64,000 bases of DNA. Source: Spirochaetales bacterium (GTDB lineage Bacteria; Spirochaetota; Spirochaetia; Sphaerochaetales; Sphaerochaetaceae). Positions within the stretch are counted from its first letter, which is position 1; each line of letters starts with the position of its first letter. Of the stretch, positions 1 to 64,000 are shown one piece after another. The DNA is taken from assembly GCA_018433865.1 (NCBI GenBank), contig JAHDQJ010000006.1, positions 62,001 to 126,000 of the forward strand, in the 5' to 3' direction. Both the position numbers and the translations under genes were made by a program. The notes beneath the pieces were generated by a model. It did not search any database. It had not been told where the DNA came from and saw nothing but the letters and a program-made list of their open reading frames with translations.

Positions 1-167
1 CCTGATGTTGATGAGAAATATATCTTTCCGACGTTATAGATGAAGATACCATGAACATACCCTGCCGTCAAGTTGGATTTCCATTTGACAATTTCCTCCC
101 TTCGTGGTAGCGTAGGAAAATCCCGGAAGGGTTTAATGCTTTTGTATAGAAGCAAATAAGGATGCTG
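1..167 (+). promoter_or_regulatory. Window edge and candidate ricT promoter
   Basis: Frame 1 is open from the window edge to a stop at 37-39, so this may be the tail of an upstream gene, but 12 codons are too few to identify it. A candidate sigma-70 promoter has TTGACA at 85-90, a 17-nt spacer and TAGCGT at 108-113. The -35 is perfect and the -10 is weak. AAGG at 157-160 serves the start at 168. Confidence 0.4.
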
Positions 168-1319
168 ATGAAAAAAGATAGGAATTATCATGGAGCGGGA
201 AGCGGTGATGCCAGCCAGAAGAAGTCGGTCCGCCGCCCCGAATTCGGATACATATATTTGGTCAAGAATCCCTCTTCGAACGAACTCTCGGTCTGTGCTT
301 CCGAGGAGCCGTTGGAACGTGGTACGCATGTGATCGCCCCTTCCCGCTACGGTGCCGATTACGGAATGATAGTCGGCTCAGCGATGGCCATGGGAGGGTA
401 TGAGCCGGGCTCAACCGAGTGCCAGGGAGCATGTCTGCACGGCGAATCGTTCGATGAGGCCTATGCGGTGGACGAGGAGCTTGTGGCAGCCGCCGAACCC
501 GATGGGAATAGCGAGGATCTCGCAAAGACAGAAGTATCCGGATCTGTTGCGGATGATGATGCTCATGGCATCGGGTGCAATGGATGTTGTGGCAAGGGCG
601 CCAAGGAGAATGCCGATGTACCGGTGAAGATCAGTGGCGAGATCGATTGGATAGAACGCCTGGCAACCAAGGCCGATCATGAGCGATATCTTGAGCTGAC
701 TGCGATGGAGAATGAGGCTCTGGTTCTCTGCAGGGAGAAGGTCCTGGCCCACGGACTCGACATGAAACTTGTGTCCGCCCACTATCTGTTCGGAGAGCCG
801 AAGATCATCTTCTTTTTCACCGCTGCAAACCGGGTTGATTTCAGGGACCTGGTGAAAGATCTGGTCTCGGTGTTCCGGATCCGGATCGAGTTGCGCCAGA
901 TCGGGGTACGGGACGAGTCGCGGGTTCTCGGAGGCTTGGCGGTCTGCGGGCGGGATTTCTGTTGCCACGCGATCACCGACAAGCTGAATCCCGTATCCAT
1001 CAAGATGGCGAAGGAACAGAATCTTTCGCTGAATTCCACCAAGATTTCGGGACCTTGCGGACGATTGCTCTGCTGTCTTTCCTATGAATATGAATTTTAT
1101 TCCGAGGAGAAACGGAAGCTTCCCCAGGAGGGAAGCCGGTTGAAGGTACAGCATGAACTGATGAAAATTACCGAAGTGAACCTATTGTCGCGCAAGATTT
1201 CGCTGGTCAGTCCGGAAGGCAGGCATCTGGTCATTCCGTTCACTGCGGTTTACCATAATGAGGAGACCTCACGGTGGGAGATAGATCGCGCGTATCTAGA
1301 CGAATTTCTTGCAACCTGA
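168..1319 (+). CDS. ricT: PSP1-domain protein, RicT/YaaT family
   Basis: In Firmicutes RicT acts in the Y-complex with RicA and RicF, supporting RNase Y-dependent mRNA maturation and carrying an Fe-S cluster. The C-terminal half (about residues 185-310 counted from 162) matches the family closely. It has the DMKLV stretch, a VDFRDLVKDL helix, the ELRQIGVRDE core, and the paired cysteine motifs CGRDFCC (262-268) and CGRLLCC (299-305). The region between the N-terminal PSP1 strand and this core is expanded to about 110 residues. It is acidic and includes a second Cys cluster (GCNGCC, 138-143) that I do not know from RicT. The ATG at 168 is preferred over 162 because AAGG lies 7 nt upstream of it. 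The role in this organism is inferred from the family. Confidence 0.85.
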   Translation: MKKDRNYHGAGSGDASQKKSVRRPEFGYIYLVKNPSSNELSVCASEEPLERGTHVIAPSRYGADYGMIVGSAMAMGGYEPGSTECQGACLHGESFDEAYAVDEELVAAAEPDGNSEDLAKTEVSGSVADDDAHGIGCNGCCGKGAKENADVPVKISGEIDWIERLATKADHERYLELTAMENEALVLCREKVLAHGLDMKLVSAHYLFGEPKIIFFFTAANRVDFRDLVKDLVSVFRIRIELRQIGVRDESRVLGGLAVCGRDFCCHAITDKLNPVSIKMAKEQNLSLNSTKISGPCGRLLCCLSYEYEFYSEEKRKLPQEGSRLKVQHELMKITEVNLLSRKISLVSPEGRHLVIPFTAVYHNEETSRWEIDRAYLDEFLAT

Positions 1320-1333
1320 TACAAACTATTGTA

Positions 1334-1362
1334 TTGACCGATTTTACGGAGTATGGTATTTT
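1334..1362 (+). promoter_or_regulatory. Promoter for rpsT-hup
   Basis: TTGACC (1334-1339), a 17-nt spacer and TATTTT (1357-1362), about 70 nt upstream of rpsT in the 116-nt gap after ricT. The leader leaves room for S20 autoregulation, but I see no convincing structure. A second TATAAT at 1407-1412 has no good -35. Confidence 0.5.
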
Positions 1363-1435
1363 GTGTATCCGTTGGTTCAGAGATACAATTAATTCCCTTG
1401 AACTTATATAATTGAGAAACCTTTGGAGGTATTAC

Positions 1436-1708
1436 GTGTTCAACACCAGCTCGGCTGCCAAAAGAGAGCGCCAGAACGAAACCAGGAGAATGAGGAACAA
1501 GGAGACCAAGAGTGCGGTCCGCACTGCTGTCAAGAAGTTCCAACTTGCGGTTCAAGTCAAAGACCAGGACCTTGCGAAAGAGAAGTTCGATCTCGCCATC
1601 AAGCTGATCGACACTGCCGGAAGCAAGGGAGTCTATCATGCCAATACTGTCTCTCGGAAGAAGTCAAGATTGCACGCACAGTACAACGCCCTGCAGAAGG
1701 CCGAGTAA
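1436..1708 (+). CDS. rpsT: 30S ribosomal protein S20
   Basis: Small basic protein of 90 residues that binds 16S rRNA early in 30S assembly. The N-terminus MFNTSSAAKRERQNETRR and the helical-hairpin pattern ending in a conserved KKSRL stretch are typical of S20, and length is normal. The start is a GTG at 1436 with GGAGG at 1425-1429, six nt upstream. An in-frame ATG at 1412 has no ribosome binding site and would add eight unrelated residues. It is followed closely by the HU gene and probably co-transcribed with it. Confidence 0.93.
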   Translation: MFNTSSAAKRERQNETRRMRNKETKSAVRTAVKKFQLAVQVKDQDLAKEKFDLAIKLIDTAGSKGVYHANTVSRKKSRLHAQYNALQKAE

Positions 1709-1746
1709 CCGTACGGTCAGTTGAATATTCTATAAGGAGTAGGTCC

Positions 1747-2064
1747 ATGGCAAATAAGAAATTGACCAAAGCCGAGATCATCGAGAACATACAATCGAAG
1801 CTCGGCCTGAACAGGCCTGATGTGCATAGTGTCATCGATGAGTTCTTCGAACAGATCAAAGGCGGTCTGGAAGAAGACAGGGTAATCGAACTCCGTGGGT
1901 TCGGTACCTTCGAAGTCAGGACTCGCAAGGGTCGTGAGCGGGCTCGCAACCCGAAGACGGGCGAACTGGTCGCCGTCGATACCCATGGTGTTGCGATTTT
2001 TAGACCAGGTAAGGAGTTGAAGGACTTTGTCTGGAAACTTCGCCAGCACGAAGAAGAGAACTGA
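1747..2064 (+). CDS. hup: HU/IHF-family DNA-binding protein
   Basis: Nucleoid protein of 105 residues that bends DNA as a dimer. It has the N-terminal two-helix body (KLTKAEIIENI), the GFGTFEVR strand at about residues 47-54, and the DNA-binding arm RKGRERARNPKTGE at 55-68, followed by the FRPGKELK strand. The C-terminus carries a short acidic extension (about 8 residues) beyond a standard HU. AAGGAG lies about 8 nt before the ATG. Paralogue type (HU versus IHF) cannot be settled from sequence alone. Confidence 0.92.
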   Translation: MANKKLTKAEIIENIQSKLGLNRPDVHSVIDEFFEQIKGGLEEDRVIELRGFGTFEVRTRKGRERARNPKTGELVAVDTHGVAIFRPGKELKDFVWKLRQHEEEN

Positions 2065-2075
2065 TTCTGGTAGCT

Positions 2076-3716
2076 GTGGATTTATATCGTAAACGGGGCT
2101 TTCGGTCCTACGGGTTCGAAATCCTCCTGCTTGTCGCTACTGCACTGGTTTATTCGTTTGCATTCCCGGGCTTCCTCAGCAACAGGGGGTTCGGTGCGAT
2201 CGCTTTTTTCGCGCTGATACCCTTGTTCGCCGTCATCCGGAACACCTCGTGGGTTGCCGTACCTTTGTACGGCTTCCTGTTCGGATTCACCTTCTATACG
2301 TGTTTCAACTACTGGCTCACCACTTTCCACCCGCTTGCGATCCTGATCGTCCCGATCATCAAGGGCGGGGAAATGGTGATGTTGTTTCCTGCATTGAAGG
2401 CTGCCGACCGATGGTTCAAGCGGTACGGTTTTCTCGTCCAGTCCATCATCTGGGTTGCATACGCTTACATGAGCCAGACGTGGTTCGCAGGCTATCCCTA
2501 CGGGACCATCTCCTCGGCTGCATACGAATTCCTCCCGTTCATCCAGATCGCTGAATTCTCAGGTATCTGGGGTATCACGTTCCTCATGATCCTGCCCCAG
2601 ACCCTTCTCGGCCGCTATGTAGGCGACCAGTTGGCGGGAAGGCGCAGCGCATTCATGGATCTGGTGAAAAGCTACCGTAATGTACTGATTTCCTTCGGTG
2701 TCATCCTCGTTGCGGTGTTCGTGTTCGGTTTCGTCAGGTTGGCTCAGTGGAACAACACCCAAAGCGATCTGGTCTGGCGGGTCGCTACCATCCAACACAG
2801 CGCTGACTCATGGAAGGGTGGGTATGAGACCTACAAACGCAATTTCAACAATCTGCGGACCATGAGCCTGCAATCGCTCGAGGGGAAGCCGGACATGATC
2901 CTCTGGTCTGAGACCGCATTCGTACCGTCGGTCCATTGGCATACCACCTACAAGACCGACGAGATGACTGCCGCTTTGGTGGATGAGTTCGTCGCCTTCG
3001 GCAAATCCTTGCCTGTTCCCCTGCTCACCGGCAATCCCGAGGGAGTGCTCGATGATGAGAGCAAGCCGCCGTTGAATCCGGACGGGACTTGGAACCGCAA
3101 GGACTACAACACGGTCATCATGTTCGAGAACGGGCAGATCAAGGACACCTATCGGAAGCAGCATCTGGTGCCCTTCACCGAACACTTCCCCTATGAGAAA
3201 GAGATGCCGTGGCTGTACGACCTGCTGCTGGCAAACGATTACAACTGGTGGGAGAAGGGGTATGACCCGGTGGTATTCGAGACTGACAAGGGGGTACGGT
3301 TTTCCACCCCGATCTGTTTCGAGGATGTGTTCGGGTATCTTGCGGCACGATTCGTACGCAATGGTGCCGATGTCATCGTGAACATGACCAACGACAGCTG
3401 GTCCGGTGCCGTTTCCGCCGAGATGCAGCATCTTGCACTCGCCATTTTCCGTTCCATCGAGAACAGGAAGTCCACGATCAGGGGAACCAACTCGGGCATT
3501 ACCGCGCTGATCCTCCCTTCCGGACATATTCTCGACCCCATGGAACCGTTCACCAAGGGATGGAAGATCTATGATGTTCCCGTCTACGTACACCATCCCG
3601 ATACGATCTACACACGACATGAGGATTTCCTGGCCATCGGAGCCATCTACCTCTCATTCGCTTTGCTTGCAACCGGAGCAATCCTCCGCATACTCAGAGG
3701 GAAAAGGAAGCACTGA
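2076..3716 (+). CDS. lnt: Apolipoprotein N-acyltransferase
   Basis: Transfers the third acyl chain to the N-terminal cysteine of lipoproteins at the inner membrane. Residues 1-225 contain about seven membrane segments. The nitrilase-like periplasmic domain follows (about 235-510), then a last membrane helix. The full catalytic triad is visible: E279 in ILWSETAF, K361 in YRKQHLVPF and C414 in TPICFED, with the NMTNDSW loop after it. Length (546) is slightly above the usual 510 or so. The start is a GTG 11 nt after the HU stop with no clear Shine-Dalgarno, so translational coupling to HU is likely. Lipoproteins in this window (39418-40602, 63439 onward) would be its substrates. Confidence 0.95.
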   Translation: MDLYRKRGFRSYGFEILLLVATALVYSFAFPGFLSNRGFGAIAFFALIPLFAVIRNTSWVAVPLYGFLFGFTFYTCFNYWLTTFHPLAILIVPIIKGGEMVMLFPALKAADRWFKRYGFLVQSIIWVAYAYMSQTWFAGYPYGTISSAAYEFLPFIQIAEFSGIWGITFLMILPQTLLGRYVGDQLAGRRSAFMDLVKSYRNVLISFGVILVAVFVFGFVRLAQWNNTQSDLVWRVATIQHSADSWKGGYETYKRNFNNLRTMSLQSLEGKPDMILWSETAFVPSVHWHTTYKTDEMTAALVDEFVAFGKSLPVPLLTGNPEGVLDDESKPPLNPDGTWNRKDYNTVIMFENGQIKDTYRKQHLVPFTEHFPYEKEMPWLYDLLLANDYNWWEKGYDPVVFETDKGVRFSTPICFEDVFGYLAARFVRNGADVIVNMTNDSWSGAVSAEMQHLALAIFRSIENRKSTIRGTNSGITALILPSGHILDPMEPFTKGWKIYDVPVYVHHPDTIYTRHEDFLAIGAIYLSFALLATGAILRILRGKRKH

Positions 3717-3719
3717 CAC

Positions 3720-5006
3720 ATGGCCAATGGATATTCGACCGTCTCTGTATTCATCATCGGCACGGAGATCACTCGCGGCATCATTGCAGACAAGCACGGG
3801 CAGTTGATCGCCAAGGAACTGACCACCCTTGGATATCACGTGAATCGCATCACCATCGTCCCGGATGACGGTACCATCGCTCCCCTGTTGCGCGATTGCG
3901 TACGTCTCACGGATATCATCCTCCTCACCGGAGGTCTCGGCCCTACCAGTGACGACATGACGCGGGATGTGGTAGCCGAGTTGGCAGGAGTTCCGTTGGT
4001 GCGCGACGAGGCGGCGTTCGCACATCTGTACGGTCGCATCGGGGAGCGAATCTACGGAGCGAACCTGAGGCAGGTGATGATTCCCCAAGGTTTCCGGATC
4101 ATCGAGAATCCCAAGGGAACCGCTCCCGGTTTCGCGGGAGAGCTTCCCGTGGAAGAGGGATCGGGTGAATTCCGACACGTGCGGTGTTATGCGATGCCAG
4201 GACCTCCGGTGGAGATGCATGAGATGTTCTATCACCGCATTCTCCCGGAACTAGCGCAGCTGACAGGGCACGAAGGTATCGGAAGGAATGAATATTCCTG
4301 TTTCCTGACTCCCGAATCGCGGCTGGAGGATTTGTGCAGCGAATGTGCCGTCGGTCCGGTCCTCTGGGGGACCCGCGTGCAGGAGTACCGCATCAGTCTC
4401 TACCTCAACGGAGGCACTTCCGATCAACGCTCCGAGATGGCCTCGCGGATCTCCGAACGTCTGGGCAAGGGGCTTCTGGTTCCCGGGGACGTCGAGGTCG
4501 TCGATCTCTTCACCAGGCTGCTTGAGGAGAAAGGGTTGACCGCCGCAAGCGCCGAGTCGTGCACCGGAGGGTTGATCGGTAAATTGCTGACCGACCGTGA
4601 GGGAAGTTCCGCATGGTTCTGGGGCTCGGTGGTCTCCTACGCGAACGATGCGAAGGTACGGCTGCTCTCAGTTGATGAAACGACACTGAAGACGCATGGA
4701 GCGGTATCGGGTCAGACGGTTGTCGGGATGGCCCGCAATCTTCGGGAACTTTCCGGGACCGACATGACCATCGCAGTCTCGGGAATAGCCGGTCCTGGCG
4801 GCGAGACACCTGACAAGCCGGTGGGAACGATATGGATCGGGTATGCCGTGAAAGGGCGGGAACCGGTTGCCGTACGGTTGCAGATTTCATCATTCGGTAG
4901 GAGCTCGGTACGCAGGAGGGCGGCCATTGCGGCCATCTTGCTCGGTAGTTTCCATCTAAACGGGGCCGACTTGCTTGACATCGTCGGAACCTGGCAATAT
5001 ATTTGA
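3720..5006 (+). CDS. cinA: CinA-like competence/damage protein (PncC-type deamidase domain)
   Basis: Two-domain protein of 428 residues. The N-terminal MoCF/MogA-like domain (1-170) has the GTEITRGIIADKH and LTGGLGPTSDD motifs. The C-terminal CinA domain (about 265-410) has AESCTGG and GIAGPGG, the motifs of nicotinamide-nucleotide amidohydrolase (PncC). By family knowledge it recycles NMN and may hydrolyse ADP-ribose. The ATG is 4 nt after the lnt stop, with AAGGAAG upstream inside lnt, so it is in the same operon. About 25 residues follow the CinA domain and end in a hydrophobic stretch. Confidence 0.93.
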   Translation: MANGYSTVSVFIIGTEITRGIIADKHGQLIAKELTTLGYHVNRITIVPDDGTIAPLLRDCVRLTDIILLTGGLGPTSDDMTRDVVAELAGVPLVRDEAAFAHLYGRIGERIYGANLRQVMIPQGFRIIENPKGTAPGFAGELPVEEGSGEFRHVRCYAMPGPPVEMHEMFYHRILPELAQLTGHEGIGRNEYSCFLTPESRLEDLCSECAVGPVLWGTRVQEYRISLYLNGGTSDQRSEMASRISERLGKGLLVPGDVEVVDLFTRLLEEKGLTAASAESCTGGLIGKLLTDREGSSAWFWGSVVSYANDAKVRLLSVDETTLKTHGAVSGQTVVGMARNLRELSGTDMTIAVSGIAGPGGETPDKPVGTIWIGYAVKGREPVAVRLQISSFGRSSVRRRAAIAAILLGSFHLNGADLLDIVGTWQYI

Positions 5007-5136
5007 ACTATCCAGCAGGACTGCCTTTTACCTATCCGGAAATGAAAAGAGTTCCTGCGTAATCATACAACAAGCTACAAGCTACGAGAAACATTAGGTT
5101 CACAGTTGTGTGGATTTGATTCTGTGGAGATTATCA

Positions 5137-6972
5137 ATGACATCAGAATTCGAACATGGTCCCGAATTGTTCGAGACCCCGGTTGAACGGGAGTCCGAAG
5201 GATCGGGAAATCCGAAGCCCACGAAGCGTATCGTGAAGCGGCGTGCCTCCGAGGGCCCTGCCCAGGTGGTCGTGAAGATCAAGCAAGCCGAACCTGCAGT
5301 GGAGACTCCCGCAGAGCCGATCGTCGACCAGCCGACAGCCGATCGTTCCCAAAAACAGACGGCGAGGAGGCGGGGGCGGCCACCTCGCAAGGCTGTCCAA
5401 GCCGTTGAGGAGCCTGCAAAAGAGGTTTCTGCAGTTCCGGAATCCATTGCAAGTACGCCGGAACCGACCCCCATCACGGTTGTCACGCAACCGACGCAGG
5501 AAAAGAGCCAGCAGCCCGTGCACATGAATGCCAACCAGCACAGACCTTCCCAACAGAATCGCGTACACCAGCAGAATGGCAAGCAGAACGGAAGGCAGAA
5601 ACAGAACCACCAGAAAGGAAATTTCCAACCGCGCCAGAATGTGAGGGCATCTTCCCAGATCGAGGACATCCCTGTGGAGCTGTATGTCGAGGACCCAAGC
5701 CTTCCCCGGATGGTCGTGAATGACCTGACGGTGATGACCTTGCCCGCACTTCGCCAGAAAGCCTCGGAATTCTCTATCTCCGAGGATGCGATCCTTGACT
5801 ACAAGCGACAAGAGCTGATCGTTGAGATCCTGAAAGCCCATGCTTCAAGAGGTGGGGTGATCATGGCTTACGGAGCTCTTGAGGTCCTTCCCGACGGTTA
5901 TGGCTTCTTGCGGTCCCCACAGAACAACTACCTGAGCGGACCGGAGGATATTTATGTCTCCATCAGCCAGATCAAGATGCTCAGCCTCAAGACTGGTGAT
6001 ACGGTGGAAGGGCAGATTCGTCCTCCCCGTGATGCGGAACGCTATTTCGCAATGATCAAGGTGCAGTCCATCAACCATGATCCTCCTGAGGTGGCACGTG
6101 CCCGTGCATCATTCGACTCGCTGACTCCGTTGTATCCCGATTCCCGGTTGAATCTGGAGACCGAGGAAAGCGATATCTCAACCAGGATCATCAATCTGTT
6201 CTGTCCGATCGGAAAGGGGCAGAGAAGCCTGATCGTCGCTCCTCCGAGAGCGGGAAAGACCATCCTCATGCAGAAGATCGCCAACGCGATCTCCGAAAAT
6301 CACCCCGAAGTCTACTTGATGGTCCTGCTGATCGATGAACGGCCGGAGGAAGTGACCGACATGAGACGGACGGTCAAGGGTGAGGTGATCGCATCCACAT
6401 TCGATGAGCAGGCGACGAGACACGTCTCGGTCGCGGAGATGGTCATCGAGAAGGCCAAGCGGCTTGTGGAACACAAGCGGGATGTCGTCATTCTTTTGGA
6501 TAACATCACCCGTCTTGCACGAGCATACAACCAGACGGTTCCCGCCTCGGGAAAGATTCTCTCCGGTGGCGTCGATTCGAATGCATTGCACAAGCCGAAG
6601 CGGTTCTTGGGAGCAGCCCGTAACATCGAACACGGCGGAAGCCTGACGATCATCGCGTCTGCGTTGATCGAGACCGGTTCGCGGATGGACGAGGTAATCT
6701 TCGAGGAGTTCAAGGGAACAGGAAACAACGAAATTGTCCTCGACAGGCGGATGGCCGAACGAAGATTGTACCCCGCCATCAATATCAAGAAGTCGGGAAC
6801 AAGACGTGAGGACCTTTTGCTTACCCAAGAGGAAACTGCGAAGATCTGGGCGTTGCGCAATGCCATCAATCCGATGGAAGATATCGAGATGACCGAGCTT
6901 CTCATTGACAAAATGAAGAAAACAAAGAATAATGAAGCGTTTTTACGCTCCATGAACACAGGATTCATGTGA
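5137..6972 (+). CDS. rho: Transcription termination factor Rho with N-terminal insertion
   Basis: Hexameric RNA-dependent ATPase that ends transcription. The core is complete: Rho N-terminal helical and cold-shock RNA-binding domains (about 190-310), P-loop APPRAGKT (about 368-375), Walker B ILLDNITR, and the R-loop region before [13 protein letters not shown]. Ahead of it lie about 185 low-complexity residues: acidic, then K/R/A/P-rich, then strongly N/Q-rich (about 130-175). Such insertions occur in other phyla and can add RNA affinity or phase behaviour. The ATG at 5137 has GTGGAG 8 nt upstream; a GTG at 5110 lacks one. The 130-nt leader has a tandem AAGCTAC repeat near 5073-5086 but no promoter I would defend. 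Confidence 0.95.
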
Positions 6973-7054
6973 TCGGAGCATCGCGATGAAGTCGTCCTTC
7001 TGTCAAGGCATGACCGTAGCAGAGGGTAGCAGCATAGATTTTGGAGGAATAGCA

Positions 7055-7261
7055 ATGAAAGAGGGAATCCACCCCAAGTATGAATTGACAAAGGTTACCT
7101 GCGCTTGTGGCAATGTGTTCGAGACGAAATCTACCGTCAAGAACCTCAACATTGAAATCTGCAATGCGTGCCATCCGTTCTTTACCGGGACGCAGAAGCT
7201 GGTCGACACCACCGGTCGTGTGGAGCGATTCAAGAAAAAGTACGGTCTTACAGACAAGTAA
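7055..7261 (+). CDS. rpmE: 50S ribosomal protein L31, zinc-binding (C+) form
   Basis: 68 residues with the L31 core [10 protein letters not shown], the cysteine motifs CAC (about 16-18) and CNAC (about 37-40), the HPFFTG turn and a basic tail ending KKKYG. Four cysteines make this the zinc-containing form. GGAGGAA lies 8 nt before the ATG. An upstream in-frame ATG at 6986 has no such site and would add 23 non-L31 residues. It sits 82 nt after rho and is closed by a terminator. Confidence 0.94.
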
Positions 7262-7287
7262 GCTTTTGCCTGATGATATCATACGGA

Positions 7288-7318
7288 AAGCCGCTTCGTT
7301 CAACGGAGCGGTTTTTTA
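7288..7318 (+). terminator. Intrinsic terminator after rpmE
   Basis: GC-rich stem (CCGCTTCG paired with CGGAGCGG, one G-U) with a short loop, flanked by A's and followed by a run of six T's at 7312-7317. It ends the rho-rpmE transcription unit. Confidence 0.85.
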
Positions 7319-7347
7319 TTGCATTATGGAGGGTGATGTCCTAAGAT
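7319..7347 (+). promoter_or_regulatory. Promoter for the galactokinase-like/surE unit
   Basis: TTGCAT (7319-7324), 17-nt spacer, TAAGAT (7342-7347), immediately after the terminator. AAAGGA precedes the ATG at 7366. Confidence 0.5.
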
Positions 7348-7365
7348 TGATTCATAAAGGAACCT

Positions 7366-8523
7366 ATGAAACAGATAACGGAACTCCATCAACTTGAACA
7401 TGAAGAAGCTCCCAAGGTAGTGGTGACAGTTCCAGGAATTTATACGTTTTTGGGTGAATTTGCCGATTATTGCAAGGGATATACCCTTTGTGGTGCTGCT
7501 CCCGTCACCCTTGAGGTGGCCGCTTCCCCCCGTTCCGACCAGAGTGTCCGCCTGTTTTTGGCCCCGATGAAGGACCGCAAGCGTTTCAGCCTGCAGAACA
7601 TCAAGCTCCGCAGGGAAGACCGTTGGGCCAATTATATCAAGGGGGTCGTCTCCATCCTCAACAGCCGGGGGTTCGTCTGCGGTGGTTTCAACATGACTTT
7701 CTCCGGAGAGTTGCTCATGAAGGATGGGCCGATGGTGAACTCCGCCATCGCATTGGGCGTCACGCTCGCCCTCCGTACGCTGTTCCACCCCGACCTCAAG
7801 ACTGAGGACTGTCCGGCGATCGCCTATTCGGCACTCTCCTCCTTCGCCGGGGAGACTTGCCGCCTCGTCATGTTCCTGGCCATGATGCAATCGCGTCCCG
7901 ACTCACTGCTCCTCTATGACGTACACCACCTGACCTTCGAAAGGATCCACTATGACGTCCACGATGAGGCGAACCTGTCGATGATCGTGGAGAGCCACAT
8001 ATCTCCTCATGCGCTCAGGGAGGAACTTGCGATCAGGAGGAAGGAGAGCAAGGTCGCCTTCGAGAAACTCAAGAGTGCGTTTCCGGCCGGATTGGTGCGG
8101 GATGTTCCTGACCAGGAGGTCAAGGAACATGCGGGAATCCTGAGTGAGGAAGAGAAGCGGATTTGCATCTATGTGCTCTCCGAGAGCCGCCTCGCGAAGG
8201 AAGGAGCACGTCTGCTTGCACAAAAGGATATGGTGATGTATGGTAAGGTGCTGAGCAGGGTACAGGCGGGATTGCGCGATGTGTTCGAGGTTACCTGTCC
8301 GGAAATCGATTGGTTGACGAAACGCGCCATGGAGATCAACGGTTGCCTCGGGGCGACCATGATCACCACCGGTTCCAGTGGAACCATCTTGGTATTGCTA
8401 TCGCAGGAGTCCCTCCCATCATATACCGCTCGCATGGAGGAATACGAGCACATCTTCGGGTTCAGGCCAACGTGGAAACCCTATGTACCGGCAGGGAGCC
8501 TCAAGATCGACTCATATCATTGA
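7366..8523 (+). CDS. Galactokinase-like GHMP protein, probably catalytically dead
   Basis: 385 residues that align along their length with galactokinase, but each signature is broken. The substrate loop reads PGIYTFLGEFADYCKGY at residues 23-39, where GalK has PGRVNLIGEHTDY; the conserved Arg is Ile25. The ATP loop, GLSSSA in GalK, reads GPMVNSA (121-127). The MDQ motif holding the catalytic Asp aligns with VMF, putting Met169 at the Asp. The final glycine motif is TTGSSGT instead of GGGFGG. Flanking positions (G, C, the LLLYD strand) stay conserved, so the fold is probably kept. A regulatory or binding role is plausible, as for the galactokinase-like regulators of yeast, but this is inference. 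It overlaps surE by one base (TGATG). Confidence 0.75.
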   Translation: MKQITELHQLEHEEAPKVVVTVPGIYTFLGEFADYCKGYTLCGAAPVTLEVAASPRSDQSVRLFLAPMKDRKRFSLQNIKLRREDRWANYIKGVVSILNSRGFVCGGFNMTFSGELLMKDGPMVNSAIALGVTLALRTLFHPDLKTEDCPAIAYSALSSFAGETCRLVMFLAMMQSRPDSLLLYDVHHLTFERIHYDVHDEANLSMIVESHISPHALREELAIRRKESKVAFEKLKSAFPAGLVRDVPDQEVKEHAGILSEEEKRICIYVLSESRLAKEGARLLAQKDMVMYGKVLSRVQAGLRDVFEVTCPEIDWLTKRAMEINGCLGATMITTGSSGTILVLLSQESLPSYTARMEEYEHIFGFRPTWKPYVPAGSLKIDSYH

Positions 8524-9365
8524 TGATTATTCTGTTGACCAATGACGATGGATATCAAGCGGAAGGTCTCACCACCTTGGAAATGGTCCTCGCCCAGGCT
8601 GGCCATGAGGTATGGGTATGCGCGCCTTCAGACCAACGGAGCGCACAATCCCATGCCATGTCCCTGAAAGGGAAGCTTCGTTTCATCCGCTATGACGCGA
8701 GACATTATCACTGCAGCGGCACTCCCGCCGATTGCATCCTCTACGGACTGCATGGAGGAGCGCTTCCCGTACGCCCGGATGTGGTGGTGAGCGGGATCAA
8801 CCATGGATACAATGCCAGTACCGACATCCTCTACTCAGGTACGGTCGGAGCAGCAAGCGAGGCAGCCCTCAGGGGAGTTCCTGCGATCGCCATCTCCGCT
8901 CGATGCGATCGGCAGAGTGGAAAGTATCCGTTCGTCGAGGCCGCATCGTTCCTCGCCGCCCACCTCGAGGCATTCGTTCCGCTTTGCAGCAATGAGGTCC
9001 TGATCAATATCAATGTACCGCCATCACCCAATGGTTCCTGGTGTGTCGGTCAGATCGGCCAGCTGGAGTACTTCGATCTGGTGGAACGTGGTTCAACCAA
9101 CAGGTCCACCTCCTATGATGCCTCCTCGACCAAGATCGGGCTTGCCTATGGTGATGCTGACAGCGATGCGAATGGTGTATCGATCGGTGACGAGATGATC
9201 CTCTCGCTGAAGACCGAAACGCCTCCCGAGTTGCGCCATTCTGACCTGGCAACCGATTACCGGCTGCTCGGGGAAGGGTGCATCTCCGTCTCTCCGCTCG
9301 TGGTCCATCCCGTGGTGGATGCAGCGACTGCTGCATTGCTGTCGGCAATGGCGAAGGGAGTCTGA
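8523..9365 (+). CDS. surE: 5'/3'-nucleotidase SurE
   Basis: Metal-dependent nucleoside-monophosphate phosphatase of 280 residues. It has the N-terminal TNDDGY motif with the metal-binding Asp pair (8-9), the APSDQRSAQSH loop (about 35-45), and SGINHGYN (about 89-96) followed by YSGTVGAASEA. These are all canonical SurE sites. The ATG overlaps the previous stop (TGATG), so it is translationally coupled to the galactokinase-like gene. Confidence 0.94.
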   Translation: MIILLTNDDGYQAEGLTTLEMVLAQAGHEVWVCAPSDQRSAQSHAMSLKGKLRFIRYDARHYHCSGTPADCILYGLHGGALPVRPDVVVSGINHGYNASTDILYSGTVGAASEAALRGVPAIAISARCDRQSGKYPFVEAASFLAAHLEAFVPLCSNEVLININVPPSPNGSWCVGQIGQLEYFDLVERGSTNRSTSYDASSTKIGLAYGDADSDANGVSIGDEMILSLKTETPPELRHSDLATDYRLLGEGCISVSPLVVHPVVDAATAALLSAMAKGV

Positions 9366-9369
9366 GACC

Positions 9370-9732
9370 ATGAGACAGGCCTCCTTGGCGTGGGAAGCGA
9401 AATGCTCGCGATGCGGGCTCTGTTGCCATGAGAAGGTCATTGTCGGACGGCAGGTGATCTACGATCTGGACTCGCATTGCGAGCACTACGATCGCAAGAC
9501 ACATCAGTGCAAGATCTATCTCCAGCGGCTTGACCGTGAGTCGCGGTGTCGCCGGGTCACACGGTTCGCAGCCATGTTTGCCTCGTATCTTCCGGAGAGC
9601 TGTGCCTACGTCCAGTGGGCACGTTCGCGGCATTTGCGATTCGCCATCAGACGACATGTCCGGTTCACCCGCGGTGATCGCGGCGATACGGGTGATGAAG
9701 AGCCCAATCCTTCTCTCTGCTTGTCCGAGTAG
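9370..9732 (+). CDS. YcgN/YkgJ-type CxxCxxCC protein
   Basis: 120 residues. The N-terminus has the motif CSRCGLCCHEK, then C-x9-C (HCEHYDRKTHQC) and a later SCAY, matching the UPF0260 (YcgN) pattern of a cysteine cluster that probably binds zinc or Fe-S. Biochemical function is unknown for the family. The ATG is 4 nt after the surE stop. The C-terminus is basic and shorter than E. coli YcgN. Confidence 0.75.
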   Translation: MRQASLAWEAKCSRCGLCCHEKVIVGRQVIYDLDSHCEHYDRKTHQCKIYLQRLDRESRCRRVTRFAAMFASYLPESCAYVQWARSRHLRFAIRRHVRFTRGDRGDTGDEEPNPSLCLSE

Positions 9733-9733
9733 C

Positions 9734-9763
9734 TTGACCGTCCGGGTCCGTGACCCGTATGTT
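9734..9763 (+). promoter_or_regulatory. nifS promoter with embedded palindrome
   Basis: TTGACC (9734-9739), 18-nt spacer, TATGTT (9758-9763). Inside the spacer lies a perfect 6+6 palindrome, CGGGTC-CGT-GACCCG (9743-9757). This placement is typical of a repressor operator. The regulator is not identified; an Fe-S-responsive factor is the natural guess because the genes make Fe-S clusters. Confidence 0.6.
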
Positions 9764-9782
9764 TTGAAAAGAGAGAAGATAC

Positions 9783-10937
9783 ATGAGAAAAGTATATTTG
9801 GATAACAATGCTACGACACAGATGGCCCCTGAGGTCATCTCGTCGATGCAGCAAAGCTTGCAGCTGTATGGCAATGCCTCCAGCATGCATGAATTCGGCA
9901 GGGACTCCCATGTCGCGATAGAGCACGCACGCAACCAGGTCGCACGGATGATCGGAGCCGATGCAGGGGAGATCATCTTCACCAGTGGCGGGACCGAGTC
10001 TGACAATGCGGTCTTCGCCTTGGCGAGGGATCTCATCGACAACGGGTCTCCCCGCAAGCGGCTGATCACCTCCACGATAGAGCATCCTGCGATCATTGAG
10101 ACCTGTCGCTATCTGGTGAAGCACGGGTATCGGATCGACTATGTACCGGTGGACTCCACCGGCAAGATCGACATGGACCGTTACCGCCAGCTTCTCGGAG
10201 ATGATGTCCTGCTGGTCTCCATCATGGCAGCAAACAATGAGACCGGGACGATCCAGGATATTCTGCAGGTCACGAAGCTTGCTCATGAGAACGGTGCGCT
10301 CATGCACACAGATGCCGTACAGGCAATCGGAAAAATGGATGTGGATGTGAAGGCGTGGGGTGTCGATTACCTGAGCCTCTCCGGTCACAAGTTCTACGGG
10401 CCGAAAGGTGTGGGGGCGCTTTACGTCCGGTCGAAGGCTCCGTTCGATGCGTTCGTCAAGGGCGGTCATCAGGAGGATGGCAAGCGGGCCGGCACCTACA
10501 ACACTCCTGCGATCGTCGGGATGGGCCGTGCAGCACAACTTATCTGCGATACCGGGGAACAAGAGCGTGCAGAGCTTTGGGCATTGCGGGAGCGGTTGCG
10601 GAACGGCTTGATCGCCAACATTCCCGAGGTCGTGGTCAACGGACATGCCTCCGATTGCCTTCCGGGAACCCTCAACGTTTCCTTCGCAGGAGCCGAAGGG
10701 GAATCGATTCTCCTGATGCTCGATTTCGAGGGAGTCGCGGTCTCGACCGGTTCGGCATGTGCGACAGGATCGTTGGAACCCTCCTATGTGTTGCTCGCCT
10801 CGGGACTCGATGTCGAGCTCGCCCACGGTTCCATCAGGTTCAGCCTCGGAAGATACAATACCGAGTCCGATATCGATTATGTGATTGAGAAGATGCCGCC
10901 GATCATCAAGCGGCTCAGGGAGATTTCCACACGATGA
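9783..10937 (+). CDS. nifS: Cysteine desulfurase, NifS/IscS family
   Basis: PLP enzyme that takes sulfur from cysteine for Fe-S assembly. It has YLDNNATTQ near the N-terminus, SGGTESDN (about 65-72), the PLP lysine K203 in SGHKFYGPKG, and the catalytic cysteine C326 in STGSACATGS. 384 residues is normal for the group I (NifS/IscS) branch. GAGAGAAG precedes the ATG. Its stop overlaps the nifU start by four bases (ATGA), so sulfur donor and scaffold are made together. Confidence 0.95.
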   Translation: MRKVYLDNNATTQMAPEVISSMQQSLQLYGNASSMHEFGRDSHVAIEHARNQVARMIGADAGEIIFTSGGTESDNAVFALARDLIDNGSPRKRLITSTIEHPAIIETCRYLVKHGYRIDYVPVDSTGKIDMDRYRQLLGDDVLLVSIMAANNETGTIQDILQVTKLAHENGALMHTDAVQAIGKMDVDVKAWGVDYLSLSGHKFYGPKGVGALYVRSKAPFDAFVKGGHQEDGKRAGTYNTPAIVGMGRAAQLICDTGEQERAELWALRERLRNGLIANIPEVVVNGHASDCLPGTLNVSFAGAEGESILLMLDFEGVAVSTGSACATGSLEPSYVLLASGLDVELAHGSIRFSLGRYNTESDIDYVIEKMPPIIKRLREISTR

Positions 10938-11539
10938 GCAACAATACGTCGGTTTGGGTATATACGGATACGGTAAAGCAGCACTTCATGCATCCGAAGA
11001 ATGTCTGGGAGGATGAATCATACGAGGCCGATGGTGTCGGATTGGTCGGTTCGCTCGCTTGCGGAGACCAGATGAAGGTCGGCATCAAGGTCGAACAGGA
11101 CCGGATCATCGATCTCAAGTGGCAGACGTACGGGTGCGCCAGCGCGATCGCCAGCACCTCCATGATGTCCGAGATCGCCATCGGCATGACCATCGAGGAG
11201 GCCTACCGGCTGACGCCTGCGATGATCACCGAACGGCTTGGCGGATTGCCCCAGCACAAGTTCCACTGTTCGGTCCTTGGAGACAAGGCTCTCCGTGCAG
11301 CGATCGATGACTTCCTGGAGAAGCAGGGGCGCGACAATCCGTACAAGAAGCAAGTGGCGAAGATCATTTGCGAGTGCAAGGGCATCACGGACCAAAGGAT
11401 CGAAGAGCTGGTCAAGAACAAGGAAGCCACGACCATCGAGCAGTTGCGCGAGATCACCGGGTTCGGTACGGTCTGCGGCAAATGCCAGTTCAAGGTTCAC
11501 CAGCTGTTCGACGAATTCAAGCACATCTACAACGTCTGA
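10934..11539 (+). CDS. nifU: NifU-type scaffold: IscU domain plus BFD-like [2Fe-2S] domain
   Basis: 201 residues. The IscU domain (1-130) has the three ligand cysteines in GSLACGDQ (about 44), TYGCASA (about 68) and KFHCSVLG (about 112). The BFD-like domain (about 140-195) has IICECKG and TVCGKCQ, giving four cysteines for a [2Fe-2S] cluster. It lacks the C-terminal Nfu domain of full-length NifU. It assembles clusters on sulfur delivered by the adjacent NifS. The gene ends 8 nt from the convergent uridine kinase gene. Confidence 0.92.
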   Translation: MSNNTSVWVYTDTVKQHFMHPKNVWEDESYEADGVGLVGSLACGDQMKVGIKVEQDRIIDLKWQTYGCASAIASTSMMSEIAIGMTIEEAYRLTPAMITERLGGLPQHKFHCSVLGDKALRAAIDDFLEKQGRDNPYKKQVAKIICECKGITDQRIEELVKNKEATTIEQLREITGFGTVCGKCQFKVHQLFDEFKHIYNV

Positions 11540-11547
11540 GACTCCCG

Positions 11548-13242
11548 CTAGCACTCCGAGTGGAACTCACTGCCTCCGATGAACTCGCGGAGCAGTGAGT
11601 CGCTCGGCACCAAGTCCGCTGGTATCGGATAGACATTCTCCAGGAATTTCAACAACCTTCTGGACACCGGGTATTCGGCATATGCCTCCGGTTTCACCGT
11701 CCTCAACAGCGGTTCCGCATACGGTTTCAATACAGCCAACTCATAATCCAGCGCGCTATTGATCATGGTGTCGGCTTGGTTCTGGTAGGGGAATATATGT
11801 TGTGTTTCCCCCCGCTCGACCGAAGGCCACATCTCCAATGTCCTCTGGGCGGAGGTGCTCCGCGTCCGGTTGTCCCGCACGATCCTGCGGAGGATCCGGT
11901 TGTCCGTGGTGGATATCCTGTTATGATCATCGAGGTTCAGCTGTGTCAGGGCCGAGATGTATATCTTGAAAGTGGTGCTCCGGTCGATGTTCGGGACCAG
12001 ATTGGGGTTCAGCCCATGGATTCCCTCGATGACCAGGATGGTATTGTCCTTGAGGCTGATCGGTTTTCCCTCGAAATAACGTCTGCCGTCTCCCTTGAAA
12101 TCGAAACGGGGAAGATCGACCTCCTCACCGGCGTAGAGGGCTCCGAGGTTGTTGCGGAACAACGTGAGATCGAGCGCCTCCAGCACCTCCAGGTCCGGCT
12201 TTCCCTCGGCATCCTTCGGTGCCTCCGATTTCGGTCGGTAATAGTTGTCCAGGGATATCTGGATGGGATTGTATCCGAGCAGGCGCAGTTGTATGGCAAG
12301 ACGGATGGAGAATGTGGTTTTCCCGGAAGAGGAAGGCCCTGCGATGAACACGACTTTCACTGTCCCGCGTTGGCTGATCATGTCGGCGATCTGGGATATC
12401 TTGCGATGTTGCAAGTCTTCGTTCATCCGGATGAACGTATGGATCTCAGGGGGTGATCCGCAGATCTTGTTCATCGTGCCCAGGCAATCGACCTTCAAGA
12501 GCGATCCCCATATCTTGTACTCACGGAATATGGAGAACAAGAGGGGATTGTCCCTGAACTTGGCGATATGCAGGAAATCGGAGGAGAGGGGGAACCGCAA
12601 CAGCATCCCCCGTTCTCCGTAGGGACGCAATTCCCACACCGCGAGTAGCCCGGTGCGGGGGATCAACGGTTCGTATGCGATATCGATGAAGTCCTGGCAA
12701 CGATAGAGATGCAACGTCGGGTCGTTGCGATAGGAGAGGAGAAGTGAGGTCGCCAGATACCCTTTCTCCTGGAAGTAGGAGAGGGCGTCCTGATAGGAGA
12801 CCGTATCCAATTCGATCGGAGTGTCCATTTCGACCAGTCGGAGCATCTCACGGCCGAGAGATTCCACATCCTCTTTCGACAGTGCATAGTGACCGTCGAA
12901 GTTGAAGTAGAATCCATCGCCGAGCGCATGCCCGATCACCAGTCTTCTTGCGGGGAAGAGCCGGTCGCTCGCAAGAGCCAGCATGTAGCTCAGGGTATGG
13001 CGGTACATCCGCTTGCCGAGGTCGGAAAAGAGGAGTACCGGCTCGATGTGGGCATCCACGGTGATCCGGGCGCCGAACGGAAGGATCTCATTGTTCATGC
13101 GCAGGGCGACCACAGGATTGTCGGTGTACTTCGATGTCCCGTCATCAAGGTGCAGGTGGTCCGTTACGATGCTCCGAACCGTAGTACCGGCAGGAACCTT
13201 GATGGTCCTCGATTCCGTATGCAACTGGATGATCCGTTCCAT
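11548..13242 (-). CDS. TGS/ThrRS-like domain fused to uridine kinase
   Basis: 564 residues. The N-terminal part (1-60) resembles a TGS domain. The next 150 or so resemble the threonyl-tRNA-synthetase second additional domain, with the phrase GHALGDGFYFNFDGHY and a YRHTL stretch before it. The C-terminal half (about 290-500) is a phosphoribulokinase/uridine kinase domain with P-loop GPSSSGKTT and ISLDNYY. This fused nucleoside kinase is known from Thermotoga, clostridia and spirochaetes; it probably phosphorylates uridine or a related nucleoside. The AAGGAAAT site precedes the ATG. It follows the iron-ADH-like gene by 16 nt on the same strand and may be read from the same promoter. Confidence 0.85.
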   Translation of the reverse strand: MERIIQLHTESRTIKVPAGTTVRSIVTDHLHLDDGTSKYTDNPVVALRMNNEILPFGARITVDAHIEPVLLFSDLGKRMYRHTLSYMLALASDRLFPARRLVIGHALGDGFYFNFDGHYALSKEDVESLGREMLRLVEMDTPIELDTVSYQDALSYFQEKGYLATSLLLSYRNDPTLHLYRCQDFIDIAYEPLIPRTGLLAVWELRPYGERGMLLRFPLSSDFLHIAKFRDNPLLFSIFREYKIWGSLLKVDCLGTMNKICGSPPEIHTFIRMNEDLQHRKISQIADMISQRGTVKVVFIAGPSSSGKTTFSIRLAIQLRLLGYNPIQISLDNYYRPKSEAPKDAEGKPDLEVLEALDLTLFRNNLGALYAGEEVDLPRFDFKGDGRRYFEGKPISLKDNTILVIEGIHGLNPNLVPNIDRSTTFKIYISALTQLNLDDHNRISTTDNRILRRIVRDNRTRSTSAQRTLEMWPSVERGETQHIFPYQNQADTMINSALDYELAVLKPYAEPLLRTVKPEAYAEYPVSRRLLKFLENVYPIPADLVPSDSLLREFIGGSEFHSEC

Positions 13243-13258
13243 GAAATTTCCTTATGTG

Positions 13259-14503
13259 TTATCGGAGGGGTTTTTCCGTCGTCCCGCTGTCCGACGGATA
13301 CCCCCAGTAGGCGGCTTCCAGGATCCTGATGAGATCCCGGAGGTTCGGTTTGGTCCTGCTGGTCAGCATATCGAAGGAATCGAGTGCTGCCAGGGCCACT
13401 TCTTCGAGTTGATGGGGAGCCAACAGGCGCTTCTGTACCCTCGGGTCGTACACTTCGTACAGTCGGCTCGGCATGGTGGGACTCAGGCCGGCGGTCAACC
13501 CTTGCAGGAATCGGGCGATCCACGATGCGCTATCGATACCCTCCAGTCCCGGTTCGGGCTCCAAGGAAGAACCCAACAGTTCCTCCATGCGTGTGGCCGA
13601 TGCGGATCCCCCCTGCAGTTCGAAGCGCAGGCAATGAGGAAGGAGTATCCACATGGCCAGGCCGTAGGGAATTTCGGATCCGTTCGCCATCGCGATGGAA
13701 AGTGCGTGTGCGATCGATCCCCCTGTCTGCGAGAATGCGATCCCTGCGAGTTGCGATGCTGTCGAGACGGCCGCACGGGATTCAAGGTCGTGCGGTGTGT
13801 GCACGACACGGTAGGCATGTGTGATGACCAGGGAAAGGGCTTGTATGGCGAACTGTTCGACTGCCACATTGGTACCGATGCTGATCAGGGATTCGAAGGC
13901 GCGGCCTAGTATCGAGGCGATTCCCATCGCTGTCTGCAAGCTCGAAGCTGCCTTCGACATCTTCGGATCCACTATGGTGACATCACCATGGAGCGCAGGA
14001 TCATCAAGCCTGAGCATTCTCGTACCATCGAAACGCTTCAAGTACGCGACTCGAGTCGCTCCGCTGCCGGTACCGATGGTCGTGGGGATGATGATGAGTG
14101 GACTCGTGGTTCGGGTGTGTTGCAAAGCCCAGCCTTCGAGATCTGACAAGCGGGTGTCGCTGGGGTATGCGGAGAGGAGTTTCACGATCTTCGCCAGGTC
14201 GATGATCGACCCTCCGCCCAGTGCGATGATGCCATCGAAGCTGCCAACGTGGAATGCATGAACGATCCGATCCACGGTGTCGACCGAGATTTCCCGGGAC
14301 GAGACGATGACTTGGTTCCCTGCGACATCACTGCGCAGAGCCAACAAATCCGTCACCCCGGCCGTCGACGCACTCCGGCTGATAAGATACAGGGGGTTGT
14401 GCATGCCCAGCTCATCGAGCAAGAACGGCAACTGTCTGATGCTGTCTTCCCCATGCAAGGTGCGGACCGGATTTCCTATGGTGAAATTCGCCTGTGCGAT
14501 CAT
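13259..14503 (-). CDS. Iron-containing alcohol dehydrogenase homologue with lost metal ligands
   Basis: 414 residues of the group III (Fe) ADH fold. NAD-binding GGGSIIDLAK (96-105), the IPTTIGTGSGAT loop (139-150) and a PYGLAMWILLPHCLRF helix (279-294) align with FucO-type enzymes. The metal site does not. FucO has Asp196 and His200 in GIDALTHAIE; here that stretch is GIASILGRAFE with neither. The His277 equivalent is Tyr280; only the His263 equivalent (in IAHAL) remains. Catalysis by the usual metal route is doubtful. Start: AAGGAG 7 nt before the ATG, which overlaps the upstream stop (ATGA). Third gene of a coupled operon. Confidence 0.75.
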   Translation of the reverse strand: MIAQANFTIGNPVRTLHGEDSIRQLPFLLDELGMHNPLYLISRSASTAGVTDLLALRSDVAGNQVIVSSREISVDTVDRIVHAFHVGSFDGIIALGGGSIIDLAKIVKLLSAYPSDTRLSDLEGWALQHTRTTSPLIIIPTTIGTGSGATRVAYLKRFDGTRMLRLDDPALHGDVTIVDPKMSKAASSLQTAMGIASILGRAFESLISIGTNVAVEQFAIQALSLVITHAYRVVHTPHDLESRAAVSTASQLAGIAFSQTGGSIAHALSIAMANGSEIPYGLAMWILLPHCLRFELQGGSASATRMEELLGSSLEPEPGLEGIDSASWIARFLQGLTAGLSPTMPSRLYEVYDPRVQKRLLAPHQLEEVALAALDSFDMLTSRTKPNLRDLIRILEAAYWGYPSDSGTTEKPLR

Positions 14504-15525
14504 GGTGCAGCTCCTTGGTCCTCCGAGAGCAGTTGGAGCAGGCTTTGCAATTCCCTGATCCGGCTTTGGGAGGGGATCAGGGAGTGAGTCTCTGTGCACA
14601 ACCTTCCGATGATCCGTTCTGTTTCGCCCGTTTCGGCCAGGGACGTCCACACCTTGACGAATTCATGAGGATCCATGCCGCTGAGGATCGATTGCAATCT
14701 ATCATGCTTCGCCGGATCCTGAGTCTCGATCAGTCGGATGAGATAGGGAAGTAATGCCGCGGCTGCTAGATGGAGTTCGGCAAAGCCCTCGATCGCCAAG
14801 GCTTCGGTATATGCGATGATCGTCGATGGCCCCCGATTGTACGCACACACTCCCGCTGCATGTACGGCAGCTCCTGCCAAGAGTGTGCATTCCCTCCAGT
14901 CCCTCCCTTTCTTTCCTGAGGAAATGAACAGATCCAAGGCCTTGTGCGTATGGATGAACGTTTCCATCGCGATACTCAACAGCAGCGGCTCAGGGTTCGC
15001 CAACAACGTGGTGCAGGCTTCCAACAGTACCACGCAGATGGTGCGGGCAAGTGCAACTTCATTCGTCAGACGACTCAATCTGCCATCGAAGATCACATGT
15101 TTCGGTACGGTGTGTTCCGATGCGGCGTGCCGGATCCTTCCTTGGCACTCCAAGCCGTCCAGAGTACCGAACGGAACGATGAAAAGGGGTAAGGATGAGC
15201 CTGCGAGGGTCTTGGCGACTTCGATGCACCGTGAGTCGCCACAAGCCACGATGCTGTCGTGGCTCGACAGCTTGCTTCGCTCTTCTTCGGAGAGAGGGGT
15301 AGAGGGAATCTCGATTACCGTGTACGGATAAGTTCCCCGTATGGCTGCGAGTATCTTGCGTACTGCTTTGCGTTGTTTCGGTTCCGCTCCTGTCATCCAC
15401 AGAGGATCGGTCACCCCGTGCGACGCCAAGATCACATGGATCCGGTCCAAGCAATCATCTCCGATGGTGCAGCGAACGGGGATGGAAAACTCAGCATGGC
15501 TTCTGATGGTGTTATGTGGTTTCAT
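14500..15525 (-). CDS. Strongly degenerate iron-ADH-like protein
   Basis: 341 residues, a divergent paralogue of its downstream neighbour. The first 130 residues follow the same order: a strand-rich start, a DSIVACGDSRCIEVAK loop at 90-105 where the enzyme has GGGS, and IVPFGTLDGLECQG at 117-129 where the enzyme has the TTxGTGSE loop. The C-terminal helical half shows no metal-binding histidine pattern. It may form a hetero-oligomer with the neighbouring ADH-like protein, which is inference. AAGGGA lies about 9 nt before the ATG; four-base overlaps join it to both neighbours. Confidence 0.55.
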   Translation of the reverse strand: MKPHNTIRSHAEFSIPVRCTIGDDCLDRIHVILASHGVTDPLWMTGAEPKQRKAVRKILAAIRGTYPYTVIEIPSTPLSEEERSKLSSHDSIVACGDSRCIEVAKTLAGSSLPLFIVPFGTLDGLECQGRIRHAASEHTVPKHVIFDGRLSRLTNEVALARTICVVLLEACTTLLANPEPLLLSIAMETFIHTHKALDLFISSGKKGRDWRECTLLAGAAVHAAGVCAYNRGPSTIIAYTEALAIEGFAELHLAAAALLPYLIRLIETQDPAKHDRLQSILSGMDPHEFVKVWTSLAETGETERIIGRLCTETHSLIPSQSRIRELQSLLQLLSEDQGAAP

Positions 15526-16001
15526 GCGCGCGTTCCCTTCGGGCGGATCATCAGGAACATGAAGCGAATGCGTGTGCGCAATCGGATCGGATTTGCTTCT
15601 ACGGATGTTCCGCAACGCATGCCATAGGCAAGACCGGCCCTGAGAATCCTGATCATGGGCATCGCAAGGGGTGCCGGGCCGAGGATGCTTATCCTGCCGG
15701 TCGCCAAAGCGGTTTCCATCTCGGATTTTCCGTTGCAGAGGTTTGTGAAATCTCTCGGTGCGGAGAACCTGAACTCGACATGCCCTCGTGCTCCCGACGG
15801 TTTTTCGACAGGAAGGAATGAACGGTCCGACTTCATGAGGGAGCGTGATACCGTACCGTCATGCGCATCGATGCTACAGGTCATGACGGTTCCATCGGGT
15901 ATCCGCATCCACTCCTGTTGTGCCGCTTGGTCGAGACACAGTACTGCTTCCACGATGTTCCTCAGATGTGAGAGCTTACGACTGAAAACCCGATCGCGCA
16001 T
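15522..16001 (-). CDS. SCP2 (sterol-carrier-like) domain protein
   Basis: 159 residues. The segment from about 75 to 128 (HVEFRFSAPRDFTNLCNGKS, then an ALATGRISILG stretch and a PLAMPMIRIL helix) resembles the SCP2 lipid-binding fold, where a strand, an aperture helix and a GxIxIxG strand follow one another. The ligand is unknown. GAGGAG sits 7 nt before the ATG at 16001, and its stop overlaps the next start by four bases, so it is the first gene of a coupled three-gene operon. The open frame continues far upstream of 16001 only as an antisense shadow of the AOR-like gene. Confidence 0.55.
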   Translation of the reverse strand: MRDRVFSRKLSHLRNIVEAVLCLDQAAQQEWMRIPDGTVMTCSIDAHDGTVSRSLMKSDRSFLPVEKPSGARGHVEFRFSAPRDFTNLCNGKSEMETALATGRISILGPAPLAMPMIRILRAGLAYGMRCGTSVEANPIRLRTRIRFMFLMIRPKGTRA

Positions 16002-16020
16002 GTGCCGTCTCCTCGGTGCC

Positions 16021-16049
16021 ATTCTAGCGGGACAGGCGACATTCCGCAA
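16021..16049 (-). promoter_or_regulatory. Leftward promoter of the SCP2/ADH-like operon
   Basis: On the minus strand TTGCGG (16049-16044), 17-nt spacer, TAGAAT (16026-16021), 20 nt before the ATG at 16001. It is back-to-back with the AOR-like promoter. Confidence 0.6.
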
Positions 16050-16062
16050 GGCTGTGTCCCGC
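16027..16062. repeat. Inverted repeat between divergent promoters
   Basis: Exact 8-bp arms GCGGGACA (16027-16034) and TGTCCCGC (16055-16062) separated by 20 nt. One arm lies within the spacer of the leftward promoter; the other lies just upstream of the rightward -35. It could be a two-site operator controlling both directions. Confidence 0.55.
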
Positions 16063-16070
16063 CATCGTGA

Positions 16071-16099
16071 TTGACATGTCCTTCCTGCGTGGGTAGATT
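16071..16099 (+). promoter_or_regulatory. Rightward promoter of the AOR-like gene
   Basis: TTGACA (16071-16076), 17-nt spacer, TAGATT (16094-16099): one of the best sigma-70 matches in the window. Predicted start near 16106; AAGGGG precedes the ATG at 16122. Confidence 0.7.
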
Positions 16100-16121
16100 G
16101 AGAGGGAACAAGGGGTTCGAG

Positions 16122-17879
16122 ATGAAACAGGCAGGAGGAGGTAGACAGTATCTCGTGATCGATCTGGCTTCCGAGCAATGGGAAGTCCGTCTGATCCCTG
16201 ATGCTGCGTACCACACACATCTTGGAGGAGAATCGCTCGCTCTTTACCTTTGGTCGGCACACGCCGATCGTGATGCTGCTGCAGGACCCCTCTGTATCGC
16301 ATGCGGTGCCTTCACCGGCTCTCCTGCGATCTGTTCGGCGACACTCTCGTTCGCGGGAATTTCGCCGCTTACCCATCTTGTCGAATCGGATACTGCCAAC
16401 AGCGGTTTCGCGTCTGCGTTGGTCTCCTGCGGGTGGCGTGCCATCGTGATTACCGGCATCGCACGACGTCAGATGGTCGTACAGGTCCGTAGTGATGCCG
16501 TGGAGTTCGTTCCTTCCGACCGTCTGATAGGAAAGACCGTGTTCGAAACGGTCAGGACACTCGAGTCCGAGGGTGATCTTTCGGTTCTTGCCATCGGTCC
16601 TGCGGGAGAACGCGCCTCTTTGCTTTCTTGTGCGGTCAATGAGGGACTTCCTGTCGAGCGCTTCGGGTTCGGTGCCTTGCTTGGCATGAAACACATCAAG
16701 GCGATCACTGCCGATCACGGACCGATGGAATTCGCTCCTGTCGATCTCGCTCGGTTCGAATCGGCGCATGAGCGATTGTCCCGGAGGATCCGATCAAGTC
16801 GATTCCTGTCGCGTTTTGCCGTGAAAGGTCTCCTCGACATCGTGGATGTTGCGAAGGAGGAGGGATTCGCTGCGGTGGACGGTTGCTCGGGACGTACCGA
16901 CCCGCGGCTCTTCCACTTGGGGCCCGATGAGTGTGCACGTAAATTCTCCCTCGACACTGATACGATTGCACCATGTCCCATCGGATGCAGGAAGAAAGTG
17001 ATGCGACCGGGGGGAGAAGACATGCCTCTTCCCGATGCCTATGGCATGATGGCCCTGGGTTCCAACCTGGGCAATTATGACGTGAACCTGGTGATGCAGT
17101 GGTGGCACCAGGCCATATTCCTGGGACTCCACCCGGTATCGACCGGTATGTATCTCGGTGATGTCATGACGAAGAGGTCTTCTGCACAAGATGGCGAGCT
17201 GTTTCCGCTTGTCCTTGGTGATACGGAGGCAATCACACAGAAGTTGGATGCGATCGCGAAGGGTACGATTCCGATTTCCCGCGAAATTCTGCTTGCCGGA
17301 ACTGCAGTGCGGGGACGACCCATGCTTCCCGTGGATCCCCGTGGAGCGTGGGGCGAGGCTCTGCTGATCGGACTCGGCGAGGACTTCCCCTTCGTACCCG
17401 AGATACTGTTGCGGTGGCTTCCTCTCCCTTCTGAACGGATGAAAGTGCCGTGGGTGGTGTTGCAGGAGAATCTTTTGTCGGTGGTGCGATCGGTGGGCAT
17501 GTGCCCCTATCTCATCCTGCCACTCTTGTGCGAAGGACCGGGCGGGGCGATAGGACGAAAGCTGACCAGCGGGCTGTCCAAGGTCGCTCCGCCAGCTTTG
17601 TTTTCGGTTTCGTTGGAAATCCTCGCGGAGCTGGCCAGCTCACTGTTGGGCACGGAAATCACCGCTGACCGACTGATGGATGTGGGAAGACGCGCAGTCA
17701 AGTACAAGCGGGACAGTAACGGAACGGAGGCCTACCCGGCAGAGATTCCTGAGCGATACCTGGTTGATCCGGAAAGCAACCACCCTGATAAGGTGATCGT
17801 TCCCTATCGTCGGCTGGTCAGGCAGTATCGCTTCCATCGCGCCTTGGATCTGGCCAAGCTCGGGGAGAGTTGGCCATGA
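16122..17879 (+). CDS. Aldehyde:ferredoxin oxidoreductase homologue with degraded cofactor sites
   Basis: 585 residues with the AOR family layout: N-terminal strand domain (YLVIDLASEQWEVR, HLGGESLALYLW), the SDTANSGFASAL loop (about 108-119), and CPIGC at 285-289 followed by LPDAYGMMALGSN. True AORs bind a tungsten-bispyranopterin and a [4Fe-4S] cluster. Here the first cluster cysteine of C-x2-C-x3-C is Ile282. Cys285, Cys289 and the distal Cys461 remain. The pterin-binding Asp of the DxxGxC motif is Arg456. Enzyme function is therefore uncertain. The last four bases overlap the barrel-protein start (ATGA). It is divergent from the ADH-like operon, whose natural chemistry, aldehyde/alcohol interconversion, matches the AOR family. 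Confidence 0.7.
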   Translation: MKQAGGGRQYLVIDLASEQWEVRLIPDAAYHTHLGGESLALYLWSAHADRDAAAGPLCIACGAFTGSPAICSATLSFAGISPLTHLVESDTANSGFASALVSCGWRAIVITGIARRQMVVQVRSDAVEFVPSDRLIGKTVFETVRTLESEGDLSVLAIGPAGERASLLSCAVNEGLPVERFGFGALLGMKHIKAITADHGPMEFAPVDLARFESAHERLSRRIRSSRFLSRFAVKGLLDIVDVAKEEGFAAVDGCSGRTDPRLFHLGPDECARKFSLDTDTIAPCPIGCRKKVMRPGGEDMPLPDAYGMMALGSNLGNYDVNLVMQWWHQAIFLGLHPVSTGMYLGDVMTKRSSAQDGELFPLVLGDTEAITQKLDAIAKGTIPISREILLAGTAVRGRPMLPVDPRGAWGEALLIGLGEDFPFVPEILLRWLPLPSERMKVPWVVLQENLLSVVRSVGMCPYLILPLLCEGPGGAIGRKLTSGLSKVAPPALFSVSLEILAELASSLLGTEITADRLMDVGRRAVKYKRDSNGTEAYPAEIPERYLVDPESNHPDKVIVPYRRLVRQYRFHRALDLAKLGESWP

Positions 17880-19261
17880 AAGCCGCCTGTCACCACCGCG
17901 TCATGGGCAGGCTCTTGGTGTGTTGCCTCGCCTTGGCATGCAATTCCCTCCTTCTCCACGCGGATCACAACCAGTCGAGCATTTCCTCACTTGTCTACAA
18001 CGACAGTGTCACGATGGGACTGGCGGAGAATCAGGATGATCTGCGTTCCTTCGGTGCCGAGTTCAGCTACATGCATGGATCGGGGTGGTTCGGGAGGCTC
18101 GAGGTCAGCGGGATCACGCAAAGGAACCGGGCCAGCGAGGCGGGCAGCCGCTATGATGAGATGGTGATTGCGGTGGGAACCACATTCCATTTCCGTTTCG
18201 GTGATGCGGCTCCACGCATGTCCCTCTCCCTACGTCCTCTTGCAGGAATCGTTCTTGCGGGGCGCATGGGATTCGAGGGGGTGCAGAACCTCATACACGA
18301 CACCTTCGGGATCGAGCGGGTGTTCCTCTCCTACGAGCGTGCCGGTATCTCGATCTATCCGAAGCTGGGCTTCGTCCAATCGTTCGACTACCTTGAGCAA
18401 GCTCCTTGGTTCTCGGCATCCGATCTGGTCTTCAGGGTGGAGACCGACGGATCGTTCTCGCCAGGGTATGCCCACCGGTTCCACGCAGGCGTATCGGTAG
18501 GTCAGCGCACGCAAGCGATCAGCGAGTTGCTGGTCGGGCTCGGTTACACATGGGAGTCGGTCGAGGACGGATGGCCTTCCCATGAGCTGGTAGGCCTGTC
18601 GGAATCGGGATTGACGGCCTATGTGGACGGACACTTCGGCATGCTTGCCTTCTCCTATACGTGGTACCTGAACAATCTCCAAGGCTACGGGGGCTTGGGG
18701 TTCGACATCGGTTTCTCCGATGAGACGGTGTGGAAACGCAATGACCTGTTGCTTTCCATCGGTCCCATCATCCCCTCCGGGATGTTGGCCTCCGGACTGC
18801 GATACCTGGTCCGCCGTGATTTCGGCATCATGTTGCTGAACCTCTTCAAGATGATCCCCCTGGCAGATGAGGGACGGGTCAGGGAGAACGTTTCCTCGTG
18901 GATAGTTGGTGCGGATTATGAGTTCTCGATGCTGGATGTAGGGTTCATGAAGCCGTTTGCAGCCCTTGGAGCCGGAGTGAGGCGATTTTTGGTGATGAAG
19001 GACGCCGGTCCGGGATCGAACGACAGCAACGGTCGCGTACGGGAATCCGAAGCTCTCCGCTTCACCATGGGACTCTCCATGGGTGTCAGGCTCTTCACGG
19101 ACGGACGATTCCAATACGGTGGGGTGGCATATGGCTTGGAGCTGTCCGGAGGAATCATGTTCACCGATGTACAGGCGATCGACAGTATGTATCAGCTGTC
19201 CTATACCGAGCGATGGATGCCTTATGTCAGGATCGGATTGACTGCGGGAAGCCTGCTCTAA
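17876..19261 (+). CDS. Exported beta-barrel outer-membrane protein
   Basis: 461 residues with a signal peptide (about 1-27, ending near LLLHA), then alternating hydrophobic/polar strands rich in Gly, Tyr and Phe, the usual look of an outer-membrane barrel. The start of the mature part (SLVYNDSVTMG) distantly recalls LpxR-type lipid A deacylases, but I see no catalytic motif to support that. The ATG at 17876 overlaps the AOR-like stop and has GGGGAG upstream; a TTG at 17870 is less likely. Its coupling to the AOR-like gene suggests a shared pathway, perhaps uptake or envelope modification. Confidence 0.65.
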   Translation: MKAACHHRVMGRLLVCCLALACNSLLLHADHNQSSISSLVYNDSVTMGLAENQDDLRSFGAEFSYMHGSGWFGRLEVSGITQRNRASEAGSRYDEMVIAVGTTFHFRFGDAAPRMSLSLRPLAGIVLAGRMGFEGVQNLIHDTFGIERVFLSYERAGISIYPKLGFVQSFDYLEQAPWFSASDLVFRVETDGSFSPGYAHRFHAGVSVGQRTQAISELLVGLGYTWESVEDGWPSHELVGLSESGLTAYVDGHFGMLAFSYTWYLNNLQGYGGLGFDIGFSDETVWKRNDLLLSIGPIIPSGMLASGLRYLVRRDFGIMLLNLFKMIPLADEGRVRENVSSWIVGADYEFSMLDVGFMKPFAALGAGVRRFLVMKDAGPGSNDSNGRVRESEALRFTMGLSMGVRLFTDGRFQYGGVAYGLELSGGIMFTDVQAIDSMYQLSYTERWMPYVRIGLTAGSLL

Positions 19262-19271
19262 CCAATCTGAT

Positions 19272-19799
19272 TCAGATCGTCAGTTTTTCCATGATCCTGC
19301 CGCTCGCAAGTTCGCCGATCGTGATGCACGTTTCGGTGATGATGGCAAAGCTTGGGGCACGCCCGTCCCTCGAGGAGCTGGCCGATCCCGGATTGATGAG
19401 TATGGGAACTCCGCGATGCCGTATGATGCGTGCGACGTGGGTATGCCCCGTGACGAACAGGTCTCCCTCCTTGAGGGCAACCGGAGCTGCCTTCCATTCC
19501 CGTATGACATCCCCATGGGTGACGAACAGTGTCCGTTCGCCAAGGCTCTGTGAGAGATAGCGGGGAGGAATCTGCATCCCCAGTTCAGTGAATGTCCACG
19601 GGCTGTCACAATTCCCCCTGACGATCGATGTGGGTACCGCAAAGAGTGAGGACCACGCGAGGCTCGCCCCCAATCGGTCCAGGCCGAGATCTCCCGCACA
19701 GATGACCTGTCCGACCGACTCTTCCCGTACTCGTTTCACCAATAATTCATAGGAACGTGCATTCCCGTGCAGATCTGAAAAGAGAAGGATTCTACCCAT
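19272..19799 (-). CDS. YfcE/MJ0936-type metallophosphoesterase
   Basis: 175 residues with the complete calcineurin-like motif set: SDLHGN (about 8-13), GDLG (about 36-39), GNCD (about 63-66), THGD (about 95-98) and GHTH (about 116-119). Family members hydrolyse phosphodiesters in vitro; the physiological substrate is unknown. The ATG at 19799 is chosen because the motif starts there. No Shine-Dalgarno is present, and a promoter ends six nt upstream, so the mRNA is probably leaderless. Confidence 0.88.
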   Translation of the reverse strand: MGRILLFSDLHGNARSYELLVKRVREESVGQVICAGDLGLDRLGASLAWSSLFAVPTSIVRGNCDSPWTFTELGMQIPPRYLSQSLGERTLFVTHGDVIREWKAAPVALKEGDLFVTGHTHVARIIRHRGVPILINPGSASSSRDGRAPSFAIITETCITIGELASGRIMEKLTI

Positions 19800-19805
19800 G
19801 ATCCG

Positions 19806-19834
19806 AATGTAGTACTCTTGTCGGGAGCGTGCAA
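19806..19834 (-). promoter_or_regulatory. Leaderless promoter of the phosphoesterase gene
   Basis: Minus strand TTGCAC (19834-19829), 17-nt spacer, TACATT (19811-19806), then 6 nt to the ATG at 19799. Confidence 0.55.
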
Positions 19835-19909
19835 GGGGATTCTGTGCAAACTCCCTTCGGTCGGTTGCTACGGCAGGCATTGTGATTTAGAATCTGTACG
19901 GAGGCTTCT

Positions 19910-20842
19910 ATGGAAATTGCAGCATTGACCTGTTCGGACGGCAAGAGCATGTATTACCGTTCCTGGATTCCGGAGAACCATAACATCCACTCAGTTGTCC
20001 AGATCTTTCACGGCATGGCTGAGCATGGCGGCCGGTATGACCGGTTCGCGACCTATCTCAATAGTCTGGGTATCGCGGTCTATGCACAGGACCATCGTGG
20101 CCATGGCCTCACCGCGAGTGATGATGATCTTGGGTGGTTTGCACAGAGGGGGGGGTGGACCCGTGTGCTTGATGATGGGCATGAGCTCGGAAAACTCGTG
20201 AGCCAGCTGCATCCCGGGAAGGATCTGTTTCTCTTCGGTCACAGCATGGGATCCTTCATGGTGCGTGCACTCATCGCGGTCCATCCTGAGTTGTATGCCG
20301 GAGCGATCATCTGCGGAACAGGAGCAGGACAGGGCTTGATGGGAAAGATCGGAAAGTTCATCGCCAGGACACGGTCGCTTGTCCAACATGGACGGCGTCC
20401 GGACAAGCTCCTCGACAAGCTGAGTTTCGGTGCGTTCGGCAAGGCCTTCCAACCGCAAAAGACCAATTTCGATTGGCTCAGCCGTGACGAGCAGGAAGTC
20501 AAGGCTTATGTCGATGATCCCCTTTGCGGATTCGTGTGTACCTCGAGATTCTTCGTCGACCTCCTTGACGGCATCGAAATGGCAAACGACCGACGTTTGG
20601 CGGCTCGGATCCCCAAGGATATGCCGTTGCACATCATCAGCGGAGGCAATGATCCCGTGGGGGATTTCGGAAAAGGCGTCCGGAAGGTGCACGCGATGTA
20701 TCGGAAAGTCGGTATCGCCGACCTGTCATGGAACATTGTCAAGGGAGCGCGACACGAATTGCTCAATGAGACGAATCGCGAGGATATCCAGCGGATGCTG
20801 GGGACCTGGTTGGAGACACACAAGTCGCGGAAGAATCGCTAA
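19910..20842 (+). CDS. Alpha/beta hydrolase, monoacylglycerol-lipase type
   Basis: 310 residues. HGMAEHGGRYDRFA (about 35-48) and QDHRGHG are hallmarks of the lysophospholipase/monoglyceride-lipase (PldB-like) branch. The nucleophile is in GHSMGS (about 110-115), the acid probably in ISGGNDPVGD (about 243-252), and the histidine in GARHELLNE (about 282-290). It is likely cytosolic, with no signal peptide. GGAGG at 19900-19904 precedes the ATG. The following YihY gene starts 11 nt later. Confidence 0.88.
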   Translation: MEIAALTCSDGKSMYYRSWIPENHNIHSVVQIFHGMAEHGGRYDRFATYLNSLGIAVYAQDHRGHGLTASDDDLGWFAQRGGWTRVLDDGHELGKLVSQLHPGKDLFLFGHSMGSFMVRALIAVHPELYAGAIICGTGAGQGLMGKIGKFIARTRSLVQHGRRPDKLLDKLSFGAFGKAFQPQKTNFDWLSRDEQEVKAYVDDPLCGFVCTSRFFVDLLDGIEMANDRRLAARIPKDMPLHIISGGNDPVGDFGKGVRKVHAMYRKVGIADLSWNIVKGARHELLNETNREDIQRMLGTWLETHKSRKNR

Positions 20843-20853
20843 GCAGGATTGCA

Positions 20854-22113
20854 ATGGAAACGAAGAAAACGGTCGGACACAAGAAACAGGATACGCTGGT
20901 CCGGAGATTCATCACCTTCATCGAGGTCTGGTATGGGAAATTCTCGAAGGACAGGATCACCATCCTGGCCTCAGGACTCGTGTATACGACCCTGATCTCC
21001 ATCGTTCCGTTCATTTCATTCCTGGTTGCATTCCTCTCCCTTTTCGACATGCTCAAACCGTTCTATACCTTGGTGGCCGAGATATTCACCTCGATCTTCG
21101 GAGATGTCGCCGGTGGTCAGCTGGCGCGTATGATCGAAGGATACAGCATGAACGCAAGCGGCTTGGGTGCGTTCGGATTGATCTCATTCATGTTCACCTC
21201 GATCCTTCTCATCAATAAAGTATGGGCGGTGGTGAACCAGCTGTACCGTTCGGCCAGCGGTACCAAGAACGTCGTGAAGCGATCAGTCGGGTTTTTGACC
21301 GCACTTGTCGTGGGAGCGATCCTCCTCGGCGCCTATATCGGTGCCAAATCGCTGCTCAGCTCATGGACGGCAAAGTGGCTCGGGTGGAACCTCACTGACA
21401 ATATGGTGATGCTGCTGGTACGGATACTTGCACCATGGATCATCGGTTGGCTTTTCCTCTTTCTCATGATCAAGGTTGCGCCGAACGCCAAGGTCAATCC
21501 GCTCAGCGCTGCCATCGGTGCATTGGTGGGTACCGTCGGGATGTACGGCGTGAACCTGCTGTTCTCTTCACTGATCTCCCGCATCCTCGCGTACTCGGTG
21601 ATCTACGGTTCCTTCGCAGCCGTGTTTCTCTTCCTGCTCTGGGTCTACATGATCTGGGTGGTGATCCTCGGTGCGGTGGAGGTCAGCTACGTGCATCAGT
21701 ACCAGCCGGAGAAGGGGACTTTGGTCAAGCCGATCTCACCTGCGGAGCAATTGGCAAACGGGGTGAATGTCATGATGGTGATCGGCCAGAAGTATCGGAA
21801 CGGTGCAGGTGAGACCAGGATCCGTGACATCACCGACAGACTCCTGATGAACGAGCGGCAATTGTTCGCGGTCCTTGACCTCCTGGTCGAGATGAACTTC
21901 ATCATCCCGACCAATCCCACGAGGACCGCCTATGTGCCGGCACGTCCTTTGGAAGACCTGAAGGTCGTCGACTTGGTCAGTGCGCTCTACGGCCAAGTCT
22001 ATCTTTCGCAGAATCTCGATACCATCGGGGATGCGATAGCTTCCCAGATCAATGCGAAGGGAATCAAGACACTCGGTACGTTGAGCGTCTCGAATCTCAT
22101 CGAGCGCGTCTGA
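20854..22113 (+). CDS. YihY/virulence-factor-BrkB family membrane protein
   Basis: 419 residues. About six membrane helices lie between 45 and 290, with the family features FISFLVAFLSLF and the GSFAAVFLFLLWVYMIWVVILGAVE run. A cytoplasmic C-terminal tail of about 120 residues (RDITDRLLMNERQLFAVLDLLVEMNFI and onward) looks like a winged-helix domain. This family was once called ribonuclease BN in error; its function is unknown. It probably shares an operon with the lipase-like gene and is convergent with the ZIP gene, 2 nt apart. Confidence 0.85.
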   Translation: METKKTVGHKKQDTLVRRFITFIEVWYGKFSKDRITILASGLVYTTLISIVPFISFLVAFLSLFDMLKPFYTLVAEIFTSIFGDVAGGQLARMIEGYSMNASGLGAFGLISFMFTSILLINKVWAVVNQLYRSASGTKNVVKRSVGFLTALVVGAILLGAYIGAKSLLSSWTAKWLGWNLTDNMVMLLVRILAPWIIGWLFLFLMIKVAPNAKVNPLSAAIGALVGTVGMYGVNLLFSSLISRILAYSVIYGSFAAVFLFLLWVYMIWVVILGAVEVSYVHQYQPEKGTLVKPISPAEQLANGVNVMMVIGQKYRNGAGETRIRDITDRLLMNERQLFAVLDLLVEMNFIIPTNPTRTAYVPARPLEDLKVVDLVSALYGQVYLSQNLDTIGDAIASQINAKGIKTLGTLSVSNLIERV

Positions 22114-22115
22114 GT

Positions 22116-22937
22116 TCAACCCAGCGCGACATCAAGGATCATCATGACCGTGAATCCCAATATGGTACCGAACGTAGCCAAGTGTGTTCCGGCATGGTCC
22201 TTTCCCTGCTGGGACTCGGGAATCAGCTCTTCGACCACGACATAGATCATCGCTCCCGCAGCGAAAGCCAGCGCATACGGCAATATGGGTTGCATCCTCG
22301 TGACGAGAAGCGCGCCGAGGACTCCAGCGATCGGTTCCACGATGCCTGAGGCTTGGCCGTACAGGAAGCTCCTGCGCCGTGAGAGGCCCTCCCTTCTCAG
22401 CGGAATCGAGACCGCCGCTCCTTCCGGAAAGTTCTGGATGCCGATGCCGATGGCGACTGCAAGTGCGGCGAGCACGGTCACATCGCTCTGCCCGGATGCT
22501 GCGGCACCGAAAGCCACCCCCACTGCCAAACCTTCGGGAAAGTTGTGCAAGGTGATGGAGAGGACAAGCAGCACGCTCCTGCGCAGGTGCGTCGGAATAC
22601 CCTCGGGTTTGTCTCCCTTGTGGGAATCCAAGTGGATGTGGGGAAGCAATTGGTCCGCAAGCCAGAGGAAGGCGGCTCCACCGAGGAATCCGAATGATGC
22701 GACAAGATAGGCGGGGATTGCGGATGAGGAGGTGGCCATCTCGATCGCCGGGGCAAGGAGTGACCAGAAACTTGCCGCGATCATGACGCCGCTGGCGAAT
22801 CCGAGCATCATGTTGAGTACATGCTGTTCGATTCGCTTGAAGAAGAAAACCAAGGCAGCTCCTGCTGCGGTGAGGGCCCATGTCCCTATCGTGGCGAGGA
22901 ATGCCATGAGCACAGGCTTGTCCAAGAGTGCTTCCAT
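22116..22937 (-). CDS. ZIP-family divalent metal transporter
   Basis: 273 residues with eight predicted helices. Metal-binding signatures are HNFPEGLAVG in helix IV (about 132-141) and QNFPEGAA in helix V (about 167-174). A His-containing loop, PHIHLDSHKGDKPEG, lies between helices III and IV. By family it imports zinc or another divalent metal (ZupT/GufA-like branch). AGGGAGA precedes the ATG. The promoter is TTGACC-N17-TACGAT at 22999-22971. It lies near, but is not part of, the znu operon and lacks the palindrome found there. Confidence 0.9.
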   Translation of the reverse strand: MEALLDKPVLMAFLATIGTWALTAAGAALVFFFKRIEQHVLNMMLGFASGVMIAASFWSLLAPAIEMATSSSAIPAYLVASFGFLGGAAFLWLADQLLPHIHLDSHKGDKPEGIPTHLRRSVLLVLSITLHNFPEGLAVGVAFGAAASGQSDVTVLAALAVAIGIGIQNFPEGAAVSIPLRREGLSRRRSFLYGQASGIVEPIAGVLGALLVTRMQPILPYALAFAAGAMIYVVVEELIPESQQGKDHAGTHLATFGTILGFTVMMILDVALG

Positions 22938-22970
22938 GAGAGAATCTCCCTGTCATGCTGAGGATGATCA

Positions 22971-22999
22971 ATCGTATCGCCGCATCGTAGCCCGGTCAA
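22971..22999 (-). promoter_or_regulatory. Promoter of the ZIP gene
   Basis: Minus strand TTGACC (22999-22994), 17-nt spacer, TACGAT (22976-22971), about 34 nt before the ATG. Confidence 0.55.
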
Positions 23000-23020
23000 G
23001 AGCAGTATGGTGAAGGATGC

Positions 23021-23049
23021 TTGGGAAATCCCCGGGATGATGGTATAGT
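23021..23049 (+). promoter_or_regulatory. Promoter of the 23095 gene
   Basis: TTGGGA (23021-23026), 17-nt spacer, TATAGT (23044-23049); GGAAGGAG then precedes the ATG at 23095. Confidence 0.5.
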
Positions 23050-23094
23050 CTTCCATACCTTTGTACACGACATGTGGGTCGGAAGGAGCGGACC

Positions 23095-23577
23095 ATGGAA
23101 CCTGATCATCAAGAGAACGAACTCCATGAAGAGATCGATACCTTGCTGTGGCCGGCGATGCCTGATCCTGAGGATCGTCCTGCAGGTCCTGCCGGTGTGT
23201 GGATATGGCCTAGGGCACGGATCAGGGCGTTCGAGCAGATCGATCCTTCAAACGCCCATGGGGACGGCTATCTGGTTTTCCCGTATGCATTGGCGGTCTA
23301 CGACCGCAAGCATCGCCACATCCTTTCGGTTACCGTGGAGCAAACCGATTACCGGACGCTTGCGCAGATGACGGGGGAACGGCTGCGGGATCTGACAGGT
23401 GATCACAAGGGGTACCTTTCTCCGCTGGTCATCGGAATATATGATGCACGCACGCATCAGGACTTGGGCTTGTACGAAGGACCGGTGAAACAGGATGAAG
23501 TGTTCCCCCTGCTTGTCGAAGCCGTCGCCGACCGCCTCGAACTCTGGGAGGAAGCAATCCGCAGGGTCTCCGGTTGA
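23095..23577 (+). CDS. Hypothetical acidic cytosolic protein
   Basis: 160 residues, no signal peptide or membrane segment, not recognised. The N-terminus is strongly acidic (MEPDHQENELHEEID). The middle has predicted strands (GYLVFPYALAVYDRKHRHILSVTVE) and the C-terminus is an amphipathic helix rich in Glu and Leu. A strong GGAAGGAG site 6 nt before the ATG and its own promoter support it as a real gene. Confidence 0.7.
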   Translation: MEPDHQENELHEEIDTLLWPAMPDPEDRPAGPAGVWIWPRARIRAFEQIDPSNAHGDGYLVFPYALAVYDRKHRHILSVTVEQTDYRTLAQMTGERLRDLTGDHKGYLSPLVIGIYDARTHQDLGLYEGPVKQDEVFPLLVEAVADRLELWEEAIRRVSG

Positions 23578-23641
23578 TGGTTCCGATCCTGTTGACACGC
23601 CGTTGCGGGATCGGTAGGGTTTTTGTCCGGAGGTGTGTCCC

Positions 23642-24535
23642 ATGATTGATTCCGGCACTGAAGACCGACGGACCTTTTCCATCCTCACCATACTCTCACT
23701 GCTCATCGTGATCGGCTCTCTCGCAGCATCCCTCGGCGGATTGTTGCTCGTCGAGCCGGCAGAAGGTACAGGGAATTTCACCTCGTTGTACGGGGAAACG
23801 GTACGACTTGATGGCAGAGGCCTCTATGCCCGGGATTCCGTCTCCTGTGCCGCACAGGCACGCGGGCAGGATGTGGTCACTTTGATTGTCGGCATTCCTC
23901 TCTTGGCTGTCGGGACTTGGTGCGGTCGTTCTCGCAACCTCCGTGCCAGGATGTTGCAATCCGGATCGCTCGGATACATGCTCTACACCTATGCTTCCTA
24001 CGCATTCCTGATCAACTACAACGACTTTTTCCTGCTGTATGTGGCACTGTTCGCCCTTTCGTTCCAAGCTTTCGTCCTTTCATTCAGGAGTTTCGGATCC
24101 GATGAGGTGGCATCGGCGCTTCGTCCGGGATTTCCCAGGAGATACCTCGGCATCTACCTGTTGGTCATGGGAAGCCTTCTCGCGCTCATGTGGCTCGGAA
24201 GGATCATTCCTTCCATGAACTCGACATTGCCGCCTGCGGGATTGGAACACTATACGACCTTGGTCATCCAGGTTCTCGATCTCTCGGTGGTGGTCCCCAC
24301 GGCCTTCATCACCGGGATCCTGTTGCTGAAGCGAAGGCAGCTGGGAGCCACCTTGGCGGCAATCCTGTTCATCAAGCTGCTGACGATGGCATGCGCTCTC
24401 TTCGCCATGATGACCATGATGTTCCTCTCGGGTGTGAAGCTCGCCGTTGCAGAGGCAATCATCTTCACCGTGATGCTCGCATTCGGCATCCATGCGGCAC
24501 TTGTGATGTTCCTATCGGTTCCCAAGACTGCCTAA
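23642..24535 (+). CDS. Hypothetical multi-pass membrane protein
   Basis: 297 residues with about seven or eight hydrophobic helices. An extracytoplasmic loop between helices 1 and 2 (about 35-75) contains a cysteine and mixed charge. GGAGG lies 8 nt before the ATG at 23642; a GTG at 23633 is too close to that site. No family recognised. It is convergent with the zur-like gene, overlapping it by four bases at the 3' ends. Confidence 0.7.
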   Translation: MIDSGTEDRRTFSILTILSLLIVIGSLAASLGGLLLVEPAEGTGNFTSLYGETVRLDGRGLYARDSVSCAAQARGQDVVTLIVGIPLLAVGTWCGRSRNLRARMLQSGSLGYMLYTYASYAFLINYNDFFLLYVALFALSFQAFVLSFRSFGSDEVASALRPGFPRRYLGIYLLVMGSLLALMWLGRIIPSMNSTLPPAGLEHYTTLVIQVLDLSVVVPTAFITGILLLKRRQLGATLAAILFIKLLTMACALFAMMTMMFLSGVKLAVAEAIIFTVMLAFGIHAALVMFLSVPKTA

Positions 24536-24927
24536 TGCGGTTCCTGGCATGAAGGACAGGTCCCGGTCACGTACAGCGTATGACCGGTGATCCTGATGCC
24601 CAGCTCTGCGCTGTAGCTCTCCAATAGCGGGTTCATGCGACAATCACCGAGATCGATGAACGCATGGCATCGTTCGCAATGGAACCAGTGATGGTGCTTC
24701 ACGGAATCCTCACCGTCGCGTAGCCCGGTATAATAGCGTTCCGTACCGTGTTCGGAGCAGTGGAGCACAAAAGAGTCGGCGTATCCCTGATCCTCGAGCT
24801 GATGCAGGTTGCGGTAAATGGTGACCGGATCGCAGGGTATTTCCACAAGCATGGAAATCTCGCCTGCAGTCAACGGCCACTTTGCTTCCTGCAAGACCTT
24901 GAGCACGGCTTTCCTCGCCTTCGTCAC
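24532..24927 (-). CDS. zur: Fur-family regulator, probably Zur
   Basis: 131 residues. The N-terminal winged helix includes TAGEISMLVEIPCDPVTIYRNLHQLEDQGY (the TVYRNL-type recognition helix). The regulatory part has HHHWFHCERCHAF (C-x2-C) and ends in CPSC, giving two structural zinc CxxC motifs. Position as the last gene of a zinc-uptake operon argues for Zur, not Fur or PerR. The start is a GTG overlapping the permease stop by four bases (GTGA). The protein is short at the N-terminus compared with E. coli Fur. Confidence 0.85.
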   Translation of the reverse strand: MTKARKAVLKVLQEAKWPLTAGEISMLVEIPCDPVTIYRNLHQLEDQGYADSFVLHCSEHGTERYYTGLRDGEDSVKHHHWFHCERCHAFIDLGDCRMNPLLESYSAELGIRITGHTLYVTGTCPSCQEPH

Positions 24928-25805
24928 CTGTTGGCCTCCTCAACTTTTCCCCGCGCCTTTTTCCGTCTCTTTCCCAGCATGCTGAAGAATGAGAATCCAA
25001 GGAACACGGCTCCTGCGATCACGACGACCGTCGCCCCGACCGGAAGATCGAAACTCCATCCCGCCACGAGGCCTCCCACAGAGAAGAGCGAGGAGTACAG
25101 CCAAGCCAGGAGCATCATGCCGAGCATGTTCCTGGCATGGAACCCCGCAGTCCCTGCAGGGAGCGTGAGCATCGCGATCACCATGACGATTCCGACGAAG
25201 GTCTGCAGGAGCACGATGGCTATTGCGGTCACGCTCAGAAGCACGAGGAATACCGCATTGGTCGATATTCCCCTGACTTGTGAGAACTCCTGATCGAAGG
25301 AGGTGGCTTCCAATTGGACATAGAACCTCCACGCGAGGATGAGCACGATGATATCCAGGATCCCGAGCATGATGAGATCGCGTGATGAGATCAGCAGGAT
25401 GTTGCCGAACAGATAGCTGGTCGGATCGGTATACCCGGGCGTCTTTGCCATGAAGAGGACTCCGATGCTCATGCCGATTGCCCAGATGGCGTTGATGACC
25501 GTATCCTCCCGTTGTCTCGCCCGCATCGAGACCACTCCGATGATCACTGCGGCGAGGACCGCGAACATGATCGCTCCGAGCATGGGGGAGAGGTTCGGTA
25601 CCTTTCCGGTAGCGGAGAGGAAGAGTGCCATGCCGATTCCGCCCAGCACCGCATGACTTATGGCTCCCGCGAGACCTGCGATCCGTTTCACCGTCACGAT
25701 CGTACCCAGGACACCGAAGAGCACGGAAGAGAGCAAGCCCGCGAGAAGGGCATTCCTGACGAACGGCATCGACGGATCGAACAGTGCCTTGAGAAATTCC
25801 ATCAT
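24924..25805 (-). CDS. znuB: Zinc ABC transporter permease
   Basis: 293 residues, the ABC-3 permease family, with eight or nine membrane helices and the signatures GLAGAISHAVLGGIGMALF (about 44-62) and TFVGIVMVIAMLTLPAGTA. The C-terminus is very basic (GKRRKKARGK). Of two adjacent ATGs, 25805 is chosen because it forms the ATGA overlap with the ATPase stop and has GGAGG 6 nt upstream. Confidence 0.92.
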   Translation of the reverse strand: MMEFLKALFDPSMPFVRNALLAGLLSSVLFGVLGTIVTVKRIAGLAGAISHAVLGGIGMALFLSATGKVPNLSPMLGAIMFAVLAAVIIGVVSMRARQREDTVINAIWAIGMSIGVLFMAKTPGYTDPTSYLFGNILLISSRDLIMLGILDIIVLILAWRFYVQLEATSFDQEFSQVRGISTNAVFLVLLSVTAIAIVLLQTFVGIVMVIAMLTLPAGTAGFHARNMLGMMLLAWLYSSLFSVGGLVAGWSFDLPVGATVVVIAGAVFLGFSFFSMLGKRRKKARGKVEEANR

Positions 25806-26608
25806 CGTCTCCCTCCGTCGGTGCAGCAGCACGGATCATCTACCGCGCTGTCATGCAAGACCTTCAAGGCCTCGCCTCCGAACAGTTGTGCAGGAGCCTC
25901 GGTGGTCGGTTCTATGCGGTGCTGCACGATCGTTCGTCCTTTTCCGGAAGGACCGACATCCCCGACGCACAGGACCCTGTCGGTAAGCGAACTGACGAAT
26001 CCCGTGTCGTGAGTCACGATGAGGATGGTGGTGTTCCCCTTCAACGATCCCAACGCATCGAACAGTCTCCGTTCGCTCTCTGCATCCATGTTCGATGTAG
26101 GTTCGTCCAGGACAAGCATCTCGGGTTGCGTGCTCAGCGCACGTGCGACGAGGACTCGCCTTCTCTGTCCCCCGGAGAGTGCGTTATAGGGTCTTTGTGC
26201 AAGTTCGGTCAGCTCCATGATCCGTAGTGCGTCGGCGACCGCTTGCATGTCCCGCGCCCGATAGGCCCGTGACCATGGCTTGATCCTGCCCATCCTCACA
26301 ACCTCCTCGACCGATATCGGGAAGGTGGGGTCGTAGTCCGCGTGCTGAGGAACGTACCCCAGCCGGTCCCTCCCCGAATTCGGTGGTGCATCGAAGAGCT
26401 GGATCCGTCCCTCGCTCGGATCGGCCAAGCCGAGGACCAGCTTCAGCACCGTGGTCTTTCCCGCTCCGTTGGGACCTACCAAGGCGACGAACTCCCCTTG
26501 GTGGATGTGAAACGATGCCGATTCCAGAACCGGTACTTGGGCGTAGGAGAATCCGACATCGGTAAATTGCAGGACTATAGGTTTGTCGGGGTGGTGCGCA
26601 TGCGTCAT
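25802..26608 (-). CDS. znuC: Zinc ABC transporter ATP-binding protein
   Basis: 268 residues. Walker A is GPNGAGKTT (about 45-53), the Q-loop is VPQHADYD, the ABC signature is LSGGQRRRV and Walker B is MLVLDEPTSNMD with the switch His in VTHD. The N-terminus is His-containing (MTHAHHPD) and the C-terminal tail has an unusual CCC triplet near the end (about 260-262), possibly metal-binding. The ATG at 26608 overlaps the znuA stop (ATGA) with GGGAGA upstream. Confidence 0.93.
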   Translation of the reverse strand: MTHAHHPDKPIVLQFTDVGFSYAQVPVLESASFHIHQGEFVALVGPNGAGKTTVLKLVLGLADPSEGRIQLFDAPPNSGRDRLGYVPQHADYDPTFPISVEEVVRMGRIKPWSRAYRARDMQAVADALRIMELTELAQRPYNALSGGQRRRVLVARALSTQPEMLVLDEPTSNMDAESERRLFDALGSLKGNTTILIVTHDTGFVSSLTDRVLCVGDVGPSGKGRTIVQHRIEPTTEAPAQLFGGEALKVLHDSAVDDPCCCTDGGRR

Positions 26609-27540
26609 GGTTGTTCTCCCGTTTTTCCAACGAACGTATCGAGCAAGGTCCTGCCGATCAGGCGGATGTTTTCCATCCAATCGTATGCAAGAGGATCGAG
26701 TGGCAATACCTGTGCGCCGATGGCTTGTGCGACATTGCGTGCCGCGGAGGTCGGAAACTGTGCTTGGACGAATATCGCACGCACGTCATGATCCTGTGCA
26801 TTCCTGATCAACTCGGCGAGAGCTTTCGCGGTAGGCTCCTTCCCCCCGGTCTCGACAGCTTCCTGGATGATTCCGAATTCATCCAGGAGGTATCCGAAAG
26901 AGGGATGGTATACGAAGACCGTGGTTCCCCTGAGTGTCCGAAGATCCGTCGCAAGGGAATCGAACACCTGATCGATCCTGCCGTGGAACATCTGCAGGTT
27001 TTCCAGATAGGTTGCGGCATGAGTTTCGTCGAGTGAGGCGAGCGTCCGGGCGATGTGTGTCGCAAGGATCTTCATGGGCTCACTGCCCAACCAGGTATGC
27101 CGGTCGATCTGGAGGGAATCGGGCTCCTCCTGTGCATGAGGTTCCTCTTCATGGTCGTGGTCTTCCAAGTAACGAAAGGACACCCCCTCCGTTCCGTCGA
27201 CAATCATCAGGCGAGGATACAAGGAAGAAATCTTCGGGACCAATGCCATCTCGAAGTCTGTCCCCGAAAGGATCCACACATCCGATCGGGAGAGCTCGGT
27301 CATCTGTTTCGGAGTCGGTTCATAGGAGTGGGGGCTCTGTCCGGGTCCGACGAGCACCACGGTATCGACCAGATCTCCCGCTATCATGTCCACGGCATAC
27401 TTCTGGGGGAGGATGCTGACGGCCACCAGGGGTCTTGTCTCCTGTGCTCCGGACACTTCTTTCGCTGCGCCTCCGAAGAGGGGAAGGGCTATCACGAGGG
27501 TCATCATCAAGAAGATGAGACGGTATGTTTTCTTGTGCAT
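26605..27540 (-). CDS. znuA: Zinc-binding solute-binding protein, ZnuA type
   Basis: 311 residues, cluster A-1 solute-binding protein. A signal peptide (1-25, ending in LPLFGGAA) has no lipobox cysteine, so it is either periplasmic or anchored by an uncleaved helix. Metal ligands are likely His in GPGQSPHSYEP (about 73), His in DRHTWLG, His in VYHPSFGYL and Asp/Glu in the C-terminal lobe. A short His/acid loop (DHDHEEEPHAQEE) before the second His is the zinc-specific loop of ZnuA proteins. CAGGAG precedes the ATG; first gene of the operon. Confidence 0.92.
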   Translation of the reverse strand: MHKKTYRLIFLMMTLVIALPLFGGAAKEVSGAQETRPLVAVSILPQKYAVDMIAGDLVDTVVLVGPGQSPHSYEPTPKQMTELSRSDVWILSGTDFEMALVPKISSLYPRLMIVDGTEGVSFRYLEDHDHEEEPHAQEEPDSLQIDRHTWLGSEPMKILATHIARTLASLDETHAATYLENLQMFHGRIDQVFDSLATDLRTLRGTTVFVYHPSFGYLLDEFGIIQEAVETGGKEPTAKALAELIRNAQDHDVRAIFVQAQFPTSAARNVAQAIGAQVLPLDPLAYDWMENIRLIGRTLLDTFVGKTGEQP

Positions 27541-27557
27541 GGGATTCTCCTGAGCCG

Positions 27558-27586
27558 AATATACTCGTGGATCCTGATGAATGCAA
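27558..27586 (-). promoter_or_regulatory. znu operon promoter
   Basis: Minus strand TTGCAT (27586-27581), 17-nt spacer, TATATT (27563-27558), predicted start near 27551, ahead of the Shine-Dalgarno of znuA. Confidence 0.65.
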
Positions 27587-27596
27587 GTCATTTGCA
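27582..27596. promoter_or_regulatory. Candidate Zur operator
   Basis: Palindrome TGCAA-GTCAT-TTGCA, perfect 5+5 arms, covering the -35 box of the znu promoter. Repressor binding here would block RNA polymerase. Zur is suspected because the operon encodes a Fur-family protein; the motif itself is not one I know as a Zur box. Confidence 0.5.
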
Positions 27597-27642
27597 AAAA
27601 TTGGAGCTTGGCGAATCCATCCGTTTGTGCACATGATGGAGC

Positions 27643-28503
27643 ATGGATCACAAGTACGTACGCTATGTTGCATACAACGCTCCCGAGGCAGCTTTGTTGC
27701 AAGAGGTGGAACAGTTCGTATCGGAAATGGAACGGAATCTCGGAATCGCCAGTGGCGTATCGATCGACCATTCGTTGAACAGCATGCCGGACATGGAGAG
27801 TCTCTTCATTGCATGGTCGAACAGGGAAATCGCAGGCGTCGCCACGATATTCAACTCGACTGCGGACCTCGGAGAGATTGCCATCTGCGTCCGCCCGACA
27901 TTCACGAGACACGGGATCGGAAGTGCCCTGTTGCATCTCGGTCTGCGAACACTGCAGGAACATGGAGTCAAGAGACGGGTGCTGATCTGTGACCGCAAGT
28001 CATCAAGCGGGACACACTTTGTCCTCCGCCATGCCCGGGGGGAGCTGTTCAGGGAGTACACGATGGAACGATCGGCACAGGTCGCGCTTCCCGAAGGATC
28101 CCGGTTGTCGATCCGGGATGCCCGCACGACGGATGTCGACGAGATGACACGCATCTGTGCCGCCGCATACGGGGACAGTCCCACAGAGGCCGGTGCGTTC
28201 ATCGAGACCAGCATGATCAGCGTGAACCGGACCGGACATGTAGGTCTCTTGGACGGCCGCCTGATAGCAATCTGTTTCATTTCCGAGCATGAAGAGTACC
28301 GATCGGTGAATACGGTGGCAGTCGATCCCCCCTTCCAGGGTCGAGGCCATGGGACGGAATTCCTCGCACAGGTCCTCAGACAGCTTCCCCAAGACGGCAA
28401 GCCGATCAGGCTGGATGTGGATGGAAAGAATTTGCATGCGATCGCGGTATACCGGCGATTGGGATTCCTCGGAATCTCCGAAATCGGGTATCATGAGGTA
28501 TGA
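27643..28503 (+). CDS. Tandem GNAT-domain acetyltransferase
   Basis: 286 residues with two GNAT-like halves. The first (about 45-115) ends in RPTFTRHGIGSALLHLGLRTL, a good acetyl-CoA loop (RxxGIG). The second (about 150-280) has VAVDPPFQGRGHGTEFLAQVL (QGRGHG) and the NLHAIAVYRRLGF C-terminal strand. The overall form recalls mycothiol synthase-like double GNATs, but the substrate is unknown. GATGGAG is only a few nt before the ATG. It runs into the deacetylase gene without a gap. Confidence 0.8.
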   Translation: MDHKYVRYVAYNAPEAALLQEVEQFVSEMERNLGIASGVSIDHSLNSMPDMESLFIAWSNREIAGVATIFNSTADLGEIAICVRPTFTRHGIGSALLHLGLRTLQEHGVKRRVLICDRKSSSGTHFVLRHARGELFREYTMERSAQVALPEGSRLSIRDARTTDVDEMTRICAAAYGDSPTEAGAFIETSMISVNRTGHVGLLDGRLIAICFISEHEEYRSVNTVAVDPPFQGRGHGTEFLAQVLRQLPQDGKPIRLDVDGKNLHAIAVYRRLGFLGISEIGYHEV

Positions 28504-28523
28504 GGAATACGGTGGAGCGCATC

Positions 28524-29435
28524 ATGGCCAAACGAATGACATTTCTTGTGATCGGACTCTTATGGTGCATCATGATCGCCCCAGCAGCTGCATCCGTTGC
28601 CGTTCCCGAGGAGATCTCGGCACCACTCACGGGGTTGCAGGCCCCTCCCGTCCGGTATTGGAAGAGCGCCTCCGGCGGGACTCTCCCGAGGACAGTCGAC
28701 CCGAACACGCTCTCCTCAGCAGACGTCCCGCGGCGTAAGGATCCCAAGATCGTCCCGGTGATGTACCACAATATCGTCTTCGGCCGTACCGGGAATGTCT
28801 ATAACAGGGACATCTACAACTTTGAGCACGACATGGCCTTCCTCAAGCGTAACTACGCGATCATCGATTTCCAGGATCTTGTGGATATCCGCGAAGGGAG
28901 GAAGATGTTGGAAACCGATGGGACCATCATCACATTCGATGATGGCGACTTGTCGGTCTATGCGATCGTCTATCCCCTGCTGAAGGAACTCGACATGAAG
29001 GCGACGTTCTTCATCGTGCCCAACTTCATTGGCGAGGTCGGCTACATGAGTTGGGATCAAGTCCGAGAGATGGATCAATATCGGAATCCTGAGGGCCGAA
29101 AGCTATTCTCTTTCGGCTCCCACTCCTTGACACACCGCGCACTGGGAGAATTGCCCTCCGCGACAATCCTGTTCGAGATGACCGAATCGAAGCGGATCCT
29201 GGAATCGCAGATCGATGGATCCGTCATCACGATAGCCTTGCCGTTCGGTAGCGGAGCGGGGATGCAGTCGGTCATCGATGCAGCCCGGGAGGCGGGGTAC
29301 CTGACCATCAGGACCTCAGTTCCGGGAGCCATCAGTATAACGGGGATCGACTTGATGTCGGTCAAGGCTTTCAATGTAGACAACTACAGCAATGATGTCT
29401 TCGTGCAGCATATGTTGCGATTGACAGGGAGGTAG
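28524..29435 (+). CDS. Secreted polysaccharide deacetylase (NodB domain)
   Basis: 303 residues: signal peptide (1-24, ending PAAAS), a linker, then a NodB domain (about 130-290). Catalytic features are ITFDDGD (Asp pair) and the metal-binding SHSLTH (His-x3-His), with YHN in the strand before the domain. Carbohydrate esterase family 4 members remove acetyl groups from peptidoglycan or from beta-1,6-GlcNAc-type polymers. GGTGGAG lies 6 nt before this ATG; an ATG at 28500 overlaps the previous stop but has no site. Next to a GH16-like enzyme and opposite a polysaccharide synthase. Confidence 0.87.
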   Translation: MAKRMTFLVIGLLWCIMIAPAAASVAVPEEISAPLTGLQAPPVRYWKSASGGTLPRTVDPNTLSSADVPRRKDPKIVPVMYHNIVFGRTGNVYNRDIYNFEHDMAFLKRNYAIIDFQDLVDIREGRKMLETDGTIITFDDGDLSVYAIVYPLLKELDMKATFFIVPNFIGEVGYMSWDQVREMDQYRNPEGRKLFSFGSHSLTHRALGELPSATILFEMTESKRILESQIDGSVITIALPFGSGAGMQSVIDAAREAGYLTIRTSVPGAISITGIDLMSVKAFNVDNYSNDVFVQHMLRLTGR

Positions 29436-29438
29436 GAT

Positions 29439-30197
29439 ATGTTCCGTCTTTGCCGCATGATCCTGCTGGCAGGGCAAATCCTGATCGTGAGCAACCTCTT
29501 CGCAGCGGTCCCGCTTCCCTCAGTTACGAGCAGACCCCGCGAGCTGGATTTCGGAGGGATGACCTGGCGCATCAAATCCTCTGCATCCGCTGTGGCTCCC
29601 GGTCCGAATCCCTACAGCGCAAGCGTGGAATCGGTGTGGGTCGATCAATGGGGACTGCATCTGACCATACGCAAGATCGCAGATGTGTGGCATGCCACGG
29701 AGGTCTTCACCAAGGAGCGGGTAGGATACGGAACCTATACGTTCTCTGTGGAAAGCGATGTGAACTCATATGACGAGGCAGTCGTGGCGGGATTCTTCAC
29801 GTGGGACACAGCCCCGCAAGAGTTCCACCGGGAGATCGATATCGAATTCGCTGCGTGGGGCCAACCGGGGGGACCCAAGTTCCAGTATGTGGTGCAACCC
29901 TACGACGATCCCGATAGGATCGAGGTGTTCGATCCGCGGCTTCAAGGAAACAGCACGACACACCGCATCATCTGGACCCCACAGAAGCTGGAATTTCTCA
30001 GCTATCATGGGCTGGTGGATCCTGACGACCCTGCTGCACAGGACAACCTGATGCATCGATGGGTATTCGGTGGGAAGCCTCCCACTGAGGGACGGGTCCG
30101 CTTCAGGATGAATCTGTGGCTCTTCCAAGGGGAAGCCCCGAAGGATGCGGTCTCCCTGGTGGTCACTTCGTTCTCGTTCCTTCCGCTGGAGAAGTGA
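29439..30197 (+). CDS. Secreted GH16-like glycoside hydrolase
   Basis: 252 residues with a signal peptide (1-22). The core is a jelly-roll pattern of strands, and REIDIEFAAWG places E132, D134 and E136 in the family 16 ExDxE motif, with nucleophile, assistant and acid/base all present. Family members cut beta-glucans, agar or similar polymers; the substrate here is unknown. The strong site GGGAGGTAGGAT precedes the ATG three nt after the deacetylase stop. Its last 35 bp overlap the 3' end of the opposing glycosyltransferase gene. Confidence 0.8.
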   Translation: MFRLCRMILLAGQILIVSNLFAAVPLPSVTSRPRELDFGGMTWRIKSSASAVAPGPNPYSASVESVWVDQWGLHLTIRKIADVWHATEVFTKERVGYGTYTFSVESDVNSYDEAVVAGFFTWDTAPQEFHREIDIEFAAWGQPGGPKFQYVVQPYDDPDRIEVFDPRLQGNSTTHRIIWTPQKLEFLSYHGLVDPDDPAAQDNLMHRWVFGGKPPTEGRVRFRMNLWLFQGEAPKDAVSLVVTSFSFLPLEK

Positions 30198-33030
30198 CGC
30201 TCTTCTTCTCAAAACCTTTCCTGACCTGGGCTCCCCAGCCCCTATTCTTTCGCATCGCGCTAAAAAATCCTCCGACCCGCCAGAGGCTGATGTACTGCCG
30301 GATACCGAAGTTCTCCATGATTGCCATGTTGAGGAGCCTGAGCACATCATCCGAATCATACATTTCATGATCCAGCTCATTGATCAGGACCGATGAGACG
30401 CTGACCATGATTCCCATGAGTATCGTGGAGGTGAACAGGAGCAATGCGATCGGCAAGTTCAAGAGCCCGACCGCAGCTGAGACGAAGACCAGCAACAACC
30501 CTTGGGCCTCGATGAACGGACCGACGAGCTCGAACATGAAATAGTAGAGCATCCCGACGAGACCGAGCCTGCCGTACCGGGGGTTGCCGATCATCGTACT
30601 GTGGAACAGGAGGATATCGACCAATCCGCGATGCCAGCGGTCCCGTTGTCTGTGCAACACCTTCCACGATTCGGGAACCTCGGTCCAGCAATTCGCATTG
30701 AACGCATATTTCACCCGATACGGGCGGCCTGCCTCCCGCATGAAACGGGAGAGCCGTACCACCAATTCCATGTCCTCTCCCACAGTATCCTTGCGGTACT
30801 TCCCGCTCTTGGTCAGATACCCTCCGGTCTGGATGGTCCGTTCACGGTTGAATACACCGAACGCTCCGCTGATGATCAGCAGGAGGTTCAGCTGGGCCCA
30901 GCCGACCCTTCCTGACATGAATGCCTGCATATACTCCAGCGATTGCAACCGGGCGAGGAAATTCGTCGGGAGGGCGACAGTGTCGAGCGACCCGAGTTCG
31001 ACGGTACATCCGTTGACGGGACAGATGTTCCCTCCGGTGGCAATGGTCTCTTCGGAGGAATCGATCATGCCGGAGACTGCCCGTAGCAAGGCTTCAGGCT
31101 CCAAGAGCGAATCAGCATCTATGCCACAGAAGAATTCCTTGCTCGCGACATTCAATCCCATGTTCAGCGAGTCGGCCTTTCCCCCGTTCACCTTGTCGAC
31201 GACAACGAGGTTGGGAATGTTCTTGTTGGTATAGATGCCACGTAACGGTCGGGTCCTGAGCCGCTTGCGAACGATCCTGTCCCGCTTCTCCAGATTGAAA
31301 TACTGGATCAGTGTATTGAGGGTCTCATCCTTCGAGCCATCGTTCACCACGATGAGCTCGAACTCGGGATACCGTTGGTTGAGCAGGCTGTTCACGCTCT
31401 CGATGATATTGCCTGCCTCGTTGTAGGCCGGGGCGATGATGGATACGGAGGGAAGCAATTGGTCGCTATGCAACAGGGAGGCGTCCTTGCATTCCCACAA
31501 CAGCTTCTGCTGTCTCGCCCCCCACACTGAGATGAGCAGGATCAGCAGATAGATGCAATTGATGGTGACCGAATAGAACACCAACAGATAATTGAACCGG
31601 ACGATGTAGAGGCGGCCTATCTCGAGCCATGTGAGGTTCACCAGGTTCGTGAACTCGCTGGCAAGGATGACAAGCGGAAAGAGCAGGAGTATCAGGATGA
31701 GGGTAAGGGCGAGCCGAAGGCGTTGCGGAGCCTCCTTGTGCGGTGGAGGAGCATCGTTTTTCTTCGTCGCGAGACGGATTCGGAACTCCTTGATGAGCCG
31801 CTTGTCCAAATATTGGATGATCTGTGCCTTCAGCAAGGGATTCTTGCTGACAAGCGGTCTCAATGCAGCCACGATCTCCCGTTCGATCTCATTGTCCCGG
31901 TTGCGGTTGAGAAAGAAGATGATGCCGCTGGTCTGTTGTGAACGGACCAGCTGCCTGAGCAGCTCGACGACCTGGTCATGCAGGGCTCCGGTGATTTGCA
32001 GCAGGTAGTATTCGATCCGACGGTTCAGGACCTTCGCCAGAAGTTCTTTCTGTCGTGTGAATTTCGTCTGGTAGAAACGTGAGATGATATCGTTGAGGAT
32101 ACCGATATCCTGGTAGGTCATCTCCGCGATACTCTGTACGATATGTTCATGCAGCGATGTCCTGTTCGTGTAGGAGAGGATCGAAGGGATATATCTTTTG
32201 TCCTTCATGGCACCGAAGGCATACACCACCGTGGTGAGCACGTCCCGCTTGGTGCTGGAGAGAAACGGCTCAATGATCAGTTCCTCAGGAAAGTGCTTGA
32301 GCAGGGCCTTGAGCGCGCATCTTCGGATTCGCGTCCGGTTCGATTGTGCCTGGGTCGTCAGGTATCGCCGCAGTTGTTCGGCAGGATGCTGGCAGGCATA
32401 ACTGCAGATGATGAATTGCATGTACGATCGAGTGTTTCCGAGTCTGCGCAACAGATAGGGGAGGAGTACGGGGCCGAAACTGAAGAGGACGGCTCGCAAG
32501 CGCCCTGCCATCCATGGGGAGGCTCTCCTGATGTGGCTGATGAGAGGAATGATGGCACGTTTGTCCTTATGGACCGCCAAGGATTGTCCGATGTAGAGCG
32601 CCACGACCGAGTCCTTCTCCTGTTTCAACGCTTCCAACAGTGCATCGGTGACCGTTTCGCTGGCAAGATAGCGGAGGTTTGCAGCGGCTTCGATACGTTT
32701 CAGTTTCCTGCGGGACTTGAGTTGCTGTGTGTAGCGAACCGGCAAATAGCTTCCCAGCAGCAGGTGCAGGATATGTTCCCGCTTCTCGGAGGGGAGGAGG
32801 ACCGATTCGCTCAACCGTTTGAAGAGTGTGAACAGCTGGTCAGGTTCAAACCGCTCATCATCGATTTCCCCGTTGGTGACCTGTTGTTCAAGCAGCTGTT
32901 GCCGTTCCGATTCCTTTCTCTTGCGGTATCTTCGGTAGCGCTTGAGGAAGAACGTTGCGAGCAACAATACGATATCGATGGTGAGGATCGCGAGCGTCAG
33001 GATGATGGCAACATTTGGTCCCATGCTCAT
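30163..33030 (-). CDS. HEAT-repeat family 2 glycosyltransferase (membrane synthase)
   Basis: 955 residues. Order: an N-terminal membrane helix; about 400 residues of HEAT-like helical pairs (30-430); two membrane helices (about 445-520); a GT2 catalytic domain (about 535-800) with VVNDGSKDET, the DADS metal motif, GAFGVFN, GEDMEL and the QRDRW motif of processive synthases; then four or so membrane helices and a basic tail. This is the BcsA/PgaC/hyaluronan-synthase pattern for making and exporting a polysaccharide, but without a PilZ domain. The HEAT part may hold a partner. The ATG at 33030 overlaps the regulator stop (ATGA); 33024 is equally possible and better placed for AGGGG. Confidence 0.88.
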   Translation of the reverse strand: MSMGPNVAIILTLAILTIDIVLLLATFFLKRYRRYRKRKESERQQLLEQQVTNGEIDDERFEPDQLFTLFKRLSESVLLPSEKREHILHLLLGSYLPVRYTQQLKSRRKLKRIEAAANLRYLASETVTDALLEALKQEKDSVVALYIGQSLAVHKDKRAIIPLISHIRRASPWMAGRLRAVLFSFGPVLLPYLLRRLGNTRSYMQFIICSYACQHPAEQLRRYLTTQAQSNRTRIRRCALKALLKHFPEELIIEPFLSSTKRDVLTTVVYAFGAMKDKRYIPSILSYTNRTSLHEHIVQSIAEMTYQDIGILNDIISRFYQTKFTRQKELLAKVLNRRIEYYLLQITGALHDQVVELLRQLVRSQQTSGIIFFLNRNRDNEIEREIVAALRPLVSKNPLLKAQIIQYLDKRLIKEFRIRLATKKNDAPPPHKEAPQRLRLALTLILILLLFPLVILASEFTNLVNLTWLEIGRLYIVRFNYLLVFYSVTINCIYLLILLISVWGARQQKLLWECKDASLLHSDQLLPSVSIIAPAYNEAGNIIESVNSLLNQRYPEFELIVVNDGSKDETLNTLIQYFNLEKRDRIVRKRLRTRPLRGIYTNKNIPNLVVVDKVNGGKADSLNMGLNVASKEFFCGIDADSLLEPEALLRAVSGMIDSSEETIATGGNICPVNGCTVELGSLDTVALPTNFLARLQSLEYMQAFMSGRVGWAQLNLLLIISGAFGVFNRERTIQTGGYLTKSGKYRKDTVGEDMELVVRLSRFMREAGRPYRVKYAFNANCWTEVPESWKVLHRQRDRWHRGLVDILLFHSTMIGNPRYGRLGLVGMLYYFMFELVGPFIEAQGLLLVFVSAAVGLLNLPIALLLFTSTILMGIMVSVSSVLINELDHEMYDSDDVLRLLNMAIMENFGIRQYISLWRVGGFFSAMRKNRGWGAQVRKGFEKKSVTSPAEGTRTK

Positions 33031-35057
33031 TTCCCCTGGATTTGCAGCCGGTTGGCAATCAGGTTGACCACTCCCAGCAACTCGACCAGCATGACAGGAC
33101 GGAAGAAGAAGTGGGTGATCTTGACTTCGATCGCTCTTCCTACGGTGCTTTCGTTCTTGCTGTATGACATCAGAAGGTAGGGAATCTTGCGAGCTTCCGG
33201 CTTTGCCAGCAACTCCTTCCGCAAGGTGATGCCGTTCACTTTCGGTACCATCAGCTCACAGATGATGATATCGGGGACCTCCTCCTCGATCGCCCGTCTT
33301 CCTTCGAGGCCGTTGTCTTTCACCACTACCCGGTACCGTTCCTGTTCGAGCGCGCGCTGTATCAGGTTCCTTCCGAGTCCGGGTTCGTCGATCAGCAGTA
33401 CGGTGAACACCGTGTTGCTCCCTCCCGCAGCGACGGATTCGTGGACGAGGATGCCTCCTCCCCGCTTTTGCGCCAGTCTCAACCGGTATTGAGCCGTCTG
33501 GATGGTGACGGCTGCCATCTGCTCGACATCGCCGAGGATCGTCGTGGGCAACTCCGTGGTGTGGAACAATCCGACGGAGATGGAAATCGGAACGATGAAC
33601 GCCTCCGAATCGGCAATGTAATTGAGCAAGCCGTTCAGTCTGCGGATGATCTCCGGTTTGTCGTGGTGGGAACAATAGATCCCGAAGGTCCCGCCTGCAA
33701 GGCGGAATGCCTGACTTGAGGACTCGATCTTCTGCTTGACGATCGTCGCGAACTTCTTCATCGTCGCATCACCTTCCGCGCTTCCGTGATCCATGTTGAT
33801 GTTGGAAAGGTTGTCGATGCTGATCATGAAGAACGAGAGATGCATGCCGTCATGAGCGACCATCTCCATCACTTGCTTCGAGAACACCCTATGGTAGTCT
33901 TGGTTGAACAACCCTGTGACCGGATCGCGGAAGAGATCTTCCTCCATCCGGAACAATCGCTGCTCAAGACTCGACTTCTGGTTCTCAAGCTCCAACAGTC
34001 GAGCCTCCTTCGAAGAGCGTTCCTGCATGGCGTCGAAGACTATCGTCGAGAAGATGGAAGGAAGCGGAATCGAGTACTCTTTGCCAACCAGCTCGACCAC
34101 CGGAGCGACTACCGTGATCCATCCCATGCCTTTCCGGGCATGGATGAGTTCGAAAAAGGCATTCCATCGTTCGCTTTCAGGCAAGTTGCATGCCTTGATG
34201 GCATGTGTCTTCGCATCGTAGACAAACGGCGATTTCGCGAAGACCTTGCGAACTTCCGCTGCGCCGAATATGGTGAGGTACCGCTTGATGATCCGGTTGC
34301 ACAGATCGATATGTCCGTTCTCTCCAAGCAGCGACTTGTGAATGGGGTTGATGAATATTCCGCACTGCAGGTTTTCAAGGATCCCGATATATTCGGGGAT
34401 GCGATCATTGATGATCGATCCGTGTTGCGGACAGATGAGACTGATGTCGTATTGATGAAGCTGCGCCATGACCGGCCGAAGTATGTCATGTGAAGGCATG
34501 TAGGCTTCATGGAAGGTTTTCATCCCCTCCTCGTAGTCTTCGGCAGCATACAGCTCTGAACGTTGGCTGAATGCACCGAAAAGATCTCCTGAGATGAGTG
34601 CCTTCGGTTGTTCCAGGTAGCTCATGATCGAACCGGGAAAGTGAAGATAGGGGGCGAACAGGAATTTGATCTGATTCCCGTCTTTCATGGCGTAGCGGTA
34701 TTCATGATGGTCGACCAGGTAGAAGGGACTCGCTACACCATAATACCTGATGATGGAGGAAGCCCGTTCGTGGCAACAGATGTTCCCGTTGAATCCTGCC
34801 TGTTCGAACAATGGGAGCGAGGCACAGAGATCGGGATCCTGATGGCTGCAGACTATCGCTTCGATCGAGTCGATCGGGATCAATGAGACGACTTTTGCAT
34901 GGACTTCTGCGAAATCCAATACCGAACCCGGATCGAAGAGCACCGCGCTGCCTTCTCCGAGGTAGAGGTAGGGATTGCAGCGCAAATTATGCTGCAGCGA
35001 TTCGGATCCGACCCACCACAGGTTCTCTGCAATCCGGATCGGCTTCGATTCTTCCAT
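33027..35057 (-). CDS. ODP sensor - degenerate GGDEF - degenerate receiver fusion
   Basis: 676 residues. The N-terminus (1-250) is a metallo-beta-lactamase-like ODP domain as in flavodiiron proteins, with ligands H72, D74, D76, H139, D158 and H212; the usual His after D76 is Leu77. ODP proteins bind a diiron site and can sense oxygen. A coiled coil (about 350-375) leads to a GGDEF-type domain (380-530) whose signature is AGGTF (454-458), so cyclase activity is unlikely. The C-terminal receiver (about 550-670) has Glu601 at the phospho-Asp position and Arg653 at the conserved Lys, so it should not be phosphorylated normally. It lies between the GH and synthase genes with a 3-nt gap and a 4-nt overlap, implying it regulates them. 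Confidence 0.85.
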   Translation of the reverse strand: MEESKPIRIAENLWWVGSESLQHNLRCNPYLYLGEGSAVLFDPGSVLDFAEVHAKVVSLIPIDSIEAIVCSHQDPDLCASLPLFEQAGFNGNICCHERASSIIRYYGVASPFYLVDHHEYRYAMKDGNQIKFLFAPYLHFPGSIMSYLEQPKALISGDLFGAFSQRSELYAAEDYEEGMKTFHEAYMPSHDILRPVMAQLHQYDISLICPQHGSIINDRIPEYIGILENLQCGIFINPIHKSLLGENGHIDLCNRIIKRYLTIFGAAEVRKVFAKSPFVYDAKTHAIKACNLPESERWNAFFELIHARKGMGWITVVAPVVELVGKEYSIPLPSIFSTIVFDAMQERSSKEARLLELENQKSSLEQRLFRMEEDLFRDPVTGLFNQDYHRVFSKQVMEMVAHDGMHLSFFMISIDNLSNINMDHGSAEGDATMKKFATIVKQKIESSSQAFRLAGGTFGIYCSHHDKPEIIRRLNGLLNYIADSEAFIVPISISVGLFHTTELPTTILGDVEQMAAVTIQTAQYRLRLAQKRGGGILVHESVAAGGSNTVFTVLLIDEPGLGRNLIQRALEQERYRVVVKDNGLEGRRAIEEEVPDIIICELMVPKVNGITLRKELLAKPEARKIPYLLMSYSKNESTVGRAIEVKITHFFFRPVMLVELLGVVNLIANRLQIQGK

Positions 35058-35060
35058 AGG

Positions 35061-38000
35061 TCATCTCTCCCTTTGTCCTTCCAAGTAGTCCCGGAGGATA
35101 TCATAGCTGGCTTTTTCCCGTTCGCGGTAGGTCGGTTGGTTCCATGTTGTCCATGGCAACAACAGCGCCTCACGCGTACCGAATTGTCCGAGAATCCGAT
35201 CGGTCTTATGCTGTACCAGGATGCCCGATACTGCGATCCCGTCGGTCTGGATCGTACCGATGACATCCCTTGCCGGATCGGTATGACGGATTTCCTTGTC
35301 GTAGAGGACCGTGCCTGAGGAAGGATCCGAGACATTGATCCGGGTCCAAGGAATCCGTACGGTCAGCGACTTGCCGTTCACTTCCCAGTGATTGGTCGAT
35401 CCCGTCTGCTCTCCATGCAGGAGACGACTCGATTCTTCATGGATCGCAGGTATCGGAGTTCCGTCAGCCAAGGCGCGAGCCTTGTTCGTCAGTTTTCTCA
35501 TGACGCGGAAGTCTCCCGTGCTCACAAGCGTATCGTAGGTACTGAATGCGTAATTCGTCCCGTCGGAGGGAGGAATCGCCAACAGTCGGGAACTCTCCGT
35601 TCCATCAAGCACGATCAGGTACTCCATTCCGCTTGGGGCTTGCACACCGAGCCGTGCATCGTAGAGGAGCTCTCCCTGATCCCGTGAAACGGTATCCAGT
35701 CCGATCAACAACCGTTCCTTCGTGAAATCCACGGGAGTCTCGAGCGTGATATCGAGGTGGAGGAAGGAAGCATCGATTCTCAACTCAACCGATCGGATCG
35801 CATGCTCGCCTTGTGCAACGACTGCCGCGCGAGCCGGTTTCACCGCCTCATAGGCCAACAGTCCATAATTCTGTTCGGGGTCGATCGCATTGTGCCAAAG
35901 AATGTGGCGATCATAGGGGATCATGTAGGGTTCGGTGGTCCAGGTTTTCTTGGCCCATTCATCCATCCACTCGAAGATGATGCCTCCGGCGTATCCCTCG
36001 CGGTGCATGGCTTCGAACATCCTGATGATGCCCTCTCCCTGGACGACCTCGGTCATCGACCCATGGTGGTAACCGTCGCCACTGGTGTGGGCATTTCCCA
36101 TGCCGGTGGCGAGGCCGAACTCCGCGACTACCGCCGGATACGCCCGGTGATGGCTCATGAACTGTTGCAGATAGCCTCCGTAGCGGAACCGGCCTTGCTC
36201 ATCGGAGTATGTATCGTAGAGGGGATCGTTGTTCATGAAATCGGGGTAGTTCGGGTAAATATGGTAAGCGCCGAAGAGACCTGACTTCAGGCGAGGCCCC
36301 GGCAAGAGGTTGTTGATGTCCACCGTGATCCGATCATTCGATTCGGATATCTTCAATCCCTGTTCGTTTCTTTCCGATGGGTGGTCGATCGGATCCAAGG
36401 TTGGCCAGTTCACGATTGCCACGGGGTGTTGCCACCCATAGGCCGACTCCTCATAAGCGACGACATAGTCGGTGCTGGCAGCGAGCCATGCTTCGGTAGG
36501 GGATGCTTCGCTGCACGCGATCAGATACTCGCCTGAGAAGCCATACCCCTCGTTCAGCAAATCGGTGGCCTCAACCTCGTGCGGCTCGAGCTCCCGGCCG
36601 ACCAAATACCCGATCACATAGGGGGATACATCGCTGGTGTAGGTTCCCCACGCCCTCCCTCGGCGCTCTGCGATCGAGGCGTTTCCATGGATCGCATCGA
36701 TGACATGCTCGATCTCCCGTTCGTATTGCTGTTGATAGTCGGCTGCGAGATAGTCGTTTCCGTGCGGTTCCTCCTCCGGCCATATCTCCTGCATGAGCCA
36801 GAGGAGTCTATCGGGATGCATCGTGTTGTACAAAAGGAACGCATCATAGAACTCGGGATCGAGAAGCGTGTAGATGCGCACCGTGTTCGCTCCCATCGTG
36901 CCGATCTTTTCCAGCCATCGGTAGTAGGTCGCCTTGTCCTTCGGGAAATCGGTGAACCACCTGCCAGGCATCGCGATGCCGAGGTTCACCCCATGGATGA
37001 ACAGATCCTTCCACTCATCCTCCTGCCAGATCTGGAGCATGTTCAGGTGGGTTCGTGCCACCATGCTCGTTCCATCCACCACGGTGTGGGAAGGTATGCT
37101 CCTGGCATGCGGGGATTGCTTCTTGGCACGCACCTCATCGGCGATCGCGCGTACGATCGGAAGGTAGGCGTGCCAGTGGAAATGCTGCTCGCTTTCCAGA
37201 GAATCGGGTGAGGCGCGCTTCATCAGGTCGGGCACTCCTGCGAGGAAGGAAAACTTCATCGGCAGTGGGCTGTATGCCCAGTTCCCTGCGAAATAGTAGG
37301 TGTGATGATACGCCACGCTTCCCCTGATGATGGCCGGGAAGGATGCGGGGATGCCGGATCGGTGCAATTTTTCCGATCCGCTTGCCGTCACATCGAGATC
37401 ATAACGGGCAAGGACTTCGGCCCCTGAAAGCGGTGTGACGATATCGAACATATGGGGATAATAGTGCGAACCTTCCAAGCCAAGCTGTTCGGTTCCCGCT
37501 TCGGTGAAGAAGAATCGGTTGGCACCAGGACCGAGGTCCTCTTCCATCGTCAGGACCACGATCTCCTCCGACGTATGGTAGAGTATGATCCCGCTCCCGC
37601 TGTAAGCCCAAGGCTTGCCGCTCTTGTGCTCATACATCGCGTAGACCCACGACGGAGCATCACCCGATCGGGAAAGTTCGCGCACATAGAGTCCCGCCCA
37701 TCCGGTCCACTGGGCACGGAACATCTCGTAGGCTTGTGTCTGGATATGATCGGAAGTCGGCGTGGCAAAGGTATTGTACTCGGCGATCACGGTGTTCGGT
37801 CCCTCACGATTCAGGAAAGAACGCAGTACATCGATATCCGATTGTGAGAGACCACCATGGATGAGATTGCGTTCCCCTTCAGCGAGGATCGTCGTGATGT
37901 CGTTCTCACGCTTGTACACCCCATAGGTGTCGGCGATGTAGATCAAGTCCACATCTGCAGGAAGCATGTCGAGCGTGGTGACCCGCTCTGCCTCATCCCT

Positions 38001-38285
38001 TTCGGGGTGGTACCCGCGATACTCCGTTTCCGATGCATACAGTTCGCCCGATTCATCCTGCATCTTGTAGTGGTGGAGTATCCATCCGAGGCCTCTGTGC
38101 TGTTTGGCCTCGGAGGTGGGTACGGTCTTGTCCAGTACGAGCACACGGACCTGGAGCGCAGGTCGTGCCAGCCAAAGGATCAGCGGACTGAGCACCCCAA
38201 GGATGATGAGGATCACCAGGAGCAGGGACAATCGGAACCGGGTTTTCCCGGGAACGGGTTTCTTTCGCCTTCGTTTGGCTGTCAT
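35061..38285 (-). CDS. Membrane-anchored clan GH-A glycoside hydrolase-like protein
   Basis: 1074 residues. A basic N-terminus and one membrane helix (about 18-40) anchor it; the rest faces outward. The middle (about 430-760) reads as a TIM barrel: FIHGVNLGIAMPGRW start, GANTVRIYTL strand, acid/base E565 in GYLVGRELEP and nucleophile E722 in AVVAEFGLATG. The 157-residue spacing fits clan GH-A (GH2/GH5-type). The N-terminal 400 residues are not recognised, and the C-terminal 230 look like beta-sandwich carbohydrate-binding modules. It may trim or release the polymer made by the adjacent synthase. A TATACT box ends 6 nt before the ATG with no Shine-Dalgarno. Confidence 0.75.
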   Translation of the reverse strand: MTAKRRRKKPVPGKTRFRLSLLLVILIILGVLSPLILWLARPALQVRVLVLDKTVPTSEAKQHRGLGWILHHYKMQDESGELYASETEYRGYHPERDEAERVTTLDMLPADVDLIYIADTYGVYKRENDITTILAEGERNLIHGGLSQSDIDVLRSFLNREGPNTVIAEYNTFATPTSDHIQTQAYEMFRAQWTGWAGLYVRELSRSGDAPSWVYAMYEHKSGKPWAYSGSGIILYHTSEEIVVLTMEEDLGPGANRFFFTEAGTEQLGLEGSHYYPHMFDIVTPLSGAEVLARYDLDVTASGSEKLHRSGIPASFPAIIRGSVAYHHTYYFAGNWAYSPLPMKFSFLAGVPDLMKRASPDSLESEQHFHWHAYLPIVRAIADEVRAKKQSPHARSIPSHTVVDGTSMVARTHLNMLQIWQEDEWKDLFIHGVNLGIAMPGRWFTDFPKDKATYYRWLEKIGTMGANTVRIYTLLDPEFYDAFLLYNTMHPDRLLWLMQEIWPEEEPHGNDYLAADYQQQYEREIEHVIDAIHGNASIAERRGRAWGTYTSDVSPYVIGYLVGRELEPHEVEATDLLNEGYGFSGEYLIACSEASPTEAWLAASTDYVVAYEESAYGWQHPVAIVNWPTLDPIDHPSERNEQGLKISESNDRITVDINNLLPGPRLKSGLFGAYHIYPNYPDFMNNDPLYDTYSDEQGRFRYGGYLQQFMSHHRAYPAVVAEFGLATGMGNAHTSGDGYHHGSMTEVVQGEGIIRMFEAMHREGYAGGIIFEWMDEWAKKTWTTEPYMIPYDRHILWHNAIDPEQNYGLLAYEAVKPARAAVVAQGEHAIRSVELRIDASFLHLDITLETPVDFTKERLLIGLDTVSRDQGELLYDARLGVQAPSGMEYLIVLDGTESSRLLAIPPSDGTNYAFSTYDTLVSTGDFRVMRKLTNKARALADGTPIPAIHEESSRLLHGEQTGSTNHWEVNGKSLTVRIPWTRINVSDPSSGTVLYDKEIRHTDPARDVIGTIQTDGIAVSGILVQHKTDRILGQFGTREALLLPWTTWNQPTYREREKASYDILRDYLEGQRER

Positions 38286-38291
38286 GGGTCA

Positions 38292-38297
38292 AGTATA
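38292..38297 (-). promoter_or_regulatory. -10 box of the polysaccharide operon
   Basis: TATACT on the minus strand (38297-38292), 6 nt before the ATG at 38285. The -35 region is poor, so another activator or sigma factor may be needed. The transcript would be leaderless. Confidence 0.4.
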
Positions 38298-38329
38298 TGA
38301 TACAGGCTGTCGGTTTGGTAGCAGAATCA

Positions 38330-38869
38330 TCACGGCCGGATGCCGGCAAGGTGTTCCAGCCGGGACAGCGATTGCCGTGTCGGTGCTCCCTTCACGAATC
38401 CTGATATGGTACCGTCCGGGCGGACCACCGTCATCGTAGCTGCATCATCGATGGGAATGGAGGATTGTTGTGAAAATCTCTTGGTGTCCTTGATGAAGAT
38501 CACGGCTGCACGGTCCGGTAGCACCGATCCTTCATAACTCTTCGCGATTCCCCTCCGTATCACCCCATGGATGAACCCGGGGGCTTCGATGATCGGGAAG
38601 TGGTACAGCGGAAACTCACGCAAGGGAGAGTCGGTGGCATCGAGATACTCTTGCCATGCCAACAACTGCTGTTGTTGTACCTCGCCATTCTCGCGGGAAG
38701 TACCCATCGCGATTGCGAAGAGGGCCACGCCGTTTTTCAGCGCGTCGGTCGGAAATTGGAAATCGTTCCCCCCGATGGTCTTTGCCTCGGTCGAAGGGAA
38801 GGATGCGCCTTGGATCGGAGACAACACGGCAAGGAGGACCAGGAGGACCGGAAGGTATGGTTTCAGCAT
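38330..38869 (-). CDS. Exported thioredoxin-fold-like protein
   Basis: 179 residues with a signal peptide (1-22, ending PIQGA). The rest has a strand-helix order like redoxins or Atp10-type proteins: VALFAIAMGTS (about 48-58), a long helix, RAAVIFIKDTKRF (about 120-132), and VVRPDGTISGFVKGAPT (about 148-164). No CxxC or peroxidatic Cys exists, so a redox role is not supported. Its promoter predicts a leaderless mRNA, and no Shine-Dalgarno is seen. Confidence 0.6.
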   Translation of the reverse strand: MLKPYLPVLLVLLAVLSPIQGASFPSTEAKTIGGNDFQFPTDALKNGVALFAIAMGTSRENGEVQQQQLLAWQEYLDATDSPLREFPLYHFPIIEAPGFIHGVIRRGIAKSYEGSVLPDRAAVIFIKDTKRFSQQSSIPIDDAATMTVVRPDGTISGFVKGAPTRQSLSRLEHLAGIRP

Positions 38870-38874
38870 GGCCC

Positions 38875-38902
38875 ATTATAGCAATCGGTATGGAGAATGC
38901 AA
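38875..38902 (-). promoter_or_regulatory. Leaderless promoter for the 38869 gene
   Basis: Minus strand TTGCAT (38902-38897), 16-nt spacer, consensus TATAAT (38880-38875), then only 5 nt (GGGCC) before the ATG at 38869. Confidence 0.65.
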
Positions 38903-38977
38903 GACAAGTGCTGCCAAGTGGACGATCGGAACCGGAGTGGGTATGGTATGATGTATCAAGGAAACGGGAGGATGATC

Positions 38978-39421
38978 ATGAGCGAACGACATGCCTATCG
39001 GACAAACGTACAATGGAGCACCAAGCGCAAGGGAAAGCTTTCGACTTTCGGGATGCCGACGATCGAGGTGGCAACCCCTCCTGAGTTTCCCTCCGGACAT
39101 CCTGACATCTGGTCGCCCGAACATCTGTTCGTCGGAGCCGCAGAAGTGTGTCTCATGACCACGTTCCTTGCCATTGCTGAGAAATCGAAGCTGCAATTCG
39201 TCAACTATGTTTCGGAGGCGGAGGGAACCTTGGAGAAGACCGAATCAGGATTTCAGGTCACGACCATCGTGATCCGGCCGAAGGTCACCGTCACCGTTGC
39301 CGAGGATCTGCAGCGGGCTGTCAAGCTGCTGCACAAGGCGGAGGCGCACTGTCTGATCTCCAATTCGATGAAGACCACGGTGAGCATCGAACCGGAAGCT
39401 GTGCTCGCACAGCTTCCCTAA
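38978..39421 (+). CDS. OsmC-family protein
   Basis: 147 residues. The two family cysteines are visible in AAEVCLMTTF (about 52) and KAEAHCLISNSMK (about 125), with Glu in the VSEAEGTLEK strand. OsmC/Ohr proteins reduce organic hydroperoxides; this shape (SPEHLFVGAAEVC) is the YhfA/OsmC-like branch. GGGAGG lies 6 nt before the ATG at 38978. Convergent with the lipoprotein gene, overlapping by four bases. Confidence 0.87.
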   Translation: MSERHAYRTNVQWSTKRKGKLSTFGMPTIEVATPPEFPSGHPDIWSPEHLFVGAAEVCLMTTFLAIAEKSKLQFVNYVSEAEGTLEKTESGFQVTTIVIRPKVTVTVAEDLQRAVKLLHKAEAHCLISNSMKTTVSIEPEAVLAQLP

Positions 39422-40602
39422 TAGCCGTAGAATGCGTCCTCAGTCATCGTGATGACCCATTTTTCGTATGCGGGATACCATAGACGCTCGAAGATGTAAT
39501 CATCCTCATCGTAGGCGATCACCAGCAGGTAGCCTTCATAGGTTTCCGTCAGGTATCCGTCGAGATAGGAAAGTTCGTCCGAACGGAAATCGATGTACGA
39601 ACGAGCCGGCAGTACTTCCGAGGCCAGCAGGTTGAAGCTGAAATCAAGCGAATCTTCCATCTCTGGTGTCAGCACATAGATATCCAGTATCGCGTAGTCG
39701 GTGATGTTCTCGAACCTGATGGTCCCGTCTGGCAGCTGTTCATCAGCGGGCTCTTCGTACCGATGCTCTTCGGAAAGTGAGAATTCAAGCGAGTCGAAGT
39801 CGGGGTACCACTCACGATAGTACACGTCGCCGGTCTCACCTTCCGCAAGCACGTGGAACAACTGCCCGTACCGATACAGTACCGCTTCCTTGAGATCGGG
39901 ATGTTCCTCCAGGAATATCCGGATCGCCGATTCATGCGGAAGGTACTCCTCTAGCAGGTTGTATCCGACCTCATCCACCGCCATCATGTCGTTCGTGTAG
40001 ATATCGAGATAGGTCAGCGTGGTTCCAGTCGAATTGCGTACGGTGAAGAAACCGGGCTCCTCGACCGATCCTGCGACGAACGGCTCTTGCTCCTCAGGTA
40101 TGTCGATCACCGGGACATCCGGTGGCAACACTTGGTTTCCCGCATCATCGATGAACACGAATACCGTATTCCACCCGTCATAGGTTTGCGAACCCTTGAC
40201 GTATTCGGGTCCCTCCCTGATCTCGATGATGACCGTCCCGCCATCTGCATAGGTCAGCAATCCGAGGCTGACCGCCGCGCTGCCGATGCTGGAGTCCATG
40301 CCAAAGGTACCGATACCGTGCACCGGGGCCATTTCTCCGTTCGGAGGCAGCAGCACCACCTGTCTGGTACCGAAGAGACCCCGCCATGGCTCAGCAGTGG
40401 TTTGCCACGTGATTTCCAAGACGTCTGGGGTTTCCTCCGATGGTTCGGGAGAACTTTCCGCCACGATCGTCTCCAACGGTTCCTGGACTTGCGCTACCGC
40501 AGGTTCGATCTGTGCGTCGGTTCGTATCGGTGTCGTAGCACAGGAGGCAAGCATCAGTATCGTGATACCCATCATGAGCACGGTGATTCGCAGCAACTTC
40601 AT
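39418..40602 (-). CDS. Hypothetical lipoprotein
   Basis: 394 residues with a lipoprotein signal (MKLLRITVLMMG, lipobox LASC at about 18-21) and an acidic, Pro/Glu-rich linker. The body contains repeated units with the pattern IRF/FTVRN.T......LDIY....EM (near 180-215 and 290-325), followed each time by a VLP/YLP-x-E/R-S-aromatic stretch and a REWYPDFDS or FERLWYPAYE strand, suggesting two copies of a small beta domain. No family recognised. AAGGGGG lies 8 nt before the ATG. Confidence 0.7.
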   Translation of the reverse strand: MKLLRITVLMMGITILMLASCATTPIRTDAQIEPAVAQVQEPLETIVAESSPEPSEETPDVLEITWQTTAEPWRGLFGTRQVVLLPPNGEMAPVHGIGTFGMDSSIGSAAVSLGLLTYADGGTVIIEIREGPEYVKGSQTYDGWNTVFVFIDDAGNQVLPPDVPVIDIPEEQEPFVAGSVEEPGFFTVRNSTGTTLTYLDIYTNDMMAVDEVGYNLLEEYLPHESAIRIFLEEHPDLKEAVLYRYGQLFHVLAEGETGDVYYREWYPDFDSLEFSLSEEHRYEEPADEQLPDGTIRFENITDYAILDIYVLTPEMEDSLDFSFNLLASEVLPARSYIDFRSDELSYLDGYLTETYEGYLLVIAYDEDDYIFERLWYPAYEKWVITMTEDAFYGY

Positions 40603-40704
40603 GACAAGACCCCCTTTGGGCGCCCGGTTCCCCAAGGGAATCGAACTCCCCGGTAACGGGAGTGTACACCCACGGATGGTACTGAGGAAAGTGTTTTCAG
40701 CAGA

Positions 40705-41730
40705 TCACAGGGAGTAGAGTTCCCTGTCGAGGAAAAGATTCACCAGATCCGGATCGAATTGGCTTCCGCTGCAGGACTTGATCTCCTCGACTGCGATCTC
40801 GGTGGGCAATGCAGGCCGATAGGCACGGTCGGTGGTCATCGCATCGAATGCATCAGCCAGCGATACGATGCGAACCTCGAGCGGAATCATCTCCCCGACG
40901 AGTCCGTCTGGATACCCTGATCCGTCCATCCTCTCGTGATGGTTGCGGATGATCGGACGATAAGCCTGGAACATCTCGATCGGAGCAACGATCCTCTCTC
41001 CCGATTCGGGATGACCCTTGATGATCTCCATCTCGCGATCCGTGAGGGGTGTCGTCTTGTTGAGGATGTCCTCCGGGATGCCGATCTTCCCGATATCGTG
41101 GAGCAACGAGCCCCCTTCGATGATCTGCAGCAGAGGTTCGGGGAGGTCCAGAGCCTTTCCCATGGCGATTGAGATCGAACGGACCCTGCTGCAGTGTCCC
41201 TTGGTGTAGGCATCCTTTTGCTCGATCGTCTCCGAGAAGGCCTCGAGTGTCGCGCGAGTGGCATGGTGCAAGGTGGTCAACGCCTCCTGGAGTTCCCGTT
41301 CCAGCTTCTGCTGTTGGCTGAGGAAGGTATTCCGTCGGACCTCCTCATCCCACTTCCGATCCGATTTCTCGATCACCCGCTCTACGCAGGAGACCAGCGT
41401 TTCCCTCCGTACCGGCTTGGCAAGGTAATCGGCTGCTCCCATCCTGATCGCCTTCATCCCGGTGTCGAGATCATTGAACGCGGTGAGCATCACGATCGGT
41501 ATGCGCGGATGGGTACGCTGGACAATCTCCAGTACCTCGAAGCCCGAGAGGCCGGGCATCTTGATGTCCAAGAGGATCAGATCCACCGAATCGGCTTCGG
41601 ATGCAAGGAAATTGCGAAGTTCCTCTCCGTCTTGGCAGGAGGAGACATGGTATCCCTCCTTGCGCAGCATGATCTGCAGTACCTTGCGGATTGCCGGATC
41701 ATCGTCCGTCGTCACGATATGTCTGGTCAT
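40705..41730 (-). CDS. Response regulator with HD-GYP output domain
   Basis: 341 residues. The receiver (1-120) is intact: acidic TTDDD, phospho-Asp in LILLDIKMPG (about 55) and the AKPV lysine (about 107). A coiled linker leads to an HD-GYP domain (about 150-335) with LLHDIGKIGIPE and the GYP-type motif DGSGYPDG. HD-GYP enzymes hydrolyse cyclic di-GMP or related dinucleotides. Its ATG overlaps the stop of the membrane methyltransferase gene by one base, and the histidine kinase is divergent from that gene, so the kinase is a likely partner. Confidence 0.92.
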   Translation of the reverse strand: MTRHIVTTDDDPAIRKVLQIMLRKEGYHVSSCQDGEELRNFLASEADSVDLILLDIKMPGLSGFEVLEIVQRTHPRIPIVMLTAFNDLDTGMKAIRMGAADYLAKPVRRETLVSCVERVIEKSDRKWDEEVRRNTFLSQQQKLERELQEALTTLHHATRATLEAFSETIEQKDAYTKGHCSRVRSISIAMGKALDLPEPLLQIIEGGSLLHDIGKIGIPEDILNKTTPLTDREMEIIKGHPESGERIVAPIEMFQAYRPIIRNHHERMDGSGYPDGLVGEMIPLEVRIVSLADAFDAMTTDRAYRPALPTEIAVEEIKSCSGSQFDPDLVNLFLDRELYSL

Positions 41731-42269
41731 CAGGATTTCCTCCGGTGCGATGCATGGTATGGGGAGAACAGGAACGGAGTCTCTTTGCGATACTCTTTGT
41801 AATCAGGGAATATCTTGGGAAAGAGGAACAGGTCCTCCACCGTGATCAGAAGGAGGTTGCAGAGCGTGAGGCCTGTGCACAACAAAAGGATGGGAATTTC
41901 CCAGAAATAGAGGGACACCAGGAGATTGATGCCTGTGTACCAGAGAAAGCCGGGATGTCGTGAGAGTCTGTATGTGCCACTGCGGAACAATGCCCCGTTT
42001 GCCGAGCCGGAGAGAGGAATCTCGATGAACACCGAGTAGATGAGCAATGCTGCAAGCATTGAGATGCAGAGCAGGATCATCCACGAGAGCATCGGGGGAA
42101 GCGGTGTCACATGACCGATGAAGAGGAACGGGTAGGGGATTGCCGTGATGAAGAAACCGGGGAGTGCGAGTCTCTGCAAAAGCGTCTTTCCTCGCAGGAT
42201 TGCCACGTCATAGAGTCCTGAAATCACATATCCGGCTGCTCCGAGCATAAATAGTTTGCTTAAATCCAT
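41730..42269 (-). CDS. Membrane methyltransferase-like protein (ICMT/PEMT type)
   Basis: 179 residues with about five membrane helices. GTYRLSRHPGFLWYTG (about 97-112) and FPDYKEYRKETPFLFSP (near the C-terminus) are the SAM-binding signatures of the isoprenylcysteine carboxyl methyltransferase/phospholipid methyltransferase superfamily. The substrate is unknown. It is translationally linked to the HD-GYP regulator (TGATG). No clear Shine-Dalgarno precedes the ATG; a TATATA lies nearby. Confidence 0.75.
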   Translation of the reverse strand: MDLSKLFMLGAAGYVISGLYDVAILRGKTLLQRLALPGFFITAIPYPFLFIGHVTPLPPMLSWMILLCISMLAALLIYSVFIEIPLSGSANGALFRSGTYRLSRHPGFLWYTGINLLVSLYFWEIPILLLCTGLTLCNLLLITVEDLFLFPKIFPDYKEYRKETPFLFSPYHASHRRKS

Positions 42270-42285
42270 AAAGTATCTATATACT
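42256..42285 (+). promoter_or_regulatory. Promoter of the histidine kinase gene
   Basis: TTGCTT (42256-42261), 18-nt spacer, TATACT (42280-42285). It overlaps the start of the divergent methyltransferase gene; AAAGGG then precedes the ATG at 42329. Confidence 0.5.
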
Positions 42286-42328
42286 AGTACAAGTTTCGTA
42301 CATTTGGAAGTATGACAAAGGGCTGTCC

Positions 42329-45300
42329 ATGATCATTGATGTCTCGACCATAATCCCCGCAGTGGCATTCATTCTCTATGTGTTCTTTGCCATTTTCGGG
42401 TTCCTCCAGTACAAGAAGGACCGGTTCTACTGGTCCTTCCAATTGTATATGATCTTCTTCTCCATCTGGAGCTTCGGTTCCATGATGATGCACCTCAACA
42501 GCTCCATCCTGTCACCGCTGTTCTGGAACAAGGTCATGCTTGTGGGATTGCTCTCGGCTCCGTTCGCCTTGAGCAACTTCATCGTGGATATCCTCGACCT
42601 GAGAAACCGCTCGATACGGATTTTCGTGTATGCGAGCTATCTGCTGATCATTCCCCTGATGATCCTCAATTTTTCCGGGAACATTGTCAACGATGCGGGC
42701 TTCACTGCCACCAGCACCTTCTACTATGAGTTGGCACCCGGTGCGGTCTTCGCCTACGCGATCAGCTATTGCTACCTGATACTCACGTGCGTCATCCTCC
42801 TCTTCGGGGCAAAGTACCGTCACCTGCAGGAACAGTACAAGAACCTCCTGCTTCCGTTGGTCGGCGTGGTGATCATGCTCGTGGGCATTCTCATGAACAT
42901 CTATCCCGAGCTCGGCCAGTATCCGATCGATATCTTCTCAGCCACCATCAACGCATTCCTTCTCTTCTTCACCATCTACAAATACAAGCTCATCAACTAC
43001 TCACGGCTCGGATTGAGCATCATCTATTCGACGATACTCGCGATCGTCGCTTCGGTATCCTACTATCTCATCATCCGTATCATCCAGGGATTCAATCCCA
43101 GCTTCGCTCCTGGTGATACCTCCCAGCTCTCCATCATTCTCGGCATCGTGACCGTCATCGTCATCCATCCGATCAGGAACCTGCTCACCTATATCGTGGA
43201 TACCGTGATCATTCCCAAGCGGCACCCTTACCAGACTACGATCAAGAACCTGAGCAAGAGGCTGACCACGATCGTGAATCTCAAGGAGTTGGGTGACGAG
43301 GTGGTCAGGAGCCTCAGCTCAGGACTCAAGGCGGAGTGGGTTGTCTTCGCAGTGCGGAGCATGCAGGATGATAAGCGGTTCTCCCTCATTGCCAACAGCA
43401 AGTGTCCTACCGGGATGGAAATCGGAGATGAAGTGCTCTTCGAGTTCCCGAAGGACGTGGAAGAGAAGTTGCATCGATTGCAGCGGGAGAACACCTCCTC
43501 GATCCTCAATGTCCGGCCTGGAGAACAGCGGCTCCGGATCAGCACGCAACTCCCTGACTCCGATGTCCTCATTCCACTGATCTTCCGCAAGCAGATAGCC
43601 GGTTACATCATCATAGGCTACGATTACACCAAATCCCTCATATCACCCATTGAATTGGACGCTCTGGAAATCCTCGCTTCCCAGACCTCCCTCTCACTGG
43701 AGAACGCGCTTTCCTTCGAACAGCTCAAGATCCAGGGGCATGAGCTTACGATGAGCAAGAACAAGCTCGAGGCGATCTTCAATGGAATCGCAAGCCCGGT
43801 CTGCCTGATCGATATCGACTTCACCATCATGGAGGCGAACTCAGCTGCGGTCACATTCTATGGAAACAGGAAACAGGAGCTGATCGGTAACAAATGCTAC
43901 CGGGCGTTCTTCCACCGAAGCAGGCCATGTGCATTCTGCCACGCCCTCGATTGCCTGCACTCGGGAGTTGTCCAGGAGACCGAAGCCGATGTCGGGGAGA
44001 AAGTCTACTCGTTCCAGTTCCACAATGTCCGGGTCCCCGAGAATTCCAAGAGTGTGTTCATCGAGATCATCAACGATATCACGGAACAGAAGAATCTCAG
44101 GCAGGAGTTGGTGAGGACGGAAAAGATGGCGGGAATCGGTACCCTCGCGGCAGGGATCGCACATGAGCTGAACAATCCGTTGGCAGGGATATCGGGAACC
44201 GCTGAGATCATGCTCAGCGAAGTGGAGGAAGAGAATCCCCACCATGAATATCTGGAGGATATCCTTTCCTACGCGAAAACCGCTGCCGATGTCATCAAGG
44301 AACTGTCCGTGTACTCCAGGAAGGAAGAGGTGAAGGAAATCCAGCAGGTCGAGCTCGTGAGGATCCTGGAATTCTCGCTCCGCCTGGCCTCACGCGGAGC
44401 CGATGCACAGAACATCACGGTGATGCGCAATTATCATGCGCTACCGCAGATCAGTGCGAATGAGGCTGAACTGCAGCAACTGTTCTTGAACCTGATCGTG
44501 AACGGGTTGCAGGCGATGGATGGCGAAGGGACGCTCACCCTCTCCTGCCTCGAGAAAGACGGTTTCGTGTACATCAAGATCGCCGATACCGGGTGCGGCA
44601 TCCCCGAGGAGAATCTCAGCCAGATATTCACCCCCTTCTTCACGACGAAGCCGCCCGGAAAGGGCACCGGCCTCGGTCTCTCGAATTGTTACGGGATCGT
44701 CGAGAAGATGGGTGGACGCATCCGTGTGAAGAGCGAGGTGGATGTCGGATCAGAGTTCACCGTGATCTTCCCGTTGAACGAAGAAGGCCGGGAGGCAATC
44801 CGCTTCCATCTGGTGCACGACCAGGCAGGGATGAACGATGTCTTCTATATCCAGCGCAAGGTGCTGGTGGGGGAGAAGGGGTATCTTGAGGAGTCTATCC
44901 ACCGTGCAGTGGATGAGCGGGCCATACATATCTTGGCTTTCAAGGGATTGCAACCGGTCGGAACGGTCTCCCTGATGACGTCGGACAAGTTCTGGCCGCT
45001 CCCGATTTCCCGGTACTTCGACATTGAGCCGGTACTGAAGACCCGCAATTGCTCGGAGATCATCAGGCTTGCGGTGTTGCCGGAGATGCGCAACACACCG
45101 GTATCGATCGGACTCATCGTCCTGGTCTTCCTCCTCGCGCGCAGCATGGGTGTTGAGGAGATGATCATCGATGTGTTTGCCGATGATGTGAAGACGATCA
45201 AGCTTTACAAGAAGTTCGGATTCGTCGAGGTGGGAACTTACTATTCACCTTCTGCGGTGACGGTGCTTACGTTGCAGAGCAAGACTCCGATGGAACAGGA

Positions 45301-45451
45301 CCAGAGCCAATTGCGGCACTTCGTCCGTCCGCTCTTTGCCCGTCTGAGACCGATGTTCGATTTCGGGGATTCTACCCAAGGTGTCCTCGATGAGATGGAT
45401 CGCATTCTCAGCTGCGATACCGGTGCGGCCGAGGAGGCTGAGGTCGGCTGA
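42329..45451 (+). CDS. Hybrid sensor: 7TM-GAF-PAS-histidine kinase-GNAT
   Basis: 1040 residues. Order: seven or more membrane helices (1-285), GAF-like domain (about 300-465), PAS (about 475-590) with a cysteine set [20 protein letters not shown], HisKA with phospho-His612 in [12 protein letters not shown], HATPase (about 705-815) with [15 protein letters not shown] and GTGLGLSNC, and finally a GNAT domain (about 840-985) with [15 protein letters not shown], a long helix and [14 protein letters not shown]. The C-terminal part resembles FeeM-type N-acyltransferases or autoinducer-synthase-like GNATs. A kinase fused to an acyltransferase is unusual. The nearby receiver-HD-GYP protein is the likely phospho-acceptor. 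Confidence 0.88.
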
Positions 45452-45472
45452 CCCGCCTCCCGTCCCATGTTG

Positions 45473-45964
45473 TCAGGACTCCTGCCGTTCGCGTATCCGC
45501 TTCTTCTGAGTCTTCTCGATCGCATCCACGATCTTCACATACCCTGTGCAACGGCAGAGATTCCCCGCGATCTGCTTGCGAATCTCTTCCCTGCCATAGG
45601 GGTGTTCACTCGTGATGATGGGTATCGATGACATGATGAAGCCCGGGGTGCAGAAGCCACACTGTACGGCTCCTTCATCTATGAAGGCCTGTTGGATATC
45701 CGAGATGGCACCCTTCACGTCGCTCAATCCCTCGAGGGTGAGGATCGTCTTGCCTTCTGCCCAGATTGCGAGATAGATGCAGGAGTTGTAGGGCAATCCG
45801 TCGATCAGGACCGTGCATGCTCCGCATTCGCCGACATCACACCCATGTTTCACACTGTCGAGTCCCGCGGAGCCCCTGAGCATCTCCATCAAAGAGGAGC
45901 GCACGTCCACGAAGTATTCCTTTTTCTTGCCATTGATCGTGCAAGTGATCAGCTTGTTAGCCAT
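45473..45964 (-). CDS. xdhC: Xanthine-dehydrogenase-type [2Fe-2S] subunit
   Basis: 163 residues with two [2Fe-2S] domains: CDVGECGACTVLIDG-x(n)-C (about 42-62) in the plant-type ferredoxin half, and CGFC (about 101-104) plus CRCTGY (about 136-141) in the helical half. It passes electrons from the molybdenum subunit to FAD. Last gene of the three-gene operon, overlapping the FAD subunit by 8 nt. Confidence 0.92.
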   Translation of the reverse strand: MANKLITCTINGKKKEYFVDVRSSLMEMLRGSAGLDSVKHGCDVGECGACTVLIDGLPYNSCIYLAIWAEGKTILTLEGLSDVKGAISDIQQAFIDEGAVQCGFCTPGFIMSSIPIITSEHPYGREEIRKQIAGNLCRCTGYVKIVDAIEKTQKKRIRERQES

Positions 45965-46844
45965 TGATGGATCCTCCTGCCTTCTCGACTGCGGCTTTCA
46001 CGGCACGCAGTGCGATCTCCTTGGCGAGGTGGAGCCGGAACTCCTTGGATGCCCGCCAACTGCTTCTCGGGGTAATGTCCGCGATGACTGCCTCTGAGAT
46101 CCGTGTCAGCAGCGCTTCATCGATCGGTTGTCCTTCAGCGGTACTCTCTGCCGTGTGGGCACGCACCGGGATGGGGGCAGCCACACCGAACGCCATGCGC
46201 AAACGTTCTATCTTCTTCTTGTCCGCAGAGAGCCTGACGTTCACCGAACAACCCAAGGTCGCGATATCCATCGCACGTCTCATCGCGTACTTGATGTAGT
46301 GGCCATAAGTCCTTTCCCAGCTTTCTTTGGGAATCCTGATGCCGGTAAGCAATTCACCGGCCCGCAGGTCTACTTTGCCCGGTCCGAGATTGAATTCCGC
46401 AAAAGGAAGGACCCTGGTTCCCTCGGCACTGGTGATTTCCAACATCGCGTCATACGCTTTCAATGTGGAAGCGGAATCTGCACTGGTCACGCCGTTGCAA
46501 ATGTTTCCCCCGATCGTTCCGATGTTCCTGATCTGCGGTCCCCCGATCTGGTCGACCGCTTCGCCGAGGACAGGAATGTGTTGCCTGATCACAGGGTGCG
46601 TGGAGACGGCGGTGAAGCTGGTCAGCGGCCTGATCAGGATGGTTCCGTCTTCCTCGAGGCAGATACCCCTCAGTTCGTCGATGCCGAAGATGCTGATGAG
46701 CTCGCATCCGGCAAGCTTTCCCTCTCTCAGCTTGATGAGGATATCGCTGCCACCCGCGAGGATAAGTGCCCCCGGGTGTTCCTTGGTAAGCCTGAGTGCT
46801 TCCGCGACCGAACCCGCCTCATGCAGTTCCTTGAAATCGTACAT
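45957..46844 (-). CDS. xdhB: Xanthine-dehydrogenase-type FAD subunit
   Basis: 295 residues of the CoxM/XdhB family. LAGGSDILIKLREG (about 29-42) and IRNIGTIGGNICNGVTSADSA (about 101-121) are the FAD-binding loops, followed by a CO_deh_flav_C domain. AAGGGGG precedes the ATG at 46844; the longer frame upstream is antisense or non-coding. It lies 10 nt after the molybdenum-subunit gene. Confidence 0.92.
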   Translation of the reverse strand: MYDFKELHEAGSVAEALRLTKEHPGALILAGGSDILIKLREGKLAGCELISIFGIDELRGICLEEDGTILIRPLTSFTAVSTHPVIRQHIPVLGEAVDQIGGPQIRNIGTIGGNICNGVTSADSASTLKAYDAMLEITSAEGTRVLPFAEFNLGPGKVDLRAGELLTGIRIPKESWERTYGHYIKYAMRRAMDIATLGCSVNVRLSADKKKIERLRMAFGVAAPIPVRAHTAESTAEGQPIDEALLTRISEAVIADITPRSSWRASKEFRLHLAKEIALRAVKAAVEKAGGSING

Positions 46845-46854
46845 CCTGTCCCCC

Positions 46855-49143
46855 TTATCTGATGAGTCCCGCTTTGCTGAATTCGAAGAACAGCTTCTCG
46901 GGGTTGAGCGGTATGGATCCGACGGCAACGCCGGTCGCGTTGAGCAATGCGTTTCGCAGCGCAGGGGCTACAGGAATGATGGGAGGTTCGCCCAAGGCCT
47001 TGTTTCCGAACGGACCGGTCGGATCCTCGGGTTCTACGAACGCTGCATGCAACTCAGGTGTATCCATCGCCGTCATGAGCTTGTAATCCAACAGGTTGTC
47101 GTTGAGCATGCGGCCTGTCTTCGGATCGAACTTCAAAAATTCGGTCAGGCCGTATCCGAGACCCATGCTCATGCCGCCGTGTACCTGCCCCTCTGCGGTC
47201 TGTCGGTTGATGATCCTGCCTGAATCATGGACATTCAGGATATCCAAGACCTTGATGGTGCACATCGGGATGTCCACTTCGATCTCGGCGAAGCAGACAC
47301 CGAACGCGTAGGTGTTGTCCGAACAGTGATGGGTCTCCTCCGCCGCGATATGGTTCGAGTCGGTCAGGCTGTAGCACGCCTCCAAAGCCACTTCGGCGAC
47401 CGGGATCAAGCTTTTCTCCTGATTCCGGTGTACCACCTGGTTCTCCTTGATATCCAGATCCCAAGGATCCTTGTGCAACATCTTGCCTGCGTAGGCGAGT
47501 ATCTTCGTTTTCAACGATTCGGCGGTCTTCTTTACTGCCATGCCGCTCACGTAGGTCTGGCGGGATGCATATGCTCCTGTATCATAGGGGGTCACGTCGG
47601 TGTCCTGTGTGCTGATCAGGTGGATCTTGTCCGGCGTGAACCCGGCAGTCTCCGCCGCCATCATCGTGAACACGGTATCGGCACCTTGGCCGATTTCCGT
47701 CGCTCCCACTTGCAACTGTGCCGAGCCATCCTGGTTGAGGATCATGCGGCAGGCGCTGGTCTCGAGACTGATGGGATAGACTCCGGTCTTGTAGCAGAAG
47801 ATCGCCATGCCGACGCCTCGTCGCAAGGGACCTGTCTGCGCTGCATAGCGCATGCGCTTCTCGGCGAATCCGATGTGCCGGGATCCTTTCTCGATACACT
47901 CCTCAAGTCCTGTCGAGTGGCAGGTGATGGTGGTGATCGGATCGACATACCCGAGCTTCATCATATTCCGTTTCCTGAATCCGATCGGATCGAAACCGGT
48001 ACGGGAAACAATGTCATCGACATGAGCTTCCATCGCGAATCCGATCTGGGGAATACCATATGCCCGCATCGCACCGGCGGTGGGCAAGTTGGTGTAGACG
48101 GTGTAGGCGTTCCCCTTGATGGCCCCGACGGGATACATCATGCGGAATCCGTTCACCGCATTCGCAACGAGGGCATGTGCGTGGGATGCATAGGCTCCTT
48201 GGTTTGAATAGGCGTCGATGGAACGGGCTGCGAAGGTGCCGTCCGGACGGATGTAGGAGACGATGTGGAATTCCATCGCATGGCGGACCCGGGTGCACGC
48301 GAACGTTTCTTCCCGGGTGTAGGCGAGTTTCACGGGACGGCCGCCGACACGGGTGGTCAGGTAGGCATTCAGCGGTTCGGTCAGCGCATCCTGCTTGTTG
48401 CCGAATCCTCCGCCGATGTAGGGTTTGATGATCCGGATATCGCCGAATCCTACTCCCAATGCTTGGGAACAGATGCGCCTGACGATATGAGGAATCTGGG
48501 TGGAACTCACTACCACGATCTTGCCTGCCTCCATATATGCGAAGGAATTGGCGATCTCGATGTGGCAGTGCTGGACGATCGGCGTCTCATAGGTCCCTTC
48601 GACCCTGATCAAGCCCGGTTCCTTGGATGCTTCCTCGAATGAGCCGATCTCATAGGAGGAATGGACGACGATATTGTCGGGCCGCTCCTCGTGGATCGGC
48701 ATGGCTGTGCTCTTCATCGCCTCTTCGACGGTGAGGATCGGCGCATGCTCCTCATACTGAACCTTGATCTTCCGCAATGCGTTGGCCGCGGCGATCTCGT
48801 TCTCCGCGATGACCGCGGCGATGTCGTCTCCGTAACAGCGTACGCGTGTATTCAACAGTTTCCTGTCTGCGATGTCCTGGTGTTTCTTGTCGGTGGACCA
48901 TGGGTGTCCTGCGGTCGGAAACTGGATGTCGGGGACGTCGAAACAGGTGACGATATCGACGACGCCAGGAACACTCCAAGCCTCCTCCAGATCGAACGCA
49001 GTGACCATTCCGTTGGCTATGGTACTGTGCAGGACCTTGGCGACAAGGGTGTGCGGACCGATCAGGTCCTCGGTATATTTCGCGTGTCCGGTGACCTTGT
49101 CCCGTGCGTCCACACGGTGCATGGCTGATCCGATAATTTGCAT
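46855..49143 (-). CDS. xdhA: Xanthine-dehydrogenase-type molybdenum subunit
   Basis: 762 residues. YIGGGFGNKQ (about 248-257) is the first pterin loop. AMRAYGIPQ holds the substrate-orienting Arg, EIGQGADT is a cofactor loop, and the catalytic Glu is in KALGEPP near the C-terminus. By family it hydroxylates a purine or other N-heterocycle; the substrate cannot be read from sequence. AGGAGGAG lies before the ATG at 49143. The nearby TAXI-TRAP transporter may supply a substrate, which is speculative. Confidence 0.92.
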   Translation of the reverse strand: MQIIGSAMHRVDARDKVTGHAKYTEDLIGPHTLVAKVLHSTIANGMVTAFDLEEAWSVPGVVDIVTCFDVPDIQFPTAGHPWSTDKKHQDIADRKLLNTRVRCYGDDIAAVIAENEIAAANALRKIKVQYEEHAPILTVEEAMKSTAMPIHEERPDNIVVHSSYEIGSFEEASKEPGLIRVEGTYETPIVQHCHIEIANSFAYMEAGKIVVVSSTQIPHIVRRICSQALGVGFGDIRIIKPYIGGGFGNKQDALTEPLNAYLTTRVGGRPVKLAYTREETFACTRVRHAMEFHIVSYIRPDGTFAARSIDAYSNQGAYASHAHALVANAVNGFRMMYPVGAIKGNAYTVYTNLPTAGAMRAYGIPQIGFAMEAHVDDIVSRTGFDPIGFRKRNMMKLGYVDPITTITCHSTGLEECIEKGSRHIGFAEKRMRYAAQTGPLRRGVGMAIFCYKTGVYPISLETSACRMILNQDGSAQLQVGATEIGQGADTVFTMMAAETAGFTPDKIHLISTQDTDVTPYDTGAYASRQTYVSGMAVKKTAESLKTKILAYAGKMLHKDPWDLDIKENQVVHRNQEKSLIPVAEVALEACYSLTDSNHIAAEETHHCSDNTYAFGVCFAEIEVDIPMCTIKVLDILNVHDSGRIINRQTAEGQVHGGMSMGLGYGLTEFLKFDPKTGRMLNDNLLDYKLMTAMDTPELHAAFVEPEDPTGPFGNKALGEPPIIPVAPALRNALLNATGVAVGSIPLNPEKLFFEFSKAGLIR

Positions 49144-49189
49144 CCCAACTCCTCCTGTCCAGCCGGAGCCATTGGCTCGCTCATTTCTC

Positions 49190-49217
49190 ATCCTACAGTA
49201 ATATACAACAAATTCAA
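49190..49217 (-). promoter_or_regulatory. Candidate promoter of the xdh operon
   Basis: Minus strand TTGAAT (49217-49212), 16-nt spacer, TAGGAT (49195-49190). Moderate matches in an AT-rich stretch of the 277-nt gap between xdhA and the serpin gene; the rest of that gap (49218-49420) shows nothing I recognise. Confidence 0.4.
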
Positions 49218-49420
49218 GGAGTTTCTCCCAGCTGACGGAAAAAACCTGTGCAAACCATCCTATCGATCCGAAGCATGCTTTTCAAGCAATCAAATTGCTT
49301 CTATGTTGCTGGGAGTTGCACCACCCACGCCTCATCATCCCGTGCAGGATTTCAGGCAGGCCCGATCCGGGACTGTTTGAGATGAAGTTTCATGATTTTC
49401 TCAGCATGCAAGGCAGCTGA

Positions 49421-50710
49421 TCAGGGAGAAGGCGCGACCGGTTTGTCGAGGATCCCGATGAAAAGAGGCAAGCCCGTTTCTATATCCATGATGCCGTAGA
49501 AGAACGGACGGTCGAACACGATACGCTTGATCTCCTCGCGCATGTACGCAGTCGCCTTCATCATCACCGCAGTGACTGCCGCCGCTTCCGTGCCCTCTTC
49601 ATCCACCCGGATGAATGTCTTGTGCAACACATCGCTGATGAAGAGATCCCGTGTCCCCTGATCGCTCATGAGAGAGAAATCTGCAGTATTCGGCTTGAAC
49701 GCTGCAGTCATTCCCATGGCTTGAAGGTCTTGTGCGAGCGTGTCTGCGTAGGTTGCCGTGAAGGGGGGAATCGCGAGTTCTACTTCCTGCATGTGTACTG
49801 CAGATGTGTTCGCGAGCCCTGTGAACAGTTGGTTCGCATCCTGTCGGGCCAACCATGTGCGGGCGGGGATGTCCGCATCCGGCAAGAGTGCGAAGAACCA
49901 GAATCGCTTGCCCGTATAGGGGAGCATGATCCCCTGTGCCTGGGAACGATCCAACCATACCATCGGACGGGCGGCATGCATGAACGGTGTCTCCAGTGGG
50001 CCCGCGGTCGTCTGGAAGGTGCGATCATAGGTATCGCTCGCTTCGAAAGGTTCATCCCAGTCCGACTTGAAGTAGCTGGCGTTCGCAAGGATCATCAGCA
50101 TGTCGACGGAGGTGCGGTCGATGATCGAGGTGATCTTTCCTCTGGTCATCTTCGAAACCCAGTCGTTGATCACCTTGGGGGCATCCTGTCTCGAGAAATC
50201 GAGCAATCTCGCCGATGCATCATAATACTGTGCGTTCTTCTCCAAAAAGGGCTTCGCCACACGGTAGTCGTGTTGTATCCAGATAGAGTTGGCGATGCTC
50301 AGTTCAGTATCTTTCTCCTTAGTGGCCAGCTTCCCGATCCAATAGGAAGCGCTTTGATTCATCTCCTCCAAAGATGCTCCCGTGGCAAGTGCCCCGAGCA
50401 TCTCTTGCTGCGTCGTTCCCTGTGCTCCGTTCACGGTCATGGCAAGCGCGAGATAGACGGATAGAGGCGAGACCATGAGGTTCTCTTTCGCCCTCGTACC
50501 CGCAGATACCAAAAGGTCCTGTGAGAATCGGTGGAAAGCGGAGGTCACCGCGGGATCCGCTTGATCGACCACAGGAGTCCTTGCAGGACTCTTTACCGAT
50601 TTCATCAGGTCATCCGATTGTCGTTCATGGAACGCCGCTGAGAAACCGACGGTACCGATTAGGACTCCCATCACGAAGATGGCGAGCCATGTCTTGTATG
50701 TAGTCTTCAT
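49421..50710 (-). CDS. Exported serpin
   Basis: 429 residues: N-terminal membrane/signal segment (about 7-27), a 30-residue linker, and a full serpin fold (about 55-425). Recognisable parts are ENLMVSPLSVYLALAM, NASYFKSDWDEPF, the LPY shutter strand and the C-terminal DRPFFYGIMD. The reactive-loop hinge is EEGTEAAAVTAV (small residues at P15-P9), which marks inhibitory serpins. Counting from the hinge puts P1 near Thr in MKATAYM, so the target protease is unclear. It is probably an envelope-anchored or secreted protease inhibitor. A leaderless promoter precedes it. Confidence 0.9.
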   Translation of the reverse strand: MKTTYKTWLAIFVMGVLIGTVGFSAAFHERQSDDLMKSVKSPARTPVVDQADPAVTSAFHRFSQDLLVSAGTRAKENLMVSPLSVYLALAMTVNGAQGTTQQEMLGALATGASLEEMNQSASYWIGKLATKEKDTELSIANSIWIQHDYRVAKPFLEKNAQYYDASARLLDFSRQDAPKVINDWVSKMTRGKITSIIDRTSVDMLMILANASYFKSDWDEPFEASDTYDRTFQTTAGPLETPFMHAARPMVWLDRSQAQGIMLPYTGKRFWFFALLPDADIPARTWLARQDANQLFTGLANTSAVHMQEVELAIPPFTATYADTLAQDLQAMGMTAAFKPNTADFSLMSDQGTRDLFISDVLHKTFIRVDEEGTEAAAVTAVMMKATAYMREEIKRIVFDRPFFYGIMDIETGLPLFIGILDKPVAPSP

Positions 50711-51151
50711 GGCATTACTCTAGCACCATCATGCTTGAAAAGCCAACAATTCATTTCATTGTAAAACGTAATTATGCAATATGGGAACAATTGCCTTGAC
50801 TCGGTCAGGTGATTGCCCGATGATGTGCGTGGATATTACCCTGATCAGGCTCGAATACTGTTAAGCGAACGCTGATACAAGAGGAAGAATATTCAGGATG
50901 GCACGGTAAATAATGTCCATCTCTTGTCCTCCAAGGGAAACCCGTTCATGGCAGACAGATTCTTGCTTCCAAGACACCGTGGCAGACTCTGGAACAAGCA
51001 CTTCTGCAAGTGCAATGATCGGCAGTTCGGCAGTTGCGCCGGACACACAATGCCATCCCTGCACAGGATCGGTACGCTGATCGATGGATACATGACAAGG
51101 CTGTCGCACCGTAGATTCGCAACAGCCTTGCCGTAATACCGGTATGCTGGA
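50711..51151. other. Intergenic region between serpin and TAXI genes
   Basis: 441 nt without a supportable gene. It holds the serpin promoter at 50717-50746. At 51096-51130 there is an inverted repeat (CAAGGCTGT / ACAGCCTTG, 17-nt loop) just downstream of the TAXI gene stop, followed by no T-run. At 51136-51145 there is a palindrome ATACCGGTAT. Short open frames (for example 50861-51109 minus, 82 codons) have no ribosome binding site or recognisable motif. Confidence 0.5.
50717..50746 (-). promoter_or_regulatory. Leaderless promoter of the serpin gene
   Basis: Minus strand TTGGCT (50746-50741), 18-nt spacer, TAGAGT (50722-50717), then 6 nt to the ATG at 50710. No Shine-Dalgarno. Confidence 0.5.
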
Positions 51152-52120
51152 TCAGAGCAAGCCGATTTCCTTGTAGTAGCGTGCGGCTCCTTCGTGGATG
51201 GGAAGTCCTGCGAGATCCTTCACCGTCTCCTTCGGGTCGACCTGCTTCAGCGGAGCTTGGGTCGCTTTCAACTCTTCGAAGTTCTCCCAGAAGGCCTTGG
51301 TCATGGCGTAGATGACATCGTCGTCAACCCGCGCATCGGTGCAGATGGTGATCTTGATTGCCGAGGTGACCACATCCTTGTCCTGACCCGGGTAAGTGCC
51401 CGCGGGAATCGTGTAGGCACTGTACCAAGGGTGTTGACGCTGCAACTCATCGATGAGACTCGTCTCGATGTCGAGCAGTTTTCCGCCGGCGGTCGAAAGC
51501 ATCTCGGTCACTGCTGCGTTCGGAATGCCCGCCATGATCCATGCACCGTCAAGTTGTTTGTTCCGCATCAGGTCGATCGCCTCGGTGAATCCGACATACT
51601 GGACCCTGAGTGCATCGGGGTAGTTGACCCCGCTAGTCTTCAGGTGGATGCTGGTCTCGACTTCCGTGGTCGAGCCGGGAGCTCCTGAGGCAAAGCGCTT
51701 TCCCACCAGATCCTTCAGCGAGTTGATCCCGCTGTTTTGGGTGACCACCACCTGGTTCGGGTTGGAGTACAGGCCGATCATGACCCGAAGATTCGGGTTT
51801 GGCCGTCCTTCGAACGAACCGATCCCATTGTAGGACTCATACATGATCGAGGTGACGGCGACACCGAGCTGGGCTTCTCCGTCAGCGATCATGTTGAGGT
51901 TCGCGATGCCTCCGGCACTCGCTTGTGCGCTGGCACGGACGTTCGGCAACTTGTTGTTCCACATGTTGCTGATTGCCGAACCGAGCGGATAGACGGCACC
52001 AGTGGTAGCCGCGGTCGGGAAGTTGATGATCGTCTTCTCGGTCTCCTGTGCGCCTGAAGCAAATGCGGTCGCAGGGATGAGCAATGCAACGATTGCGATG
52101 AGCAGGATCGTTCTTTTCAT
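51152..52120 (-). CDS. TAXI-family TRAP solute receptor
   Basis: 322 residues with a signal peptide (1-22, ATAFA). The mature part has the TAXI hallmarks: PTAATTGAVYPLGSAI (about 34-49), the ASAGGIANLNMIADGEAQLGV stretch and FASGAPGSTTEV. It captures an organic anion (glutamate-like or other) and delivers it to the fused TRAP permease. AAGGAG lies 9 nt before the ATG, which overlaps the permease stop (ATGA). Confidence 0.93.
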   Translation of the reverse strand: MKRTILLIAIVALLIPATAFASGAQETEKTIINFPTAATTGAVYPLGSAISNMWNNKLPNVRASAQASAGGIANLNMIADGEAQLGVAVTSIMYESYNGIGSFEGRPNPNLRVMIGLYSNPNQVVVTQNSGINSLKDLVGKRFASGAPGSTTEVETSIHLKTSGVNYPDALRVQYVGFTEAIDLMRNKQLDGAWIMAGIPNAAVTEMLSTAGGKLLDIETSLIDELQRQHPWYSAYTIPAGTYPGQDKDVVTSAIKITICTDARVDDDVIYAMTKAFWENFEELKATQAPLKQVDPKETVKDLAGLPIHEGAARYYKEIGLL

Positions 52121-54087
52121 GGGTTTCTCTCCTTGGTCAGTGATGTATGTTGGATGAACTGGATCATGATGATGGCACCGAAGATCAGAAGTGCGATGAT
52201 GTCGGTGACCAACCGTGTCTCGATGAACAACAGTCCCGCTGCAATGAGCAGGAATCTCTCCACGATGACAAGAGTGCGCAACAGATACCCCTGCAAACCG
52301 GCTGAGAGGGCTATCACGCCGATCGACGAGGTTGCGATCGCCCTCAGCGTGAGGAGCAGGGGTGTGTCGGCTACGGTTCCCAGCAGGAGGATCGGATTGT
52401 CGAGGAAGAAGAAGGGGAGGATGAACCCCGTCAGTCCGAGCTTGACCGCGATGAGGCTCGTCTTCGTCTGGTCGGAACCAGCGATTCCGCTGGCGACATA
52501 GCTGCTCATCGCGACCGGCGGGGTGATGTTGGAAAGACATGCGTAGATCAGGCAGAACATGTGCGCGGCCATCGGGATCGCTCCAGTCTGGATCAATACC
52601 GGAACCGAGACGGTGGAGACGATGACATAGGCGGCGACCCCGGGAACTCCCATGCCCAATACCGTACTCATGAGCATGACCATGAATCCACCGAGGTAAA
52701 GCTGTCCTTCCCCGACTATTCTCAGGATGATATAGCCGAAGCTCAGCCCCAGACCGGTGAGTGATACGGTTCCGATGATCACCCCGATGATGGCACAGCT
52801 CATGCCGACCGAGATTGCCGAACGTGCTCCCTCGACAGTCGCCGTGACGATGACGGACCAAGTCATCCTCGTCTCTTTTCGCAACCATGAGGCGGCAATC
52901 GTGGCGAAGATGGAGATGACCGCAGCGAAGAGCGGCGTGAATCCGAAGCTGAGCAGGGTGATGAGGACGACGAGCGGGATGAGCAGGTGTCCCTGTTTCC
53001 TGAGGACCGTCAATGCTGCGGGGATGTGTTCCTTGCTCAAACCCGAGAGGCCCAGGCGCTTGGCTTCGAAGTGAACGGCAAAGAGGAGGGTCAGATAGTA
53101 GAGGAACGCGGGGATGCACGCTGCAAGGAGAACGGTCGTGTAGCTGACTCCCATGAACTCGGCCATGACGAAACCTACCGCTCCCATGATGGGGGGTGCG
53201 AATTGCCCTCCGGTCGAGGCGACTGCCTCCACCGCGGCGGCGAACTCTTTCTTGTACCCGGTTTTTTTCATCATCGGGATGGTGATGGTACCGGTCGTGG
53301 CCACGTTTGCGATCGCCGATCCGTTGATCATGCCCAACAGTGCGCTGGCGAGGACCGCGACCTTGGCAGGACCGCCGGCACTTCTTCCCACGAGTGTCAG
53401 CGCGATATCGTTGATGAATTGGCTGAATCCGCTGTACTTCAGGTATGCACCGAAGAGGACGAAAAGGAAGATATAGGTGGCACTTACCCCGATACCTACG
53501 CCGAAGATTCCCTGGCTGCCCCAGATCATGTGGTTGAGCACTCGCTTGAGGCTGAACCCCACGTGACCCAATTCTCCCGGGATGAACATGCCGAGGAAGT
53601 TATAGAGAAGGAATACGAGGCCGAGAATCGCAAGATTCCTGCACGCACGGCGACCGCCTTCGAAGATCAGAAGAAGTGCGACGGCAGCGACCCACAAGTC
53701 GGTGGGAAGGGAGTAGCCTCCGCGCCTGGCGATGACGGTGTATTGGGTCAACAGGTAAGCGAATGTCCCGAATGTGATTCCCAGCAAGGCCATGTCCCAT
53801 ATCGGGGGCAATGCACGGGTACGGCGTTCCTTCCTGTAGGTGGGGAAGAGGAGGAATGTGAATCCCAAAAGAAAGAGAAGGTGCCAGGTACGCAAGGACA
53901 TCGCATCAACCACACCCAGCGTATTCGCGTAGACCTGGAATACGGACCAGATCATGAAGAGCACGGTGACGATATGTCCGAGAGGACCTGTGTAGTTCCG
54001 CAGCTTGCTGTCAGGCTCCTTCTCATCCAAGAGTTGCTGAGCCTTGACCTCCTCCTCGGTGAGGATCGGAGGTGTGTTTGCATCCAT
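52117..54087 (-). CDS. TRAP transporter fused permease (DctQM, 4TM-12TM)
   Basis: 656 residues. The N-terminal third has the small-subunit-like helices, and the remainder the large DctM subunit with GSAIANVATTGTITIPMMKKTGYKKEFAAAVEA and PVAMSSYVASGIAG, the typical TAXI-TRAP permease features. It uses an ion gradient. The ATG at 54087 is chosen because the predicted transcription start lies near 54107, which excludes the ATG at 54141. Confidence 0.92.
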   Translation of the reverse strand: MDANTPPILTEEEVKAQQLLDEKEPDSKLRNYTGPLGHIVTVLFMIWSVFQVYANTLGVVDAMSLRTWHLLFLLGFTFLLFPTYRKERRTRALPPIWDMALLGITFGTFAYLLTQYTVIARRGGYSLPTDLWVAAVALLLIFEGGRRACRNLAILGLVFLLYNFLGMFIPGELGHVGFSLKRVLNHMIWGSQGIFGVGIGVSATYIFLFVLFGAYLKYSGFSQFINDIALTLVGRSAGGPAKVAVLASALLGMINGSAIANVATTGTITIPMMKKTGYKKEFAAAVEAVASTGGQFAPPIMGAVGFVMAEFMGVSYTTVLLAACIPAFLYYLTLLFAVHFEAKRLGLSGLSKEHIPAALTVLRKQGHLLIPLVVLITLLSFGFTPLFAAVISIFATIAASWLRKETRMTWSVIVTATVEGARSAISVGMSCAIIGVIIGTVSLTGLGLSFGYIILRIVGEGQLYLGGFMVMLMSTVLGMGVPGVAAYVIVSTVSVPVLIQTGAIPMAAHMFCLIYACLSNITPPVAMSSYVASGIAGSDQTKTSLIAVKLGLTGFILPFFFLDNPILLLGTVADTPLLLTLRAIATSSIGVIALSAGLQGYLLRTLVIVERFLLIAAGLLFIETRLVTDIIALLIFGAIIMIQFIQHTSLTKERNP

Positions 54088-54112
54088 GTCCGTTACCCCA
54101 AAAGTACCCTCC

Positions 54113-54141
54113 AATCTAGTGGGTGTTCCTTGTTTTGTCAA
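54113..54141 (-). promoter_or_regulatory. Promoter of the TAXI-TRAP operon
   Basis: Minus strand TTGACA (54141-54136), 17-nt spacer, TAGATT (54118-54113). Upstream at 54179-54193 is a palindrome ATGCA-ATTAC-TGCAT that could be an activator site. Confidence 0.65.
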
Positions 54142-54257
54142 TTGAATATGCAGATTTATGTATATTCATGAGAAAAATATGCAATTACTGCATGATGGAA
54201 GACCTTCATGAGATCTGGTTTGTCGTCGGTCTGGAGAAAGTGGTCTCAGTATCGGCA

Positions 54258-54269
54258 TACATGCATGTA
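54258..54269. repeat. 12-bp palindrome upstream of mazG
   Basis: TACATGCATGTA, perfect and self-complementary, 67 nt upstream of the mazG start and 12 nt before the candidate -35. Possible operator for the MazG/DUF2075 unit. Confidence 0.4.
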
Positions 54270-54280
54270 CATCCGGATGT

Positions 54281-54311
54281 TTGCCACCATTGATCGGAAT
54301 TGTGCTATGGT
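54281..54311 (+). promoter_or_regulatory. Candidate promoter for mazG-DUF2075
   Basis: TTGCCA (54281-54286), a long 19-nt spacer, TATGGT (54306-54311) preceded by TGC, which gives an extended -10. Confidence 0.4.
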
Positions 54312-54335
54312 AAGAAAAGAGAGTGAGATGTCAGG

Positions 54336-54692
54336 ATGAATGAGATCAAGGAATTGACTGATTTGGTACTTCGTTTTCGTGATGAGCGCAATTGGGCCCA
54401 ATTTCATAATCCCAAGGATCTGGCGATCTCGTTGGTGTTGGAGGCCTCGGAATTGTTGGAACACTTCCAATGGAAGAATGGCGATGAGGTCGCGCACCAT
54501 ATCGAAGCGCACAAGGATCGCATCGGGGAAGAATTGGCGGATGTCCTGTATTGGGTTCTCCTGCTGAGCCACGACTTGGATCTGGACATCATCGAGGCAT
54601 TCAAGGCGAAGATGGAAGGGAATGCACGGAAGTACCCTGTCGACAAGGCACGGGGAAGGCATGAGAAATATACCGAACTTCATGGACTGTGA
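54336..54692 (+). CDS. MazG-like nucleotide pyrophosphohydrolase
   Basis: 118 residues, an all-alpha NTP pyrophosphatase. Metal-binding EASE (36-39) and EELAD (65-69) form the ExxE...ExxD motif. It is close to the small single-domain MazG family that cleaves (d)NTPs to monophosphates. The gene ends 26 nt before the helicase gene, in the same direction. Small MazG proteins next to helicase/nuclease genes are often seen in accessory islands. Confidence 0.9.
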   Translation: MNEIKELTDLVLRFRDERNWAQFHNPKDLAISLVLEASELLEHFQWKNGDEVAHHIEAHKDRIGEELADVLYWVLLLSHDLDLDIIEAFKAKMEGNARKYPVDKARGRHEKYTELHGL

Positions 54693-54718
54693 AATCTCGG
54701 TGACCGGAGGGAATTCTC

Positions 54719-56623
54719 TTGTTGGTGTATCAAGGTGAGAAGAGCCAATTTCTCGAAGATGTGTTGAACGCAGATATTGAGCACAAGATCGAACAAGAGA
54801 TGCTTGCCCATCTCCATCGTCACGTAGGAAACAGCGAGAAGGAATCATGGAAACAATCCATGGTGTACATGGCTCAGGTATTGCAAGACTCGGAGATTCC
54901 GCATGATGCGGGAATTGCCATTGAGTTTTCGATTCCACAGAGCGCCAAGCGGGTGGATTTCATCATCAGCGGATTCGATGAAGCGCAATCACACCAGGCG
55001 GTGATCGTCGAGCTGAAACAGTGGAGCGAGGTTTATCCCGCGACGCATGTCGGACAACTGCTCGAGGTGCACACGGAAGACTTTTCCCAAGAGGTGGTCA
55101 CCAAGTTCCGGGGGCAATTGCATACCACGGTACATCCCTCATACCAGGTTTACAGTTACAAGACCCTGATCAGCGACTTCAATGCGAATGTGCAGGATCT
55201 CCCCATCCACCTATCGGCATGCGCCTATCTGCACAACTATGATAAGCACAAGGAGCAAGACCCGCTCTTTCTTCCGCACTTCAACGACTATATAGAGCAA
55301 GCTCCGGTCTTCTGTCGCGGGGATGCCAAGAAGTTGCAACGATTCATCAAGCAATTCATCCGGAAAGGAGACAGGAAAGAGACACTTGTGTCTATCGAAG
55401 AAGGGGATATACGTCCTTCCAAGAGCCTTCAGGATTCACTGCTTGCCATGATGCAGGGGAAGCGGGAATTCCTTCTCATCGATGAGCAGGAGGTGGTGTT
55501 CCAACGGACAATCGCGTACGCCAGGATGTGCGCCAAGGACTTCCGCAAACGGGTGGTCATCATCAAGGGAGGACCGGGAACAGGCAAGACCGTCGTGGCA
55601 ATCAACCTTCTGGTACGGCTGATCCAGGAGAAGCAGTATTGTGCCTATGTGACGAAGAACAGTGCGCCAAGGCATGTATTCGAAGCAAAACTCGTCGAGG
55701 GGGCGATGAGGAGGCGACATATCGGGAATCTTTTCAAAGGCTCCGGATCTTTTGTCGATGCCCAGGACAATGTATTCGGGGCATTGCTCGTCGACGAGGC
55801 ACACCGCCTGAACAGACAAGGCCGGCAAGGACCCGTGGTAAGGGGAGAAGACCAGATCAAGGAGATCATCCATGCAGCCCGTCTTTCGGTTTTCTTCATT
55901 GATGAGGACCAGAAAGTCACTGCATTCGATTACGGTAGGATCGATACGATCAAGAAGTGGGCGCAACAGTTGGGAGCCTCCGTGTATGAGGATGAGCTGA
56001 CAAGCCAATTCAGATGCAACGGATCGGATGGATACCTCGCATGGTTGGATAACGTGTTGGGTATACGGGAGACAGCACATGACACACTTGCAGGAATAGA
56101 ATATGACTTCAAGGTGGTGGATGATCCATTGGAATTGGAACGGCTGATCAGGGCCAAGAATGCGGAGGACGGGAAAGCCCGCCTGGTAGCCGGATACTGT
56201 TGGGAGTGGATATCCAAGAACGATCCTGCCGCAGGCCCAGATATCAAGATAGGTGAGTTTGCCATGCCTTGGAACCTGAGTGCCAACAAGACGTATGCGA
56301 TCTCCCCCGGATCCATCAATCAGGTCGGTTGCATCCACACTACCCAAGGATTGGAATTCAGCTATGTCGGAGTCATCATCGGAGAGGATCTCAGACTCAA
56401 GGATGGTCGGGTAATCACAGACTATGCGAAGCGGGCAAAATCCGACAAATCGTTGAACGGCTTGATCGGCCCTGCACGCAAGGGCGACGCCCAAGCCATA
56501 GGTGAGATCGACAAGATCATCAGGAATACCTACCGGACATTGATGACACGTGGATTGAAAGGTTGTTATGTCTATTGCATGGATGGAGACTTGGCCGATT
56601 ACCTGAAAGATCATGTCCGGTGA
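54719..56623 (+). CDS. PD-(D/E)XK nuclease - DUF2075 helicase fusion
   Basis: 634 residues. The N-terminal 170 residues contain a nuclease-like core: VDFIISG with D80 and VIVELK with E98 and K100. The rest is the DUF2075/Schlafen-type P-loop helicase: GGPGTGKT (about 284-291), LVDEAHRL, FFIDEDQKV, the SQFRCNG motif and IHTTQGLEFSYVGVIIG. It probably acts on nucleic acid, possibly as part of phage defence together with the MazG enzyme. The start is a TTG at 54719 with GGAGG 8 nt upstream; alternatives at 54722 (TTG) and 54725 (GTG) are spaced less well. A rare start may hold expression down. Confidence 0.85.
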   Translation: MLVYQGEKSQFLEDVLNADIEHKIEQEMLAHLHRHVGNSEKESWKQSMVYMAQVLQDSEIPHDAGIAIEFSIPQSAKRVDFIISGFDEAQSHQAVIVELKQWSEVYPATHVGQLLEVHTEDFSQEVVTKFRGQLHTTVHPSYQVYSYKTLISDFNANVQDLPIHLSACAYLHNYDKHKEQDPLFLPHFNDYIEQAPVFCRGDAKKLQRFIKQFIRKGDRKETLVSIEEGDIRPSKSLQDSLLAMMQGKREFLLIDEQEVVFQRTIAYARMCAKDFRKRVVIIKGGPGTGKTVVAINLLVRLIQEKQYCAYVTKNSAPRHVFEAKLVEGAMRRRHIGNLFKGSGSFVDAQDNVFGALLVDEAHRLNRQGRQGPVVRGEDQIKEIIHAARLSVFFIDEDQKVTAFDYGRIDTIKKWAQQLGASVYEDELTSQFRCNGSDGYLAWLDNVLGIRETAHDTLAGIEYDFKVVDDPLELERLIRAKNAEDGKARLVAGYCWEWISKNDPAAGPDIKIGEFAMPWNLSANKTYAISPGSINQVGCIHTTQGLEFSYVGVIIGEDLRLKDGRVITDYAKRAKSDKSLNGLIGPARKGDAQAIGEIDKIIRNTYRTLMTRGLKGCYVYCMDGDLADYLKDHVR

Positions 56624-56993
56624 AACGCTAACATGCTATCAGTAAGTGAGCTTGCGGCTGTACATCGGCATGCATGCTTATACAACGGGAAGGTCTCCGC
56701 CGTTGGCGGGAATTCTGCTACGGGAAGAAAAGAGGGAATGGCGGAATTGACCGATAACGTCGCGAGCCGCCCGACACGAACGATGTCCGCCAGGAGCTGG
56801 GTAAGACAGGGGTTACTCTTTATTTTCTGTATGCAAAGTACGGTTCGTTCGCTTGGATATACCTGTCAATTTACCGACAATTATAAAGTGAAAGTATTGG
56901 CAATTATAAAGTATACGTTTTAGCAAGCCCAAATCTCACTCTGTCGCTTGGCTCGCAAAGGTGTTGAAATCCAAGGGTTGCCCCCATGAATAC
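56624..56993. other. AT-rich intergenic tail of the island
   Basis: 370 nt with no supportable gene. The second half is clearly AT-richer than its surroundings. A 12-bp direct repeat, CAATTATAAAGT, occurs at 56878-56889 and 56901-56912, with a partial copy (CAATTTA) at 56867. A 96-codon frame at 56633-56923 has no ribosome binding site and no recognised motif. Confidence 0.5.
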
Positions 56994-57029
56994 GAAAAAC
57001 CTGCATATAGACACTCTACATGCAGGTTT
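56994..57029 (-). terminator. Terminator downstream of the tRNA
   Basis: Perfect 10-bp stem AAACCTGCAT (56997-57006) / ATGCAGGTTT (57020-57029) with a 13-nt loop. On the minus strand the stem ends in a run of five T's, so it terminates the tRNA transcript; it may also work weakly for the plus strand. Confidence 0.8.
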
Positions 57030-57066
57030 CTACGTGTGGTATTGTATCAACACCGACTATTGAGGA

Positions 57067-57140
57067 TGGGCCCAGAAGGACTTGAACCTTCGACCCACGG
57101 ATTATGAGTCCGATGCTCTAACCAACTGAGCTATAGGCCC
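57067..57140 (-). tRNA. tRNA with anticodon CAT (Ile2 or elongator Met)
   Basis: 74 nt with full cloverleaf: acceptor stem GGGCCTA/TGGGCCC (one G-U), D-arm AGCTCAGTTGGTTAGAGC, anticodon loop CTCATAA, and T-arm containing GGTTCAAGTCC. Discriminator base is A; CCA is not encoded. The anticodon CAT means either elongator Met or the lysidine-modified Ile2 tRNA; the G1-rich acceptor leans to Ile2 but does not prove it. The promoter TTGACA-N17-TATTAT lies at 57179-57151. Confidence 0.9.
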
Positions 57141-57150
57141 GACTTTCGTG

Positions 57151-57179
57151 ATAATACGGAGAAAGGTCGACGCTGTCAA
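57151..57179 (-). promoter_or_regulatory. tRNA promoter
   Basis: Minus strand TTGACA (57179-57174), 17-nt spacer, TATTAT (57156-57151), about 11 nt before the tRNA 5' end; close to consensus. Confidence 0.75.
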
Positions 57180-57185
57180 CAGATG

Positions 57186-57833
57186 TCAATGCAGGGGGGA
57201 GACGTCTCCGCGCAGCAGGACATCGGTGAATCCCAGGCTCTCCAGGATTCTCATGCTGCTCTCTTTTTCCTCTTCCCGGATCCACCTGAGCGTGAGTCGG
57301 ACGAGGCTTCCCCGTACGATCTCCAGTGTAGGCTTGAACCCGAGGTCATGGAACTTTGCGTACAACTGTTCGACTCGTTGCAAGTTTGCAAACGTGCCGA
57401 TCTGGATCATGTACCATCCGGTATCGCCCGGCCTGTTGTAGTTGGAGACAGGGACCGTGGGTGTGAAAAGTATCTCAAGTCCGACCGGGGAGATGCCTCG
57501 CTCATGCATGTCGATCTTCCTGGCTGCCCCCGGCGTGAGATCGATGATGCGTCCATCCACATACGGGCCGCGGTCATTGATCGTCACCTCGACGCTCATG
57601 TGGTTGTGAAGGTCATGCACACGAACGACCGTACCGAACGGCAGGCTCTTGTGTGCAGCCTTCATGGCATCGGGGTCGAACCGTTCCCCGTTCGCGGTCA
57701 AATTCCCGTCCGGATCGCTGTCATACCATGAAGCGAGTCCTGTCTCATCGTATGCAGTCGGAACAACCTCCGTGTCCGCGAACAACAGGGTTGCCGAGAG
57801 GAGAAATACCATGATCGCAAGCAATCGTCCCAT
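57186..57833 (-). CDS. rlpA: RlpA-like lytic transglycosylase/SPOR protein
   Basis: 215 residues: signal peptide (1-19, ending LLFA), a double-psi beta-barrel (about 32-112) with GLASWYD, GERFDPDAMKAAHKSLPFGTVVRV and NDRGPYVDGRIIDLT, and a C-terminal SPOR domain (about 138-210, WYMIQIGTFANLQRVEQLYAKF). In Pseudomonas RlpA cleaves naked glycan strands at the septum. No lipobox is seen. The -10 box lies 6 nt before the ATG, so the mRNA is probably leaderless. Confidence 0.9.
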   Translation of the reverse strand: MGRLLAIMVFLLSATLLFADTEVVPTAYDETGLASWYDSDPDGNLTANGERFDPDAMKAAHKSLPFGTVVRVHDLHNHMSVEVTINDRGPYVDGRIIDLTPGAARKIDMHERGISPVGLEILFTPTVPVSNYNRPGDTGWYMIQIGTFANLQRVEQLYAKFHDLGFKPTLEIVRGSLVRLTLRWIREEEKESSMRILESLGFTDVLLRGDVSPLH

Positions 57834-57839
57834 GGCTTG

Positions 57840-57867
57840 ATTATACGGAGGTTGCGGGAAAAATCAA
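57840..57867 (-). promoter_or_regulatory. Leaderless promoter of rlpA
   Basis: Minus strand TTGATT (57867-57862), 16-nt spacer, consensus TATAAT (57845-57840), 6 nt before the ATG at 57833. Confidence 0.6.
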
Positions 57868-57892
57868 AGGAATTGGAGGGACCGGAGGCATG

Positions 57893-57921
57893 TTGCCCAA
57901 ACCATCGTCTATCAGTATAAT
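57893..57921 (+). promoter_or_regulatory. Leaderless promoter of lysS
   Basis: TTGCCC (57893-57898), 17-nt spacer, consensus TATAAT (57916-57921), then 7 nt (CGCCCCC) before the ATG at 57929. It is divergent from the rlpA promoter, about 25 nt away. Confidence 0.65.
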
Positions 57922-57928
57922 CGCCCCC

Positions 57929-59506
57929 ATGAACAATCAATCCGTATCTTTGCATTGGGCTGACATATACGCAGACAAGATCATTCGTGAGAAGGGTCCC
58001 AAGGATCATTATACCTGTGCCTCCGGAATCACTCCCAGCGGCACTGTCCATATCGGGAATTTCCGTGAGATCATCTCCGTCGAGCTGATCGTACGCGCGC
58101 TGCGTGACAAGGGCCAGAACGTACGGTTCATCTATTCGTGGGACGATTACGATGTGTTCCGCAAAGTGCCGAAGAACATGCCGCGACCCGAGGTGCTCGC
58201 CACGTTCCTGCGCAAGCCCATCACGTTGGTTCCGGATACCACCGGAGCATGGTCGAACTATGCAGAGGCGAATGAGAAGGCTGTGGAGCATCTGTTGCCG
58301 GTCGTGGGAATCGAGCCGGAGTATCTCTACCAGGCTCAGCGGTATCGTGCATCTCTCTATGCACAGGGGATGCGGACCGCGCTTGAGCACAAGGATGAGA
58401 TCAAGGCGATATTGGATACCTACAGGACCTCTCCTTTGCCGGATGACTGGTACCCTGTCTCCGTGTTCAGCAACTTCACGGGAAAGGACAATACGACGAT
58501 ACTCGGTTGGGACGGCGAGTGGGCAGTCACCTACCGCGATGACGATACGGGACAGGAAGAGACCATCGACCTGAGGACCACCAGCGCGGCGAAACTTCCC
58601 TGGCGGATCGATTGGCCGATGCGGTGGGCTCACGAGGGTGTCGACTTCGAACCTGCGGGGAAGGACCATCACAGCGAAGGAGGTTCCTTCGACACATCGA
58701 AACATGTGGTCAAGGTGTTCGGAGCCGAGCCTCCCGTATCCTTCCAATACGATTTCATCAGCATCAAGGGACGCGGAGGGAAGATATCCTCTTCCTCAGG
58801 AGAGGTGATCAGCCTCCCCGATGTCCTCGAGATCTATACTCCGGAAGTAACCCGCTACCTCTTCGTCGGCACGAGGCCCAATACCGAATTTGCCATCTCC
58901 TTCGACCTGGACGTCCTGAAGATCTATGAGGATTACGACACTACCGAACGCATTTATTTCGGTGTTCAGGAAGCCAATGAGAAACGTCAGGCAAAGGAAA
59001 AGCGTATCTACGAGTTGTCTCAGGTCAAGGATATCCCGACCGAGATCTCGTATCAGATTCCGTTCAGGCACCTGTGCAATCTTCTCCAGATCAATGGGGG
59101 GGATATCGATGCCGTGATCTCCTCCTTGGATGGGATCACTCCCGGACAGATCGACCGTTTGCGCCAACGGTGCGTCTGTGCCTGGAACTGGATCAGCCAA
59201 TTCAGCCCCGAAGAGTTCCGGTGGGTCTTGCGAAGTGATCATGATCCGGTGATGGAGCTGGAGGAATCCGAGAAGAAGGCGATCGGGATGCTTTTCGAGG
59301 TGGTCTCCCGTTTGGACGAGTATGACGAGAAGCAGCTTGCGGAGGAGATCTATGCGATCGCCAAGGATTGCGAGCTGGACGCTCCCCACCTGTTCAAGGT
59401 TGCCTATGGGGTGTTGATCGGAAAGGAGCGGGGGCCGAAGCTCGCCGGCTTCATCAAGACCTGCGGCAAGGAGAAAGTGCTTCCCATCCTCCGTCGATAT
59501 ATTTAA
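57929..59506 (+). CDS. lysS: Class I lysyl-tRNA synthetase
   Basis: 525 residues. The Rossmann-fold HIGH motif is HIGN (41-44) and the KMSKS equivalent is KISSSS (285-290), which is normal for class I LysRS. The C-terminal half is the alpha-helical anticodon-binding region. Most bacteria use an unrelated class II enzyme; the class I form is found in archaea, spirochaetes and some alphaproteobacteria. No class II enzyme is in view, so this should be the essential one. The start matches the family N-terminus and has no Shine-Dalgarno. Confidence 0.95.
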   Translation: MNNQSVSLHWADIYADKIIREKGPKDHYTCASGITPSGTVHIGNFREIISVELIVRALRDKGQNVRFIYSWDDYDVFRKVPKNMPRPEVLATFLRKPITLVPDTTGAWSNYAEANEKAVEHLLPVVGIEPEYLYQAQRYRASLYAQGMRTALEHKDEIKAILDTYRTSPLPDDWYPVSVFSNFTGKDNTTILGWDGEWAVTYRDDDTGQEETIDLRTTSAAKLPWRIDWPMRWAHEGVDFEPAGKDHHSEGGSFDTSKHVVKVFGAEPPVSFQYDFISIKGRGGKISSSSGEVISLPDVLEIYTPEVTRYLFVGTRPNTEFAISFDLDVLKIYEDYDTTERIYFGVQEANEKRQAKEKRIYELSQVKDIPTEISYQIPFRHLCNLLQINGGDIDAVISSLDGITPGQIDRLRQRCVCAWNWISQFSPEEFRWVLRSDHDPVMELEESEKKAIGMLFEVVSRLDEYDEKQLAEEIYAIAKDCELDAPHLFKVAYGVLIGKERGPKLAGFIKTCGKEKVLPILRRYI

Positions 59507-59512
59507 TTCGGG

Positions 59513-60394
59513 TCAGGAGAGAATCCTGTCCAGCACCACCTGATTCTTGCGCCACTTCGGCTGGGCCTTCACGCGGAGGTCCAGCTGCACGGTTTTCCCG
59601 GGAAACAGCCGCTTGATCTCCTTGAAGGAGGCTTGGCGGATTTTCTTTATTCCCTCGCCACCCTTGCCGACCAGGATTCCTTTCTGGGTCTCCCGTTCCA
59701 CATTGATGAACGCCCGGACCCAGATCGACTGTGCCTCCTCGGAGTATTCCAAGTCCGACACCTCGACATAGATGGCGTGCGGAATCTCTTCGGTCACATT
59801 CGCGATCGCTTTCTCCCGGATGATCTCCGATATCCTGAACTCAAGCGGCTGGTCCGTGTAGGCTTCCTCCGGATAGAGCATCTCTCCCTCGGGCGCCAGC
59901 TTGAACAATTCGATGAGCGCCTCATCCACCCCATCATCCTTCTGTGCGGAGAGTTCGACCACAGGAGCATCGGGAAATGCCGTGTGTATGAACTGTCTTG
60001 CAGTGGCCAGCTCTTCGGCTTTTGCGATGTCCTTCTTGTTGATTGCAATCACCACAGGAATCCTGACCGTCTGCAACAGTTTCACGATCGCCTGTTCCTC
60101 AGCGCCAGCAGGACGTTTCGGATCGATCATGTAGAGGATCATGTCCGAATCTTCAAGCGATGCGCGGGTCGTCTCCTGAAGCCGGAGGTTGAGCGCCTGC
60201 TCCGACACGTGATACCCCGGGGTGTCGGTGAGGATCAATTGACCCCGCTGGTCGGTGTAGATGCCGCGGATCGCATTGCGTGTGGTCTGCGGAGTCGACG
60301 CGGTGATCGATACCTTGCGCTCGCAGATGGTGTTCACGAGCGTCGATTTCCCAGAGGACGGTCTGCCGATGATGGCTACGGTGGCACATTTCAT
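59513..60394 (-). CDS. era: GTPase Era
   Basis: 293 residues. G domain: G1 GRPSSGKST (about 10-18), G3 DTPG, G4 NKKD and G5 LSAQK. The C-terminal KH domain (about 200-290) has GILVGKGGEGIKKIR (GxxG loop). It binds the 3' end of 16S rRNA and helps 30S maturation. The ATG at 60394 is chosen because TATAGT ends six nt upstream; the frame upstream is non-family. The 3' end is 6 nt from the lysS stop. Confidence 0.95.
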   Translation of the reverse strand: MKCATVAIIGRPSSGKSTLVNTICERKVSITASTPQTTRNAIRGIYTDQRGQLILTDTPGYHVSEQALNLRLQETTRASLEDSDMILYMIDPKRPAGAEEQAIVKLLQTVRIPVVIAINKKDIAKAEELATARQFIHTAFPDAPVVELSAQKDDGVDEALIELFKLAPEGEMLYPEEAYTDQPLEFRISEIIREKAIANVTEEIPHAIYVEVSDLEYSEEAQSIWVRAFINVERETQKGILVGKGGEGIKKIRQASFKEIKRLFPGKTVQLDLRVKAQPKWRKNQVVLDRILS

Positions 60395-60400
60395 AGGGAG

Positions 60401-60430
60401 ACTATAGTCCGACACGATATGAAGAGTAAA
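60401..60430 (-). promoter_or_regulatory. Leaderless promoter of era
   Basis: Minus strand TTTACT (60430-60425), 18-nt spacer, TATAGT (60406-60401), then 6 nt to the ATG at 60394. No Shine-Dalgarno. Confidence 0.5.
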
Positions 60431-60525
60431 CAGGGCAAGTGTCCTGTGCGGCCATGTCTTTTCATTTCACCGATTGTTCCGTATACTTTGACGGACAGGC
60501 AATTCTGGAAATCTTGGAGTGATCA

Positions 60526-61095
60526 ATGGCAGATACCGAAAAAAAAGAGCAGACACCCGATGTCGCATCGGATAAGTTCCTGCAGACCCGTTCCATCATG
60601 TTGTCAGGGGAAATCGACAAGGAGAGCGCAGAGAAGGTCGTCAAGCAGATGTTGATCCTCGAGGCGGAGAGTGATGATCCCATCAGGGTCTTCATCAACT
60701 CGCCCGGAGGAGATGTGGAAGCGGGCTTCGCAATATTCGACATGGCACGGTTTATCAAGAACGAGGTCTACATGATCGGCATGGGCTTGGTAGCCAGCGC
60801 CGCGACCTTGGTTCTGCTCGCCGTTCCGAAAGAGCGGAGGATCGGCTTGCCCAATTCCAGCTATCTCATCCATCAGCCCATGAGCAGGATGGAGGGAGTC
60901 GCGACCGATATCGAGATCTACGCCAACCAGCTTGAGAAGACCCGCGACCGGCTCAACTCCATCATCAGCGCACAGACGGGACAGGCGATAGAAATCGTCA
61001 GGAAGGACACCGACAGGGATCATTGGCTCGATGCCGATGAAGCGCTGTCATACGGGTTGATCAGCAGGGTCGTGGAGAACAGAAGGGAGATCTGA
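60526..61095 (+). CDS. clpP: ATP-dependent Clp protease proteolytic subunit
   Basis: 189 residues. Catalytic triad: Ser91 in GLVASAATL, His116 in YLIHQPMS and Asp165 in DTDRDHW. The loop around the Ser (VASAA instead of AASMG/A) and the absence of a long propeptide suggest a ClpP2-type paralogue; a second ClpP and ClpX/ClpA are expected elsewhere. TTGGAG lies about 8 nt before the ATG, and TATACT at 60482-60487 gives a normal leader of about 35 nt. Confidence 0.93.
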   Translation: MADTEKKEQTPDVASDKFLQTRSIMLSGEIDKESAEKVVKQMLILEAESDDPIRVFINSPGGDVEAGFAIFDMARFIKNEVYMIGMGLVASAATLVLLAVPKERRIGLPNSSYLIHQPMSRMEGVATDIEIYANQLEKTRDRLNSIISAQTGQAIEIVRKDTDRDHWLDADEALSYGLISRVVENRREI

Positions 61096-61116
61096 AGAGC
61101 TCCTTCCTTGGATGGA

Positions 61117-61134
61117 GTGCCTGTTCGCAGGCAC
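61117..61134 (+). other. Hairpin between clpP and the MFS gene
   Basis: Perfect 7-bp stem GTGCCTG / CAGGCAC closed by a TTCG tetraloop, 21 nt after the clpP stop. No T-run follows, so it is not a standard terminator. It could protect the clpP 3' end after processing or set expression of the next gene. Confidence 0.45.
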
Positions 61135-61155
61135 CCGAAGGGTGGGATTACACCG

Positions 61156-63369
61156 ATGGTCCGGACCAAATACCTGTCGGAAGAAGAGAAAAAGATAGGA
61201 CAGGCGCACCTGTACCGCTCCGAAGCATGGAACGGTCTTGGTGTCTCCATGCTCGGAGACACCATCGTCTACATTCTCGCAGTCCGATTCGGAGCCGGTA
61301 ACATCGCCCTCGGGTATATCGCTTCCGCCATGTATATCGTCGGCATCATCCTTCCCATGACTTCCCGGATTTTCCGTAACAGGAACGTCGTGAGGCTGCA
61401 GACGATAAACTGGCTTCTCAGGGGATTCATCAGCCTTCTCTACCTGCTCCTGTTGTGGGTCGAAGGGACGTTTGCCGTCTCCTTGCTTCTCTTTGTCTAC
61501 ACTATGTTCTGCACATTCCGGCTGTTGGGCATGGTCTCGTACGACTATACGTTCAAGAGCATCACCACGAGCCGCAATCGCGGGCGTGTGATCGGAAACG
61601 CGAATGTGGCGTTCCAGGCAGTTACCATCATCGCCCGCTTCGTGAACTTCATCGTCACTTCGCTCCAGTCCCTCTCGGGAATCGTGGGAATGGTGGGTCT
61701 GCAGATGTTCGGCGTGGTGGCGAATACGTTCGCCTCATACCATGTGTCGAAGATTCCCTGTCGCACGACGATCGAGTACAAGAAGGGCAGGACGATGGTG
61801 GTACTCTTCAGGGAGGCCATGGCCGACAGGAACTCCCGGACCCGATTGCTAGTCTACTGGATATACATCACCGTTACCGTCGTGCTCGGGATGACCGTGG
61901 CTTTTCTCACCAAGGAGGTCGGCCTCAGCTCCAGCCTCGTATTCCTCTACGCGACAGGAGTGAGCCTCGCGGTAGTCCTGTCGGGAAGTTTCTGCAAGTT
62001 CTTCAGTGATCGGCTCGGATCCAGACCGTTGATCATTGCCAACGGATTCGCACTCGTCATCAGTATCGTGGGGTGGATCGTCGTTCCCGTGACAGCGCAG
62101 CCCTATCTCTTTTTCATCCTCGGATTGCTCACCAATTTCTTCCTTGGCGTGATCAACATCCTCATCCGTCGACTCATCTCAGCGGTCATTCCTGACGACG
62201 AGGGCGTGGGATTCAACTCGATGGTGAATTTTGTCATCGCCTTCTTCGCCCTCTTCGGCGGGTTGGCGGGAGGAGCCTTGGCTACCGTGGGACTGCGGAT
62301 TACCCATGAATTGCACATCGGCACCTTCAATCTCGGCAACTCCTACATCCTGACCCACTCGCTTGCGTTGGCCCTCGCCATGACAGGCCTGGTCCTTTCC
62401 GTCCTCCTGCGGGAGAAGGGCAGCTATTCTACCAAGGATGCAGCACAAATCATGTTCTCGCTCCACGGAATCAGGGCATTCTTGGATATGGACCGGCTGA
62501 ACAAGGCTACCGATCCGATCAAGCGCAAATCGTTGCTCCTCAGCTTGGGCACGAACCTCACTGGTGTCGCCACCGGAGAAATCCGCAGTACCCTGGCCTC
62601 TCCGTTCAGCGATGACAAAGGAGAAGTCATCAGGGGATTGTTCGACAGACCGCGCCCGTCTCTCGCGGATGACCTGATCAAGGATGCGTTCGACACCGAC
62701 TCCTATACCCAAATCGAGTCGATATTCGCACTCGGATCGCTCACGCACAATGAGAAGGTGGAGAAGGCGCTCGTCTACCTGCTCGAGCATGGTACGAATC
62801 TCTCCCGCTCCACCGCAGCCAAGTCCCTCGCCCGCGTGACCCGCGATTCACGGTATCTTACCCGTGTGGAGTCGATCAGCGATCTCGCGGTGAATACCAC
62901 CGAGGAGATGAATTTCCTGGTGGCCAGGAATATCATGGACAAGGAGGGGTCCTTCTTCGAGGAGCTGTTCCTTGCGGCGAAGAAGGGCATGAGTGCAACG
63001 TTCCGGCAGACCCGCTACTCCGTGCTGGCCCACTTTTTGGAATTCACGCCGCCGCTTGCGGAGCTCTATGAGCAGAAGAACCTGGGAAGGGAAGACTACC
63101 TTGCCGATTTCATCGAAGAGGCGAGGGATGTGGTGGAGATCGACCAGCAGCGTATCGCGATCATCAGCGCGTTCGAGCATCGGGAATGGTCGAGAATCTG
63201 GGCCATCTGTTTCTCCATGACCCGCAACCTTACGTTCAGGAATACCCGCATGCTCCATCTCTATCGTGCCGTGCAGGAGGCTCAGACCATGCCGCGTGCA
63301 CAGACCGACGGGGATGATGCGCTTGCGGCCCTCTATTTTTGCTATCACCTGAAGAAAAACTGCGATTGA
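61156..63369 (+). CDS. MFS-type membrane protein with C-terminal helical-repeat domain
   Basis: 737 residues. Residues 30-430 hold about 12 hydrophobic helices in an MFS-like order (a short loop FFSDRLGSRPL recalls the MFS motif). The last 300 residues are soluble and helical, with paired-helix spacing reminiscent of HEAT/armadillo repeats (LIKDAFDTDSYTQIESIFAL, then KALVYLLEHGTNLSRSTAAKSLARV). The substrate is unknown and the layout is unusual. The ATG at 61156 has only a weak G-rich site about 12 nt upstream. Confidence 0.75.
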   Translation: MVRTKYLSEEEKKIGQAHLYRSEAWNGLGVSMLGDTIVYILAVRFGAGNIALGYIASAMYIVGIILPMTSRIFRNRNVVRLQTINWLLRGFISLLYLLLLWVEGTFAVSLLLFVYTMFCTFRLLGMVSYDYTFKSITTSRNRGRVIGNANVAFQAVTIIARFVNFIVTSLQSLSGIVGMVGLQMFGVVANTFASYHVSKIPCRTTIEYKKGRTMVVLFREAMADRNSRTRLLVYWIYITVTVVLGMTVAFLTKEVGLSSSLVFLYATGVSLAVVLSGSFCKFFSDRLGSRPLIIANGFALVISIVGWIVVPVTAQPYLFFILGLLTNFFLGVINILIRRLISAVIPDDEGVGFNSMVNFVIAFFALFGGLAGGALATVGLRITHELHIGTFNLGNSYILTHSLALALAMTGLVLSVLLREKGSYSTKDAAQIMFSLHGIRAFLDMDRLNKATDPIKRKSLLLSLGTNLTGVATGEIRSTLASPFSDDKGEVIRGLFDRPRPSLADDLIKDAFDTDSYTQIESIFALGSLTHNEKVEKALVYLLEHGTNLSRSTAAKSLARVTRDSRYLTRVESISDLAVNTTEEMNFLVARNIMDKEGSFFEELFLAAKKGMSATFRQTRYSVLAHFLEFTPPLAELYEQKNLGREDYLADFIEEARDVVEIDQQRIAIISAFEHREWSRIWAICFSMTRNLTFRNTRMLHLYRAVQEAQTMPRAQTDGDDALAALYFCYHLKKNCD

Positions 63370-63438
63370 ACGATCAGGACTCAAGCGATCGACTTCGTCT
63401 GCGGGTATGTTGCCTACCTGATACCGGAGGTTTCCCGC

Positions 63439-64000
63439 ATGGTCCGACTATCGTTCTTGCATATGTTCATCGCCGTTTTCCTGCTCTGTGCCTTCGGGTG
63501 CGGATGCAATCTGGATGGCATGCGATCGGATGACGGAAGTGTCATGGTGATGACCTACAATGTCCAGAACCTGTTCGATCAATTCGTATCGGGCAACGAA
63601 TATCCCGAATTCACCCCAGAGGGAGGATGGAGTGCCGATGCGTATCGCATCCGTCTCGAGAGAACAGCACAGGCGATCTCGCAAGGACATGGACGGATCC
63701 CCGATGTCGTGCTGCTGCAGGAAGTCGAACATGAGAGGGTATTGCAGGAGCTTGTCGAAACACATCTGGCTAAATGGGGATTCCGTTGGTATGCCGCGAC
63801 GGATGAGCGGGACTCTCCTGTCCAGTTGGGCATGGTGAGTCGGTATCCGATCGTGGAATCCGTGTCTCACCGGGTTCACGGATCACGGCCGATCCTCGAG
63901 GGGACGGTCGATCTGGGGAACGAATATCTGACGATCCTGAACGTGCATGCCAAAAGCAGGAAGGGAGGGATCGAGGAGACGGAACAACAGCGGATGGATA
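63439..64000 (+). CDS. Endonuclease/exonuclease/phosphatase-family lipoprotein (partial)
   Basis: Runs off the window end; 187 codons are visible without a stop. A lipoprotein signal ends in AFGCGC (about 19-24). The next part, MVMTYNVQNLFDQF and VVLLQEVE, carries the metal-binding Asn and Glu of the EEP fold, followed by RYPIVES and ILNVHAKS. Similar exported EEP proteins act on nucleic acids or phospholipids. GGAGG lies 8 nt before the ATG. The frame is the continuation of the MFS strand, 69 nt later. Confidence 0.85.
   Translation, partial: MVRLSFLHMFIAVFLLCAFGCGCNLDGMRSDDGSVMVMTYNVQNLFDQFVSGNEYPEFTPEGGWSADAYRIRLERTAQAISQGHGRIPDVVLLQEVEHERVLQELVETHLAKWGFRWYAATDERDSPVQLGMVSRYPIVESVSHRVHGSRPILEGTVDLGNEYLTILNVHAKSRKGGIEETEQQRMD

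Follow-up and report, generated by a model that had tools for sequence, protein, structure and literature searches.

The window, a 64,000 nt stretch of contig JAHDQJ010000006.1 from a Spirochaetales bacterium, contains a three-gene operon for a predicted exopolysaccharide synthase, a membrane-anchored glycosidase-like protein and a putative cytosolic oxygen/iron sensor. We judge the chances slightly better than even that this sensor responds to O2 and sets the synthase through direct protein contact.

P0006 (35061..38285, minus strand, 1074 aa) encodes a membrane-anchored clan GH-A protein, P0005 (33027..35057, minus strand, 676 aa) a regulator made up of ODP, pseudo-GGDEF and pseudo-receiver domains, and P0004 (30163..33030, minus strand, 955 aa) a HEAT-GT2 synthase. 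P0006 and P0005 are 3 bp apart, and P0005 and P0004 overlap by 4 bp (ATGA). Facing this tight operon on the plus strand are P0003 (29439..30197, 252 aa), for a secreted GH16-like enzyme, the 3′ end of which overlaps P0004 by 35 nt, and P0002 (28500..29435, 311 aa), for a NodB-type polysaccharide deacetylase that is PgaB/IcaB-like. The first-pass annotation had described the same open reading frames and tight minus-strand operon, and all were recovered at these positions. The open reading frame at 27643-28503 (plus strand), the first in the interval, encodes a GNAT acetyltransferase and does not belong to the set. Next to the operon, in the window as in three relatives, is a gene for an OsmC-type peroxide reductase.

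The grouping of the three genes is far beyond chance. Another 31 loci, which come from Spirochaetota, Bacillota and Chloroflexota, contain the regulator, HEAT-GT2 and GH-A genes together. Across 81 related genomes, the regulator and HEAT-GT2 genes have an identical distribution (13 genomes; Fisher p 2.7e-15, uncorrected for phylogeny) and are neighbours in every case in which a single contig carries both. The GH-A gene is missing from 4 of these 13 genomes, and the pair is kept even there. Co-conservation of all three, on which the earlier proposal had been made to depend, holds in the main. Distance matrices for regulator and HEAT correlate at 0.92, above the 0.87 for HEAT and GT2, although the latter two are one polypeptide. 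Wherever a complete locus has an ODP-REC gene beside the synthase (31 of 31), HEAT is fused to GT2, and ODP was never found with the 30 GT2 genes that have a separate HEAT. The ODP-fused-HEAT group is one clade in the GT2 tree (100/100 support), and the association therefore counts as roughly a single origin that inheritance and transfer have spread. L032 was rejected as an exception in this tree because the gene is cut by a contig end, and L067 is a split HEAT-GT2 gene.

P0005 carries no N-terminal anchor and is predicted to be cytosolic. It matches Pfam profiles for ODP (PF19583; 2.4e-54), GGDEF (3.1e-14) and Response_reg (6e-14). The ODP domain (residues 25-213; 34419..34985, minus strand) belongs to the metallo-beta-lactamase fold and has the full H-x-D-x-D / H / D / H set, with H72, D74, D76, H139, D158 and H212 as metal ligands that align with those of the solved ODPs 6qnm and 6qrq. 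The ODP of Treponema denticola is a cytosolic O2 sensor (PMC7666581). P0005 shares the family of this chemotaxis protein and its motifs HQDPD, HxPG, SGD and PQHG, but the T. denticola ODP lies beside a chemoreceptor, whereas that of P0005 is fused to a dead GGDEF and an equally dead receiver and paired with a synthase. Fusions of ODPs to signalling domains have already been reported (PMC7319448).

The other two domains were described in the first-pass annotation as pseudo-domains, an assignment borne out by their sites. The degenerate GGDEF (residues 377-501; 33555..33929, minus strand) reads AGGTF, and an intact GG[DE]EF site is found in none of the 33 ODP regulators, P0005 included; P0005 is thus not a diguanylate cyclase by motif, and an active cyclase was rejected. 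In the degenerate receiver (residues 553-663; 33069..33401, minus strand), Glu601 replaces the phospho-Asp and Arg the conserved Lys. Glu occupies the phospho-Asp position in 30 of 33 ODP regulators, compared with Asp in 8 of 8 regulators that have no ODP, and in the ODP regulators reduction of the acidic pair is common. It is therefore very improbable that P0005 works as a standard two-component response regulator controlled by phosphorylation, the more so as the P0006-P0005-P0004 operon includes no kinase gene, though two Fusibacter regulators keep the Asp and, at locus L074, a histidine kinase and a canonical REC precede HEAT-GT2. Conventional two-component control of P0005 and P0004 was rejected on the Glu601 replacement.

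The full set of six ODP metal ligands is present in 31 of the 33 ODP regulators (individual ligands in 31-33 of 33). Their retention across three phyla while the GGDEF and receiver sites decayed points to selection for metal binding. It also weighs against the possibility that the ODP is not an input, with P0005 serving the synthase constitutively, as a scaffold or chaperone, and any sensing taking place elsewhere. Regulators L059, L108 and L109 have lost metal ligands and kept the architecture, which makes a non-sensing scaffold role possible, and L066 has a regulator with no ODP domain at all; in L108 and L109 a PAS-SpoIIE-HATPase gene is directly upstream instead. For P0005 itself we regard a purely structural role as unlikely.

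It had also been proposed that no PilZ exists here and that the signalling protein works by protein contact. The absence of PilZ extends from the window to the whole genome, which gave 0 matches (positive controls in 5 of 14), and PilZ control of P0004 as in BcsA was rejected on this basis. P0005 has neither a working GGDEF site nor an I-site, RxxD being absent from all 33 ODP regulators, so that an I-site receptor for c-di-GMP was likewise rejected. Even so, c-di-GMP may still have some part to play. In all, 20 GGDEF domains in the genome exceed the cut-off, and a gene for a REC-HD-GYP c-di-GMP phosphodiesterase directly precedes the operon in congeners; here P0008-P0010 lie between the operon and this gene, P0011 (40705..41730, minus strand, 341 aa), the product of which has intact HDIGK and HHERMDGSGYP motifs. 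These features, the resemblance to the operon logic of pel and ydaJKLMN, and RPMD, an RxxD, beside the dead GGDEF of the ODP-less L031 regulator are what would be expected if the degenerate GGDEF, like PelD or the YdaK of B. subtilis, were a c-di-GMP receptor that the ODP only modulated. Both PelD and YdaK need RxxD, and its absence throughout the ODP regulators makes such a receptor distinctly unlikely here. With no PilZ, and no working GGDEF, I-site or phospho-Asp in P0005, action on the synthase by protein contact is the leading reading.

Comparable operons are known. B. subtilis ydaJKLMN combines, as here, a GT2 synthase with a degenerate GGDEF regulator encoded in the operon and with carbohydrate-active partners, and the Listeria pss operon, with the degenerate GGDEF receptor PssE, shares these elements. 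YdaK depends on its RxxD I-site and c-di-GMP, whereas P0005 has an O2-sensor domain and a pseudo-receiver. We know of no description of HEAT or of a P0006-type GH-A family in ydaJKLMN or pss operons. PelD, too, is a degenerate-GGDEF regulator and exerts post-translational control over its synthase (PMC7112168), but it is a membrane-embedded c-di-GMP receptor and P0005 is soluble. A further point in common with the Pel system is that, in Clostridia, genes for CotH, a polyphosphate polymerase and DUF4956 are found with the HEAT-GT2-GH-A core.

P0004 matches Pfam GT2 (1e-20) and HEAT_2 (8.8e-5), and is predicted to consist of a first transmembrane helix, a cytosolic HEAT domain, further helices, the GT2 domain and C-terminal helices, with HEAT and GT2 both on the cytosolic side. 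The HEAT-repeat region (residues ~63-415; 31786..32844, minus strand) is the putative docking platform for P0005. The GT2 catalytic domain (residues ~527-810; 30601..31452, minus strand) includes D564, D638/D640, E752-D753 and Q795-R796-x-R798-W799, and these D, DxD, ED and QRxRW motifs are invariant in 31 of 31 sequences. In the predicted model (pLDDT 86, pTM 0.83) helices lie on both sides of GT2. Foldseek placed hyaluronan synthases at the top, with cellulose and chitin synthases also listed, whereas the best VIA match was the mannosyltransferase PcManGT (Z 26.7), near hyaluronan synthase (Z 25.3); the VIA rows cover mainly residues 441-930. Fold alone is thus undecisive, and P0004 could be a non-processive transferase that makes a glycolipid or cell-surface glycan. 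We consider this unlikely, given that the invariant motifs are the processive GT2 signature, the best NCBIfam score is to PgaC/IcaA and the adjoining genes are glycanase-like and a deacetylase. Non-processivity had been named in advance as grounds for abandoning the proposal, and the QRxRW motif and the membrane fold like that of hyaluronan and cellulose synthases count against it in the main. By motifs and flanking helices P0004 is a processive-type GT2 synthase, predicted to make a polymer. Like hyaluronan synthase and BcsA it has the membrane GT2 fold (Z 23-25) and QxxRW, but where BcsA has a PilZ domain, P0004 has HEAT and a putative contact regulator.

P0006 has an N-terminal membrane anchor (residues 14-40; helix 19-37), an alpha/beta N-domain (~41-330), a catalytic barrel (~435-800; 35886..36983, minus strand) and a C-terminal beta domain, and is predicted to lie outside the cytosolic membrane. 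It has no sequence match in Pfam, NCBIfam or PDB and was placed by fold search only. The barrel in its AlphaFold model (pLDDT 86.5) is of clan GH-A, as had been recognised in the first-pass annotation, and the nearest solved relative is the GH157 endo-beta-1,3-glucanase (VIA Z 29.6, 2.5 Å over 313 residues, 18% identity), which differs from P0006 in having neither the extra N- and C-domains nor the anchor. E565 and E722 are invariant in the alignment.

Of the facing enzymes, P0002 matches Polysacc_deac_1 (PF01522; 3.9e-17, 62.8 bits) with TFDDG and HxxxH motifs that are intact and conserved in Sphaerochaetaceae. P0003 scores 21.0 bits against a GH16 Pfam cut-off of 22, with the ExDxE motif intact (REIDIEF). 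The best curated relatives of P0004 and P0002 are from the poly-GlcNAc system, PgaC/IcaA (120 bits; TIGR03937 equivalog cut-off 422) and PgaB/IcaB (50 bits; cut-off 322), but both scores are far below the cut-offs, P0004 has an added HEAT region, and PgaD or PgaA was not seen in the operon. The deacetylase adjoins the operon in Sphaerochaetaceae only, with a remote deacetylase-like gene in L108, and GH16 in Sphaerochaetaceae and a few further lineages; the two are mainly a Sphaerochaetaceae addition. To call the set a complete system for making, sensing, trimming and deacetylating a polymer was therefore an overstatement, since the GH-A gene is also sometimes missing and no outer-membrane exporter was identified.

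In the mechanism we propose, the P0005 ODP domain would bind a di-iron centre, and O2, or loss or oxidation of the iron, would shift the conformation or dimer state of the protein. The pseudo-GGDEF may serve to link or dimerise, and the pseudo-receiver at the C-terminus, locked in its state with no phosphorylation, would present an output surface to HEAT, the putative cytosolic scaffold at the N-terminus of P0004, opening or closing the synthase. Outside the membrane, P0006 may remodel or cut the emerging chain, and further modification may come, in Sphaerochaetaceae, from the deacetylase and GH16 encoded opposite. Most likely, exposure of the anaerobe to oxygen would trigger a protective polymer. 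The proposal bears on how strict anaerobes convert such exposure into a protective matrix and, if true, offers a directly testable route by which culturable acetogens (Acetobacterium), Fusibacter, Flexilinea and Sphaerochaeta could link O2 to polysaccharide synthesis without c-di-GMP. No HEAT-GT2-REC or ODP-synthase system was found described in the open-access literature searched, and PMC8846402, which reviews the sensors of c-di-GMP proteins, does not mention ODP.

Other lineages encode HEAT as a membrane-anchored protein of its own, and a receiver-domain protein often comes before it. The order REC protein, HEAT protein, GT2, GH-A is found in Ammoniphilus, Paenibacillus, Thermosyntropha and several Clostridia, indicating that HEAT is its own subunit adjoining both REC and GT2. 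In Caldisericia and many Clostridia, HEAT-GT2-GH-A lacks a neighbouring REC gene. What is conserved is the core of HEAT, GT2 and GH-A, and the regulators are exchangeable. A broader and more tentative proposal, which we hold at a little short of even, is control without a messenger: the HEAT-scaffolded GT2 family would take its signal from exchangeable, operon-encoded receiver-type regulators that dock on HEAT, and in one clade that anaerobes of three phyla share a phosphorylation-independent receiver would be driven by a fused di-iron O2 sensor, such that oxygen directly gates exopolysaccharide synthesis. If true, docking of a receiver on a HEAT scaffold would be a regulatory principle for a widespread synthase core, uncharacterised in the open literature searched. 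Receivers that can be phosphorylated, phospho-dead receivers that carry an O2 sensor and regulators with a decayed sensor form a natural series. Of 291 genomes sampled from the Acetobacterium class, 25 are matched by the GH-A probe.

The genome carrying the window (2.9 Mb, 99.9% complete) was placed in the Sphaerochaetaceae from its nearest relatives. ORFs were called by length, and three minus-strand genes form a run with spacings of 3 bp and -4 bp: P0006 (35061-38285), P0005 (33027-35057) and P0004 (30163-33030). Pfam predicts an ODP oxygen-binding di-iron domain (2.4e-54), GGDEF and Response_reg in the P0005 regulator, and HEAT and GT2 domains in the P0004 synthase. P0002 and P0003 face this run, and the 3′-ends of P0003 and P0004 overlap by 35 nt. 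P0002 is a NodB deacetylase with PgaB as its best curated relative. The domains assigned to P0005, P0004 and P0002 in the first-pass annotation were all recovered, and P0003, described there as GH16-like, falls just below the Pfam cut-off (21.0 bits versus 22) with its catalytic ExDxE motif intact. P0001 (27643-28503) is a GNAT protein outside the polysaccharide set.

The operon is real and conserved, and is of more interest than the oddity of a single genome. A P0006 peptide-pattern scan found 69 loci, and their GT2 genes were sorted by tblastn, gene calling and local profiles. The three genes, whose co-conservation the first-pass annotation had proposed as a check, occur together at 31 loci as an ODP-GGDEF-REC regulator, a fused HEAT-GT2 and a GH-A protein, in Sphaerochaetaceae, other spirochaetes, Acetobacterium, Fusibacter, Flexilinea, other Chloroflexi, Thermoclostridium and other Clostridia. 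GH-A leads the operon in Sphaerochaetaceae, followed by regulator and then synthase; in Clostridia and Chloroflexi the regulator comes first, the synthase second and GH-A last. A further 30 GT2 genes are accompanied by GH-A and a separate HEAT protein, with a REC protein alongside in 10 and ODP beside none; Pfam confirmed HEAT and REC in these proteins. In every separate HEAT protein (349-390 aa) an N-terminal TM helix precedes basic residues, a layout shared by the P0004 N-terminus. Three loci are irregular: L032 (cut by a contig end), L067 (split gene) and L066 (without ODP). This survey indicates that the window architecture is a widespread HEAT, GT2 and GH-A core fused with a particular regulator. 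In many Clostridia the core lies 3′ of VTC, DUF4956 and CotH genes and 5′ of a GGDEF-EAL gene, and the cluster VTC - DUF4956 - CotH - GH-A - HEAT - GT2 - GGDEF/EAL is frequent in L094-L107. CotH, VTC and DUF4956 genes likewise accompany Gram-positive pel loci (PMC7112168).

The regulator (E<1e-40, whether complete or divided by contig ends) and HEAT-GT2 (E<1e-60) are present in the identical 13 of 81 related genomes (Fisher p 2.7e-15, without phylogenetic correction), and adjoin wherever one contig holds both. G069, additional to these 13, has only ODP-domain hits. GH-A was found in 9 of the 13; apart from these nine, a tenth genome with GH-A, G032, carries it on a truncated contig. G052, G053 and G063 carry the pair without GH-A. 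This makes regulator and synthase the most tightly coupled pair. GH-A is present in just 3 of 296 evenly drawn Spirochaetota genomes. In a GT2 tree of 65 rows, the ODP/fused-HEAT genes of Spirochaetota, Bacillota and Chloroflexota form one clade (support 100/100), and its nearest outgroup is the REC-separate-HEAT genes of Paenibacillus and Ammoniphilus (93/85). HEAT-GT2 fusion and ODP gain were thus about one event, with later spread as a unit. Distance correlations (regulator-HEAT 0.92, GT2-regulator 0.94, HEAT-GT2 0.87, GH-A-HEAT 0.76) are only suggestive because all the genes share ancestry.

Across 33 ODP regulators, P0005 included, neither an intact GGDEF site nor RxxD was found (0/33 each), and the phospho-Asp position is Glu in 30, Asp in 2 and Gly in 1. 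Each ODP ligand is retained in 31-33 of the 33, depending on position. Asp is retained in all 8 aligned ODP-free regulators. As judged from these alignments, the cyclase, c-di-GMP-binding and phosphorylation sites have decayed while the metal site was held. ODP ligands are lost in L059, L108 and L109. In the last two, a PAS-SpoIIE-HATPase gene lies immediately upstream of the regulator (4-bp overlap in L109), an apparent switch of input within the same regulator architecture (L108:1-3644 and L109:5703-9562). A free-standing ODP-GGDEF in G069 (L113:6609-8378, minus strand), with no synthase adjoining, has GGEEF and RxxD intact and is a candidate oxygen-regulated diguanylate cyclase.

The absence of PilZ noted in the first-pass annotation holds genome-wide (0 domains). 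The genome has 20 GGDEF domains above cut-off, and a REC-HD-GYP gene lies directly 5′ of P0006 homologues at four congeneric loci, so the cell probably makes use of c-di-GMP; P0011, the window counterpart, has intact motifs. c-di-GMP could still affect the operon, though not via known PilZ or I-site routes inside these proteins.

D564, D638/D640, E752-D753 and Q795-R796-x-R798-W799 (P0004 numbering) are invariant in 31 HEAT-GT2 proteins. Foldseek ranks hyaluronan synthases first for the P0004 model (pLDDT 86, pTM 0.83), and VIA gives close Z-scores for the mannosyltransferase PcManGT (26.7), hyaluronan synthase (25.3) and BcsA (23.6), so the fold alone cannot settle processivity; the QxxRW motif and neighbouring genes favour a processive synthase. 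KRYRRYRKRK follows TM1 and two TMs separate HEAT from the GT2 domain, so both domains are expected on the cytosolic side.

We infer that regulator and synthase make contact. The pseudo-receiver would be the output surface, since it is the sole regulator domain common to ODP and ODP-free versions, and HEAT would be its receptor, because the HEAT gene sits between the REC and GT2 genes and is fused to GT2 in the ODP clade. An O2/iron signal from ODP would stand in for phosphorylation, and O2 might either activate or repress. The parts are of known kinds, and the combination is new to the open-access literature.

P0006 has no sequence match in Pfam, NCBIfam or PDB. Its AlphaFold model, built on 38 homologues (pLDDT 86.5, pTM 0.85), begins with a membrane helix and an alpha/beta domain, continues with a clan GH-A barrel and ends in beta domains. 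The barrel's closest match in VIA is the Labilibaculum GH157 (18% identity; Z 29.6, with 313 residues superposed at 2.5 Å), from an endo-beta-1,3-glucanase family (PMC10229575), followed by GH2 enzymes (Z 26). E565 and E722, invariant across 38 sequences, end strands 4 and 7, the expected clan GH-A acid/base and nucleophile places, and P0006 is presumed to be an active glycoside hydrolase. The N-domain and barrel are two genes in reversed order, barrel first, in L070, L074, L075, L077, L082 and L085; the N-domain is therefore an independent unit.

In Sphaerochaetaceae the deacetylase gene is conserved as a neighbour of the operon. The GH16-like gene likewise occurs next to it in this family, and also near the core in L109, L059, L063, L045 and L058; ExDxE is present in every copy. 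Both are lineage-level additions outside the minimal system, and the complete make, sense, trim and deacetylate system proposed earlier is overstated. No outer-membrane exporter was identified.

An OsmC peroxide-reductase gene adjoins the operon in several Sphaerochaetaceae (L014, L025, L026 and the window, where it is P0010, 38897-39421, plus strand), which fits a possible oxidative-stress role. P0009 (39418-40635, minus strand), which is predicted to be a lipoprotein and matches the LCCL domain below threshold, also adjoins the operon and is apparently not conserved along with it. P0012 (42329-45451, plus strand), ∼81% conserved in L019 and L027, is a 7TM-PAS histidine kinase with a fused C-terminal FeeM/GNAT-type acyltransferase domain, an unusual joining of a kinase to a possible acyl-signal synthase.
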